From contig NC_049992.1 of the NCBI RefSeq assembly GCF_000003815.2, positions 12,802,354-12,866,353 on the forward strand: a stretch of 64,000 bases of DNA, written 5' to 3'. Positions 1 through 64,000 of the stretch are shown one piece after another. Below the pieces are notes generated by a model. The model saw only the letters and a list, made by a program, of their open reading frames with translations. It was not told the origin of the DNA and ran no database searches. The number at the start of each line of letters is the position of its first letter. Position 1 is the first letter of the stretch. The translations under genes were made by a program, and so were the position numbers. This stretch comes from Branchiostoma floridae. Lineage: Eukaryota; Chordata; Leptocardii; Amphioxiformes; Branchiostomatidae.

Positions 1-1985
<1,985 letters not shown>

Positions 1986-2501
1986 TTTGCGTATGGCGCT
2001 GGTGCCAAGGTCTTTAAAAACCTCCAGCCGATCCAACACCTGGGCTAGTGTACAGTTCTATTTGTCAAAGATAGTTTGGTAACGAAATTGTTGTTCTTGT
2101 CTTTACGTCTACGTCAAGAGAGTTGTGTGTTCTGGATGATCCACCGGTCTTAAGAGCGTTGTAAAATTTCGTTTCTCGGCGATGTTTTAAAATAAGTCCG
2201 TTGTCAGCCTTAGAGTTCCCTATCCTCCTGTTCCACCACACTGAAGCCTACTGGTCCCCTGTCTTAGCCATCCAGCTTTGCTGTTGCATAGTTAAATTTG
2301 CCATACTGCCGTAGGGACTGGTTTTTAACAGTGGGGAGCTGACCTCTAATGGCAGGTATGGCTGTATGGTCGCGTAACAGTGAACCCACCTACCGGCGTC
2401 ACGAGATGTCGTCTCGAACGTTTCCGGACGTCGTGGTGGCGTTCCGAACCACCGTAGCGAGGTTAGCACATTCGTTTTAAAGACAGTTGTGTTCGTACAT
2501 A

Positions 2502-2601
2502 NNNNNNNNNNNNNNNNNNNNNNNNNNNNNNNNNNNNNNNNNNNNNNNNNNNNNNNNNNNNNNNNNNNNNNNNNNNNNNNNNNNNNNNNNNNNNNNNNNN
2601 N
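2502..2601. other. Assembly gap (100 N)
   Basis: Exactly 100 ambiguous bases, the usual placeholder for a gap of unknown size. It lies about 0.5 kb upstream of the Emx start codon, so part of the 5'UTR or promoter may be missing. Confidence 0.99.
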
Positions 2602-4427
2602 TTCTTCACCTATCAAGCCCCGGTACTATGCAAATGACGCCTGTTTGTAACATTGTGAAGCCCAAATGTTGCTGTGTTCCTGATTGGCTAATTGTCACTC
2701 TATTCATGCAGGGACAGACCATTTTTCATTGATTATTAGCATCAGGGACTTTTGATTTAGGACAAAAATATTCCTTTCACCAATGCCTGGGCAACCGATC
2801 AGTGTAGCTTTACTTTAGTAGCAAGCTAAACCGCTGTTTTTCCTATCTTTCAGTTCAGGGGAAATATATCTACGATCCTACAGAAACACCCGCCAGTTTG
2901 TATGTGGAAACGCCCCCCATTTTACGCTCTAATGTGGCAATGATAGGTTGGATGGGGTCAATTGGCGGCCATCTTTGAAGCGACCGGGGGAGCCCATAAC
3001 GAGGCGCTGACAGCTTTCAGGTGCAGGTAACTTCAGACAAGATCTGATAACCGCACAGAAAACATAAACAAACATGGCGGATTGGTCCCAAGGTCACGTG
3101 TAACGGGCTTCTCTCACACACAAGTCCTGTAGGGGCCTAACACATCAAGAACAGCGTCGTAAACCACATTTAGTCGACATGAAAAGCTTTTTACGAGGGG
3201 AATTCTTCGTCTGTAGGGTTTTCTAAGCTTCCAAGTGTCCGAGAAGGTAGTCTCGGAGGGACGTATCCGTTTCAGGGGTGGACAGTGATAAGAGGTGTTT
3301 GTGTGTCACAGTTCACACACAGACAGCCCATTTTAGGTCAAACCTGCTCACAATTACCCTGATGATAATGTTGGCGGGTTATGGAAAAATAGAACAATGT
3401 TTTCATGAAACTAAAATGACACAAGATAGAACAGTAATACTTGCTGTGATCATGCATATCTTATTTTGTACAAAACAGCAAAATTAAGCACAGGAAACGT
3501 GCTTCGTTCTACTAGTGCTGATAGACTCAGAGAGAGGGAAGAGAGTGGTGGTAATAGGTTAGCGAATGAAAAAAAGTTAGTGCGACAGAAAGTAGCAAGT
3601 CTTTTCAAGATATTTCAAAACCTTGAAACAAAATCAAAAGGAATTGCTGGACGTGATATGTGTAGAATATCTAACCGATTTAATCCATAATATGTAAAAC
3701 TACATTTTTATCTAGTTATGTAGAGAAATGGCAACACAAAGTCTGACATTGACTATGGAAAGAACGCAGACATGTGCATCGGTGCGTACGCACAACAGTA
3801 AGTTGGAAATACTTATAGTATAGAAAGCTATAAGGCGCAGAAAAGTACCATAAAAAACCTCCTTGCATATAAATTACACATTTTCTGAGGGTAAGCGTTG
3901 GCATTAGTCCTCTTTATAGCTATACATGGACAGAAACTACGTACTCGTAACGGTCACAAATCATCATCATTAAATTGTGGTCATATTTTCATTATTTTGC
4001 TTAGCCTCATTTGGCATATGTATTCTGTTATCTGAATTGATGATAAGCTGATCGGTGGATCGTTTACTGGCTTGCTTTCAGTCTTGTTTACAACGTTATT
4101 CAATTGATCAATTGTAGGAATAGCTTGGAATATATTTGGCAGTCAGTAACATGGAGATTTCTTTTTTGGTTTCTCCAGCTGTAACACGTTTGATAAAGCT
4201 AACAGGGAAACGATCCGAAGACCATTGAAGGAAAAGAAATTTAATTTTTAATAGTTGCGTTCCCTGTTATTTGTGGTTGTCCGAGACCGACAGATCTGAA
4301 ATTTCTGAAAAGAAAAGAGTTAATGACTTTAGTTTCTAACCACATTTCTTACATGCCAATTAATTAAAAAATGTGGTAGTGAGAAAATTAGCGTCAAAAT
4401 AATCGTATGACCTGTTGCCACCTTTGC

Positions 4428-4456
4428 TGACGTCACAGCAAGTTTGTGATTGACAG
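4428..4456. promoter_or_regulatory. Candidate regulatory cluster: CRE plus TALE-type site upstream of Emx
   Basis: TGACGTCA (4428-4435), a full CREB/ATF palindrome, is followed 11 bp later by TGATTGACAG (4447-4456), the consensus for PBX/PREP-MEIS (TALE) homeodomain complexes. The block sits 2.5 kb upstream of the Emx start in a region without visible transposons. Site matches are seen; enhancer function is inference. Confidence 0.35.
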
Positions 4457-5819
4457 CTAAGAACACCTGTTCAACTTAGGGCGACGGACTGTTCCCGCCA
4501 AAATCTGTTTCGATTCGGCGGATTTAGACGAAACCATCCCTGCAAAACTGTTGACACGTTTCTCTCCTGTAGTCCGTTCTGGGAAAGGTTTGAAAGTTTA
4601 TCTCTTTAGCACGTAATTGTGATGGTTTTTGCACTGCAGGCGCACCTCTGTACGGTGATTATCTCACCTGGATGCCCCCCTACCTGACAAGGCGTGAGGC
4701 CCAATTGCTTCTCCCTCCTATTGTTTTTCCGCTCCATTTCAAGATGAGTTAGTCGTTTTTCTTCGGGTGGCCTCGGGCGCCTCTCATCCTGATTTGTTGC
4801 CGGGTCACCTCCGTCCTACACCTCGCCCACCCCACCTGAAACCTATCAGTAGAACGATCTGATCTGCTCAGCTAAGTATCTTATTTGCAAGATACTTACT
4901 TCGCTAAAAGCTTGTTGAGATACCTGAGGTAGATACACCACCTTCGATGGCACGGCGTTTTTTTCCCCACAGAAATGTCCCGCGTTTTCTTCTTCCTTCT
5001 CTCGGGCTATTCGTTAAGATGAACAATAGGAGATTCCATAATTTACCCAGCCTTCACGTTTGAACAAAACAGCTACAGTGGAGGCCATTCTATCAGCGGG
5101 AGGGGGCGGGGTCCTATTAACCCCCATAAGAGCCAAAGCTATCCTCATTAATTAACTGATGCCGTTTAAACATTGACACAAATCGTTTTGCCTCGAGGCC
5201 GTGTATCTATTCCTTTGTTCTGCCCTCTTATCCAAACTTACCAAACCCCTCTATCAGCTTAACAACAATCAAACTGCCTACTGCCGCTCAAAGAACCACG
5301 AGAATCCATCTTACAAAATGACTTCAAATCCAGACACAACTTCTGGTCTTGTGAGCACAGGTGTTCAAGAGTTGTCCTTGAATAAATTATAGGTGTTTTT
5401 GTTCATCCATTAAGTAGAATTAGTTACTTTGGTCCGCGTCATTTCATTTTAAAACTTTTTACGAGGCTTGCATGATTAACGAGAAGTCACCACGCCTGAA
5501 ATGGTGCTTCATAAATAACATCAGGTCATTTGTCTTCAATGGCAGGCCATTACATATCAATTCGTAGTTGTTGTTATTTTTGTTGTTGAAAACCTTGAGA
5601 AGTATAGAGATCTTGTTCGATCACTGACGAAATGTAGTAAATGCTACCTAAAACGTCTGATCGTTTCCGAAATTTCTATAGCCGCTTGAGTAACTGTTTC
5701 TTCGCGTATCTTATTACCTGGATGTCTAACCTTCATAACGAACATCAGGTCGTTACTTGCTATAGAAGGTTCGTAGCTTTTGGTTTGATCGAACGACATT
5801 ATACAAACACATCTCAAGC

Positions 5820-5997
5820 TACATATTCAACATTACTAAGAAACGAGAAGAAGCCGAACAAATGTATTAGACTAGTTTTAGAATTCATATTTTAGAAACC
5901 ATGTGTACTGCATTACTACCTTTTGTATCTATATGCCTGTACTTAGCCCGATAGGGCATGAATGTGCAATAAAGGCTATTATTATTATTATTATTTA
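5820..5997 (+). mobile_element. LINE 3' end fragment
   Basis: A 5'-truncated non-LTR retrotransposon tail. A frame ending KKREEAEQMY-stop at about 5850 resembles the KKREESGKR-stop end of the LINE at 58.5-60.1 kb. It is followed by a shared 3'UTR pattern (TTAGCCC....GGGCATGAATGTGCAATAAAG) and an ATT-repeat tail at 5978-5995. The paired TTAGCCC/GGGC hairpin before AATAAA is also present at 60.01-60.05 kb. Confidence 0.65.
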
Positions 5998-6185
5998 AAA
6001 ATCGAGGAGGAAAAACTAAGTTTGTCTTAAGATAGGTTGTCACAACATCAAATGTCTTTCTCTATTCATTATTATTTCTAAATTGGTTAATAAGACCGGA
6101 TAAATCATTAGATTTATCAGATTTGTAAGCATTTATAAGCATTTCTGATATTTCAGGGCATATATAATGTCTCCGAACTCTTGAT

Positions 6186-6299
6186 AGAGACAATTTCTAT
6201 TCTATTCTATTCTATTCTGTTCTGTTCTGTTCTGTTCTGTTCTGTTCTGTTCTATTCTATTCTATTCTGTTCTGTTCTATTCTATTCTGTTCTATTCTA
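6186..6299. repeat. Pentanucleotide microsatellite (TTCTA/TTCTG)n
   Basis: About 22 units of TTCTA interspersed with runs of TTCTG. The two variants are clustered in blocks, which points to local unit homogenisation. Confidence 0.95.
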
Positions 6300-7225
6300 A
6301 TAGTTAGTAGATCGTATAAGAGTCAGTTTCCTAGAATTACTTTAATAGATTATGTATCACATAGTTCACATTTCACCAATTATCCCCATCAATCATCCTA
6401 AGGAAGAATTGATTTGATAGTTAATTCTCCTAGGACTGTGCGTATGAGATCATGTACCTGTAGTACACAATTTAACGGGGTAGAGGGCGTTCTCGAACCT
6501 CTTCTTCTCACAGAGTGCCACATCAAGTCACGTCCTTGTAGTCCGTAAATTCTTCCAACCCATTTACTTGTCTGTACCTAGGGCCTATCTTCGTCTGAAG
6601 CGCTCATTGCTATTGACATAGTACAAGAACTCTCATTTTTACTTCTATACAGAAATGACCCCCCCCCCCCTCTCTGCAACAGTAGAATATAATGCGATAA
6701 CGATCTAATGCCTTCAACCAATTAGAGCACATCATTCTCTGACGAATAGCGCTAATCCATTCTGTGAGCAATCTTCCAGCTAAGATCCTCACCTCAGGCG
6801 AAAACACCACCTGGCGAGCACTACTTAAAACCACGTCAAACCTCATTGCTTCCCCGATGTTTAAGATGATTCCCCCTGTTCTCCCTTTGTTTGCAGAAGG
6901 CTCGACTATTGGCCACAGAATGTTATCAAAACACTGTAATCCTTGCGCAATATCAGCCAAGGGTTCCAAATTACCAGCCGGTGTTGTTTACTGTGATTGA
7001 ATACCCAAAGGATCATGACCCTATCACCGAAGCTAATAGACCCTTTATTTTCTACATACCAGTCATTAATGAAGAAAGCGTCCTCTTGCTTGCTGTGGGT
7101 ACTTCATATCATGACACATTCAGTTTGGCCACGTTTTGACCCCGAAGGATATACCTGTACAGTAGGATGACTGAACCATTGAACCTCACAAGGATAAATT
7201 ATTAGCTGTCCAACACTGCAGTATA

Positions 7226-7938
7226 GGGCTTATTCACGTGACGTCATCACCCCTTGCTCCCGTGCGCCGCCATCTTGGGGTCCATGCGCTACACAGTACA
7301 GCGATGTACAGCGTGGGTCTCCAAGTGTCCGAAGAAAGTGAAGTGGGTCGCACGATGTTTGACTATACAAAGAGTCTACAACCTTAAATCTTATTTTCAC
7401 TACATAAATCGGGTAGAAATCACCCATTTTCCCATTATCAGTGAGGGAAAGTTTGACCCACTCCGGGTCCCCAAGCACGCAGTGACAGTGGAAAGTTATC
7501 TGACCCATCGTTTACTCTCTTGTTCAGATACAAAATTTGTACTACACACATTCGTTCTGAAAATTCTACCAGTAAGATGAGCTCTACTTATGGCAGAAAC
7601 CCACATTTGTTTCCGAGTCGTAGCACTAGTACATGACTTCGTTCCCGTCCCGGCTTTGCTTGTTTGTTACACGAGAAACGCGAAACAAACTTCACTGTAT
7701 TCCGATGTGTGTAGGCTTTACCAGTGCTAGACCAACATCCCACCACAAGATAGCACACCCTGATTATGAACCTAAACGCTTTGAGGGGAAATTGTGCGTT
7801 GCATAAGAAATATTTTCAATTTTTACGGAGAGTTGCATAGCGAGCCGCTGTGAGCCTCGCTCAAAGTGGACCCCAAAATGGCCGACTTCGCTCGTTGCCA
7901 TGGCGTCCGGAGGGTGGATCACGTGACTGAATAAGCCC
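7226..7938. mobile_element. 713-bp MITE with TATA target duplication
   Basis: Terminal inverted repeats GGGCTTATTCACGTGA (left) and TCACGTGACTGAATAAGCCC (right), flanked on both sides by TATA (7222-7225, 7939-7942). Both ends include an E-box CACGTG. The interior frames (7230-7580) show no transposase motif, so it is non-autonomous. Confidence 0.8.
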
Positions 7939-8888
7939 TATAAGACTAAGTTTTGAAAAGTGGTAGCACATATAGAGTTAGGAATTCTAACATGACACTA
8001 CTTGTATGCATGCATGTCTTACAACACCGTTTGGTATTGTTTTGAGCTCGCGATCGAGAGTCGGGGTCAGCTGAAGTCATCCTGGTTCGGTTGCAGCTCC
8101 ATTGAGTGACAATTTCAGGTGTTAAGAAACGTTTAGCCGGAAGTATTTTGGAGAAGTAAAATGTTGTAGATGTTCCGGTCAGGCTGTATGGAGACATATG
8201 GGACCATTTAGAATTCTTAGCGATCCTTGGAAGCGTTAATGTCTATAATTAGCCTCTTCTTGGCTGTCTTTTCGGCATGACTCCAGCAAACTGACAAACC
8301 GCAGACCAGAACTGGATGGTTTAGAAACTAGGTCGACTGCCATTACTCATCAGAAATGGCTTCATAGGGTCTTCATCGTGTTTCTCATAGGATCTTCTTA
8401 TCAGTGATCTATGGATGGTTATAATTGTGTGCGAACTGAGAGAGAAAAACATCCATATGCAGGAAAAACACTGTGAAATAAATTAAGTATAAGAAAATGT
8501 CGGCAGTTTTCCGTCTATATTTATTGACTGAATAGCACAATTCTATAGATATGCGTTTTGTCTAGTTTTACTTCAAGTATGATGTAGTTCCGTCCTAAAG
8601 GTTTTTAATCTTGTCAGTAAGTCTATAAAGAGCAGCGTTCAATCTATTCATATATTGAAACAAGAAGCAAGTAATTGCAAACAAGCAACAAACACACAGA
8701 CGAACATACAAACAAAACAGACACATGACATGACATGACACAGGGCTGCGTAAAGCCGTAAAGGAGTCGACCTAGGGAACCGTCACAGGAAACTAATTAT
8801 TTAAAACATGTAAAGTTGGAAGAAGAAAAAAGCTCGACTGCAAAGTATACATGTAATAGGCTCTGAATGGGTAAAGGGTACTGCGAGC

Positions 8889-9064
8889 TAATCCCCAAGC
8901 AGATCCTACGGCAGCATGCGATAGTATGAAAAGCTGGCAAAGGAGTGAGTTAAGCCGGCTAAGGAGTGTGTTTCGCTACCGGGGACACCTTTTGGCCGAC
9001 TACACGCCTTGGCCAGTTTGGTACTATCTCAAGTTATGCCATTGTAGGATCTGCTTGGAGATTA
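8889..9064. mobile_element. MITE family A, copy 2
   Basis: Ends TAATCCCCAAGCAGATCCTA and the inverse TAGGATCTGCTTGGAGATTA. The interior contains GATAGTATGAAAAGCTGGC and the matching inverted half, as in the other copies. Confidence 0.85.
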
Positions 9065-9311
9065 ACTGCGAGCAGTGGCACGTACATTGTACCGGGTGAG
9101 ACGTCGCAGGCTTCCCGGCCCTGTACCCGGCCTGCGTCCCGTCAGGACAGAGGACCTCCCCGATGCGGCAGATTACCCGCCATCTGCGGGGGAAATGGCC
9201 TCCTAATGGCGGTATATATTAGCCACTAACCAAAACCTCCGGTCAGAAACAGACAACTTAACTGCGCGCATGAATGACATGCTCTCACACGGTCACAGGA
9301 ACAGTGTCGGC

Positions 9312-9410
9312 TAATGCTAAGGGCACATTTCCAATCCGGGCCACGGCCGGGCAATTTAGGGAACTAAAAGTATGATATAAAAGACAACGAAACACACAGA
9401 TTGTACCAAA
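9312..9410. mobile_element. MITE family E, partial copy
   Basis: TAAGGGCACATTTCCAATCC followed by a GGCCGGGC block and then a GACAACGAAACACACA core. It matches the left end of elements at 41421-41620, 50934-51132 and 52019-52213. The right end is not recognisable here. Confidence 0.55.
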
Positions 9411-9574
9411 ATATTCAAGAGCATAACCCTCGGTTGGGAAATATGTCCCAAGCATAACTCTTTCTCTTATATCATTTCAATACGTCACGATTGACTAGAC
9501 ACTAAGACAGAACAACTACCCACTCAAAGTGTTATTACTACTATCCTACACTACGGCTCTAGGTAACTAAATGA

Positions 9575-9864
9575 CCGGGTTCACACTTGCGTAACGTTAT
9601 ATATTCAAGTCCGTATTTGGTCCATATGGAAATGTTAGCCCCCACAGGTCACTGGAAAAATAGTAGACATTGGGCAAACATACACGGATAACATGCCAGA
9701 AGACAGGGGTATAGTTTGCGACCCAGCTAACTCCTCTGGCATTTAATATTTCTACAATTTTTTTCATTTCTACTATTTCTTCAGCAACCTGTGGAGCCTG
9801 TTAGAGGCTTAGACTTCCGTACGGATCTCATACGGACTTGAATATTACGCACGTGTGAACCCGG
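9575..9864. mobile_element. 290-bp inverted-repeat element
   Basis: Outer arms CCGGGTTCACACTTGCGTAA and the inverse TTACGCACGTGTGAACCCGG. A second inner inverted pair (ATATTCAAGTCCGTAT / ATACGGACTTGAATAT) follows immediately. No coding capacity. Confidence 0.75.
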
Positions 9865-10199
9865 CTTGCTGCGGTAGCACGCCTCTTGGTGGTTTGGATC
9901 TGTCGTCGCGTGAGCCCAATAGAACCCTCTGAAGCGTTTGAAAGCCCGTGATAGAAGGGAGACTGGGATGAACTTGACAATGAGATGATCTCACTGATAG
10001 CACGACATCTTGAACTTGAGATCATATTCATACGCTCTGAAAGAGATTTGATGAGTTTAAAATGTCAGTATAGAGATTTCATTTTGGGTGCCAAGCTGTG
10101 ACTAAATTACAGTAATTGAAGACATTAAAAACATTGTCACAACCCAGCGTAAATAAAATCACCAGGATTTGTCCATTCAGTATTATACGTAAGTGGCTC

Positions 10200-10625
10200 C
10201 CAACAGCACATTTCTGTACAGATTACCTCCCCTCTCCATTCTACTAGACGGGTACTGTACTGCGAATGTGCTGCGATCTAGATTGGAGCTGTGTTAAGGT
10301 TGTCTTCATGATTGAAATGTTATGCAAAAGGTAAAGGCACTGGAAAGACAACAAAACATACAAAGCATAAAAAGACTCGTTCGTTCTGTGGAACTCCCGA
10401 GCGCTTGGTCAAATCGCTGGGGCACTGTCTGTGAGTCAATGTCAGTGTAGAGATCATATTTTTTGTGGCAAGTTATGACTAGATATCAGACATAACTATA
10501 AATAGAATGTCATGCAAACTGACTGAAAAGGCAACAAAACACACAAATCGTACAAAGAGTCGTTTTCTTGTAACCTGTAAAATTTGTTGAGCGTTCTGTC
10601 AAATCGCTCGGTTGGAGCGCTGTTA
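10200..10625. repeat. Two direct degenerate copies of a MITE core
   Basis: Two related segments (about 10330-10440 and 10500-10620) each contain AAGACAACAAAACATACAAA or a close variant, then AAGAGTCGTTTTCTTGTAAC-like sequence and a run ending in GAGCG(C/T)T. The same core occurs inside families E, F and G elsewhere in the window. Confidence 0.5.
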
Positions 10626-10925
10626 TACCCTGTCACATATTATTATCCACGATCTTCGGGCATATCGATGGAAGGTCGGCCATATTTGATATAAAATCGA
10701 CAAAGGGTTGCGCGTATTTTTCACCTGAAAACCGCCCCTGTCACATATAAGCCATACATTGTACCCTGTACAATACTTGTGTGTCACGGGGGACCGAAGA
10801 GTAGGTGTCATGAATGTAGTATATACATAACGTTCTGTTCTGTTCTTAGGTTCCCACCATACGATGTGTAGGTGTAACTGTCTAGGGCATTCTCTTGTCC
10901 TAGTTATGAGGGTCTGCATGGGGGG

Positions 10926-11098
10926 TCCTGACAACGCTTAACGCTAAATCCGGGATGGCTGACGACGCTTTACGTTGAATTCACAAAGGCTACCAACGCT
11001 TTACGCTTCATCCCACTACGAATTACGTAAACTAAAATAGCTTCCCTACGAATTACGGGAAATTGAAAAGGCCTGCCTACGCCTTACGGAAAAGAGCA
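10926..11098. repeat. Degenerate tandem repeat of about 31 bp built on TTACG
   Basis: Five to six diverged units, each with an ACG..TTACG motif (for example GACGACGCTTTACGTTGAAT, CCAACGCTTTACGCTTCAT, CTACGAATTACGTAAAC, CTACGAATTACGGGAAATTG). Spacing is about 31 bp for most units and shorter for one. Confidence 0.6.
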
Positions 11099-12240
11099 TG
11101 CAGACAGTTATGTCATTGAAGTGCTACTAACAACGTCAATGGACGGAGTCTTGACTGATCTTGAATGAGTTTTGGCCACCGTCACATGTGCAATAAAGTT
11201 ATATTATAATATTATTATAAGCGAGGCTCGAGCGACTGCCGCAGAATCGTCGTCCGATCAGTTTTCGCCAAATGTGACAGAGGTACAGCGAGGTCTCAGC
11301 GAGGTCACGATCCCAGTTGAGCGGGGATGTTATCAAACCGCGGTGTCTCTTGGTCGACAGGTTTACGGGGAAGTCATGTTTTGTCCACAGTCTCTCTTCA
11401 GGCCCACAAACGGAGTTGAAAGCTCGCTGCACGTCGACTGGCATACAGGGTTACCCGCCTCTTTGTGTGGGAGCGTTTGGTTAATGTGTTTCTGAAATTC
11501 CATCTTTGTCGTGTAAGTTTGTTTTTCTGTCCAAGATCAAAACCCTTCGTCTAATGACAGTTGCCGTGTTCACCTTGGGCGTTATAGGAATAAACAGAGA
11601 TGCTAAATACCCACCCCCACCCCCATCACACACATGTCTGTAATAAAACTACCATTTCCGAAAGAAACTTTGCTCACATTTGTTTCGGGTAAAGAACGAT
11701 CGTCATTTTGACCTTGTAATGATCCTATAATGCAGAAGGTCAACTCTCTTAGATTGGCTGTGCCAACCGTTTAACCGTGTTGTCATTAATTCTGCAACAA
11801 GGTATTGATAATTGGAGAACGCGTCGCGTGGTACATTAGAAAAGAAACCACCTTTTTAAAAATATTTTCTTTTTTTTTGTTGGAAAGACCAAAAGTTCCC
11901 GTAAAAGAGCGATGCTCAGTAGCAAGTTTATATGCAGGACAAGATATCATGCATCATTTTAGCGTCAAGTGCATACTGGACGAACTACGTGTATGAGAGA
12001 TGTATGAGTGCACCTACGTACCTGAAGTACTGTACAAAGATAAGGTAAAAGACCCCCCCCCCCCCCATAAAATCGTGAACTTCTTTAACACTATAATGAT
12101 GATGCACAATGTAGAATCAAAGCTATCAAATCGTTGAAACGTTTAGTTTATTGAAATATGCGTCTCATACCATTAGTTACATATAACAGGCTTCACTAAA
12201 TATTTTCGTTGGCTTGCAGGGAGCAAGAGTGATCCTGCGG
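11099..12240. other. Intergenic, no feature recognised
   Basis: Short frames at 11172-11495 and 11805-11996 lack domains. The 11250-11290 segment resembles the flank of the hairpin at 39.17 kb (CGTCGTCCGATC...TTTTCGCC), so it is probably repeat-derived. A 15-base C run lies at 12052-12066. Confidence 0.4.
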
Positions 12241-12394
12241 CGCTATTGACACGGGGTTGTTGCGACTCCTATTGGTACAAGGTAAACTGCAGTTCGAGTT
12301 ACAACTATGTACTCCACGTATGCGGACCGAGCAGAAGCGCCACGTAGCGGATGTTTCTTCAATTGCAGCAATGATACTGGCACGGATACATAAT

Positions 12395-12620
12395 AATAAT
12401 CATCTGGTGTATTTTGCCAGCCAGTAGGTACCCAGTATGAGTAATGAGGCTGTTTAACGTGATCGAGGCACCTCCTCGAGCACGGGACCCCCGTTTTACG
12501 TCCCTCCCGGAAGACGATTTCGTGGAAACTTCGTGAGGCTACAGCAATCCGGACGTCCTTGGTTGGTCCCCCATCCAAGCACTGTCCGGACCGTCGCGTT
12601 GCTTAACTTCCGAGATCGAG
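12395..12620 (-). mobile_element. SINE with 5S rRNA-derived head
   Basis: Read on the minus strand, 12620 to about 12555 gives GATCTCGGAAGTTAAGCAAC ... AGTGCTTGGATGGGGGACC, which matches the internal promoter half of eukaryotic 5S rRNA (GATCTCGGAAGCTAAGCAG ... TACTTGGATGGGAGACC). It continues into a body found in marine SINEs (ACGTAAAACGGGGGTCCC, then CACGTTAAACAGCC) and a (ATT)n-like tail near 12390-12400. It is diverged from a real 5S gene and lacks the 5' third, so it is a SINE copy rather than an rRNA gene. Confidence 0.65.
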
Positions 12621-12642
12621 GGTACATGAATCTCATCAACAT

Positions 12643-12786
12643 TAATCTTCAAGCAGATCCTACGGTGCCATAAGATAGTATCAGCCTGGCCAAGGAGTAC
12701 AGCCGGCCAAAGGGAGTCAAACGGGCACCGAGCACCTACGGTGGGTTTGATACTATATTACGCCACTGTGTATCTGCTTGGAGATG
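12643..12786. mobile_element. MITE family A, copy 3
   Basis: Ends TTAATCTTCAAGCAGATCCT and inverse ATCTGCTTGGAGAT. The interior GATAGTATCA...TGATACTATA pair and CGGCCAAAGGGAGTCAAACG block match copy 1. Confidence 0.85.
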
Positions 12787-13742
12787 ACATCAAAACTAGG
12801 CTAATTAGTTAACATACTTAAACAACATAAATTTTCACTGCAGTAAACAACCAATTCAATAGTTGTTCTTACATTACATTACATTAAATTATATGCTATA
12901 TGGACTATAAGGAGGTAACCTCCTTGCTTATATCACATGTACTATATGTCCGTAAATACTAGTACTTGATATGTACAACCCACGGCCCCAAAAGGTTATT
13001 TGGTGGTTTGCAAGATACAGTAAATGCATTTAAGTTCCCGGGGATTTCATTTCGCGGTAGCCGGAAAATGGAGTGTTCGTGGTGGTTTTGAGTTCGCTGT
13101 ATATAGCGCCATCCCGCGAACTTAAATGTATTTAAGGTACTGTACTGTACAAACGGACAGAAAAGTCTGATTTTGAACTGTCACTGATCTAACCCAGTAT
13201 CTACCCTCGTGGCACACGTAGCAAACGTAGTTGCTCTGAAGCTCTTGAAGGAAGGGCCAAAATTACCAACTGTTGTACTTCACTTTGTTACTACTTTTGA
13301 AGTGCTATTTTATGGCATTTTGGTAGGGCTAAGTTGAAGGTTGCTGTTGTAGTTAGTACACACCGAGTTCGAACCTCCTGTCGTTGGAGTGTGAAGTCAG
13401 GAAATTTACGATGTGATTAGTAATGTCTGGGAAACAAAAACACGGTGTCAAAAACACAGTAACGTCACGTCTGAAAAGTGTTCTATCACCTCTGTGGCAC
13501 CTTTGACAGACATGTTAGAAGGTTTCTCCCCACCCAAGGCTTCTTCCGCTGTAGTTAGGTCAGACTGAAATCTGGGACTTAGGTGTGGTGAATTCTCAAT
13601 AAAAAGAAGGAGGCTCACTTCTTCTGCTAGGGTCAGTTGAGTGGAGTTGGCTTGTAGAGAAATGAGAGAGCTTCTCCAAGCAGCCATTTGGTCGCGGGGA
13701 TAGTAGTTCCCTGGATTATGTTTACCGACTCACTGTGATGGG

Positions 13743-13905
13743 AGAGACCAGAGAGAGAGAGAGAGAGTAAGAAACAGACAGACAGACAGACAGACAAAGG
13801 AAGACGGAGAAAGACAGAGAGAGACAGAGAGAGACAGAGAGGGACAGAGAGAGACAGAGAGGGACGGAGAGGGACAGAGACAGAGAGAGACAGACACAGA
13901 AAGGG
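13743..13905. repeat. Purine-rich microsatellite (GA/GACA/GGGACAGA)n
   Basis: Low-complexity purine strand made of GAGA, GACA and GGGACAGAGA blocks. The long minus-strand frame across it is an artefact of the repeat. Confidence 0.95.
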
Positions 13906-14371
13906 TCTGCTAAGTATTATCATCATATCGAAGTATTTGTCACCCTCTGACGAATTGAGCTTCTTGCGTGCGTACGGAAAATGTCCAGTCTCTGTGTGTC
14001 TTATTATTTGTGACGAGTATACTCTAGCGGTATTTCCAAAGAACCAAGGAGTTAACATCCTGACCCCGGCCTCCTACACTCTGGAGAACAAGTCTGTTTT
14101 TTTTTTGTAGCCGTTTAAAGAGTTTCGTGTGTAGCGGTTACTAGTACTGTCATGAGAGGTAACTCACGTCTTCCTGTGAGTAGACGACTTTCTCAACCCG
14201 GTTTTGTCCTGGGGTTCCTAACTACAGAACTGTACTGTAATCTAGCAACTTGTGAAATATATATAACATACATTTGAGCGTCCCCACTCATAGTTCGTCC
14301 CACAGCGGTACATTTGTGTGGTCTTCTGCACTGGGCAATGGATGATTTTAATCTACAGGTGTTGTGTGAAG

Positions 14372-14598
14372 TACCCTGGGAGCCAGCCGGGATCGGGCAG
14401 CTTGGACAGTTTATTCGGTGGCCCAAGATACTAGTAGTCAGGCCCGCCCGATCTCCTATCAGCGCCCGGGGAGTTTAAGCCCGATGAGATCCTTCAGGCT
14501 TAAACTCCCGGAGCGCTTATGTGAGATCGGCGGGCTGACTGCCTTGGCTCCCCGAACAAAACTCGCTAGCTACCCGGTGCTGTCTGGCTCCCATGGTA
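14372..14598. mobile_element. MITE family B, copy 1
   Basis: Ends TACCCTGGGAGCCAGCCGGG and the inverse near 14585-14598. Two nested inverted pairs lie inside: CAGGCCCGCCGATCTC-like arms and GGGAGTTTAAGCC / GGCTTAAACTCCC. Other copies are at 16198-16344 and 51505-51716. Confidence 0.8.
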
Positions 14599-14736
14599 GT
14601 GTGAATGGACACTATGATGGATGCGTTGATCGTCGGGGCGATGTAGCAAGCAGTCGCCGACAATAGTCAAATATGTGAGTCATCAATCTAAAGGCAAAGC
14701 CCATATCCGAACATGACTCCCGAACACTAGCCGACT

Positions 14737-14874
14737 TAATCTCCAGGCAGATCCCAAGGTAACATGATAACGTTATAGTATCAAAAGCTGGCCAATACAC
14801 ATTCTAAGAACAACTACACGTCTTTGCTAGCTTTGATGCTATATTATGTTATCATAGGATCTGCTTGTAGATTA
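14737..14874. mobile_element. MITE family A, copy 4
   Basis: TAATCTCCAGGCAGATCCCA at the left and TAGGATCTGCTTGTAGATTA at the right, with the family TAGTATCAAAAGCTGGCC / GCTAGCTTTGATGCTA inner pair. Confidence 0.85.
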
Positions 14875-15095
14875 CCCTTTTTGTTAAATATAATTATTTT
14901 ATTCAGGTATACAACTGATATACATTTATTGCAGTAGCGGCCTAGTGTATTTATTGGGTTTTGAAGGCCATTTTGGCTAGTTTGGAAAGTAGGACAATGC
15001 CGTCTGCATAAATATAGACTCGATACTTTTGATGCATTTAGCAGGGGCGCATCAAAATCTCTCGTATTCAGTTCGTCTGCCAACATATGCTGAAC
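14875..15095 (-). mobile_element. Decayed LINE reverse-transcriptase fragment
   Basis: The minus-strand frame reads ADELNTRDFDAPLLNASKVS ... GLQNPINTLGRYCNK ... KIIIFNKKGN, colinear with the LINE at 58.5 kb (VNDLNTGDLDTPLLHSSKVS ... GLQNAINVLGLYCNK ... KIIVFNRTG). The catalytic YADD is frameshifted and lost. It abuts MITE A copy 4 directly. Confidence 0.8.
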
Positions 15096-15732
15096 ACCCA
15101 TTGGAAATCCATGAGTCCGTTTCTTTGTAGCTCAATATCTAAGCGGTACTTGAAGACTGGGAGTGTCTAAAACAAACATTAGGGTCTGGTTTCCACATCG
15201 GTCGTCCAGCTGCATTTTTAGCTTAATTACGTAGACTTTGGCGTTGGCCCAGTAACGCTACTTTTGCCAAGAAGGTTATGTATGTGGGTTCCGCGTATCT
15301 GTCTGTCAACGCGTAGCAGATGTTGAGGAGACACCACCCCCCCCCCCCTCCCTCCCAGCGGCTTGGCAGTGCATCCAAAATTCCGACCTCGATGTCTCGT
15401 TTTCTGAGCAAAGTGTGGTGAGCTATTGGGCCGAAAGTACGTTGTATCTTTTGGTCTCATAGCGACTGGAATGGCACTGGTCGGTGTTGCTTCAGACTTT
15501 GAAAGATAATAACTCAATAGGAGGTTGACGAATCGTCATGACAGAAGGACAAATACTGCTACAAAGGGAGATATAGAGAAAGAGGTAATGGCATAAACAT
15601 AGATATGGACATATGTTTACTCAGTTTAGCACAGCTGCTAAGCTGAGGTGACGGAAACAGCATATATGATAGAAAAATAAGAATATATGGATTCAGACCA
15701 AGTTTTCGTTGAAGTTGCTGAGATTAGTCAGA
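15096..15732. other. Intergenic, no feature recognised
   Basis: Non-coding apart from a short C run at 15338-15349. Overlapping frames at 15223-15517 have no domain. Confidence 0.4.
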
Positions 15733-16165
15733 TCGCGTGGCGTAATCGGCAGCGTATTGGGCTCAGCCCAAGAGGTCTCGAGTTGGAAACCTGCCATGTC
15801 ACCAATCGTGTGCCCTTGGGAAAGGCACTTCACACTACGCTCCAAGCAGAGGTTAGGCTCCCGCTGTTTTTTAAACGTTTTTAGTCGTTTTTATCGGGCT
15901 TTCTATTTTGTCATCTTTCTTGAAGTACGCCAGCCAAATTTGACACATCAAGATAAAAAAAAATAGAAAGCCCGATAAAAACGACTAAAAAAACTGCTTG
16001 GAAAGTAACTTCACACGACTTTTCTCACTTCTCTCTGGTAAAAATCAGTACATAGCTTCTGCTAGGGACGTCCCTCGGACAGGACGTAAAATGGAGGTCC
16101 CGCGCGTCTGGGGAGAGTCACACCCTACACACGTTAAAGAACCCGCCGCACCTTTCGAAAAAGAG
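15733..16165 (+). mobile_element. tRNA-derived SINE interrupted by a hairpin
   Basis: The head TGGCGTAATCGGCAGCG ... GAGTTGGAAACC resembles the A and B boxes of a tRNA promoter. It is followed by a body typical of marine SINEs: TGTGCCCTTGGGAAAGGCAC, TTCACACGACTTTTCTCAC, then GACGTAAAATGGAGGTCCC and CACGTTAAAGAACCC. An inserted 0.12-kb hairpin splits the body. The head is too diverged to fold as a functional tRNA. Confidence 0.7.
15871..15993. mobile_element. Short hairpin element nested in SINE
   Basis: Arms TTTTTAGTCGTTTTTATCGG (from 15879) and the inverse ending near 15988, extended by GCTTTCTATTTT / AAAATAGAAAGC. The loop is about 40 bp. It interrupts the SINE between a GCTCCAAGCAG and a CTGCTTGGAAAG segment. 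Confidence 0.7.
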
Positions 16166-16197
16166 TAGGGGCGTGCTCCGGTGTGCGTACCCTGAGA

Positions 16198-16344
16198 GCC
16201 AGCCGGGATCGGGTAGCTAGGACAGGAAAGGGTAGCGATAACTCCTTCAGGCTTAAACTCCCACTAATGTGAGATCTGCGGGCTGACTGCCTTGCGTCCC
16301 CAAACAAAACTCGCTAGCTACCCGGTCCTGTCTGGCTCCCATGT
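16198..16344. mobile_element. MITE family B, copy 2
   Basis: TACCCTGAGAGCCAGCCGGG at the left, inverse CCCGGTCCTGTCTGGCTCCC at the right; internal deletion relative to copy 1. Confidence 0.8.
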
Positions 16345-16421
16345 CCCGGTGTGCGATGCTACAAATCCTTCCGTCTGGAGATCACACGAATGGAGGCCTC
16401 GTCTCCGGTGTACCGAAAGTG

Positions 16422-16680
16422 CGAAAAGGAACGAAAAGGAGCGAAAAGGAACGAAAAGGAACAAAAAGGAGCGAAAAGGAGCGAAAAGGAGCGAAAGGGA
16501 ACGAAAAGGAACGAAAGGGAACGAAAAAGAACGAAAAGGAAAGTACCGAAAGTGCGAAAAGGAACGAAAAGGAAAGTACCGAAAGTGCGAAAAGGAACGA
16601 AAAGATTGGATAGGAACGAAAAGGAACGAAAAGGAAAGTACCGAAAGTGCGAAAAGGAACGAAAAGGAACGAAGTATGAA
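16422..16680 (+). repeat. 10-bp satellite (GAACGAAAAG)n, forward arm
   Basis: About 25 units of GAACGAAAAG or GAGCGAAAAG, with an insert TACCGAAAGTGCGAAAAG recurring four times as a higher-order unit. The frames over it (KRNEKERKG repeats and their reverse) are satellite artefacts. Confidence 0.95.
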
Positions 16681-16927
16681 GCAAAGTGAAATAAAATTCG
16701 ATGGGAATATAAGGTAGCGATATTGTGATCGGCAAATGCATTTGAAACGGACTTTATTTTTGTATTTTGTGGCTTGTTCCACGAAATATCTAGAGCTCCA
16801 ATGGTTCAACGGCGAACCGGCGGGAAAGTGCACGCGTGGAAATAGATAAATACAAATCAAAGGCGATGGGCGGAGTCACGAATCAGTGCGTCCCGGGTTC
16901 CCACGCGGGCTGTCACAGATGAAATTG

Positions 16928-16949
16928 GGTGGGGGGGGGGGGGGGGGGA
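16928..16949. repeat. Poly-G run
   Basis: Nearly unbroken G run of about 20 bases, likely length-variable. Confidence 0.9.
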
Positions 16950-17609
16950 TGTTTGAAAGCCGCTGAGTAGCGCGCTAGAAAAATGTTTGACGGGTTAGGT
17001 TATATTTCTACGGTCCCAAAAATGTCACAAAGTCGTTTTCTAGTGGTCCCGGCCTAAATTATAAGTGGCCCCGGGCAATCGGGACACCGCGTTGATTTCA
17101 ATTTGAGACCTGGTTCCAAAGACTTTTTCTGCCGAACCTGCACGGGAGACGTGAGTCGCCCGCCAGATCTCTCCGTAGTTTCCCAATATCCTTTGCACAA
17201 ATTCCTCACGTTGGCCATTTCTTCCCGCAAAATGATTAATACTGAGTATTAGTACAACGTGAGGAAAACTCCTTGGTACAATGTATACATGTCTATCCTT
17301 TCACAGCTTTTCTTTTGTCGTGAACGAGGAAGAAGATATGTCTCCAGTCTCCAGAAAACCAAAAATGTTGTGGGCCCTGTTGAAGGGAGCTGTCATGCTC
17401 GTGGGGCAGCAGTTTATTAGCATATCCTTCCTGACCGGACTTCTATTAGACGTAAACAATCACAGGTCATTTGCATGCGGCGCTCCCATCTTGGGAGAAC
17501 AGAAGCCACCCAAATACAACAACAACGCTACAATCTTTCCTCATTCTGAAAATGTATATTAATCGATATTCATCCATCACCCACCAGTAACTGATTTTAG
17601 TCCTTGCTT

Positions 17610-17709
17610 NNNNNNNNNNNNNNNNNNNNNNNNNNNNNNNNNNNNNNNNNNNNNNNNNNNNNNNNNNNNNNNNNNNNNNNNNNNNNNNNNNNNNNNNNNN
17701 NNNNNNNNN
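17610..17709. other. Assembly gap (100 N) at the edge of the satellite
   Basis: Exactly 100 N directly before the reverse-oriented satellite arm, suggesting collapse or failure to assemble the repeat. Confidence 0.99.
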
Positions 17710-17808
17710 TCGTTCCTTTTCGTTCCTTTTCGTTCCTTTTCGTTCCCTTTCGTTATTTTTCGTTATTTTTCGTTCCTTTTCGTTCCTTTTCGCACTTTCG
17801 GTAGACCC
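17710..17808 (-). repeat. 10-bp satellite, reverse arm
   Basis: CTTTTCGTTC units, the reverse complement of the array at 16422-16680, ending in CGCACTTTCGGTA, the mirror of the TACCGAAAGTGCG start of the forward arm. Confidence 0.95.
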
Positions 17809-17984
17809 CTCGTCTCAGCCATACAGTACGTGTGATTTACATCATTCACCCGACGGGGACACCTGGCGCACCCCGTCTTGTATCAGCCAAAGGCAAAGAA
17901 AGAGTAATGTCTGTCACCCCGCAAGGGGCGGTATAAGTATTAAACCACAATGGCGCGGGATAACTCCGTACATCGATTTACTTA

Positions 17985-18204
17985 GGTGGACTCTCACTAC
18001 ACTTGGGTCACACTTGCGGCACTGCGGGGTTCGTTCACTGCGGCACTGTTTCGTTATTTGCGCGATTACATAAAAGTATGACAGATAGCAGACAACAAAA
18101 TACACAAAACAGAAGAAAATTCGTTCTTTATCTCTGAAATTCGTTGAGTCATCTACGAACCCCACAGTGCCGCACCGGTTCCCCATGTGCAGTGAGAGAC
18201 CACC
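17985..18204. mobile_element. MITE family G, copy 1, with 8-bp target duplication
   Basis: Ends GGTGGACTCTCACT and AGTGAGAGACCACC, flanked by a perfect 8-bp direct repeat TTTACTTA (17977-17984 and 18205-18212), as expected of hAT-type transposition. Arms continue as GCGGCACTGCGGGGTTCG / CGAACCCCACAGTGCCGC. A second copy lies at 44249-44495. Confidence 0.85.
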
Positions 18205-18212
18205 TTTACTTA

Positions 18213-18992
18213 CTACTGCTATGTGCGGATTTCAGCGTTCCCTTCTGTATATTCTAAAATTAGAAACTCAAGTACTGTACTGGCTCACTTTAGTTTCATA
18301 AGCACAATGCTCCTGTGAGAATCAATTACAAGTGGTACAATGTACACGATACCGCCGATGTCAGTACATGTAATACACAAACATGTACATATATGTTTTT
18401 GTCAACTAGCCTCATTTACCCATATCAATGTGTCATGTACTGTCTGATATTTCAATGATTATCAAACGTTTATCTGGCTGTTGTTCGAAATTTGACGGAA
18501 ACATCCCCTACCACTCCCACCCCCTAAAAACGCACACAACTAGAAAGAGTCGTACAAAACGCCACTGAAATTGAATACAGGCAAACAACGTAGGGTCATA
18601 TAGAGGCTTGAAAACTATGTCACCTATGTAACCTAAAACTGTGCCGTTAATTAGTCAACCAGACCCCCTCCCGTCACTCAAAAGAAGAGGGGTCTTTCTC
18701 GGTGTGAGTGGATCATACTTTACAGTCGGGTCTCAGGGTTGACATCTTGCAAAGGAGGTAGTCACCTGTTATATGTCAGTCCTTCCACGAATATGGTAAA
18801 ACTAAATAAACAAATACATAAAAAGAGTCCAGTATCTAAAAAAAAGACGTTGACGATATTTAGCGATAAATATACAGAGTTTTGTTGATGTAGAATGTGC
18901 CGATTGTACCTCACCCAAGAAGGTTATAATTTGAGTGTTTTTTGTCTGCATTTGAAGGACTATAGCACTACAAAGATCAATACTTTATCCTA
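18213..18992. other. Intergenic, no feature recognised
   Basis: AT-rich, no domain-bearing frame and no clear inverted repeat. Confidence 0.4.
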
Positions 18993-19281
18993 GCCTCCAC
19001 CAGGCCTTCCTACGAGGGTGCCGGGGGATCGTAGAATTCGGCAAAATATCGGAAAATTGGCCAAGGGAGTCAGTTGACGCTTTGGTTCACGTTTCCCCTC
19101 CGGAGCGGGCGACCAACTCCTCTGGTAGCAAAACTCACCTGGCAAATCATTCTCCCTATAATGGCCAGCGTAGTCAGTCTGGTAGAGACTAACATTATCC
19201 AGCCTTGTCCGCTTTACTCCGCTCCTTAAGGTCGCTACGTTGGCGGGTAGTGGCTTTCGGGAGCGGACTAAAGCGGACAAG
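18993..19281. repeat. Inverted-repeat remnant with 22-bp hairpin
   Basis: The right part has CTTGTCCGCTTTACTCCGCT (from 19204) paired with AGCGGACTAAAGCGGACAAG (to 19281). The stretch also carries GTCTGGTAGAGACTA, the terminal motif of the element at 40848-41065, so it is probably a decayed composite. Confidence 0.55.
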
Positions 19282-19915
19282 ACTGGACTCCAGAAAAGTG
19301 TATTAAGGAATATTTACGAGCGCTTTCGTTCCGATGTTCACTTATCCAAGTCTAACGTTACATGTATAAATAGGATTGTCTAGACTCAGTACATATTCTG
19401 ACTGAACATGGTTATGCAAAGCCAAAGTGCTAGCAAACCCACCCTGTAATTACTCAAATACCTTCAATATCTTATTACTGCATAAATAGTCTGACACTTA
19501 TTGCATATGCATACACGAAAAGGGTCCTATTAACTTTGATAGACACTAAACTTTTATAAAGCTTCAGGTCAACATTGTCTACTGCAACAATATTGGACCC
19601 GATCCAAACCAGACTTCAAATAATTCTAGCATTCTAGTATTCTAGTACACCACTTCAGCCTTATGCAGCAAGTTCGGTCGCGGTCTATTTGACTCTCCCC
19701 TTTTCGTGAATGGCTCCCCCTGTTCCGTGGAGAGATCAGCGGTCGTAAACTCATGATCTTTGCTAGAACTTACCGTCTTCAAAATAGAAGCATACGATTC
19801 CTCACCAGACTGTTAAATTCCTCGTGCCACTAGACTAAGTGTAAACGCGAAACAGAATATGAATACAGTCTCTGAAACCTGTTCACTACTATTCGCCAAC
19901 TCTTCGTGATACCAC

Positions 19916-20144
19916 CCTTTCCACTAGGACGGCGCTCTCGTCGCGCTCTCGCTGCGACCCAAAATTTGACATATTGCACAACGAATTGTGTAGAAAAGAA
20001 ACGGATATTTTCAAACTTTGTGCGTTTTGTTGTCTTTTAGGTCACACTTTTGCATTTTGTATGATGTACCTGTATGTATAGTATGAAAATGAAGGTTTCA
20101 CATATCCTAGTCAGGTCGCAGTGAGAGCGCCGCGCGATCGCCGT
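19916..20144. mobile_element. MITE family F, copy 1
   Basis: Left end CCTTTCCACTAGGACGGCGC, then GCTCTC; right end GAGAGCGCC...GATCGCCGT. The core contains AACGAATTGT, GTGCGTTTTGTTGTCTT and CACACTTTTGC. Copies also at 38766-38981 and 41066-41217. Confidence 0.75.
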
Positions 20145-20661
20145 ATGATGTTACTACAAATGCAATACCACGCCTACTTTAAAATCTTTCAATTGAGTGT
20201 CTACATTGAACTTGTATTTCAAACTACACTTGTTATTTTGATGTGTTAGTAATTTTACCGTGCTTCAATAAATCCGAATGTAAGGTTACTACACCTTTCA
20301 GCCGTGAGGCTGCCAGCTGTATGACATGTTGACAAATAAACCATTATGTGTATGGTGACCTTGAAAAGTCGATCTTCACAAAGAACGCATGCGTCATCAT
20401 ACCGTCTACTGTGGTGGAACTTCAGACATGCGCATTAAACTGACCGAGTTTGTACTGAGACTGGGACATAACAGAAACGCTATACTCCAAACCTCCAAGA
20501 GGGACTCGGCAAGGGTTAGCATTACCAAATAAGTAAGAATTTGTTGTTTTTCAGTGGTACGCCTGTCAATGGGCACGTAGTCCACCGGCCTCCTGAAAGA
20601 GTGCCTTTTCATCTGGAAATCTCGAGTTACGGTGTACGTGCAGTATGAAGGCGACTTTCTG

Positions 20662-20669
20662 TATAAAAG
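20662..20669 (+). promoter_or_regulatory. TATA box of the globin gene
   Basis: TATAAAAG, followed about 30 bp downstream by the likely transcription start (about 20692). A short 5'UTR exon ends at 20745 with donor GTACGA; the acceptor TTTCAG is at 21447-21452. This gives a 707-bp 5'UTR intron before the coding start. Confidence 0.75.
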
Positions 20670-21499
20670 GGGAGGAACCCAGTGCGGCTACGCGTACAGG
20701 CAGCGAGAACTACCGGCAAGCCAGCACTGAAACAATCCATCGAAGGTACGATAGACTGGGGGTAAATGTTGCGTTTCCTTTTAAAATCCTAATAATTTGG
20801 GGTCGGAAGTAAGTTTTCGCTTTTTGGTAGATTTTGGCCGAATTGATATACGGTAAACAATATAAACAATGTAAAACTAAATAAAAAAATAACATGTAAA
20901 ACTAAAATGCATTAGGCATCGATATTTTTCAACATAATTTCTAGTCATACAGATATACATTGTACAACTGTACGAGTAAAATTTTCTATTTCATAAGAAA
21001 TGAGTGGACCATGGTTGGACAACGATTTTTTGTCACTCAGAAGTCAAATTGACAAGTTGATGTCCCCTTGCTAGCGGCCGACGCGGCCGACCATAAAAAG
21101 AGTCGGCAGGTTTTGGTCAGGGTCGGTCGTGTAACCAAACCACAACATTTGTTTTGGGGGAATTACTCTTACACGTACCATACAGACTCCCTTTGGAAGG
21201 TTTTAAAGCGTCACTATCTCTTCATATCAAGTTTTTACAAAAACGGCATTGTTGTCGACTAAAATTTTACCATATACACCTCTTTAAAATACTGTGCTTT
21301 TAAAGCGTTCCTCTTTTCATGTACATCGACTTTGCTGTTACTTTTTTCTTCTTAGACTAACAAAAATAAATCCGCTGTAGACGTAATTGCTTAATTAATT
21401 TTTTGTCGTGCATCTTTTTTGTTGACTGAATGTCGTCTCCTTGAAATTTCAGACTTGGCATTCACTGTTGTGTCTACACTCCCCAAGACAAGAGGTAAA

Positions 21500-24400
21500 A
21501 TGGCGCTGTCTGCAGCCGAGCTGGCGACTGTGAAACAGGCCTGGGCAAAACTGACCGCGTCGTCCTTTGAGGACGCAGGAGAGAAAGTGTTTCTTGCGTA
21601 AGTGTTTATTTGATTCTTAGTCTGGCATTTTTCACTACTTCAGTACTTTCTAAACGAACTGCGTTAGCCACTTTCCGAACTTCTGGACCGGCGGCGTTTA
21701 TTTTTTGGTAGAGCGCTGATGGCGTCAGAGTTTCTATAGGAGAGGGAGTTTTGCCTTTGATTTTTTAATCTATAGTTGCTTTTTTTGTCGTATTCTAAAT
21801 TTTCTCTGACGGGCATGAATTCCAAGCTCTATTCGCGTGGAAGGTCGAGTACTTGGGTTGCGGCGAAACCAGTAGTGCGCACTGAATGGCACACTGATCG
21901 TCCATCGATTTTGTTCTTGGACCCCATAGTGCCAAAATGTCTACGTGCCAAAATGTGGGTAATCTTTTGGGCACGCCGTAGAACTTGACGTGCAGGCAAA
22001 ACTTTGTGTGCCATCAGGTAGTGGATTCGCCCCCCCTCCCCTTTTTTGTTCAGAAAATGTTTGGTCAATCGGTTCGCCCAGCTATTACATTCGCATATAT
22101 ATGTCACAGTAGAGATCACGATCCAGTAGAATCGTCGATTCTCCTAGGAGAGATTGCGATAGGAGCTGGTCCTAGGGCCAACTCCGATCGGGATCTCTCC
22201 TAGGAGAATCGGCGATTCTACTAGTATAGATTGCGATCGGGGTCTCTCCTAGGGCCAACTCCGATCCAAACTCAAATGATGCTAAGATATGGGAAACAGA
22301 GTGCGATCGGGATCTCTCCTAGGAGAATCAACGATTCTACTAGTAAAGATTGCGATCGGGATCTCTCCTAGGACCAACTCGAATCCAAACTCAAATGATG
22401 CTAAGATATAGGAAACAGCAATACTTGTTTTGATAAACAATGATTGTACAATGTATTTAGTATTAATGCAAACCTACTAACTCATTACTTGTCACAAGCC
22501 TACTTGTGAAATGTACGCAATAGGTGTGAGATTGTGAGTAATATCTTGAAACTCTGCTTGGTATTTTGACACCTGTTGATCACTTAACAATGGTTATTGT
22601 TCTTCTAAGACTGTGAAATGATTCAGGACAAGTCTATTATAACATTTTTGCCACTTCTTTATCAGAAATTACTTTATCAGATAACATACTCACATGAAAT
22701 TTACCATGAAAGTGATGCTATATACTATAGTGTACCTTGAGTAAAGCTGAAGAAGTGACCCTAGTGTGGTAGTCTTGAGTGAAGTTAACATTGTAGAAGT
22801 GACAATGGCTTGAGTGTAGTTGGTAATGAGTTAGTAGGTTTGCATTGATACTAAATAAAATCATTGTTTATCAAAAAAACGTATTGCTGTTTCCTATATC
22901 TTAGCATCATTTGAGTTTGGATTGGAGTTGGTCCTAGGAGAGATCCCGATCGCAATCTGTACTAGTAGAATCGCCGATTGTCCTAGGACAGATCCCGATC
23001 ACAGTCTGTTTCCCATATCTTAGCAACATTTGAGTTTGGATCGGAGTTGGTCTTAGGAGAGATCCCGATCGCAATCTGTACTAGTAGAATCGTTGATTCT
23101 CCAAGGAGAGATCCCAATCGGAGTTGGCCCTAGGACCAGCTCCGATCGCGATCTCTCCTAGGAGAATCGACGATTCTACTGGATCGTGATCTCTACTGTG
23201 ACATATATATACGCCTTGCTTACACGTCTTCGCATCGGCACCTGCAACTTAAACCGTTGAGTATTTTTCGAACCCCGCAGCGGCGCAAGCGTGACACAAG
23301 TGCAGTGAGAGTGCACCTTAACCGCTCGACCACAGGGACATGTTAACGAAGTTGCCTTGATGCAAGATTTGTGTATGTGAAATCCCCCCTCCCCTGATAA
23401 CTCTGTCTCTGCTTAACGTAGGCTCCTGAAGGATCCCAACATCAAGGCAAACTTCAAGAAATTCAAGGACATCCCCGAAGCCTCTCTTCCGGGAAATGCC
23501 GACATGCGTGCCCATGGTAAAAAGGTAAGGAGAAACTGAAAAATTATTCAAATTATGCAGATGACATCTACATTACAATACACCTTTCTCACGTAGCGGC
23601 CATGATAGATCGAAAACGAGGTCAATGAGGCAAACAAAAGACAGTCTATCAAAATACAAACGCAATACCAAGAGACCATGTCTAGCGGTGAAATAGACGT
23701 TAAACAAGGACAACAACAACATCAAAATAAGCAGTTCAACCAATGATAGCATGGAATTAGGAAATCGATCAATAAGAGAACGGCTGCATGTTCGTCAAAT
23801 ATTTGCATTATTATGTTTTTGTTTTGCATCTCTTAATGGACTTTGGGATCAGTCTACGCTACTCAAAATTGCTACATCTCTCGGTGCACAACACTAGTTA
23901 TAAAATATCGATGACGAATAGACATCCAGGTAATAAGATACAACAAAAAGGAGTTACTCAAGCAACTGGATATGATTTTGGAGACGGTCAGACGCTTCAA
24001 CCTAGTAAATATATTTGTTTGTTGTCATTTGATCCTAAATTTGTGTGGTTTGGGGGAAAGCTAAATGGGAGTTGATTTTATAAAAAAGCTCGTTTGACCA
24101 AGGAGGTTGAATAGGGGATTCAGCCTCCTTGGTTTGACAAATAAATTTGTGTTTTCTAGTGAAAAAATATGTGAAAGCTCTCTGACATTTTTAATTAGCA
24201 AAATAGGCTACTATAATGACAACATTTCAAAAACAAGTTACTACAACTTTTCCAACTATGACGTTTTCTATCCTAAAATTCTATTTAGAACCGAATAAAT
24301 GTGATAAGCAATTAAGTATCAAAGGAGAACTGTTTAGGTTTGTGTGAATGTTTTAGGTCAGTCCTGTGGCGTGGCATACAAAATGAATTGATCACTATGA

Positions 24401-25410
24401 TGTGACTGAAAATGCGCAGTTTTGGGGTAAGAGATAATCTTAAAGAAAAACTCATTCACACATGATACTCACGGCCTTTGTAATATACCACAATGTTTGT
24501 ACAATTTCTGAAGAAGTGAATAAATTGCCAGTTTATTCTAGTGACGCTGAAGAAGAGTGATGAATGTTATCCGTTATTTAACCCAGATGTACATATTGAA
24601 TTGTATTTGAATAAATGAATGATTTTATTTTATTTTTGAAAGGTGTGCACGGTGTTGGACAAATTTATCAAAGGTGATGAGGGAGCTGCCAAGAGCACCG
24701 GAACGATGCACAAGGGCCTGGGGATGTCGAACGACCAGATCGGCGTAAGTTACGCTGCCTTATGTTGCAACGTCGACATTCGCAAGCATGGGCAGTATCC
24801 AGCTTGTGCATCAGAGCTTTTATTATTATTCCATTCTGATCTAATTTATTTCTATGTTACATTATGGTATAGTATTTTGTGAAAGTCGTTACAAGCTCAT
24901 GCTGTGCTTTACTTATAAGCATTTTCAAACCTTTGTAACTTAAGTAGTATGTGTTACATTTTGTTTGCACCATTGATTTCATTTAATGTCTGAGGTTCCC
25001 CACCAGGGCAGTATTGAAAACCGCCGATTAAAGGTGATAGATACTAGTATGTATCCCTCTGGTTCAATAAATGAATAAACAAGACAAACAAGTCAAATTA
25101 GTACGTATACTCCTACGACAGCACATCGACAATATGTTCGTCATAGTCACGTAAATGCATCGATCCACGTTAAAAATATAGGCTGAACCAATACTAGGAA
25201 GGCCCAAGGAAGAGTCACAAGACAAAGAAACGTATTTGCATTTGTATTTGCGCCATAAGATAAAGTAATACTACTTATCATTTTGTTCTGACGCAGGCGA
25301 TGAGGGGCGCCCTTGTGGCCGTGTTGAATGACGCGGGAGAGGGCGGTGCTGTGCCTGCCTGGAATAAACTATTCGACCACTTCATGGAGGTCCACAAGTC
25401 CGGCTACTGA
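21500..25410 (+). CDS. Globin (138 aa, four coding exons)
   Basis: Heme-binding globin fold protein, presumably cytosolic and oxygen-binding. Coding exons are 21500-21597, 23422-23524, 24643-24744 and 25297-25410, with all GT/AG junctions and frames consistent. Key residues: LSAAELATVKQAW helix A, Phe CD1 in NFKKFKD, distal His E7 in RAHGKKV, proximal His F8 in GTMHKGLG, and a helix H ending DHFMEVHKSGY. The E7-F8 spacing (26) is about three shorter than in myoglobin, implying a short EF turn. Intron 1 is at B12.2 (phase 2), the ancestral globin position; intron 2 falls in helix E just after AHGKK (phase 0); intron 3 is in helix G (phase 0), near but apparently a few residues before the classic G7.0. 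No signal peptide is seen. Lancelets have a large globin family; which member this is cannot be assigned. Confidence 0.95.
22095..23211. mobile_element. 1.1-kb foldback element in globin intron 1
   Basis: Two inverted arms of roughly 400 bp start at TATATATGTCACAGTAGAGA on the left and its inverse at the right edge. Each arm repeats internal modules (TCTCCTAGGAGAGATC, GCGATCGG, GGCCAACTCCGATC, then TGATGCTAAGATATAGGAAA and ATTAATGCAAACCTACTAAC). The flanking TA repeat is consistent with TA target duplication. No transposase is encoded. Confidence 0.9.
23525..24642. other. Globin intron 2
   Basis: AT-rich; contains a hairpin ACCAAGGAGGTTGAATAGG / GATTCAGCCTCCTTGGT at 24098-24134. Frames at 23788-24298 show no domain. 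Confidence 0.5.
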
Positions 25411-26045
25411 GCGCCATCTAGCGTGACCTTCATGAAATACAACGGACCCACGACGTGTTTTATTACGTCCAAAAGTGGACAGGCTTTTCCCCTTCACTAT
25501 ATGGCTTTATTTGCACAGTAGGGGTTTCATGGGGAAAGAGCAAAATAGTTCATAGTTATTTTTCTTGAACATCTAATCTTTCCCGAGAACAGCAAGGCGG
25601 GTGTGGGACATATTACATACAGACACAGATTGGACGTAAAGCATATGTTTGTGTGATTTGCGTGCCCAAAAGTGTTTAATATTCTGAGCTGGGAAAGGAT
25701 ACAACAGTGTAAACTTAACAGTTAAGTCTCTGAGTGAAATGGTCTGTACAACACGACTATGGGTGTTTTGAGATGTTGTTTCATTGCCGTGAGAAAGTGC
25801 TGTTTGAATAGTCCAGGAGGAGATCCTCAGAAGAGGCCTAGACAAATGAGAAACGTGTCGCACCCTGTACATAACCAAGCCACTATCATAGAATAATAGT
25901 TTGGTGTCTCCCAATCATTTTAGGTATGATGTTCTATGACATGGGTTGGGAAATCGTGATTGTAAGCCTCTTTATGCAAGTCTATGCAAATTAGCCTATT
26001 ATGCTCCGAATCCAAATCAAAATAAAGCAGCATTACTTGAGTAAT
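25411..26045 (+). other. Globin 3'UTR and poly(A) signal
   Basis: The first AATAAA downstream of the stop is at 26021-26026. The intervening sequence has no repeat or coding signal, so it is the likely 3'UTR; the exact cleavage site is not determined. Confidence 0.5.
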
Positions 26046-26692
26046 GCTTGTCCAAAAAAGTGCCTAGTGAGTTTCTGTGGCAACCGTTGCTACTACAATA
26101 TACCTCCATAGCAACGGGAAGGCCTATAACTTTATACAGTAATTCAAAGTATGTATGTTAAGGCAGAAATTGTTGAACGTGGTTTTCAAGGAAATCCAAT
26201 TTGATGTGCCCTCGATGCATCGTATGTACAAGTACGGTGGTTCAAATGACCCATTGGTCTCATTGGATGCATTAGGCAGTGTTCATATTTTGGATTTCAG
26301 TTTTGAAGGTATCATTGGGTATACAGTGTGTGCTGATTACGTACAGGGTGTGCTACGAGACGATTTCTTCTCAAGTTTCTTCTTACGGACTAGAAAAGCT
26401 GTTCTCTCATTGTTTGCGTATAATCTAGATAAAAGGGTTACCTTTTTTTACTTTAGATACAGGCAAGCATCGTTTATACACCCTCCATTCTGTGCCTTTT
26501 CCTACTGACTGTAATTGTTAATGTCCTGCAAGTGTAACCAATCCTTCACATTAAACTGTCAAAAGTCGTTATAACGCGATGTGTTGCTGTGTATTTACTT
26601 TGCTATTGTGTTGGCAATAGCTGAATATTTCTACGAATACGCCATATTTCTACGAATATGGCGTATGAAACTTTGATTATGGCTAAATAAGG

Positions 26693-27037
26693 CTAGAACA
26701 AAAAAGTCGAAAGGTTATGAAAACAAGGATTTGAGTATTCATACTTACATGTGTGAGCTGTGTGCATTGCGTGTATATACATGTATAATAAAGTAAGAAC
26801 GAGGAATAACATAAATCCAATCACACTCAGTATGAAAGTGCCTCTGAACACTTTTAAGTCTCTTGATTCGTCTGGTGTTTGGGGCGGCGTTCCAGCAGGA
26901 GCTACGCGGTATAGAAGTACGTGATCGATCATACATGTAGCCGCAGTGGATTGCAGTGAGGTAGTTGTTAGGATCAGTCCGTCGCAATCTACACAGCAGA
27001 AAGAGGTGTCTGCTTCCCTTACAGTCGACTGAAGCAT
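26693..27037 (-). CDS. Candidate small single-pass membrane protein, unidentified
   Basis: A 114-codon minus-strand frame with a Cys-rich start (FCCVDCDG), a TPPQTPDESRDLK segment, then one strongly hydrophobic stretch GTFILSVIGFMLFLVLTLLY and a short His-rich tail. The juxtamembrane-plus-membrane pattern looks protein-like, but no family is recognised, splice partners are not evident and the C-terminal part may be out of frame. It could be a random open frame. Confidence 0.25.
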   Translation of the reverse strand: MLQSTVREADTSFCCVDCDGLILTTTSLQSTAATCMIDHVLLYRVAPAGTPPQTPDESRDLKVFRGTFILSVIGFMLFLVLTLLYMYIHAMHTAHTCKYEYSNPCFHNLSTFLF

Positions 27038-27126
27038 CCTACCCGAGTTACGGGCGCTGGAGGATGTAAGTGCAAGTCTAGGTCACGCTACGGTGTCCGT
27101 GATCCCTAAACTCGGTTGCTTAAAGC

Positions 27127-27450
27127 CAAGGGCACAACCCGCCGTACGTGCAAATACGTGCTGTATATGTGCCAAAACGTGGACAATCTTTTGGGATCCG
27201 TAAGTGGTAAGTACCGCCTCCGTACGAACTCGTAGGGAATCCGACGGATTTTGGAGCACACAGACATGCCGTAGAACTTTACGTGCAGGCAAAACTTTGT
27301 GTGTCATGGGTCTGTGGACTTGCCCCCGGCAAGTGCGAGTACGGGCGACGCGCCTGCCCTGTACAGCCTGAACGTTTTCAGTATTACGGGGCGGACGTGG
27401 CCTCCCCGGAAAAAAAAAACCGGACACGTACGGCGGGTTGTGCCCTTAGA
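27127..27450. mobile_element. MITE family C, copy 1
   Basis: Ends AAGGGCACAACCCGCCGTAC and inverse GTACGGCGGGTTGTGCCCTT, with further paired CGTAC motifs inside. A second copy is at 41915-42198, and a fragment (CTACGTGCCAAAATGTGGG...) at about 21943-22035. Confidence 0.85.
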
Positions 27451-27511
27451 TTAACTCTAATATCTAGACAGGGCCTTTTGCCGTGGGAGGGAAGAATTCA
27501 AGCTTTAATAC

Positions 27512-27944
27512 TAGGGCTGGGTACCGGTACAGAAAATTCAGGTCCAGGTCCGGTTCAGGTCCAGAGGATCAGGTCCAGGTCCGGACCTGAACCTGGACCT
27601 GATTCAGTATAACTCACACCAATGGTCCATTTCACTACAAAGAAATCTGTTTGGTGGAGTATTAGACTTACACTGGCCTGTTAAAATCCTACAACGTTAT
27701 CTGCGCATGTACGATTTACTGTAAAACTTGGTAAAAATGACTATAAACTCTACTCTACTCCACTCTTGTTATTTTCTTCCACCTGCAAACGCCAAAAAGT
27801 GTGAATGCCTGATCAAATAGTATGTTAATTTTCTAATCGGTCCAACATCCGGTCCAACTAATTTTTTCAGGTCCGGTTTTTCTGGACCGGTCCAATAAGA
27901 AAAACCGGTTTTGTACCGGTACGCTGTACCGATACCCAGCCCTA
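27512..27944. mobile_element. MITE family D, hAT-like, 8-bp target duplication
   Basis: Ends TAGGGCTGGGTACCGGTAC and GTACCGATACCCAGCCCTA, flanked by the perfect 8-bp repeat TTTAATAC (27504-27511, 27945-27952), diagnostic of hAT insertion. Subterminal regions are dense in CAGGTCC/GGACCTG. No transposase. Confidence 0.9.
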
Positions 27945-28122
27945 TTTAATACACAAGCTTTCTAATTCCTAGATCTATCAAAATGATATATTATAGGTTA
28001 GTCCGATTGTAACCAGCACAACTTACACTATTGATGTTGATTGCATTAGACCATAGCCTGAAATCTGTCTAAAACCATTCTTTTGTGATGCTTAACAGTT
28101 CTGGGTTGTTCCAAATTGAAAG

Positions 28123-29454
28123 ATGGCAAGAAATGGCGCCGAGGGATCTTCGGTACATGAGTACGAAGACGTAGACAAGAGGTACGAAGAAAGGGATGGC
28201 AAAGATGTCTTTGTGCTGAGTTCCGGGCTGAAGCGGCAAGTCCCCAGAGTACCACCAACTCGTCATCGTGACAAAGACGAAGACCAGAAGTACAAAGACG
28301 AAGACAAGAAGTACGAAGACGTAGACAAGAAGTACAAAGACGAAGACAAGAAGTACGAAGACGTAGACAAGAAGTACGAAGACGTAGACAAGAAGTACGA
28401 AGACGGTAAGAATTGTTTTGCATTGAGCTCCGGGTTGAAGCGCAAAGTCCCCAGAGTACCACCACCTCGTCATCATGACAAAGACGAAAAGTCCCCAGAG
28501 TACCACCACCTCGTCATCATGACAAAGACGAAGACAAGAAGTACAAAGACGAAGACAAGAAGTACGAAGACGTAGACAAGAAGTACGAAGACGTAGACAA
28601 GAAGTACGAAGACGTAGACAAGAAGTACGAAGACGGTAAGAATTGTTTTGCATTGAGCTCCGGGTTGAAGCGCAAAGAACCTGAAGTACCACCACGTCGC
28701 GATCGTAAAAAAGAGTCCAAAGACGTGGACAAGAAAGATGTATCTAACGTGTCCAGCTCTGGACTTAAACGTGAAATGTCCCCGCCTCGAGTCCGCCATC
28801 TTGACATGGGAGATCATGTGGTGGACTATGGAGGGTACAAGGAAGAAACCCACCCAGATGACAGCTACAAACCAGACGATACATACAGGGGTAAAGATGA
28901 GAAGAATTGCTGCTCTGGTCTTGATGCTAAAGGTAGGTCCAAGCCGTTGGATATATAATTTGTCACAATATAAGACTATACTGTTGTAGTGTTGTATATG
29001 TTTGCGTTTTGTAGATATGTAAGCAACTATTTTGTCCTCTCACACACAGATGCAAGCGTGCACAATAACGAGGCACTTGTAATGATATTATGCTTTGTTT
29101 AAGGTGCCCTAGAGTGAGCCAAATTATGAAAACTAGTGCAATTTCTTATCATCTTTTACAACACAGATTGTAGGATTTATTGGTTATTCTTGGAGTCTCA
29201 TATCATTCTGTTGGTAGTACTTTAATGTTTTAATACATATTAAGTAACTACGTGAGAGGGCGATGTAGTATGAAATGGTAGGTGTTGTTTGTGCGGCATG
29301 AAAAAAGGCATTCAGAGATCGCGATACGAAATTAACATATTTCAGCGATAGAAAGTAGCGTTATCGCAATGGAAATATAGGGATGTGTTTTGTGTGTGGT
29401 TTCGCTCTCTCTTTCTTTGTGTGTGCCTGTGTGTGTGTGTGCCTGTGTGTGTGT

Positions 29455-29487
<33 letters not shown>

Positions 29488-32400
29488 TGAGTGTGTATGG
29501 TGCGTGTGTTTTGTGTTTGATGTGTATGGTGCGTGTCTTTCTGTCTGCCTCACGGTGTTTGTGTACGTGCACGTGTGTAGTGTGTTTGGTGTGTGTGTGA
29601 GGGGGGAGTGTTTGGTGTGTGTGTGTGGGGGGGGGGGTGTTTGGTGTGTGCGTCTGTCTCTCTCTCTGCCCGTGTTTGTGTCAGTATGTCTGTTTATATT
29701 TTTGTGGCCAGCATAAATAAGAACCTACTGATGGATTGTAATGATATTTGGTATGTGGGTAAGTTTTGGGACGACTACAAGGTACATATCCATGCATAGA
29801 TTATTATCTAGATATGTAAGTCATTACTTCCATGAAATGTCATGGAGGCTAGATTTTACCCAGCGTTTGTCTGTCTGTGATGGAGGTTATATTTTACCCA
29901 GCGTTTGTCTGTCTGTGTGTGCGTGTGTGTGCGTGTGTTTGTGTAAACAAGATAACTCACGAACGACTGGGTGGATTGGTTTCATACTTGGTGTGTTGGT
30001 AGGGTGTGATGAAAGCTGGAAATGATTAGATTTGGGGTACTTCCCTTGGTACTGCAGCGCAACTTCTGGTTTTGCTATCTCGTGTTCTGAACAACCTATG
30101 GTCACGATTTTGGGATGTTAGGTAGCTCTTGTGCTCAGAAATAAGTGACATAAGTTTGGGCCCCCTTTCGGCTAGTTTTGGGAAAGCAGAGGCATTTTTG
30201 TCAAAAACTCCTGAAGACGATAACTCAAGAAGGGAACAACGGATTTTCATAATTTTTGGTATGTAGGTACCTTAGACAATGTTGTAGAAAATGAAATACC
30301 AATTATGCAAAATAGGAACACATTAGCATAATTAATGAGAATATTCTACCATAGTAGTTTTTTCTATGTATCTATTGTCCCGGACATGATATTGTCTTGA
30401 CATTTGGGTGGTAGATAGCTTTTAGTGTCATGACAAAGTGAGGCAGGTTTCAGCCTCGGAACTGTAGGGGAGTTTTTGTCAAGACATTCCAAAGAGGATA
30501 ACTGCAGAAAGGATTGACGGATTGGCATCATATTAGGCATGTGGGTACCTTAGGCAAAGATGTTCATAATGATGTACATGTTATTCAAATGAGGACTTGG
30601 TTTGCATAATTAATGAGGAAATTGTATAATTCCATTGTTTTCAAGAACTGGACTTCAATAAATGTAACACATGATAATTATGATAGGTGGAATATAAGCA
30701 GATACCAAATATGGTAATTAGGAACTTATTTGCACAATTCTTGTAAAGATTGCAAAACCACTTTATGATTAATGATGGGAATGTTATTATTGTGGCATGT
30801 GTACGTTAGTCAATGATGAACAACACAATGCATAAATTATCTTAATGCGTTAGTCAATTGCATGAAATTTACCACTTTTACAGCTCTAAATATTTCATGG
30901 AGGTATGAGGTAGCCGAAATCTAGCTTTCAAAAATAAACTATTTCATGGAAGTAAGAGGTCTCTCAAGTTTACGATTGATGTAATATGACGCCTCATTTT
31001 ACATCTCAGGGTGCGTCACGGAAATGTGGAGTAAGTTTAAATCCAGGAGAGTCTATGCACTGGGCTGCGGACTCGTGGTGATAGTGGCAGTTGTTAACGC
31101 TGTAGTCCTGTCAACTTATCTCGGATCTGAGAGTAAGGTAGGCAAATATTCAATCACTCTTGCTCTCAATTAAAACTTTGATGGGACAGAAGAGTCATTT
31201 GTAAAATCACTCAAACCATGCTGTACCATTGTCTGTATCTGTGGAGGATATTTTGGTACTTTTAGGTCACAAGGTTCTCACAATACAGGATTGACCTTGA
31301 CCCCCCCCCTCCACAACTGTGTTTTAATACAGCAAAATACATCATAACAAAGCCTAAACTCTACAAGATTTTCTAAAATGCTGCACACGTGTTTGTCACA
31401 CAGGAACACGATTCCAAACCTCAAGGCGATATGATAAACGGAGACAAGCTGAAGAAGCCTTTCTTTACTCCATCGTTCACCGAGTTCTACGCAGAAAACA
31501 TCTCGACTGTTGTAAACTCGACTTTATTCTCTTCACCGTCGATGCTGGCATTAAAAGAATTCGTGACTACAACCAGCGGAGACGATGACATCTCCCCCGT
31601 TACCCTCACATCGGCATCTCTATCAACAACGGGTTTGTAGATAGTGACTGTTTGTAAATAATGATCTGTGTAAAGGTATGGTTGATACAGTTAACATCGA
31701 CTATCATAATTCTACCGGGTGCCCTTATACCGCCACCTAAAACAACGTTAGTATAGAGATCTTCCCATGATTGTCTTGAACACCGCATGTTAAATATCTT
31801 AAGTGTAATACAATTCAGGTATTTAGGTGTTGAAGACAATCTTGAGAAGGCCTCTTCAACAACGTTCTTTGAGGTGGCGGTATAATGGTACCTGGTGGAA
31901 TTATGAGAATGTATGTTACACATCTGCATAAAGAGGTTTACAATTCTAAGTACATGTACAGTACTGGTATGGGCAGTGTCAAAGGCGGATGCCCAACACG
32001 TCTGGATGTTGTTACACATTTCAAGATAAGAAATGTTTACAAAGTAGGGGCCTTCACCTTTGACCCTGGCGCATGCGTGCTTAGCTACAACTTGCCACGA
32101 CCCTCCTTACTGTCAGTTTCCAAAAACAATGCTTTTGAATATTGATTTTTTTAAAGGGATGATTTAATATTGATGGGAATAACCCGTGTATGTGGAAACT
32201 GTATGTCTCACTTTTTAAAAAATCACATTTCCATGCTATGAAATAGAGAATATTGAGTACGTGAGAATGCCTTGTCAACAGGGTCAAGAAGGCGGATATA
32301 AATGTACCTGCTTACTCAAATATGATAGTTTGGATGTCCAACCAGAGTTAAAATTTCCATGAAATGATATCTTCTGCACAGCTATTGACGAGTGTATAAG

Positions 32401-34927
32401 GAACCCCTGCCAGCATGGGACCTGTGTGAGCAACGGTGGAGCATACGATTGTACCTGCTCACCTGGATGGACTGGACAGAACTGTCAGCAAGGTGGGGTC
32501 CTTGATATGTGGCTTTGCTGAAGAAACTTGTTGCCTTGTCAATACATAACGTCAACTACATTACTTCTGCCTCTCTCTCACTCTTTCTTCTGGAGAAGAC
32601 TTTTGTGCTTGCCCGGTTGAATTGGTAGTTTTCAAAATGATGCTCACATGTTTTCCCACAGGCCCTAGGCATGCTAACTTTACAATTTCATCGTCTTTTA
32701 TTGTACAGATATAAACGAGTGTACCAGAAAACCATGTGAACTTGGGCGCTGTATGAACAAAGATGGCAGATATAACTGCACCTGCATCATATCAGGGCTA
32801 ACTTAACAATTTATCGTCTTTTATTGTACAGATATCAACGAGTGTACCGGGAAACCATGTGAGCATGGGCACTGTGTGAACCAAGATGGAGGATACAAAT
32901 GTACCTGCTCACCTGGATGGACTGGACAGATATGCGAGCAAGGTAGTACATGTATAGTAATGATGACTTGGATGAGGAAATATTTTCAGGTTGATACATA
33001 TGTCTACTCTGTGATATTCAAAAACATGAAATACTTGCATCATCTATTATCGTGCAGATATCAACGAGTGTACCATGAAACCATGCCTAAGTGGACGCTG
33101 TGAGAACAAAGATGGCGGATACAAATGTACCTGCTCACCTGGATGGACTGGACAGAACTGTCAGCAAGGTGGGGTTCTTTTATGTACTAGTATAGTAACG
33201 CTGACTTGGCTTGTTCTACATTTTGTATAGCTTTTCTTTGTATATGTCTTTCGGAAGAATATTTTTCATCTTTGTCCAATTGTCTTATTTGATACTAACT
33301 CTTACCATCTGCATATTGACATTCTGAGCAGAGCTAACTTGACCATTTTATCGGCTTTTGTTGCAAAGATATCAACGAGTGTACCATGAAACCATGCTTA
33401 CATGGGCGATGTGAGAACAAAGATGGCGGATACAACTGTACCTGCTCACATGGATGGACTGGACGAAATTGCCAGGACTCAGGTAAGTACAGTTTGAAGA
33501 TTTTCCAAAGATACCATAATTAAACTGTAAGGCACAGGAGGTAATAAGAATAAAATAACAACATTGTACACTGCAGCAAAGACTGATTTTTTTTGTTTTT
33601 GTTGACGAATCATACCATTGTTTCTCACAGCCGGCCCGTGCCATAGCGGTTGGACAGAGTATAACAACCACTGCTACAGGGTGATAAAAGAAGAAGTTGA
33701 CTGGGTTACGGCAAGCCGGGGTGTGATGCACTCGCACTGGGTACAAGCCTTGCTTCTATCAGAGACAGGAGCGAGAACAAGTTCATTGAAGATCTTATCT
33801 CTGCAGCTAGTGAGTGATATGCAACTCTTTATCACATTCCTGCACTGCAACTATAGGTGTCGCTGCTTGCAGATGCGGTCCCAAACGTAAAGCACATATT
33901 ATACGTATTCCTGTAATTACAGGTTCTAAATGGATGCCCTTCGCCCACTGGCTATGGGTTGGACTACGGTTCGATAGCCGCACTCATGATCAGCATCTGA
34001 AGTGGACGGATGGGTCAGGAACATCTTACACAAACTGGGCTCCAGTAGACAGTATCCAACTTGGTATATCTACAGTCGTAGACGTACTTATGGCCATTGA
34101 CAGTGGGTACAGATGTGTCGGTGTGTACCCCAAGGTGCGTTGACCTGTTTACTACTCAGTAGATTAGGCAGGGTTGTGTCGCACCTTGTTATCGAAAGTT
34201 ATCTTACAGACATGGAAGCAGGGGGTGGGGTAGGGGCTAACGGTTGCTAAAAGTTTCTAGAGCCGCTTGAACGAATGTAGCCTTCTGTTGATATAATCTG
34301 TGACCAGGATGTCCCTGTAGCTCATCTTGGAACTACTGAGGGCTCAGAAATCACGAGCTCAACTTAGCTCACAGTTGACTTTCTGGTTTCAGTTCATGGA
34401 AGACCCCTTAACCTTTCAATGGTGCCCCTGCATATATCAATTGAGTGTTCAGTTTTAGAATTATGGATGATTTGTTTTATAGCCTGAAATATAACAGATC
34501 AAATCTTAAGTTTCTTTCAATCAATAATATGTCCTGCTTTGGAATAAAGCATTGCTTTAAGTCAAATACATCGATGTTAATTTCATTTGCTTCTTCCTTG
34601 CCAGGGTGCAATTGTATTTTAAGATCACTCGCCATCCCAACTTAGCCATTATAGACCAATAACGTTACTTATAATCAATTTCATGGCGAAAGCTTTTTAA
34701 GACACAGAAAAGTAATACATAGAAATGGTGCGCAACTAGCCTTGAGTGCATAACCATTTTGGGGTTGATCTTTTTTTCAACAGGCGACAACAGTCTTAAG
34801 TGGAGGATGGTCGTTCACGCAAATGAAGGTGCAAAGAGGCATGTGGAAGAAGATTCCATGTGAGAGGAAGCTTCCCTACATTTGCAAAGGTCCAAGTAAC
34901 AACAACAAGCATAACAGCCATGGCTAG
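28123..34927 (+). CDS. Type II membrane protein with EGF modules and C-type lectin domain
   Basis: Exons: 28123-28932, 31010-31137, 31404-31632, EGF exons 32382-32492, 32832-32942, 33058-33168, 33369-33482, and lectin exons 33631-33809, 33923-34134, 34784-34927. EGF and lectin-entry introns are phase 1, so modules can be skipped in frame. Predicted order: charged cytoplasmic tail with K-Y-(E/K)-D-x-D-K heptads, one membrane segment ([20 protein letters not shown]), Ser/Thr-rich stalk with NIS and NST glycosylation sites, four EGF domains (DINEC...[12 protein letters not shown]), then a C-type lectin domain ([27 protein letters not shown]). No signal peptide fits, supporting type II topology. 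The lectin calcium motif EPN/QPD is absent. Two frame breaks occur: a 44-bp tandem duplication in exon 1 (28444-28531) and one base missing at a G run near 33720, after which [20 protein letters not shown] resumes the domain. A real gene, possibly with sequence errors, or a recent pseudogene. Confidence 0.8.
28285..28640 (+). repeat. 21-bp coding tandem repeats (heptad K-Y-E-D-V-D-K)
   Basis: Repeated 21-bp units (AAGTACGAAGACGTAGACAA + G and AAGTACAAAGACGAAGACAA + G variants) in two blocks separated by a shared GGTAAGAATTGTTTTGCATT linker, so the whole block plus linker is itself duplicated. Long minus-strand frames here (28046-28853) are shadows. Confidence 0.9.
29404..29680. repeat. GT-rich microsatellite in intron 1 of the lectin gene
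   Basis: (GT)n, (GC)n and GTGTGTGG blocks with a G run at 29627-29638. Cys/Val-rich plus frames and His/Thr-rich minus frames are artefacts. Confidence 0.95.
29700..30560 (+). repeat. Degenerate cassettes with the GATAACTC...GGATTG...GGTATGTGGGTA pattern
   Basis: At least four diverged copies (about 29730, 29950, 30215, 30498) carry GATAACTC, then a GAACG-like element, then GGATTG..., then TTTGGTATGTGGGTA-like sequence. The same pattern occurs at 37640 (reverse), 38250, 45090, 35800, 36100 and, as a clean tandem array, at 54.69-55.28 kb. Confidence 0.55.
32276..32320 (+). pseudogene. EGF exon relic 1
   Basis: GAAGGCGGATATAAATGTAC + CTGC encodes EGGYKCTC, the second half of the EGF motif used in neighbouring exons, but it has no first half and no usable donor. 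Confidence 0.5.
32709..32800 (+). pseudogene. EGF exon relic 2 (3' truncated)
   Basis: After acceptor TTGTACAG the frame reads [20 protein letters not shown], then YNCTC, but the GWTGQNCQ end and the donor are gone; the sequence runs straight into intron sequence (GGGCTAACTTAACAATTTA...) resembling that before other EGF exons. This looks like a deletion between homologous intron/exon segments. Confidence 0.75.
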
Positions 34928-37549
34928 ATCTGCCGAAGAGAAGGAAATTGATACCAGAAAGATGATATCATTAAAAGAGTATTCAGTATACAGGAAGGAA
35001 TGATATTGTACACTGTGAGTGAGAATTAAGATTTAGTAAAATTCCTTCCATATTCTTTTTCTTAGACAATACGTAGCTTGACTGTCTGTTTCGTATCTTA
35101 CATCAGAAATCTAAGTCCTGGCTTAAGAGACCTACATTACAATGGACAGACTCAAGTATAGAAAGAATTAGGAAGTTATAAAATGATACCTATAATCCTA
35201 AATCGACTGACGCCTGTCTTATTTATTAGTGATCTATATTGTAATGGTCAAGTAGAGTCAGTTTAAGTAAGTTAGAAAATTTCAAGTTATTAAGTGAATG
35301 TTACCAAAGAGAACGGAATGATGGAATCGGTGTTCCCAAATTTAGACTACCAAATGTTCTGGTGGAGCAGCATGTACAATGTGCAAGGAGAAGCGGTACA
35401 ATGCAGGGTGGGGCCTTTATTACTGGACGTTCTAACGTTATATCAATTGTTATTATACCATGTGTGTTAATCACATTTTCAAATTTAAATGCCTATATTT
35501 AGTTGCTCTCATATGGCTTTTTTTCGTGCAGATTGTTTCTATCTTAAATATTTGCCTCTAAACATAGCAGTGTGTTTTCTGTTAATTTATGGAATCAAGA
35601 GATTAAAATGTGGCTTCAAGATTTCTCTTTTTCTATATTTTTTGGCGACGCCTATCAATATAGTGAGCCTATTAATATAGTGTGCTCCGTTTGACAAGAA
35701 TTCCCAAAATTCGCAGGCATGTTAGGAATTTTTCTCTGGCACGTCAGTAATTTTCAAAAGCCTACGTAGTTCCATCAGCCCTTTAGAAGGGAATAACTCG
35801 GGAATAGGTTGACAGATCTTCATGATACTTGAAAGAAAGATAGCTTCAAAGATGTACATGTCTTAAATGGTTAAATGCTAATCATGCAAATTAGAGGCTT
35901 ATTTGCATAAATAAAGAGGACATTTTATGAATACAATGCATTTCATGTCAGAATGCTCAAAAATATGTCATATGTAACTCAAAAAGAGAGAAATATTAGG
36001 TTAACGGTTAAGTATATATCCGATTGGTAACAATTTCCGAAATTCCACAGCAATTCCTCCCCTCGTGCGGAATTGCACAATCCTTTTGGAAGGGAATAAC
36101 TCGGGAAGGGGTTGACGGATCATCGTCATTTGATATGAAGATAACTTCGGAGATGCCTTCCATAAATAAGAGCTATTAATACAAACCCAAGGCTAATTTG
36201 CATAATTAATGAGAAGTTTATTAGGCCGCACTATTTCATTACTACTAGGACACTCAAACATGACATATGTAACTAGAAAAGAGAGAACTATTGATAGACG
36301 TCAATTATACAAATCGTTACCTAATTTACTTAATTAATGAGAAACTGTTATTATAGTGTTAAATGACGAAAACTCCATTCTTGTGACATTTGGCAGCGGC
36401 GTGTACGTTAAGTTGAACATGCGGACGCACGTCGTGCAAATTAGGGTCTCATTTAAATGATTTATGAGAAAATGCTACAATAGCTTTCTTTGCTAAAACT
36501 TTCATACTTTGAACATATTGTTATTGAGGTAGAGAAGATGATCAAATGATATATTTTATGCAAATGAGGTCCTCGTTTGTATAATCAATCAGAAACATTT
36601 ATAATAGGTCACTTGTCACAAGAGATCGATTTCTTGCTAACAGCAATGCCGTACAAACATCCAACGCTTAAAACAATCTTCATACATACAGCCACGCGAA
36701 AGGGTGGAACACAAACACAACACACCTATAACAACAATCATTAATACTTATAAACAATACTACAGTCGACATGGCAATAGTTTTTAATGCCACACTTATT
36801 TCTATTAATTTTTCATTCTAAAATCCTTTGCCTTACGTTCTTCATAGAGCTAGACGTTCCTTCATAGCCCTAACAAACACTTCAAGGTAACAGAACAGCT
36901 TAGCGGCGGTTTGCAGTGTCCTCATTAACAGACGTATCACTCCGCATGTCGAGGGGTGCTCACTGCAAGTAAATGAACATGCGGCTATCAGGAAAAAAGT
37001 CAATTAAGTCTAATAATAAAGACAAGAAATCAAAATGATGAAATAGAAATTAAGCAAACAATTATAGATTCATTTTGAAATGGACAGTTATATTCTTATC
37101 ACTTGCCTATTTCTAAAAAAAGTAGTTATTTGTCTTATCATCAAGGTACTATGTAAATTTAATCCATGCACTTAAGCATATGGACTGGCACGGGTAATAA
37201 CAAACAAAACAAGAGTTCGGAGACCTCATACCTCCATGAAATTTTCTGATTATGCAAATGACTTTCACATCTGCATAATTCATGCCCGGTTATGTACACC
37301 TTTAACACATATTTAAATAATTATGCAAATTAAGCCCAAATATGCATAATTTGCACCTCAATATGTACATCTCTGCTATTAAAAGATACCTGCATGCTAT
37401 ATATCATGGAAATCCGTCGTTCCTACGTTTTCCTTATTCTCCTTGGAAGATTTTGACCAGAATGCCCCTGCACTTCCAGAGCAAGCGGCAAGGGGGGCCA
37501 AAACATACATCACTTTTTCCTTAGATCACAAGCTATCTGCCACCAAAAA
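34928..37549. other. Intergenic, downstream of the lectin gene
   Basis: AT-rich, with ATTAAA at 34969-34974 as a possible poly(A) signal. Degenerate copies of the GGGAATAACTCGGGAA...GGTTGACGGAT cassette lie at 35790-35850 and 36090-36160. No gene recognised. Confidence 0.45.
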
Positions 37550-38400
37550 ATCATAGCATGTCCAGGTCAAGATACGAAAAATCGAAGTTCTGATGCAGTA
37601 CCAAGGTCGCACACCAGGGGACCCAAAATCGACCTTGACCTTCGTCTTCCCAACCCCTATCCACATACCAAATATCATTACAATCAATCCAGACGTTCTA
37701 GAGTTATGCTGGCCACAAATATGCAGAAACACAGACAGACATGCAGACACACAACACACAGACACACCAAAAACTATCCCTCCATTTTTCATGGAGGTAA
37801 TAGTATCATAACTTAAACTATGGACATATTTTTACCGGAATTGGCACTCCGGCTATACGCTGGAGAACGTTGTCGGTTGAGTTGACGCCCCATGCCAGCT
37901 GGAATCTCGGGTTTGCTCCATCTTCACTGGCAACAGGCGCCATTCAGTTCCAGTAGGCATGCTGGCACTTATTCCTGGGGGAAAAATTACAATATTACAT
38001 ACAGTCTTCTCTCTGTCATCGAGAAATGTGATTATTGTCTAGCTCGATGTATTTGATCGTACGTAAACGTGGGATCCTTAGTGATTATCAAATTCGATTC
38101 GCTCTGATATACAGTATTAGGTTATACTATGTTATTTCGTGTTATTACCTCCATGAAAAATGGAGGTATAGTTTTTGGTGTGTCTGTGTGTGTGTCTGTG
38201 TGTCTGTGTGTCTGTCTGTCTGTGTGTGTGTGTCCGCATATTTGTGGTCAGCATAACTTTAGAACCTCTGAATGGATTGTAATGATATTTGGTATGTGGG
38301 TAGGCATTTGGAAGACAAAGGTCAAGGTCGATTTTGGGCCCCTAGGATTTTTTTCTTCACATTTCTTAATAGAGGCCATAAAATTTACTTAATTTAGTTG
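37550..38400. mobile_element. Repeat with CCTCCATGAAAAATGGAGG terminal palindromes (two copies, opposite orientation)
   Basis: One copy lies at about 37550-37800 (minus) and one at 38149-38400 (plus). Each starts with the palindrome CCTCCATGAAAAATGGAGG, then a TGTGTCTGTGTGT run, then GTGGTCAGCATAAC and GATATTTGGTATGTGGGTA. They surround the last exon of the tectonin pseudogene. Terminal palindromes of this kind also occur at 29828, 37230, 45024, 49930 and 57184. Confidence 0.6.
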
Positions 38401-38765
38401 TTAAAATCATTTTTAGACCATATATATGCCCTGGTATTACAACCTAATGACCTGAAATTTGGCCCAGATGGGCATTGGACAAACCAACTGATCTGGAATT
38501 TGGTATAGGGGTAGCTTTAGCGCTGGAAATGAAAACTGGTTTATAAAGACCAGTCTATTTTGCATAGATAGGGGATTTCTGGAAGAGTCCATTGTTGTAT
38601 GGGGATAACTTTTTTAAAAATCCCGTTTGGAGTAGGATGATGTTGTGGGACAGGTCAAGCTAGCATAGGAGCTGTAATCAAGTGAATTCGCCTCTTCGTG
38701 ATGGCGAAAGTGTACAAGCATACGTACATTCAATAGAGTTACGAATATTCTGTATTTTTATACCT

Positions 38766-38981
38766 CCTTTCCACTAGGACGGCGCTCTCACCGCGCCTAA
38801 AATTTAACATATCGCTCAACGAATTGTATCGAAAGGAAACGAATCTTGTTACACTTTGTGCGTTTTGTTGTCTTCTCAATCACACCTTTACGTTTTGTAC
38901 GATATACCCAGTATGAAAGTGAAGGTTACACATATCCTATGTACGTCGCGGTGAGAGCGCAGCATGATCGCCGTCCTAGTG
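38766..38981. mobile_element. MITE family F, copy 2
   Basis: CCTTTCCACTAGGACGGCGC at left and GATCGCCGTCCTAGTG at right, with the same AACGAATTGT and TTTTGTTGTCTT core as 19916-20144. Confidence 0.8.
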
Positions 38982-39041
38982 TAAAGAGCAATTTAGGGGT
39001 CTCAAGACCAGATTCCTGCTGTGCGTCTTGAGACCACATCA

Positions 39042-39169
39042 GACGACGAGTCTGCGAGCTCTAAATTACGAGGAGGCATGACCATGATGCCGACGAAGAA
39101 ATGGCAGAGTTCTCCCCTTTCCGTCAGGGTCATGCCTCCTCGTAATTTAGAGCTCGCAGACTCGTCGTC
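39042..39169. repeat. Perfect 42-bp inverted repeat (hairpin)
   Basis: Arms 39042-39083 and 39128-39169 are exact inverse copies (GACGACGAGTCTGCGAGCTC... / ...GAGCTCGCAGACTCGTCGTC), loop 44 bp. A smaller pair GGTCTCAAGAC / GTCTTGAGACC lies just to the left at 38998-39034. Confidence 0.95.
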
Positions 39170-39509
39170 CGATCGATTTTCGCCTTATGTGAGGGGGGTA
39201 TGAAGTAGACAAACATACATGTAGATTGTATCATCAGTCTATACGCATAACAACGGTGGATTACCAACTTCAACATAAAAGTAAAAGCGCTGACCTTCCC
39301 TGATGAAGACGTCATTGTCGTCGTCCACTCCCCAGACAATGTTGTCTCCTGACGACACCTGTTTCAGTTCCTTCCCCTCGACGTAAACCCAGTCGGTGCC
39401 TGTAGAAGCCTCGTTCCCGTGCGTCCCCGCGCGGTAGAACACGTGGTTGGTCATGTTCACCCCCCACACACCCGCGGACCCAGTTGACACGAACTTCAGT
39501 CCCCAACTA

Positions 39510-40736
39510 AAGGCCCCCTCTCACTTGACGTGCGGCACGCTTGCGGCATTGCTGCGTTCGTTCACTGCGGCACTGTTGTGTTAATTTCGCCAATTTTGTC
39601 TTGCACTCACACTGACGTGCGGCACTGTTGCGTTTCTAGACTAAATGAACATGTTATTGACAATTGCAGCGTTGTCAATTCATTAAAAATCACTGTAAAA
39701 TGATGAGAATGCCCCAAAATGAGATTTATAATGAAAAAGATTTCCCTTATGATAATGAATTATATGATACATATGCTATAAATAACCTTGAAAGACTTTT
39801 ACTGTAAAGGAAATAACCCAAATGAACGGACACGAACCATATACCAGATTTGAATCGATGTGTACGTTTTGCACCATGTAACGTTATGTGTAATTATGTA
39901 TGTTTATATGTTTATTCACCAATTTTGCAAATCTTTCAAATGAAAATGCTTGATATTTCATACTTTTTTGTATGACGCGGAGTATTTTCATTGTCGACGG
40001 ATGGCTTGCCAGCCTATTGATGTCTAAGTCTATCATATTTGTAAAAAGTGAGAAAGATATGGCCCATCGGTCCGAATGACTGCAATTTTGTATTTTATCG
40101 GCAGCTGGCTACCAGCAATGATTGCAACGTTATAACGCAAACGCAAACTCGTTATCATCCAACATAAATAATTTCTATTTGAACGTTGTACGATAATCTT
40201 TTTCTCTATATCCGTAGGTTAATAGATAAACCAGTTACTTATTTTTTGTTTTCAAGTATAGAATCCATTAAATAAATCAAAAGATGTATTTTTTAGTTAA
40301 CTCTGAATACGGATACAAGGTAAGTTTTGTGGAATTCGCATTTTTTTTACTGGATCCAAAACCGCTGTAAAATTATTAGAAATGCATCTAAAATAGTTTT
40401 TCGGTAATAAAAGGATGTTTACTTTTGATTCTTGGTGTAAAATAGGCAAAATATATCCTTGATACTGTTTGGGGCATGGTGGCGGCACTGTGGGGGCACT
40501 GTTGCGGCACTGTTGCGGCACTGTTGCGGCACTGTTGCGGTACCGTTGCGGCATCTTGCCACTTGCGTTATTTTTAAACTTTTTAAAAAACGTTGCGCTT
40601 GCTTGCGGCACTTCTAGGTTTGCTTGCGGCGCCTCTAGGTTTGCTTGCGGCACCTCTAGGTTCCGTGGCGGTACATCTGCGTTTTCGAACGCAGCAATGC
40701 CGCAAGCGTGTCGCACGTCAAGTGAGAGGGGGCCTT
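39510..40736. mobile_element. 1.2-kb transposon inserted in tectonin pseudogene exon 5
   Basis: Terminal inverted repeats of about 50 bp (AAGGCCCCCTCTCACTTGAC..., GTGCGGCACGCTTGCGGCAT) flanked by TA (39508-39509, 40737-40738). The right half holds tandem TTGCGGCACTG units (40492-40555) and GCTTGCGGC(A/G)CCTCTAGG units (40600-40660). No transposase frame is seen. Its middle (about 40100-40460) matches 47725-48121. The ends resemble family G (CTCTCACT...GCGGCA). Confidence 0.9.
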
Positions 40737-40847
40737 TACGTACTGCCAGCGGGTACCTGTAGTTATCATATGCAAGTATAATCTCATCCGATCCAATCCG
40801 ACTCAATTAGGATATGTGTAACCTTCTCTTTCACACTGGGTATATTA

Positions 40848-41065
40848 TAGTCTCTACCAGACTCCGAATCGCTGGAAAAAATCGTAGAAATGGAACACTG
40901 AATAGAGGAGTAAGCCGACCAGAGGAATATAGCTAGGTAAGGAACAGCACGCGATCTCCGTAGGTCGCGTACTTTTCCCTGGCCGGCTCATTCCTCTGGC
41001 CGGCTTACTCCTCTATTTGTTCCATTTCTACGGTTTTCCAGCGACCCGGAGTCTGGTAGAGACTA
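40848..41065. mobile_element. 218-bp foldback MITE
   Basis: Ends TAGTCTCTACCAGACTCCG and inverse CGGAGTCTGGTAGAGACTA, nearly perfect, with inner pairs CGTAGAAATGGAACA and GAGGAGTAAGCCG / CGGCTTACTCCTC. Confidence 0.9.
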
Positions 41066-41217
41066 GGTATATTATACAAAATGTAAAAGTGTGACCGAGA
41101 AGACAAGGTCAACAAAGTGTAAAAAGATTCGTTTCTTTTCTATACAATTCGTTGAGCGATATGTCAAATTTTAGGTCGCAGACAGAGCGCTGCGAGAGCG
41201 CCGTCCTGGTGGAAAGG
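41066..41217. mobile_element. MITE family F, partial copy 3 (reverse)
   Basis: Right end GCCGTCCTGGTGGAAAGG is the inverse of the family left end; core CAATTCGTTGAGCGATATGT and AGAAGACAAGG match. Confidence 0.65.
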
Positions 41218-41420
41218 GGGTATCCTAAGCCTTAGTTTTCTAGCTTTGGTGTAAAAGTAATAGAGTTTACCATGTGTGGTACTCTTTGTAAAATGCAGTA
41301 AGGCCTATAAGAATAAAAAACGTTGTGTTTCCGATTTCAACCCTCAAGACTTAGGATCGGTATGTAGGGATGTTTTCTCTTTTATTCAGATTTTAGATGT
41401 TGCTGCTTAGCTGGTTAGGC

Positions 41421-41620
41421 TAAGGCTAACGTCACATTTCCAAACCGGTGCCCGGCCGGGCTATTTGTGGAAACGAAAAAAGATAGAAAGGTATAGACGG
41501 ATAATGCCCACGATTAACGATTCTTCTCTTTACGTCTTACGTGTAGTGAAACTAGTGTCTTTATAACTAATTTTGGCTCCCGAAAGCTGCCCGAACGGGT
41601 CCCGGCTTGACGTAGGCTTA
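41421..41620. mobile_element. MITE family E copy
   Basis: TAAGGCTAACGTCACATTTC ... CCCGGCCGGGC at left, CCCGGCTTGACGTAGGCTTA at right; core ATAATGCCCACGATT is shared in reverse with copies in the plus tectonin gene. Confidence 0.75.
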
Positions 41621-41914
41621 ACACTTGAAACCCCCGAAGCCGAAGGATGGCGCAGCGCGACTTGGATACGTTTTACCAAGGAGGTTGATTTGTAACCTCC
41701 TTGGTTTTACTCCAAATACAGGGGACCTAAGGGATTTCTTTTGCTTTTGAAATAAGGAGAACATTTTGGAAAACAATGTTTACATCACTCAGCGAAGATT
41801 TCATAGTCCCTGGCCAGTGGTTGACATAAAACATTCAGGTCACTCTCGAGAGACCTAGGAGTGTGTAACGATAAAATAAGATTTCGCCATGAATCGAGAA
41901 ATACCTCTTTTAAG

Positions 41915-42198
41915 CTAAGGGCACAACCCGCCGTACGTGCAAATACGTACTGTCTACGTGCCAAAACGTGGGCAATCTTTTGGGATCCGTAAGTACCGCC
42001 TCCGTACGAACTCGTAGGAAATTCGACGGATTTTGGAGCACACACGCCGTAGAACTTTGTGTGCCATCGGGCTGCGGATTCGCCCACCGTACGTGCCTGA
42101 ACAGCCTGAACGTTTTCAGAAAAAAATGGCGGACGTGGCCATGGCCTCCCAAAAAAAACGTACGGACAAATTGAACGCACGCCGGGTTGTGCCCTTAG
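41915..42198. mobile_element. MITE family C, copy 2
   Basis: CTAAGGGCACAACCCGCCGT at left and CGGGTTGTGCCCTTAG at right; interior colinear with 27127-27450. Confidence 0.85.
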
Positions 42199-42699
42199 TT
42201 TTAAATGTTGTCAGGCGACTGGATTACCTATAAGTGTATCTGCTGTGATCCCCAACCGAAGAAAAGTGGAGCCATGATGATTGACGCCCCAAACTGAATA
42301 TGCGGTAGAGCTGACGTCTATCTGGCCATTCCTCCAAAATGTCGGTACCAGGTTGTTCCAGTGGGGTTACTGGCATTTGTACCTGATTGGGAACACATGA
42401 TCGAAGTCAATTCAGGGTGTCCTGTTGACTTTCCTTGGTACTGCAGCAGAATATTGGCTCTGAATATGATAATCAGAAGTGCCTGTAGCATTTTTATTTA
42501 TGTATATGAATGGGTTTTATAAAATAAAAAAATCAGCCCTAGCGCTGAATTAAATGCTCTTTTACCTTGGATGAAAGGTAACGTTACATTGACAAGGCGA
42601 ACATATTTAACTGTTTAAAATCACAGAAGAATATATACAAACAGTAAAAGATCCGGTTACAATGTGCTATTCAAAAGTTGGACAAGGTAAGGACATGGG

Positions 42700-43247
42700 C
42701 TTTTAGAGTATCGTACAGTGCGGACTGGCAACTGGTCAAGTTTTTTGCTCTTGTTTCCGGACTGGTCCATTTCGCAACAAAAATCTCTTTTTTGGAGTAT
42801 TCGACTCCCAATGGCGTTTTAAACTAACTGCCTATTAAAAAAGAAGTATACATGTGCACTATTGACTGTAAAGCTTGATAGAAATGACTATAGACTGTAC
42901 TCTACTTTGCTCTTGTTATTTTCCTAGACCGGTAAGACCCGAAGCGCGTGAATGCGTGATCATATAATCATATTTTCCAATAGGTCCAACATCCGGTCCA
43001 CCGAATTTTTTTCAGGTCCGGTTTTTCTGGGCCGGTCCAATAAGGAAAACCGGTTTTATACCGGTACACCGTACCGGTACCCACCCCTAGTACATACATT
43101 GGTTTCCACGGCTGTGGGGAGAGATACGTGGCAGTGTTTTCAGTATCGTCCATTCACAAGTTTTCACATACTAAATCAGGTCCAGGTTCAGCTCTGTACC
43201 TGAACCGGACCTGGACGTGAATTTTCTGTACCGGTACCGCCCCTAGT
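42700..43247. mobile_element. Rearranged family D (hAT-like) sequences
   Basis: 42950-43091 matches the right half of 27512-27944 and ends ACCGGTACCCACCCCTAG. 43175-43247 matches the left end in reverse (ACCTGAACCGGACCTGGA ... GGTACCGCCCCTAG). The order is scrambled relative to the intact copy, so this is a composite or rearranged insertion. Confidence 0.7.
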
Positions 43248-44248
43248 CTGTATTGTTCAGACTTGTACAGGTTCTGTGCAAATTTCAAACACAGCGTGAC
43301 ACGTCAGTCCTCGTGTGTTTGGCAAAATACCCCCACCATGCCCCGAAAGTACCGTGAACGGATGCCAAAGTCGCCCGAAATTTGCCTACAGCTATCCATT
43401 TATTCTTTTTTTTTCTGTTTAAATTACTACTTAACAATGGGCTACAAACTGCTACCGAAGACTACTGCGTGTCCACCGGTCAACTCATACCACAAACAGT
43501 GACGTCATGTAGCGTATTGATACCCTGGTAGGTCCATGTCCAAGTTTCCTCTCACTTGCTCTTGCAGCATGGTTTGGCCATGATACAACTTACAAGAGCA
43601 AAGGGCACTTTGACTAGTGACTTGAAAGAATAGTCGGGACATACAGTCCACCATCTGGCAACCTTGGCTGAAGACAGACGAAGGTGGACAACTTATGTTG
43701 ATAGCATTGCTGCCCCTATTACCGGTGAGGCTATGGGACCGGTGAGGTGAGGTGACAAACTGCCTTGTATTGTCACACTCCTGCGGTCATGCTCCACGTG
43801 TCAATTATGATTAAACATTCTTCTTTAGGATTGCTTTCCAACCGGGTCAACAGGCGTCAGTAAAGAGAGGTCAAGGACAACATTAGATTACCCTGGTCGG
43901 TCCCACGCCTTAATTAGCTATGGCCTCCTGCTGATTATTTTCAGTTGTTGGCATGTTAGTCCAAGGTCAGAGTGCTTATTTATCTTTTGATGCAATTGAC
44001 TGAGTAAACATGGTGTGTATACATTGTATGTTGAGTGACCACAGAAATCAACAAATATCTTTTTGGTGCGTTTTTATAATTAAAAAATGATTTTTGATAA
44101 ATTGATGACGCTGCAATCAGTCCAATAACCTTTCCATCTGTGCTTGAAACGTCGCGGCAAATGTGCCCTATGCAAGTGTGAGTGCAAGGGAAAATTGGCG
44201 AAAATAACACAACGGTGTCGTAGTGAACAAACCTAACCGTACCCTTAA

Positions 44249-44495
44249 GGTGGACTCTCACTGCACTTGGGACACCGGTGCGGCACTGCGGGGTTCGTAG
44301 TTGACTCAACGAATTTTAGAGATAAAGAACGATTTTTGTTTTTACGTTTTGTGTATTTTGTTGTCTTCTAAGTCATACTTTTACGTATTACGCAATATCT
44401 AAATTATCAAAAATCGCGAAAATAATAAAACAGTGCTGCAGTGAACGAACCCCGCAGTGCCGCATCGGTACCCCAAGTGCAATGAGAGTCCGCCT
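44249..44495. mobile_element. MITE family G, copy 2 (in tectonin pseudogene intron 3)
   Basis: GGTGGACTCTCACTGCACTT at left and AAGTGCAATGAGAGTCCGCC at right with GCGGCACTGCGGGGTTCG arms; flanked by TTAA-containing sequence. Confidence 0.85.
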
Positions 44496-46259
44496 TTAAG
44501 GAGCACTCTCCCTGACAGGGTTGACTCTTGCGGCAATGACTTGCGATTGATATCGTCAGACATTTCTGCGAGAGTCAACCCTGTGTGTGGGGGGGGGGGG
44601 GTGCCTAGGTGCTGCAGTCCAGCAATTCAAACACAGACAGGCAAAGACAGACAAATACACAGACAAACCCAAAAGTACTTGGAGTGAAGAAATGATACTG
44701 ACCAAGTCTCGTGTAGATGGTGCTATCGGTTCCAATGCCCCAGACAGCGTGTCCCGACGCGACATTCTTCATCTGCCCCTCGACGTTCACCCAGTCGGTG
44801 CCCGAAGACGCTTCATTCTCGAACGTTCCCGAGCGATAAAAGGTGGCGTTGTTGTGGTCCACTCCCCAGACTCCCTTGGACCCCACCGACACGTACTTCA
44901 TCGAACCGTCAATGGGCTTCCACCTTGGTGCTGAAAAGGACACCAAAATGAGATGGGAATTCGAAGGCGAATAAAAAAAAAATATCTGTAATAGTAACAA
45001 TGTCGAACTCTAGCTATAATTACCTCCGTGAAAAGGAGGTATTGTAGTGACTGTTTGTTTGTCCCGGTGATGGCTGATCGCAAGATAACTATAGAACGCC
45101 TGGATGGATTGTTTCGAAACTAGATGTACGTGGGCAAGTATTTATCATATATAAGACAACGGAATGCTATGGATTATTGGCCCCTGGCGACTTGTTATGT
45201 CACAGAAGCCGAAGTTCCGATTTCGTGTCATGGACATGCTATGGATATGGTTTAGGGAGAGGAAGGGAGAGGACATCGTGTGGGTTTTGGCCCCCAGTAT
45301 TGTGGGGTGGATGTAGGGGACAAATTTGTTGCCAGAGTTTGACGAAAAGCAACTCATGATCAAGAAGGGTTTGGCAGATCGTCGCGATTGTTGGTATGTT
45401 CATAGCTTAAGTAGTGATTTACATAATGATATATGCTTCTCATACAAATCAGCATAATTGTTTAGGAACGTTTACTTGTTTTTTACTTGTAAATCTTACC
45501 TGCCTGCATTACTGTGACGAGCAAATCCTGGTTGTTTGTTAAACTTGCATTCAGTTGATGTGCCTTCGCCATCGCTTGTTCTATCAGGCCTATGGTATCA
45601 ATATGGTATTAATAATCTTTATTGCATCATATTACCCGGAGAGCTATACATGCACACATGACCAAATGGGGCCTGATTCATGTGCGTTAATGAAGATATC
45701 AAAGCCTAGAAAGTTCAAACATTATACACTAGTTTACTAGGTACCATTACACAATAAACTATGTACTGACATACTATATATTATACAATAAGATCAGAAC
45801 CTGTTAGAAATAAGAAGACTTATGTTATGGGTCAAATAATCTATTTGTACCTACACATTCATGAAAATCAATGAAATACTAACTGTTTATCTGGGCAGCT
45901 TCCTGAGAGGTCATTCCGAACGCCTCCTCACCGAACCATAGCGTCACAACACACAGCAGAATGACGGCTTTCACCGCATGCAAGTTCCCCATGTTGACTG
46001 CAATACAGCTAGGGAGAATTAGAAATGTAACATAGAAATATTCTAAGTTTGTCAAAGATTGTATCACCAGAATTCTACCATTATAACTTTCTGACAAAGT
46101 TGCTATGTACCAGTCTAAATACATAATCATTTATTCTGAAGAATCGAGAAAACACAACTTAACATATTGATATAGGATTTTGTCTTTCATTATTAAGTAG
46201 GAATTTAAATCTGAAAAAAACACAGTGGCATGGACACTGTCTAATCTAAAGATGACTTA

Positions 46260-48670
46260 CATGTTTTCAGAAGGACCGTTCTCGACAGAATTCTCTCCGT
46301 GTGACAGGAGAACTTGCTTCTATCTGACAGTATGGTCTTCTTACAGTCACATGTTACATGTTATCGTAATAAAATTTCCAAATGGTGTTTTAACATGAGA
46401 ACGGTAATGACGTCACTCAGCTTTAGGCTGAGATGCCAACAATTGAAGATAATCATCAGAAGGCCATAGCCATTAAGACGTGGGATAACTATGCAATGGA
46501 CGGGACCGACCAGGGTAATCTAATGCAGTTGTCCTTGACCTCACTTTACTGACACTTTTGACTGAGTTGGGAAGTAATCTTAAAAAGATTATGTCTAACC
46601 GTAGTTGACAGGTGGAGCATGACCAGAGGAGAGTTAAGTACTGTGATATAATTATGAGACAGTTTGCAGCTTATTGTTCAGTAGTTAAGGGAAAAGAATA
46701 ATTGGCTCTCCTTTGGTGCCAAAGCGACCGCAAACAACAGGGTTACATAACAAAACCTCGCTGAAGAGTTTGATAGAATACCAAAACCTGTTAGAGTCAA
46801 TTCCAAGTCACCAAGATGGTTTTGAAATAGTATTTGTAATAAGTTTGAACTATTTTGAGTAAAAGAACATTTCAGTCACTAAAGTTCGAAATTGTTCAAA
46901 CATTTCAAAATGAAAGTTTAAACATGTTTGAACCTTTTTATATTTGTTGGAACATTTGGGAAAGTAATGATATAATTATCTCTTTATTTAGAACAATTTT
47001 CAAACATCAATGTGTTTTTGTTATTGTTCCAACATGTTCCAACATTTTGGGTCATTTTTTCCCTCCATAAAAACTTTTATTGGCCCCATAAACAAAACTG
47101 CTAAGCTTGGTCCTTTGTTTGGCTCTTGTATTTTTAGATTTTCTTTAGTATATACTGGTGAGTCTTTTGTGAGAAGGTGGCAGACACACATAATTTCCTG
47201 CACTTGGCAGGGATGTGTGAATTGCCCTCTTCCCAGCCCACTGACCCAGTTTCATCATATTGTTTCCATGTTCGAACATGTGATCACAAATGATGCATCT
47301 ATGTTGGAACAGTTTAGAAACTAACTAACTAATGTATTTGATGTTAGAAATGTTTCTAACATGTTTGAATACTATAGAAATATTTAGAACGTCACATAGA
47401 TGTTACAAATAGTTCTAAACAGTTACTTATCACAGTTAAATTGTTACAAAGATTTCCAAAATGTTAGAACAAAAGGCAAGAAACACCCTCTCGGTAACAT
47501 GGAATCGACTCTATGAAGAGTTGCAATCTTGCCTTTGACTATGTATCCTGCGTAAAATATTAATGTTCAGAGTTTTCATCATTAAGCACTTATATATTTG
47601 CGTCACCACTCGAACACAAAAAAATTCTCTCGTACATGATCATATTAGATATACATGTATATATATAGTAAGTTACATAATTCCAAAACGTATGGGCCCG
47701 ACGGCCTGCAAGTTAATAAGTGTTCTATCAGCGGCAGGCAACCAGCGATGATTACATTGCTTGTAACGCAAAGTCAAATTAGCAAACGTTATCACCCAAC
47801 CTAAAATTATTTCTTTTTTCAACGTTGTACGATAATGTGTTTCTCCACATCTGTAGATTTAAGAATCGATAGACCAGTTACTTATATAGTGTTTTCAAGT
47901 TTAGAATACTGAGCTATTTCCCATCAAATAAATAAAAAGTAGACATTTTAAAGTTAGTCTGAATACGGATACAGGTTAACTTTTGTGAAAATGCCAGTGT
48001 TGTAACTGAATCAAAAACCGCAGTAAAATGATCAGAATTGCATCCAAAATAACTTTTCAGCGATAAAAGGATATTTACCAATGATACTTAAAATAGGCAA
48101 AATATAATATTGATACTGTTGATATGTTGCAGTTAGGATAAACTTCAACTAGTTCTCTTTACAGAATATCAATACACAGCTAGGATATTAATATAAAACC
48201 TTCTCCAACAAGATTTCTCCAGTGTCACTGACCAAGGTCCCTGTACTGACGAAAAACAACGGATGTTGTTTGAAACCCCTGACCGTTTCCAACAACATAT
48301 CCAGTTGCTTGAGTAACTGTTTATTTGGCGCTTCTGTAAGATTACTTTCCAACCAGGTCACAAAGCTTCAGTGAAGAGAGGTCAAGATCAACATTAGATT
48401 ACCCTGGTCGGTCCTGTTCCTTACAAAGTTGTCCAGGCCTTGATTAGCTATGGCCTCCCGCTGAATATCTTCAATTGTTCAGCGACATGTTAAACTATAC
48501 CTGAATGACGTCGTTACCGTTCTCGTGTACGTGTTAAAACATCATTTGGAAATTTCATTACCATAACATGTATATAAAGACTGCAAGAAGACCGGACTGT
48601 CAGATAGAAGCAAGTTCTCCTACCACACGCACGGGGAAAATTCTGTGGACAAAGGTCCTTCTGAAAACAT
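46260..48670. promoter_or_regulatory. Shared head-to-head intergenic region between the tectonin copies
   Basis: The two copies diverge from here. Plus side: TATATAAA at 48571-48578, a 5'UTR exon beginning about 48600 (GACTGTCAGATAGAAGCAAG) and donor ACAT|GTAAGT at 48668-48675. Minus side: the matching 5'UTR sequence is at about 46263-46330 with the same donor, but the TATA position reads ACATGTAACATGTG. Mirror-image blocks at 46437-46590 and 48335-48490 (AGTAATCTT..., GGTCAAGGACAAC..., CCCTGGTCGGTC) flank both promoters. Confidence 0.7.
47725..48121. repeat. Second copy of the core of the 39.5-40.7 kb transposon
   Basis: Colinear with about 40100-40460: ACGTTGTACGATAAT, GACCAGTTACTTAT, GTTTTCAAGTTTAGAAT, TCTGAATACGGATACA and AAAATAGGCAAAATATA all recur in order. 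The outer inverted repeats are missing here. Confidence 0.8.
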
Positions 48671-48960
48671 GTAAGTCATCTTTAGATTTCTTATCAGACA
48701 ATCTTTATGCCACTTTCTTTTAGATTTGATATCTAACTAATAATTTAATGATAAATAACTAAATCCTATTCATATGTAAAGTTCTGTTTTCTCCATTCTT
48801 TAGAAAATTCATGTATATGTATTTGGATTGGTATATAACAACTTTGTCAGAAATTGTAATGGTAGAATTCCGCGAACTCTGGCAAAGTGATATCATTTTT
48901 GATAAATCTAGAATATTTCTATGTTACATTTCTAATTCTCCCAGCTGTATTGCAGTCAAC

Positions 48961-51900
48961 ATGGGGAACTTGCATGCGGTGAAAGCCGTTGTTCTGCTGT
49001 GTGTTGTGACGCTATGGTTCGGTGAGGAGGCGGTCGGAATGACCTCTCAGGAAGCTGCCCAGATAAACAGTTAGTATTTCATTAATTTTCTTGAATTTGT
49101 AGGTACAACTAGATTACTTCATTCATAAGGCTTTTTATTTCTAACAGGTTCTTATCTTATTGTATGATGATATAGTATGTCTGTATATAGTGTATTGTGC
49201 ATGTATGCCTAGTGAACTAGTGAGGCTGCCCAGATAAACAGTTAGTATTTCTTTTATTTTCATGAATTTGTAGGTACAGCTGGATTATTTCCTTCATGAG
49301 GAATTTTATTTCTAACAGGTTCTCATCTTATTGTATAATATATAGTATGGCAGTACATATTAGTTTACTGTGTAATGATTCCTAGCAAATTAGTGTATCA
49401 TATTTTAGCGTTCGAAGCTGTAATATCGTACATTTATTTACGTACATATGCCGTAGACCACATGTGGCTTAGTACATATGTAGCCCTGTAGGTAATAAGA
49501 TGCACTAAAGATTATTGATATCATTGATACCCTAGGCCTGCTAGAACAAGCGGTGGCGAAGGTTCAACACCTGAATGCAAGGGTTGTTAACAACCAGGAC
49601 TTGTTCGTCGCAGTAGTGCAGTCGGGTAAGATTAAAATAACACACAAGTAAACTTTCCTACTAAATCATGTAAATTAGCTCCTGATTAGTATGAAAAGCA
49701 TATCATTATGTAAACTATTACTTAAGCTATGAACATAGCAACAATCATGACGATCCGCCAAGCCCTTCTTGAGTTATTCTTGGTCAAACTCTGGTAACAA
49801 ATTTGGCCCCTACAGTCTCCTCCTACATTACCCGTTGACTTATCCCAAAAAATCCATCAAGGTGTTCTCTAGTTGTCTTGGGAACATACATCCCCGGGAC
49901 AAACAAACGGCAGTCACCACAATTCCTCCTTTTCACGGAGGTAATTATAGCTACAGTTTGACATTGTTAGTATCACAGATGTTAATTTTCTTTTCTTTAT
50001 TCGCCTTCGAATTCTCTCTAATTTTAGTGTGATTTTCAGCACCGAGATGGAAGCCTATTGACGGTTCGATGAAGTACGTGTCGGTTGGGTCCAATGGAGT
50101 CTGGGGAGTGGATCACAACAACGCCATCTTTTATCGCTCGGGAACGTTCGAGAATGAAGCGTCTTCGGGCACCGACTGGGTGAACGTCGAGGGACAGTTG
50201 AAGCAGGTCGCGTCGGGATACGCTGTCTGGGGCATTGGAACCACTAACCTGATCTACACGAGACTTGGTCAGTATCATTTCTTCAGCCCACGTACTTTTG
50301 GGTTTCTCTGTTTGTGTTTGTGAGCCTTGCACAAGTGTTTACAAAGGGTCCTACACTTAGGGCCAGTTCACACGAGGAAAATTGATGGTCGTCCGACAAT
50401 TTCTGTATTATTTTTTGCCAATTTTCCCTTGCACTCACACTGACGTACGGCACATTTGCCGCGACGTTTTAAGCCAGATGAACAGGTTATTGGAAATCGC
50501 AGCGTCGTCAGTTCATAAAGAAATCAATTTTGAATTATAAAAACTCATCGAAAGTATATTCCTTGCTTTCTTTGGACACTGAACACACGCTGTATACACA
50601 CTATGTTTACTCCGTCCACTGAATCAAATGATAAACAAGCACTCTGATCTTGGTCTAACATTCCAACAACTGAAGATAATCAGCAGGAGGCCATAGCTAA
50701 TTAAGGCGTGGGACCGGCCGATGTAATCTAATGTAGTTGTCCTTGACCTCTCTTTACTGACGCCTTTTGACCTGGTTGGAAAGTAATCCGAAAGAAAAAT
50801 GTTTAACCGTAGTTGACAAGTGAAGCATGACCAGAGGAGAGTTGAGTACTGTGATGTAATTATGAGACAGTTTGTAGCTCATTAAATATTGTTTAGTTGT
50901 TATATGATTAAGGGAAAAGGATTAGTAGATGTAAAGCCTACGTCGCATTTCCAAACCCGGGCCCGGCCGGGTAGCTTTCGGGAACGAAAAGTATAATATA
51001 AAAGACGCCAACCTACACAAGACGTCAAGAGAAAAGTCGTGGGCATTATTTGTGTATATTTTATGTATACATTTCCATTTTTCGTTTCCACAAACAGCCC
51101 GACCAGGCCCAGGTTCGAAAATGTGCCGTAAGCACTTACAAATACGGAATGCTAATTAGCACGTCTAATTATCATATTCAGTGCCAATATTCTGCTGCAG
51201 AACCAAGGAAAGTCAACTGGAATTGACTTCGATCATGTGTTCCCAACCAGGTACAAGTGCCAGAAACCCAACTGGAACAGCCTGGGAGCAAATTGCCGGA
51301 GGTCTGAAACAGATAGACGTCAGCTCTACCGCATATTCCGTCTGGGGCGTCAATCGTCATGACTACATCTACCGACGGGTGGGGATCACAGCAGATACAC
51401 CTGCAGGTAAACCAGTCGCCAGACAACATTTAAAAGAGGTATTTCTGGATTCATGGCGAAAGGTTAGCTTTCTGTTACACACACCCGGTTCTCTCAGGAG
51501 TGACTACCCTGAGTGCCAGACAGGATCGGGCAGCTAGCGAGTTTATTCGGGGGCCAAAGGCAGTCAGCCTGCCGATTTCTTACTACCAGGAGGTTTCCTG
51601 GCAGCGAAACCCCCTTCAGGCTTTAAGTCCCCGAGCGCTAATATGAGATCGGCAGGCTGACTACCTTGGGTCCCCGAAACTCGCTAGCTGCCCGATCCTG
51701 ACTGACACCCAGGGTAAGGAGTTCAGTTAAATTCATCCTCATAAGAGGTGCCATTGATGATGTCCGACCATGCAGCTCTAACTAGCATGGCGGCTAGCAA
51801 GTGACCTGACTGCTTATTTGGTAAACCGCTGGCCAGGAACTATAAAATCTTCACTGATGAGTGATGAAAACATTGTTGGACAATTTTCAGCGTGTTTCCG

Positions 51901-53382
51901 TTATTCCAAATATGCAAAAAAAGAGTGATACGAAAGGCTCACCAGGTCCCCTATATGTTGATTCAAACAGATCCAAGTCGCACGGCGCCATGCAATTTTG
52001 GCTTCGGGGATTTCGAGTGTTAGGCCTACGCCACATTCCCAATCCGGGGCCCGGGCAGGCAGCTTTCGGGAGCCAAAAGTATGACACCAAACTACACAAG
52101 ACATAAAGAGAATAGTCGTGGGCATTATTTGTGTATATGTTTTACGTATACATTTCTCTTTCGCGTTTCCACAACTAGACCGGCCGGGCCCGGTTTGGAA
52201 GTGTGACGTTAACTTTGGCCGGCTAAGTAATATCTGAATAAAAGAGACAAAATCCAACATGACACAACATTTTCAAGCATTGATACATTTTATAAAAAGT
52301 ATCACACGAGGAAACTTTTATCAATTTCACACCACTTGTAGAAAACTAGAGCTAATAAGAGATAATGTAGAACGGTTGAGATTATACTCACTATATGATA
52401 ATTACAGGTACCCACTGGCAAAACATTGCGGGCCGTCTGAAGTTCGTGTCGACTGGGTCCGCGGGTGTGTGGGGGGCGAATGTGCACAACCAGGTGTTCT
52501 ACCGCACGGGGACGTACGGCAACGAGGCTTCTGCAGGCATCGGCTGGGACTACATCAGGGGGCAGCTCCTGAAACAGGTGTCGTCAGGAGACAACGTTGT
52601 CTGGGGAGTGGACACCAACAATAAGGTCTACATCAGGGAAGGTCAGCGCTTTTGCTTTTATGTTGAAATTGATAATCCACTGTTGTCATGCGTACAGACT
52701 GATGATACAATCTACATGTATGTTTCTCTACGTCATACTCCTAAATGATACAGATACATTCGTACACAAAACATATTTCAGTATGAAACGTATCTGTTAG
52801 TACATTTTCAGCATCATCATGGAGCGAATTCACGGCGTAGATTAAAGCTCTTGTGCTAGCTTGACGATGTATACTTGTAACTGTAAACTATTCTTTCGTT
52901 CTGACCTGTACTTAATCCTGTGTATCGCTCCTTCTGATTGGTCAGGTGTTAAAATTTTGTAACACCCTGCTGGTCGGACCAACATGAAATGGGGCCTTCT
53001 GATTGGTCCACGTCGCCTGACTATATGATAATACACAGCATAACATGAAATAACTTAGTACACTGTATAACCTAATAGTGTATATCATAGCGAATCGCAT
53101 TCGATAATCACTAAGGATCCCGGGTTTCCGTACGATCACATACATCGAGACAATGATTACATTTCTCGATGACAGAGAGAAGACTATATGTATATTGCAA
53201 ATTTCTTATCCCCAGGAATAAGTCCCAGCACGCCTACTGGAACCGAATGGCGCCAGTTGCCAGAGAAGATGGAGCAAGTAGAGGCAAACCCGAGATTCCA
53301 GCTGGCATGGGGCGTCAACTCAACCGACGTTTTCCAGCGTGTAGCCGGAGTGCCACTTACGGTAAAAATACTCTTGGTATAA
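48961..53382 (+). CDS. Secreted tectonin-repeat (beta-propeller) lectin, 327 aa
   Basis: Family of tachylectin-1 / fish-egg-lectin type proteins that bind microbial or cell-surface glycans; role in innate defence is inference. Exons: 48961-49069, 49536-49625, 50040-50267, 51251-51406, 52408-52641, 53216-53382. All internal introns are phase 1, so every internal exon is symmetric. Exon 1 gives a signal peptide (MGNLHAVKAVVLLCVVTLWF, cleavage near GMTS). Exon 2 is a short amphipathic linker (LLEQAVAKVQHLNARV). Exons 3, 4, 5 and 6 carry 2, 1, 2 and 1 tectonin repeats, six in all, each with GTxW at the start and VWGV(N/D) before an I/V-Y-x-R strand. The final exon ends at TAA 53380-53382; splicing at GTAAAA (53361) would instead end just after PLT with a near-identical protein. 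A TATA box and 5'UTR intron precede it. Confidence 0.92.
50640..50910. repeat. Repeat mirrored in the other tectonin copy
   Basis: ACTGAAGATAATCAGCAGGA ... GGCCATAGCTAATTAAGGCG ... GTCCTTGACCTCTCTTTACT. The inverse lies at about 43520-43960 in the equivalent intron of the pseudogene, and related copies flank both promoters. Confidence 0.75.
50934..51132. mobile_element. MITE family E copy
   Basis: AAGCCTACGTCGCATTTCC ... GGCCCGGCCGGG at left; GACCAGGCCCAGG ... GTGCCGTAAGC at right; core TCGTGGGCATTATTTGTGTA. Confidence 0.8.
51505..51716. mobile_element. MITE family B, copy 3
   Basis: TACCCTGAGTGCCAGACAGG at left and inverse CCTGACTGACACCCAGGGTA at right; inner AGTCAGCCTGCCGAT / ATCGGCAGGCTGACT pair. 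Confidence 0.85.
52019..52213. mobile_element. MITE family E copy
   Basis: TTAGGCCTACGCCACATTCC at left, CCGGTTTGGAAGTGTGACGT at right; same core as 50934-51132. Confidence 0.8.
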
Positions 53383-53999
53383 GTTGTGGAATTATTTTAC
53401 TTGTCATCACCAGTGTCTGCCCATATCGTGTTATTGTTTTATTCGTCGTCTCCTTTGACTGAAATTGCATGAATTCAGCTAGCATGTGGCACAGTATCTC
53501 GATAGTATAGTGTTAGAAATACAAGAAAGTGATAAGAATATATAATTGGCCATTATTGAAATGAATCTATAATTGTTTGCTTGATTCATATTTCATCATT
53601 AGGATTTCCTGTCTACATTATTAGATTTGATTGACTTTTTTGCTAATTGCTAATAGTCGCATGTTCATTTACTTCCAGTGAGCACCCGTCGCCATGCGGC
53701 GTGATACGCCTGTTGAGGACACCGCAAACCGCCGCTAAGCTGTGCTGTGACTTTGAAGTGGTGACAGTGATGGCCATTGTTTGTCTGGCATGTTTTTTTC
53801 TAATTCTTACACAGTATGCTGATCTTATGTTTTGTATTAAGACGTCCGGATCAGCTTGCTCGTTTGCTTATTCTTTTTTATTATGACTAGCGCCACGTTT
53901 ACTATGTTTGAAGGTCGCATCTATCTCAATGCAAGTACAAAAGGCGTCACTTGTTCTTCTCGGTGTTCATATATACGTAAAACTACTTTGGCTTTCAAG

Positions 54000-54002
<3 letters not shown>

Positions 54003-54070
<68 letters not shown>
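54003..54070. repeat. (GT)n microsatellite
   Basis: 34 uninterrupted GT units. Confidence 0.98.
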
Positions 54071-54071
<1 letters not shown>

Positions 54072-54689
54072 ATATATACCGTTCATCAAGCAAACGTTAA
54101 GTGAGGGCTACACCCAAAGTTGTACATACATTGCATTACAAACGAACATTAATGTATTAATCACATACTTTTTATTAATCATATACTATAGACTCATAGC
54201 AAACACCTCTATGGAACTGGAACGTAGATATCATGTTACATCTATAAGACGTTCACCACTTGGCCGTGAAAGACTTTCATCTATTTGTACGACAATGAGA
54301 AGATTTGTGAGATCATCTTGTTCTTATCCAGTAAATGGTTGCAAATGGCTCGTGGATGGAGTTTGGAGAATTCTTGTGAAATGTGAATGATATGTTAGTT
54401 ATTCTTTAGACCAGCAGATGTTAACGAGAGAGTGAGCGGAATAAACGGAACTCATACTTTCGCCAAAAAGCAAATCTGCATGCACCTTGTTCAATGCTGC
54501 TGTTGGCGAGAGGTCTTTCAGACAATACATACCCAGAATAACTCAAAGTAAAACTCTTGTCATCAATGCGGTCTGTCCTTATAACCCTTAAATTTGCAAA
54601 AGTTTGTCAGCTGTCAGATGCACTTTCCTCTGGTTACCTGCATGTATGCAGGTATGGTTTTGATGCTGGTGGAAACTTTTCGGTAGCCG

Positions 54690-55285
54690 GGGATGTAGGG
54701 CGCTGTATCTCGTGAACGGATGGTGCGAGCACGACGATTTTTGGTACGTGGGTTGGGGGTGGTAGCCTAACACTCAGGTGTGATTTTGGGCCTCCTGGCG
54801 CTTGACCTTGACATTGAAGGTGGCATTTTTGGTGTTTTGGGGGCACTTTTGGCGCTGTGTGTCCGGAACGATACGCGCGATTGCGACGATTTTTGGTGCA
54901 TGGGTGGGGGGTTGTTGCCTGTTGCCTAGGATTGACTTTGGGCCTTGTCGCGTTTGAACTTGACCCGGCAGGTCGAATTTTGTGTCCGGGAGGGGTGTTT
55001 CCGGAGTTATATCTTCTGAACGGCTGGTGCTGGCGCGATGATATTTGGCACATGTGTCGGCGGTGGCTGAATAATGCTCAATTTTGATTTTGGCGCCCTT
55101 GGTGCTTGAACTTGACATTTTAGGTTACCTTTTGTGCGGGCACGGGGCGTGCGCTGTATCTCCGGAACGCAAGGTGCCATTGTGTTGCCATTTGGTACGT
55201 GAGTTGTTTGTGGTGTCCTGGTGGTTAGGGTTGATTTTGGGCCTCCTAGTGCTTGAACTTGATACTGTATAGGTTGACCCTGTTT
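54690..55285 (+). repeat. Tandem repeat of about 150 bp, four units
   Basis: Units start near 54702, 54854, 55006 and 55153. Each has GCTGTATCTC(C)GGAACG, a GATTTTTGGTACGTGGGTTG element, GATTTTGGGCCTCCTGGCGC and CTTGAACTTGACATT. The unit is a clean form of the cassette scattered at 29.7-30.6, 35.8-36.2 and 37.6-38.3 kb. Confidence 0.85.
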
Positions 55286-57372
55286 TAGTGTGGTTGGGGC
55301 ATCCTCCCAATATCTGCTTGGTTTTAAAAACAGATTATGGTTGGGTGTAGAACCATCATCTGGCCTGGGCCACCTTCAATGTATCAGGTTACTTAGTGGC
55401 ACTGACAGTTTGCCAGATGACGGGAGTGTGCCAGATTATATATCTGTTGGTCAGGTATAATTGGAGTTTGCTTATTACTCTTTGTGGTGTTTCTAGAGCT
55501 GTATAGTACTGAGTTTTAAGTTCCGGTACCAGTTCCTTTACCCTGTTGGCAATCATGGTTGAACTTGAACTTAAACAGAAGAAGATGCAATTTTCTAATG
55601 TGGAGGAGAACTGTATAGAGTGTGGGCATAAGAGAAAGGTATGTGTATGATTTGTCCTGTGTTTCTTTTTGTTTCTTTGGTAATGCCATTTCCATACTGT
55701 ATACACGTCAGGTAATTTGTTGTTTTGGGCTAGTCATATTCGCTTGGTTTTTGGGCGTGCTTAATCTATGGTACAGGCAGGGTTAAGTGGTGGAGGCTTA
55801 GCTTTGTTCTGTTTTAAATTCAGTATCGTTTGTTGCATTTTGTCGCGGCAAATATATGATGAAATTCCCCTTCTAAGCAACTGCTCATTGGTTTGTGGGG
55901 ATGTTTGCTGGGTGTTTGCTTTGACTACAACAGCTTCTGAACTTTTCAAAGCTTCCATTGCCAGCAGCTTGCCATCTATAAATGGGATTGACAAGGACAT
56001 TTTTCATAGTAAATTATGCTGTTAAATTTGGCTTAAATACTACAGGAGATTTAGGTTTGGGTTGGATGGATTGAATGAAAATATCATACCACCCTGGGGA
56101 CTAACTGTTGCTGCTGCATGGGGGCTACCACTATTCATGTTGTCTAATGTCTATGGAACTACAGATAAAAGTATCATTGGTCAAATTATGCGAGTAACAT
56201 TCCGATGTCAAGTGAATAACACCCCAGAAATAAATCTTTAATGAATATCATTGGAAGAACACAAACCAAGGAGACTTAGCAGCTGCATTAGGTCAGTACA
56301 TTGAAATAGGAAGATATTAGTATATCATGTGACAGAGTAACTACATGTGCATGGGCCATCTGAGACAAAAAAAGGTAGCGTCTCAACAACTTCAAAGTAC
56401 TGTGGTTGGTTACATACTTAAGAAATCCAAAATAAGTAATGTTCATCCCTGTCCAAACTTACAAATTCAGAAAATGGAATTTCAGAGTCAGACTTTTGCA
56501 TGGTGCACAACCAACACAGTAAAAAGCTCATTTTTCCAACCACGTACCACAGACAAAAAGGCAAAAATACACAATAGGTCTACAGAAACCCAATACATTT
56601 CATGCAGGCCTGAGGTCTACGAACTCTTGTTTGTGACAGATTCAGCTATCTGACTATGATATTAACGTTACAGTATTTTCTTATAAGATATTCCTTTGCA
56701 TTATTGTATGTAACGTGGGGTTCAAGCACCACCAACTGACCATCCCAAAAGGTTCGGGCTTTTTGGCGTAGTGGTGATTAACGGTGGTTAGGATGTGCAG
56801 ATCCAGCTTAGATTACCGGGAACCAGACAGTAGATTTTCTACTCAGACCTCTCTTATTTTTTTACACACGCAAGCAGTGACACAGAGAGAGCACCGAAGG
56901 TCATTTAAGCAATAAATTCTCGAGCACCCAGGGGAGTGTCACAGTGTAGAGCAACCAGCTGCCCGGTACCAAGGTCAAACGGGTGGGGCATGGCAACAAA
57001 GCCGGCGTGACAAAGAAAAATCATTATTTTAATACTGCTCTTGTATTGTAGGTATTTCATCGGGTTGCAAGTTGTCTATTTGGCGAATTTCTACTCATAT
57101 TCTTTCCAGCAACACATGGGGGTTGTTAGAATCCTACCAAATAAATAAATTTGACACAGAGACACCCAAAACTACTTGTCTATCTCCATTTTCCATGGAG
57201 ATAATAAATGATAGGGGTTGAGCATGTTTACCGAGTACGCCGAACGGACACACACCATGATCCAACCAACGTTTCCCTCTGACATTAACATAAAACACCA
57301 TGAGTTACATCTTACATCGAGCTCAGAAGACGTTTTACAACTAATGACCTAATTCCCGACCTACCCTGCTTT
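55286..57372. other. No gene recognised; several short frames
   Basis: A short frame at 55555-55638 (ATG ... NVEENCIECGHKRK followed by GTATGT) looks like a possible exon, and 55761-56025 is open on both strands, but no family or continuation is recognised. Probably an old transposon relic. A microsatellite-free, AT-rich stretch; a CTCCATTTTCCATGGAG palindrome at 57184-57200. Confidence 0.35.
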
Positions 57373-57373
57373 A

Positions 57374-57409
57374 AAAGGTCAACATAGAATTGTGTGTTTG
57401 TTGACCTTT
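57374..57409. promoter_or_regulatory. Inverted nuclear-receptor-type half-sites upstream of the EctC-like gene
   Basis: AAAGGTCAACA (57374-57384) and its exact inverse TGTTGACCTTT (57399-57409), 14 bp apart, 96 bp before the start codon. AAGGTCA is the extended half-site recognised by several nuclear receptors. Match is seen; function is inference. Confidence 0.35.
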
Positions 57410-57504
57410 GCACCACGCGTGGTCTGACCAAGGACGTTATTGTCTGACCACATCTCTTGGATTCGTTCATTCAACATTTGGACGACTGTACTGTAAGGTG
57501 AATC

Positions 57505-60500
57505 ATGATCGTTCGCCATTCCGTCGACCTTGTAGAGGGTCCTCTACCGAACCCAAATCTCCGGGGCAAGCAGCTGGTCGCCCCGGAGGATGGCATGAAC
57601 CACACCGCCTACGATGTCTTTCTCCAGCCGGGCGAAAGCGTATGTTTGACATCGCCCCCCTCCCCCCTCCTGAACCATGTGTACTACTGTGTATCGGGAC
57701 GTGCAACAGGCACAGCATCCAACGGCCAAGTTTACGAGTTCGCCGCTGATGTTGTAGTGGCGTTTTCATCCAGCATCAGTTGTACGGTAAGTATCAAGCA
57801 TTATGTGAGGTTACGACTGTAGGTAATAGCGTTTGACTGTGAAATCCTAGTATGTGACTGTCCCGTGCCACTACTCTGACACCCTTGTCACTTTTTGTTT
57901 GTTTGCATTGACCTCATCATTGACCTTAACGCCAATCGATCTTTGATCATTGTGAAAACAAGTAGGCTATAATCTGTATGGTATAGAGTAACATGTGTTC
58001 ACTGTTGGTCTTGTGCCCTAATAATACACCGACAGGGACTGCTACCCCCTCTATTGAATGATATATCTACTGACCAGGGGACCGGACATGGTTGTCCTTT
58101 CTCTAACCTCTTAGAACACGGAGCCACATATCCAAACGAGGCCCGGACGTGCTGTTTGCAAAGATGAAAAATGAAAGTGTACACGTATAATTAGAAATTT
58201 GCTGATCCCTTTCGTATATTCTATTATCTTTATATCAAATTTTTCGTTTCCTTAAATTGCATGCGCGGCAGGGCTTCGGTGTGAAAAGCCTTTTTAAGGT
58301 GACCTATCATAGCTGCAAAGACTGTAAAGAGTACATGAGTCACAGAGAAAGAATATGCAGGTGAACGTAAAGGATCATTAATACTAGAAATTCAGTGACA
58401 TTTAGTTGTTGCTGTCGTCCTTGTTTTACGTCTATTGCCTAGCCAGACAAGGTGAGTCAATATCTGTAACGGTAGGGTGCGAGAATGAGGTCTTCAGATG
58501 TGATAAATTTGCAAAGTCGCAGAGGCACTGGACAGCAGTGTATATTATGTGTACAGGGATGTGTTCTAAGCCCCTCGCTATTTAATCTGTACGTTAGTGA
58601 TTTAGTTAACGATCTCAATACAGGAGACCTAGATACCCCTCTACTTCATTCATCCAAAGTATCAAGTTTATTTTATGCCGATGACGTTGTCATGTTGTCA
58701 ACAAGTCAACGTGGCCTACAGAACGCAATCAATGTTCTCGGCCTTTACTGCAATAAATGGAAACTAACAGTAAACTTAAAGAAAACGAAAATCATTGTTT
58801 TCAATCGTACGGGACGATTGTTATCAAACTATAAATTTTGCTTATTCGACAAAGACATAGAAGTGGTATCCTCGTACTGTTATTTAGGCGTAGTATTTAC
58901 AGCGGGGTGTAAATTTAACACAGCAATGAAAACCCTCCAAAAGAAGGCACTAAGGGCGCTATTTAGCATAAGAACAACTCTTGGAGGAAACAATGCTTCA
59001 GTACCACTGCAATGTAAGTTATTTGACGCTTGTGTTGTGCCAATATTATTGTATGGTGCAGAAGTGTGGAGCAATTCTAGTTTAAACGACAATTCTCCAT
59101 TAGAGCAAGCACATCTAAAGTTCTGTAAAGTTGTCTTAGGTGTAAGAAGAAATGCCAGTAATCTCGCTACTAGAGCGGAGCTAGGAAGATTCCCTCTATG
59201 GATCGAGGCTTTCAGTAGACTATTTTCTTATCATTGTAGATTAACTAGAGAAGTACCGACAAATAGCATACAATATGAAGCATTTCTTGTACAACAAGAC
59301 CTACACAGACGCAATATACCATGCTGGCTATCTAATGTAAGTAAGATTTTGGAGGAGTCGGGTTATGCATACCTATTGTTAAACAACGGTCGAGATATAC
59401 CATCAATTCAGTCGGAGGTGAAGCAAAGACTGAAGGACATTTACCTTCAAACCTTTTACTCAGGGCTGAACTCCAGTGGTAGGACCGGAAACCAAGGAAA
59501 CAAACTAAGAACATATAGAAAAATCAAACATACCTACGAAAGAGAACAGTACCTTAATATTCAGAATTTCAACCATCGCCGAGCCATGGCTAGATTAAGA
59601 ATCAGTGACCATCCCCTACAAATTGAAGTGGGAAGATACAACCAGACTCCTCCGAATAATAGACTCTGTACACTTTGTAACTCCAACCGTATAGAGAATG
59701 AAGTCCATTTTATATTAGAGTGTCCTTTATACAATGATATGCGCAACTCTTTTATCAGTGCTCTGAATGTAGTAGATACACGATGTAAAGAGTTAACCAA
59801 CGACAACCTGTTTGTACATATAATGACAACCACAGACAACTTTGTACAACACAAACTCTGTGAGTTCGTATACACATGTTTTAAGAAAAGGGAAGAGTCA
59901 GGTAAACGTTAGATATAGTGATAGCTTAGTTGCAGATGTATTGTCTATTCAATTGTAATGTTACAGTACTTAGTCTTTATAATTAGTATCCCATTATGGG
60001 ATTTGCTGCATTTAGCCCACATGGGCAGGAACATGCAAATAAAGATCATTATTAATATATTATCACTAACGATTTGTCGATGCCTGTTGTAAAAAAAAAT
60101 CATGCTGTTGATTTGTATAAATAAAGTGCGGAAATTGATTTGGTTAGGACACCAGCTTATACAACATCTAAACAAAATCTTACAGTCATCTTGGTCTTCA
60201 TTTGAATTTTGTTTATACTATGGTATCGTTTCCTTGATAGGTTAAGGTCACATCTGATGAAAAGCTCCGCCTCTTTTGCATCTATTGTGATGACGTCGAG
60301 CCGACTGTTGATCGGGCCGTGGCTCGGGCGCTTTCGGAGATTGTCGGTACCGATCGTGACATCGACTGGGGCCGAGGCCACAGCCGAAGGTTCCTGAAGA
60401 AGTCGGACGGGTTCCCGATCAGCGTTCACAACACCTATGGAGAGGCTGGGGCAAGCAATGCTCTGTGCTACAAACATCACGTTGAATCTGCCTACTACGT

Positions 60501-61192
60501 GAAAGGTACTTGTATTCGTAGCGTGCAGTACGCTGTATGATTGATAGGAGGCGTTTATGCCTTTATGCACATAGGGCGTACATGTAGGAAAGGTTTTCAG
60601 TATTAACAGGTGGTCATTGTAAATAGGTACTACCCGTCCATCAAAAGCTGACCACAATGACCAAGTGTATTTTGTGAAGATAGACTTTGTGAAGTCGCTT
60701 GTACAGGTTTAACTGTATTACAGTGGAAGCCAGTTAATTGCACAATGGATAATCGCACACTTCTGTTAAATGCACGGAATTCTTAAATCCCGTGGTGGTG
60801 CGGTCCAGCTTAATAACTTCGCTTTGTTGCACCATTCGGATAATTGCACGAAACGCACTGGCAAATGCGTTGTGCAATTAAGCGGCTTTTACTGTATGTC
60901 TAATTTCCTGAGTTGTATATTTTGCTTAATTTACTAAAAAAAAAAACACCAGTCGTTCCCCCTTGTCTCTCGGTTAGGCAGAGCCACCTACACGTGGGAA
61001 GAGGGTGCCCAGAAGGCGGAGACCCGTATAGACGCTACCAACGGAACCGTCTACAGTATGAACGAGCACGACGCACACCACATGGTCGTGCACGAGGACA
61101 TCCAGGCCCTGTGTGTGTTCCACCCGGTCCTGGTTGGCAACGAGAACCACGATTTCAGCGGAGGGTACTCTGGGTTCAAGCCTTCCGAGTGA
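57505..61192 (+). CDS. Ectoine-synthase-like double-cupin protein (EctC-like), 253 aa
   Basis: Exons 57505-57786, 60241-60505 and 60978-61192; junctions are phase 0 and phase 1 and the frame is open to TGA. Bacterial L-ectoine synthase (EctC) is a single cupin of about 130 residues that cyclises N-gamma-acetyl-diaminobutyrate to ectoine. Here two such units are fused. Unit 1 (about 1-110) begins MIVR like EctC and has EDGMNHTAYDVFLQPGE and NHVYYCVSGRATGT. Unit 2 (about 128-253) has HHVESAYYVKGRATYT, GTVYSMNEHDAHHM and ALCVFHPVLVGNENHD, matching EctC EAVYCIEGEGE, GTLYALDKHDxHxL and CVFNPPLTGxExHD. The EctC metal ligands (Glu, Tyr, His) correspond to E176, Y208 and H216; in unit 1 these positions are His, Val and Ser. 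No EctA or EctB is nearby. The acceptor may be at 60247 instead (two residues shorter). Product and substrate in this animal are unproven. Confidence 0.88.
58485..60058 (+). mobile_element. 5'-truncated non-LTR retrotransposon (LINE) in intron 1 of the EctC-like gene
   Basis: A 475-codon frame (58485-59912) holds the back half of a reverse transcriptase: QGCVLSPSLFNLY, catalytic FYADDVVML (YADD at 58674-58685), LQNAINVLGLYCNKW and KTKIIVFN, then a C-terminal zinc-knuckle-like CTLCNSNRIENEVHFILECP. The endonuclease and first RT motifs are missing. The 3'UTR ends with AATAAAGATCATTATTAATA. Open reading frame intact over 1.4 kb, so a fairly recent insertion. Group (CR1/L2-like or other) not certain. 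Confidence 0.92.
60721..60897. mobile_element. pogo/Tigger-like MITE in intron 2 of the EctC-like gene
   Basis: Ends CAGTGGAAGCCAGTTAATTG + CACAA and inverse TTGTGCAATTAAGCGGCTTT + TACTG, flanked by TA. Interior repeats ATAAT(C/T)GCAC. No coding capacity. Confidence 0.75.
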
Positions 61193-64000
61193 TATTTCCG
61201 TTAGATAAAAAGTTGTTTTGTTTGATAACACTAGGGGTGGCGGTTTCGCTTGAAACTTTTCATAGAAGATTTATTTGCAAGTTCATGTCCGGGAGATACT
61301 AGTAATTGCAAGTACATGGTGGAAACATAAGAGGCATACAATTGACAATATACAGGGATAAACATAATTGTAGAATGAGAGGCTAATCGATTCCTATTGT
61401 TGACTAATATTACTATTAGTTGGATTTGACTTCTTTTTTTGGAAACAGAGGAAGATGAAAAGACCGACTTGTTCTATAATTTGTGGGTTCTGCGATTTTA
61501 AGAGGAAAGTGGCTTCCTGTTCATCTGTGAATGTGGGGAAGTATTATGTGTTGTCTGTTTATTGTCAGGCACTATGGCCAATAAGAACGAACAATTGACA
61601 GTGTATTTAAAAAAACGATAATCTAGTATACTTAAAATCAAAATACAGGATTCACACTGTATCTCGTGTACGTGGTCTGTGTACGACGTGACAGTAGTTA
61701 TTCCAGACCTTACTTGTGGAAACAACATCAGAGTATAATGGCACTCTAACAATATCGTTCTCAGACGCCAAGAGGGGAGTCGCAAATGAATGCGCCAGCT
61801 TACGCCTCCTGGTGTCAAAAGTGTCCACGCGCATCAGTGCAAAGAGCCAGCTGTTGCTGCTTCATCTTAGTTGTGACATAACAATCTTAAGTTCCTTCTT
61901 TCATATACAAGATGACATAGAAGCGACTTGTATGACAAACGTAGGAGCGAACTGCCATCCGGATGGATACCCAAGCTATATCACTTCATTGTTGCGAGGT
62001 AAAACAGAGTTGCTCATTGTCAATACTACGTACTTCGTCAAGAGGTGACCTTTCTTCCTATAGGTACAAATTGTGCGTTCCGAACTCCCCAAGCCTGATC
62101 CACTGGACTTGACACGACAAATAAAATTACAGCGACTTTTGTCAGGTCTACATGTATAGCAACTACTTACAGTACAACTTAAGACACATAACGTTATATG
62201 GATATCTATAGGTTTGAACAAATCAACATATATGGTCTAGCATGTCATTTACACTATTGGTCCTATGGTATAAACATTCGTGGATATATTGCCTACTTGT
62301 ACACAATTAGGATTATCGCCTGCCAGAATGTAGTTTAGATTTATCTATCGTACAGAGAGTAGCAAATTCTTTAGAGCAAGCGGAAAGTAATACTAGTAAC
62401 GTTATATCTAGAGAGATCAGTTAAAGTATAACGAACTGTAATTTCGAGAAGTAACTAACATATACTAGTTATTGACGATGCAACTTATTAAATCGTCGGC
62501 GGACAGAAGTTGGTACCTTTAAATCTGAACCGGAACAGAACATATATAACTTCTTAATCATTTGTTGGCGATTATCGGATATTACTGCAAAACATCAAAG
62601 CATAGGTACTTAACCGTAGAAATGGAAAATATAAGTATAGAAATGCAAATATATGACGGACCAACAGACTCTGGCTGTAAGAATAATTGCAATTTTCTCA
62701 TTGTTTGAAGCGCTAATTGTGATGAGCAGTTAGGATCGTGTTTTTTTTGCCCCGCAATGCAGTGGACTGTCTCTGTGTCAGTGTCTCCAGAGGGCTGATG
62801 TAACAACTCAAAATCGAAACGTTTCTCAAGCTCTTGCTTTCCCTAAGCGTTTAAAGTTTAATCCGTCCTTTTAGGCTAGCTGATAAGCGGAACCGGGAGC
62901 TTGAGAAATTTTGCCTTCTCACACCTGCTTGGACATTGCTTAGACTCCACCTGCAGCTTCGTCTACCAACGTCTGGATGGGGGGTGGGGGGTGGCTGAGG
63001 GTGCTTGTATACATGTAGATTTATGTAGAGCGTATATGCATATAAGTTATATAAAGGTAGTGTGTCAACTGCCCTATGTATTGACAAACTCGATCCGCAA
63101 TGAAGTTTCCACAAACTGCTCAAAAATTCGCAAAGGATTTTGATAGAAGCATTTTCTTTCCCCTAGTCACCCCTCCATACGTAATTGGAACAATTCAGGC
63201 GTAAATCGTTTATCGTCAGGGTACCAAGTAAGTTTTTGCCCTGTTTAAGTGCACGAACGTACCAAGAAAGGAACTTCAGGTACCAAGAAAGAACCCGTAT
63301 CTTAAAGATAAGATTTGATATCTGTATAACATGCGTTGAATGTTTTATAGAGAGAGCGGGCCAATAAGGTTAGAATAACATTGTACTTACTTGTATTTTC
63401 ACCCAAATACAAAATGGTACATTCTAGAAGCACTGCTTTACATAGACCAATCACAAACGAGAATTGTGCTGTGATTTTCCGTTCAAGACATTGGGCGCCA
63501 TTGTCCGACTCTTTTTTCGACGGAGGAACGTCGGATCGCGGATCGCTGGATCTGTTCGCAAGATTGAACTGAAATGTTTCTCGTCTGCGTTCACCGTGCA
63601 TTGTGTGAGTGGCTGCAGGCCAGTCCAGGGAGGTTTCTATAATATTTTGTCTGGAATTTTTCAGTCAGTCATTCCGTCAGAGCCTCAAAAATCTTACGTC
63701 AACAAAGAACGCGGCACTAAAGACAGCAAAGTTGGCTTTTAATTGAAGCTTTTATCCAGATTTTTGGCACAATTTTCTGTTTATATATTGATGATCTCAG
63801 ACAAAACGCGCGGGTCCCGGATCGATATGAAACAACAACCAGTGCCCCAGCTCACTATGTAGAGTGAAATAGTAACGTTAAGTCAGAACCTGAAAAACTC
63901 CCACAAAGATTTAGATTTAGTTTGAGTTGTTGTTTTTTTAAGGAAGGAAAATAGAAAAGAAAAGCTCAGCTGTAGTGGTCTCGACAGATGGTCTCGACAG
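61193..64000. other. Intergenic downstream of the EctC-like gene
   Basis: No gene recognised. Frames at 61716-62048, 62901-63143 and 63381-63742 have no domain or splice context. Short direct repeats AGGTACCAAG(T/A)AAG at 63219-63290. A GC-richer patch at 63480-63600 could be the promoter of a gene to the right. Confidence 0.4.

Follow-up and report, generated by a model that had tools for sequence, protein, structure and literature searches.

In the lancelet Branchiostoma floridae, an intron-bearing gene reads as a genuine fused tandem EctC-type cupin, its two halves each homologous to ectoine synthase on the sequence comparisons reported here. The gene lies within a 64,000-nucleotide stretch of contig C14, here called the window. 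It had been predicted from the letters of the DNA as a fused, intron-bearing double cupin related to EctC, and the spliced 253-aa model, combined with the homology of both halves, bears this prediction out. Our preferred account, held tentatively and with somewhat less than even confidence, is that the protein may act as a pseudo-dimer in which one working iron barrel cyclizes an N-acetylated diamino acid. It may, moreover, derive from bacterial EctCs that we call solitary, meaning that they have no EctB match in the available stretch, mostly 1.5 kb on each side.

Gene structure and paralogs

Three + strand exons, joined at GT-AG introns, encode the 253-aa protein of the window copy. Exon 1 (57505..57786) begins with ATG, specifies residues 1-94, and ends at the donor GTAAGT; these residues make up most of an N-terminal, ligand-less EctC-like cupin. 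Intron 1 (57787..60240, + strand, phase 0) follows. Exon 2 (60241..60505) encodes the end of the N-terminal half, the linker, and the start of the C-terminal half up to YYVKG, including Glu176, the counterpart of Glu-57 in the P. lautus enzyme, PlEctC. Intron 2 (60506..60977, + strand, phase 1) leads to exon 3 (60978..61192), which supplies the remainder of the C-half matched by PF06339, Tyr208 and His216 (PlEctC Tyr-84 and His-92), and the stop codon at 61190-61192. The start, stop, exon order, and motifs of the three-exon gene all lie where they had been predicted. GC content is 0.547-0.591 in the exons versus 0.383 and 0.409 in introns 1 and 2, respectively.

Among the splice combinations tried, donor 57786, acceptor 60241, donor 60505, and acceptor 60978 yield the 253-aa protein, in which ESAYYVKG, GTVYSMNEHDAHH, and CVFHPVLVGNENHD are all intact. 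Adjacent donor and acceptor alternatives also give readable proteins, of 249-257 aa. The exact junctions of the window copy are predicted because the gene structures of its paralogs agree; the basis is paralogs, not transcripts. A remnant of a retroelement reverse transcriptase sits within intron 1 of the window copy. Specifically, a + strand open frame of 478 aa (58476..59912), outside the gene proper, matches PF00078 RVT_1 at 2.8e-15.

Searching the genome (513 Mb in 431 contigs) with PF06339 and the 253-aa protein as queries reveals exons at four loci; by tblastn, exon 2 is matched at three loci other than its own. In addition to the window copy, these are C11 (near 10.03 Mb on contig C11), C8a (near 7.29 Mb on contig C8), and C8b (near 18.41 Mb on contig C8). 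C8a and C8b are intact, specifying 255 aa and 254 aa after splicing, and C8b has one extra intron. All four loci have the double-cupin layout, C8a and C8b both being double. The C11 copy shares 92% DNA identity with the window copy over exons 2 and 3, with a dN/dS of 0.38 over the same exons; its exon 1 is broken by one additional base that shifts the frame, possibly an assembly error. Protein identity to the window copy is 47% for C8a and 45% for C8b. The window, C8a, and C8b copies have in common the phase 0 intron at residue 94 and the phase 1 intron in the glycine of YYxxG, the latter being intron 2 of the window copy. Pairwise comparison of the intact copies gives dN values of 0.41, 0.51, and 0.30 with dS values of 2.9, 1.9, and 1.4, the dS values being near saturation. 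Shared introns, intact copies, and dN below dS together give the gene model good support and suggest constraint on the family.

The two cupin halves

The second half of the protein carries the EctC signature, as the original prediction held. Residues 123-247 match the Pfam family Ectoine_synth (PF06339) at 107.3 bits (Hmmscan; E 8.4e-31), far above the cut-off of 27, and phmmer aligns residues 121-249 with four solved EctC chains in the PDB at E 1.7e-17 to 1.4e-14. These E-values exclude chance resemblance of the C-half to EctC. Against the NCBIfam ectoine synthase model NF009806, the window protein scores 107.7 bits, under the cut-off of 128.

The functions of the ligand and contact residues of PlEctC are taken from the available portion of PMC6344544. 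In our alignment, the Glu, Tyr, and His iron ligands are all present in the C-halves of the window copy (residues 176, 208, and 216) and of C11. In C8a and C8b, Phe replaces the Tyr ligand (Tyr-84), which is present in 82/82 bacterial rows. Residues Ser-23, Arg-25, Thr-40, Tyr-52, and Phe-106 of PlEctC are conserved in all four animal C-halves. The position of Trp-21, by contrast with the PlEctC residue, holds Gly in 4/4, and a Trp (Phe in C8a) stands three residues before it. Among bacteria, Gly occupies this position in 13/13 of the solitary rows that neighbor the animal proteins in our trees, and ectB-adjacent rows have Trp (51/54) or Phe (3/54). Changing Trp-21 of PlEctC to Ala leaves 9.7%, and Trp-21 is needed for activity, as stated in the accessible text of PMC6344544. 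The same text describes orphan EctCs in some of which the Trp is displaced by two residues; in the animal copies here, the displacement is three.

The N-terminal half is a diverged relation. Analyzed alone, the N-half of the window copy matches Cupin_2 at 19.9 bits, under the cut-off, and PF06339 does not match it. The C8b N-half matches Ectoine_synth at 21.2 bits (E 3.8e-4), under the cut-off of 27, and the C8a N-half matches Cupin_2 at 32.8 bits, over the cut-off of 27.2, with Ectoine_synth unmatched. Comparing profiles is more telling: the N-half aligns with bacterial EctC (82 rows) over 105 columns from MIVR onward, with a probability of 97.7 and an E of 2e-12. Taken singly, the three N-halves score 20.4-22.9 bits against the 82-row bacterial profile; shuffled sequences (900 in all, with 648 giving a score) reach at most 10.4 bits. 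The comparison of profiles shows kinship where the single-family cut-off is missed, and thus supports reading the N-half as a diverged EctC-like cupin homologous to ectoine synthase, with weaker backing than the C-half has. The original prediction that the first half starts with MIVR and repeats the fold holds on these terms.

The two halves parted long ago, because the N-halves compared with the animal C-halves alone give a profile-profile probability of 2.8. BLASTP of half against half within each animal protein returns E 0.029, E 0.002, and no hit. An origin by duplication and fusion, also part of the original prediction, fits the homology of the halves; a single-domain intermediate is unseen, because all four loci in the genome are double. 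The iron ligands are absent from the N-halves of 3/3 intact copies. Specifically, each is gapped at the Glu-57 column, has Val or Met in place of Tyr-84, and has Cys in place of His-92, the exact columns being approximate because the N-half rows were added onto a fixed alignment.

Bacterial relatives and pathway partners

To place the animal C-halves among bacterial homologs, as had been proposed, 100 EctC-type sequences were extracted; identical ones were merged to 90, and L112, a bacterial double EctC, was set aside. The final tree has 86 rows, reached by adding four animal rows and the two L112 halves and removing 10 near-alike rows of one family. Of the bacterial rows in the tree set, 54 come from stretches that also match EctB and 28 from stretches that do not. 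In the 86-row tree, the animal C-halves form a single clade (support 100/99), and a branch with support 100/94 unites them with 13 solitary rows. A second tree, built without six long rows (L121, L113, L088, L107, and both L112 halves), retains the branch at 98/91 with 12 solitary rows. Both trees give solitary EctCs as neighbors, but a grouping of the animal C-halves with ectB-adjacent EctCs is not rejected by the AU test (p 0.298). Constraining the tree to keep the 13 solitary rows apart raised the likelihood by 5.59 log units over that of the free search. The trees that place the animal proteins rest on few columns and a long animal branch.

A short motif points the same way as the trees. 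WG.G.S, in which the first letter is W or F, occurs in 4/4 animal C-halves (the first letter is Phe in C8a) and in 11/13 neighboring solitary rows, versus 0/54 ectB-adjacent and 0/15 other solitary rows. In the two neighboring rows with no visible motif, L048 and L055, the extracted sequence starts too late. Two active-site positions speak against an affinity of the animal C-halves for the solitary group, because their residues match ectB-adjacent EctCs. At PlEctC position 38, the window copy and C11 have His, as do 49/54 ectB-adjacent rows and at most 1/13 of the solitary group; C8a and C8b have Thr, found in 3/13 of the solitary group. Position 104 is Cys in 4/4 animal and 54/54 ectB-adjacent rows and in 4/13 of the solitary group, the rest having Ser. 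On motif and trees, we lean tentatively toward the animal C-half being nearest to solitary bacterial EctCs, although the ectB-adjacent alternative is not rejected at an AU p of 0.298.

A pattern scan of the genome_contigs collection, using narrow patterns that provide no census, returned 84 stretches and three relatives; all three read GTDRDVDWGNG, and EctB is unmatched in their available stretches. Surveys with a profile built from three animal proteins gave matches in 57/398, 40/396, and 22/41 genomes. Among the matches listed, which are the best candidates per genome, no bacterial match reaches the N-half; all begin at or after profile position 98. With C8b as the query, 112 records came from the plasmid collection, none with 80% coverage, and 48 pattern matches in viral contigs included no relatives.

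The genes beside the solitary EctCs are varied. We examined six loci out of the 13 rows, and the neighbors point to ectoine in one of the six. Specifically, L026 has as neighbors a short frame resembling EutC and a gene for the ectoine hydrolase DoeA (634.7 bits, cut-off 613). L025 and L109 adjoin an amidase; L025 also has a LysR-type regulator, and L109 is also near sulfopyruvate-decarboxylase-like frames whose scores fall under the cut-offs. L115 adjoins a PutP-type proline symporter, L121 adjoins an ATP-grasp ligase, and L120 is near a GNAT protein and a tryptophan halogenase.

In the lancelet genome itself, the EctA model has no match at E 0.001; a diverged, intron-split EctA could escape such a search. 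Individual EctC exons are detected at 29-50 bits in the same genome, so a comparably conserved EctA would probably be visible. The EctB model matches two weak stretches (31.7 and 29.7 bits), far under its cut-off of 552.2 and at a level expected of ordinary aminotransferases. It matches likewise in 14/14 control genomes. Because EctA is unmatched and the EctB matches are weak, ectoine synthesis in this animal is unproven. An ectoine role for the protein is possible, and the partner genes give it no support.

Possible functions and comparison with known systems

EctC is a dimer. We propose that in the animal protein the N-half would replace the second subunit and steady a single working barrel. 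In the C-half barrel, Fe(II) would activate an N-acyl amide, and a nearby amine would close the ring with loss of water. The likeliest substrate may be an omega-N-acetylated diamino acid, that is, N-gamma-acetyl-diaminobutyrate or a near relative. It would come from the diet, from microbes, or from a host acetyltransferase of unrelated origin; we favor such a supply because EctA is unmatched and the EctB matches are weak. Without EctA, any substrate of the animal protein must arrive from elsewhere. The C8a and C8b paralogs, in which Phe replaces the Tyr ligand, have probably diverged in the substrate they use or in activity. Finally, because motif and tree put solitary EctCs closest among bacteria, the ancestor was perhaps never in an ect operon, which is the least certain step of the proposal. 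More generally, the double-cupin architecture predicts one working barrel and one idle barrel, in a family whose paralogs differ at the metal ligand.

The most serious competitor, which we nonetheless judge unlikely, is that the cupin has been reused for a new substrate or for a binding or sensing role, so that its likeness to EctC reflects ancestry only. The change of Tyr to Phe in two paralogs, at a position invariant in the bacterial rows, would suit such reuse. So would the varied neighbors of the solitary bacterial group and an N-half that is ligand-less in every intact copy, yet belongs to coding sequences with dN below dS over their whole length. The window copy, however, retains the ligands and most substrate contacts. 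Another reading is a true ectoine synthase; we regard as rather improbable the view that the animal completes ectoine as an osmoprotectant while unrelated host enzymes or microbes perform the EctA and EctB steps. In its favor, the window copy has all three iron ligands, its residues at positions 38 (His) and 104 (Cys) are those of most ectB-adjacent EctCs, and the AU test leaves room for placement beside them. The available sections of two reviews (PMC5924519, PMC5796728) relay ectA/ectC-related sequences in Branchiostoma floridae, published by Harding et al., and in Saccoglossus, and report ectoine production by a ciliate. They also describe proof of ectoine production in eukaryotes with ectoine-related genes, including Branchiostoma floridae, as awaited. 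The solitary EctC of P. syringae is reported to yield ectoine in a Halomonas ectC mutant, although the review in question, in the part available, calls the data set not yet conclusive. Against a true ectoine synthase stand the unmatched EctA, EctB matches of a kind present in every control genome, the replacement of Trp-21 in all four copies, and a Tyr ligand altered in 2/3 intact copies. Decay of the family, or retention of unexpressed genes by chance, is highly improbable: the frame break in C11 exon 1 and the retroelement remnant in intron 1 would fit it, but three intact copies, common intron positions, and dN below dS do not.

The architecture may also tie the animal gene to solitary EctCs, whose function a review, in the section available, calls unsettled. 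A further speculation, which we consider doubtful, is that fused live/dead EctC pseudo-dimers derived from solitary EctCs make or break a cyclic amidine new to animals, with the Tyr-to-Phe paralogs performing a second chemistry.

How does the lancelet gene compare with known systems? Like EctC (PF06339; PDB 5onm/5onn/5ono, 5bxx), the C-half aligns over the entire domain, and that of the window copy has the Glu, Tyr, and His iron ligands and most substrate contacts. Unlike EctC, it is fused behind a second, ligand-less copy, its Trp-21 is replaced, the protein falls under the NCBIfam ectoine synthase cut-off, and the genome has no EctA match. Solitary EctCs, such as those of Rhizobium (L025), a gammaproteobacterial MAG (L026), Longimycelium (L027), Gloeothece (L120), and Rhizobium etli (L121), share with it WG.G.S before the SRR region. 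They are the neighbors of the animal C-halves in two trees, with no EctB match in the available stretch of those loci. Unlike the animal proteins, they are single-domain, and they mostly differ at positions 38 and 104. The bacterial L112 (genome G806), the single such case encountered in the bacterial surveys, likewise has two EctC domains in a single open frame. Unlike those of the animal protein, its halves are 43% identical, and its second half has Val at Glu-57. We reject L112 as kin of the animal fusion: its halves pair with each other (100/99), and its fusion is therefore independent.

EctC-type genes in lancelets are known. Among the papers listed from the openly licensed PMC literature, judged by title and the start of the abstract, none describes a fusion with a ligand-less half. 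As far as that search reaches, three features are new: a tandem layout in which one barrel is ligand-less, the ligand change in the paralogs, and the signature shared with solitary EctCs. Among other eukaryotes, an EctC homolog was not found in the diatom Phaeodactylum, according to the available part of a paper on microalgae, and the ectoine hydroxylase of Halocafeteria is treated in a 2017 paper of the Harding group. The ect genes of Halocafeteria are, like the lancelet gene, intron-bearing and eukaryotic, and horizontal acquisition is the reading given for protist ect genes in the accessible passages of the two reviews (PMC5924519, PMC5796728). For the lancelet gene, the old horizontal acquisition suggested in the original prediction stands as a hypothesis. 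The fusions that these passages describe in protists combine EctA with EctC, and once with EctD as well, whereas the animal gene joins two EctC-type cupins.

Intron 1 and the near copy

Intron 1 of the fused double EctC-type gene encloses a reverse transcriptase open frame of 478 aa (58476-59912, + strand; RVT_1, 2.8e-15). This intron spans 2454 bases in the window gene versus 181 bases in the paralog on contig C11 of the same genome. The paralog is a near copy of the window gene (G000:C11, locus L010, 4002-4284), and its exon 1 carries one extra base. The extra base reflects either recent pseudogene formation or an assembly error.

Other features of the window

The open frame at 44605-45009 (- strand) contains a Tectonin domain (7.8e-17) and probably represents one exon of a gene with tectonin repeats. 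At 28046-28958, long open frames overlap on both strands and are built from a short repeated unit (RLRTSCLRL / KKYEDVD); this stretch is minisatellite-like. Two runs of 100 N, at 2502-2601 and 17610-17709, are assembly gaps.

Bacterial relatives

In the bacterial locus L026 (26-2261), a solitary EctC, that is, one lacking an EctB match in the surrounding stretch, is followed directly by a short EutC-like frame and a gene encoding the ectoine hydrolase DoeA. Given these neighbors, this EctC type may serve ectoine breakdown or salvage.

Locus L114, from one bacterial genome (G207), harbors two tandem EctC matches, near 2096 and 2649, separated by approximately 170 bases, with EctA and EctB matches in the same stretch. 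Finally, in locus L112 (1-3000; bacterial genome G806), two EctC domains reside within one open frame. The two halves are 43% identical to each other, and in the second, the iron ligand Glu-57 (P. lautus EctC numbering) is replaced by Val.
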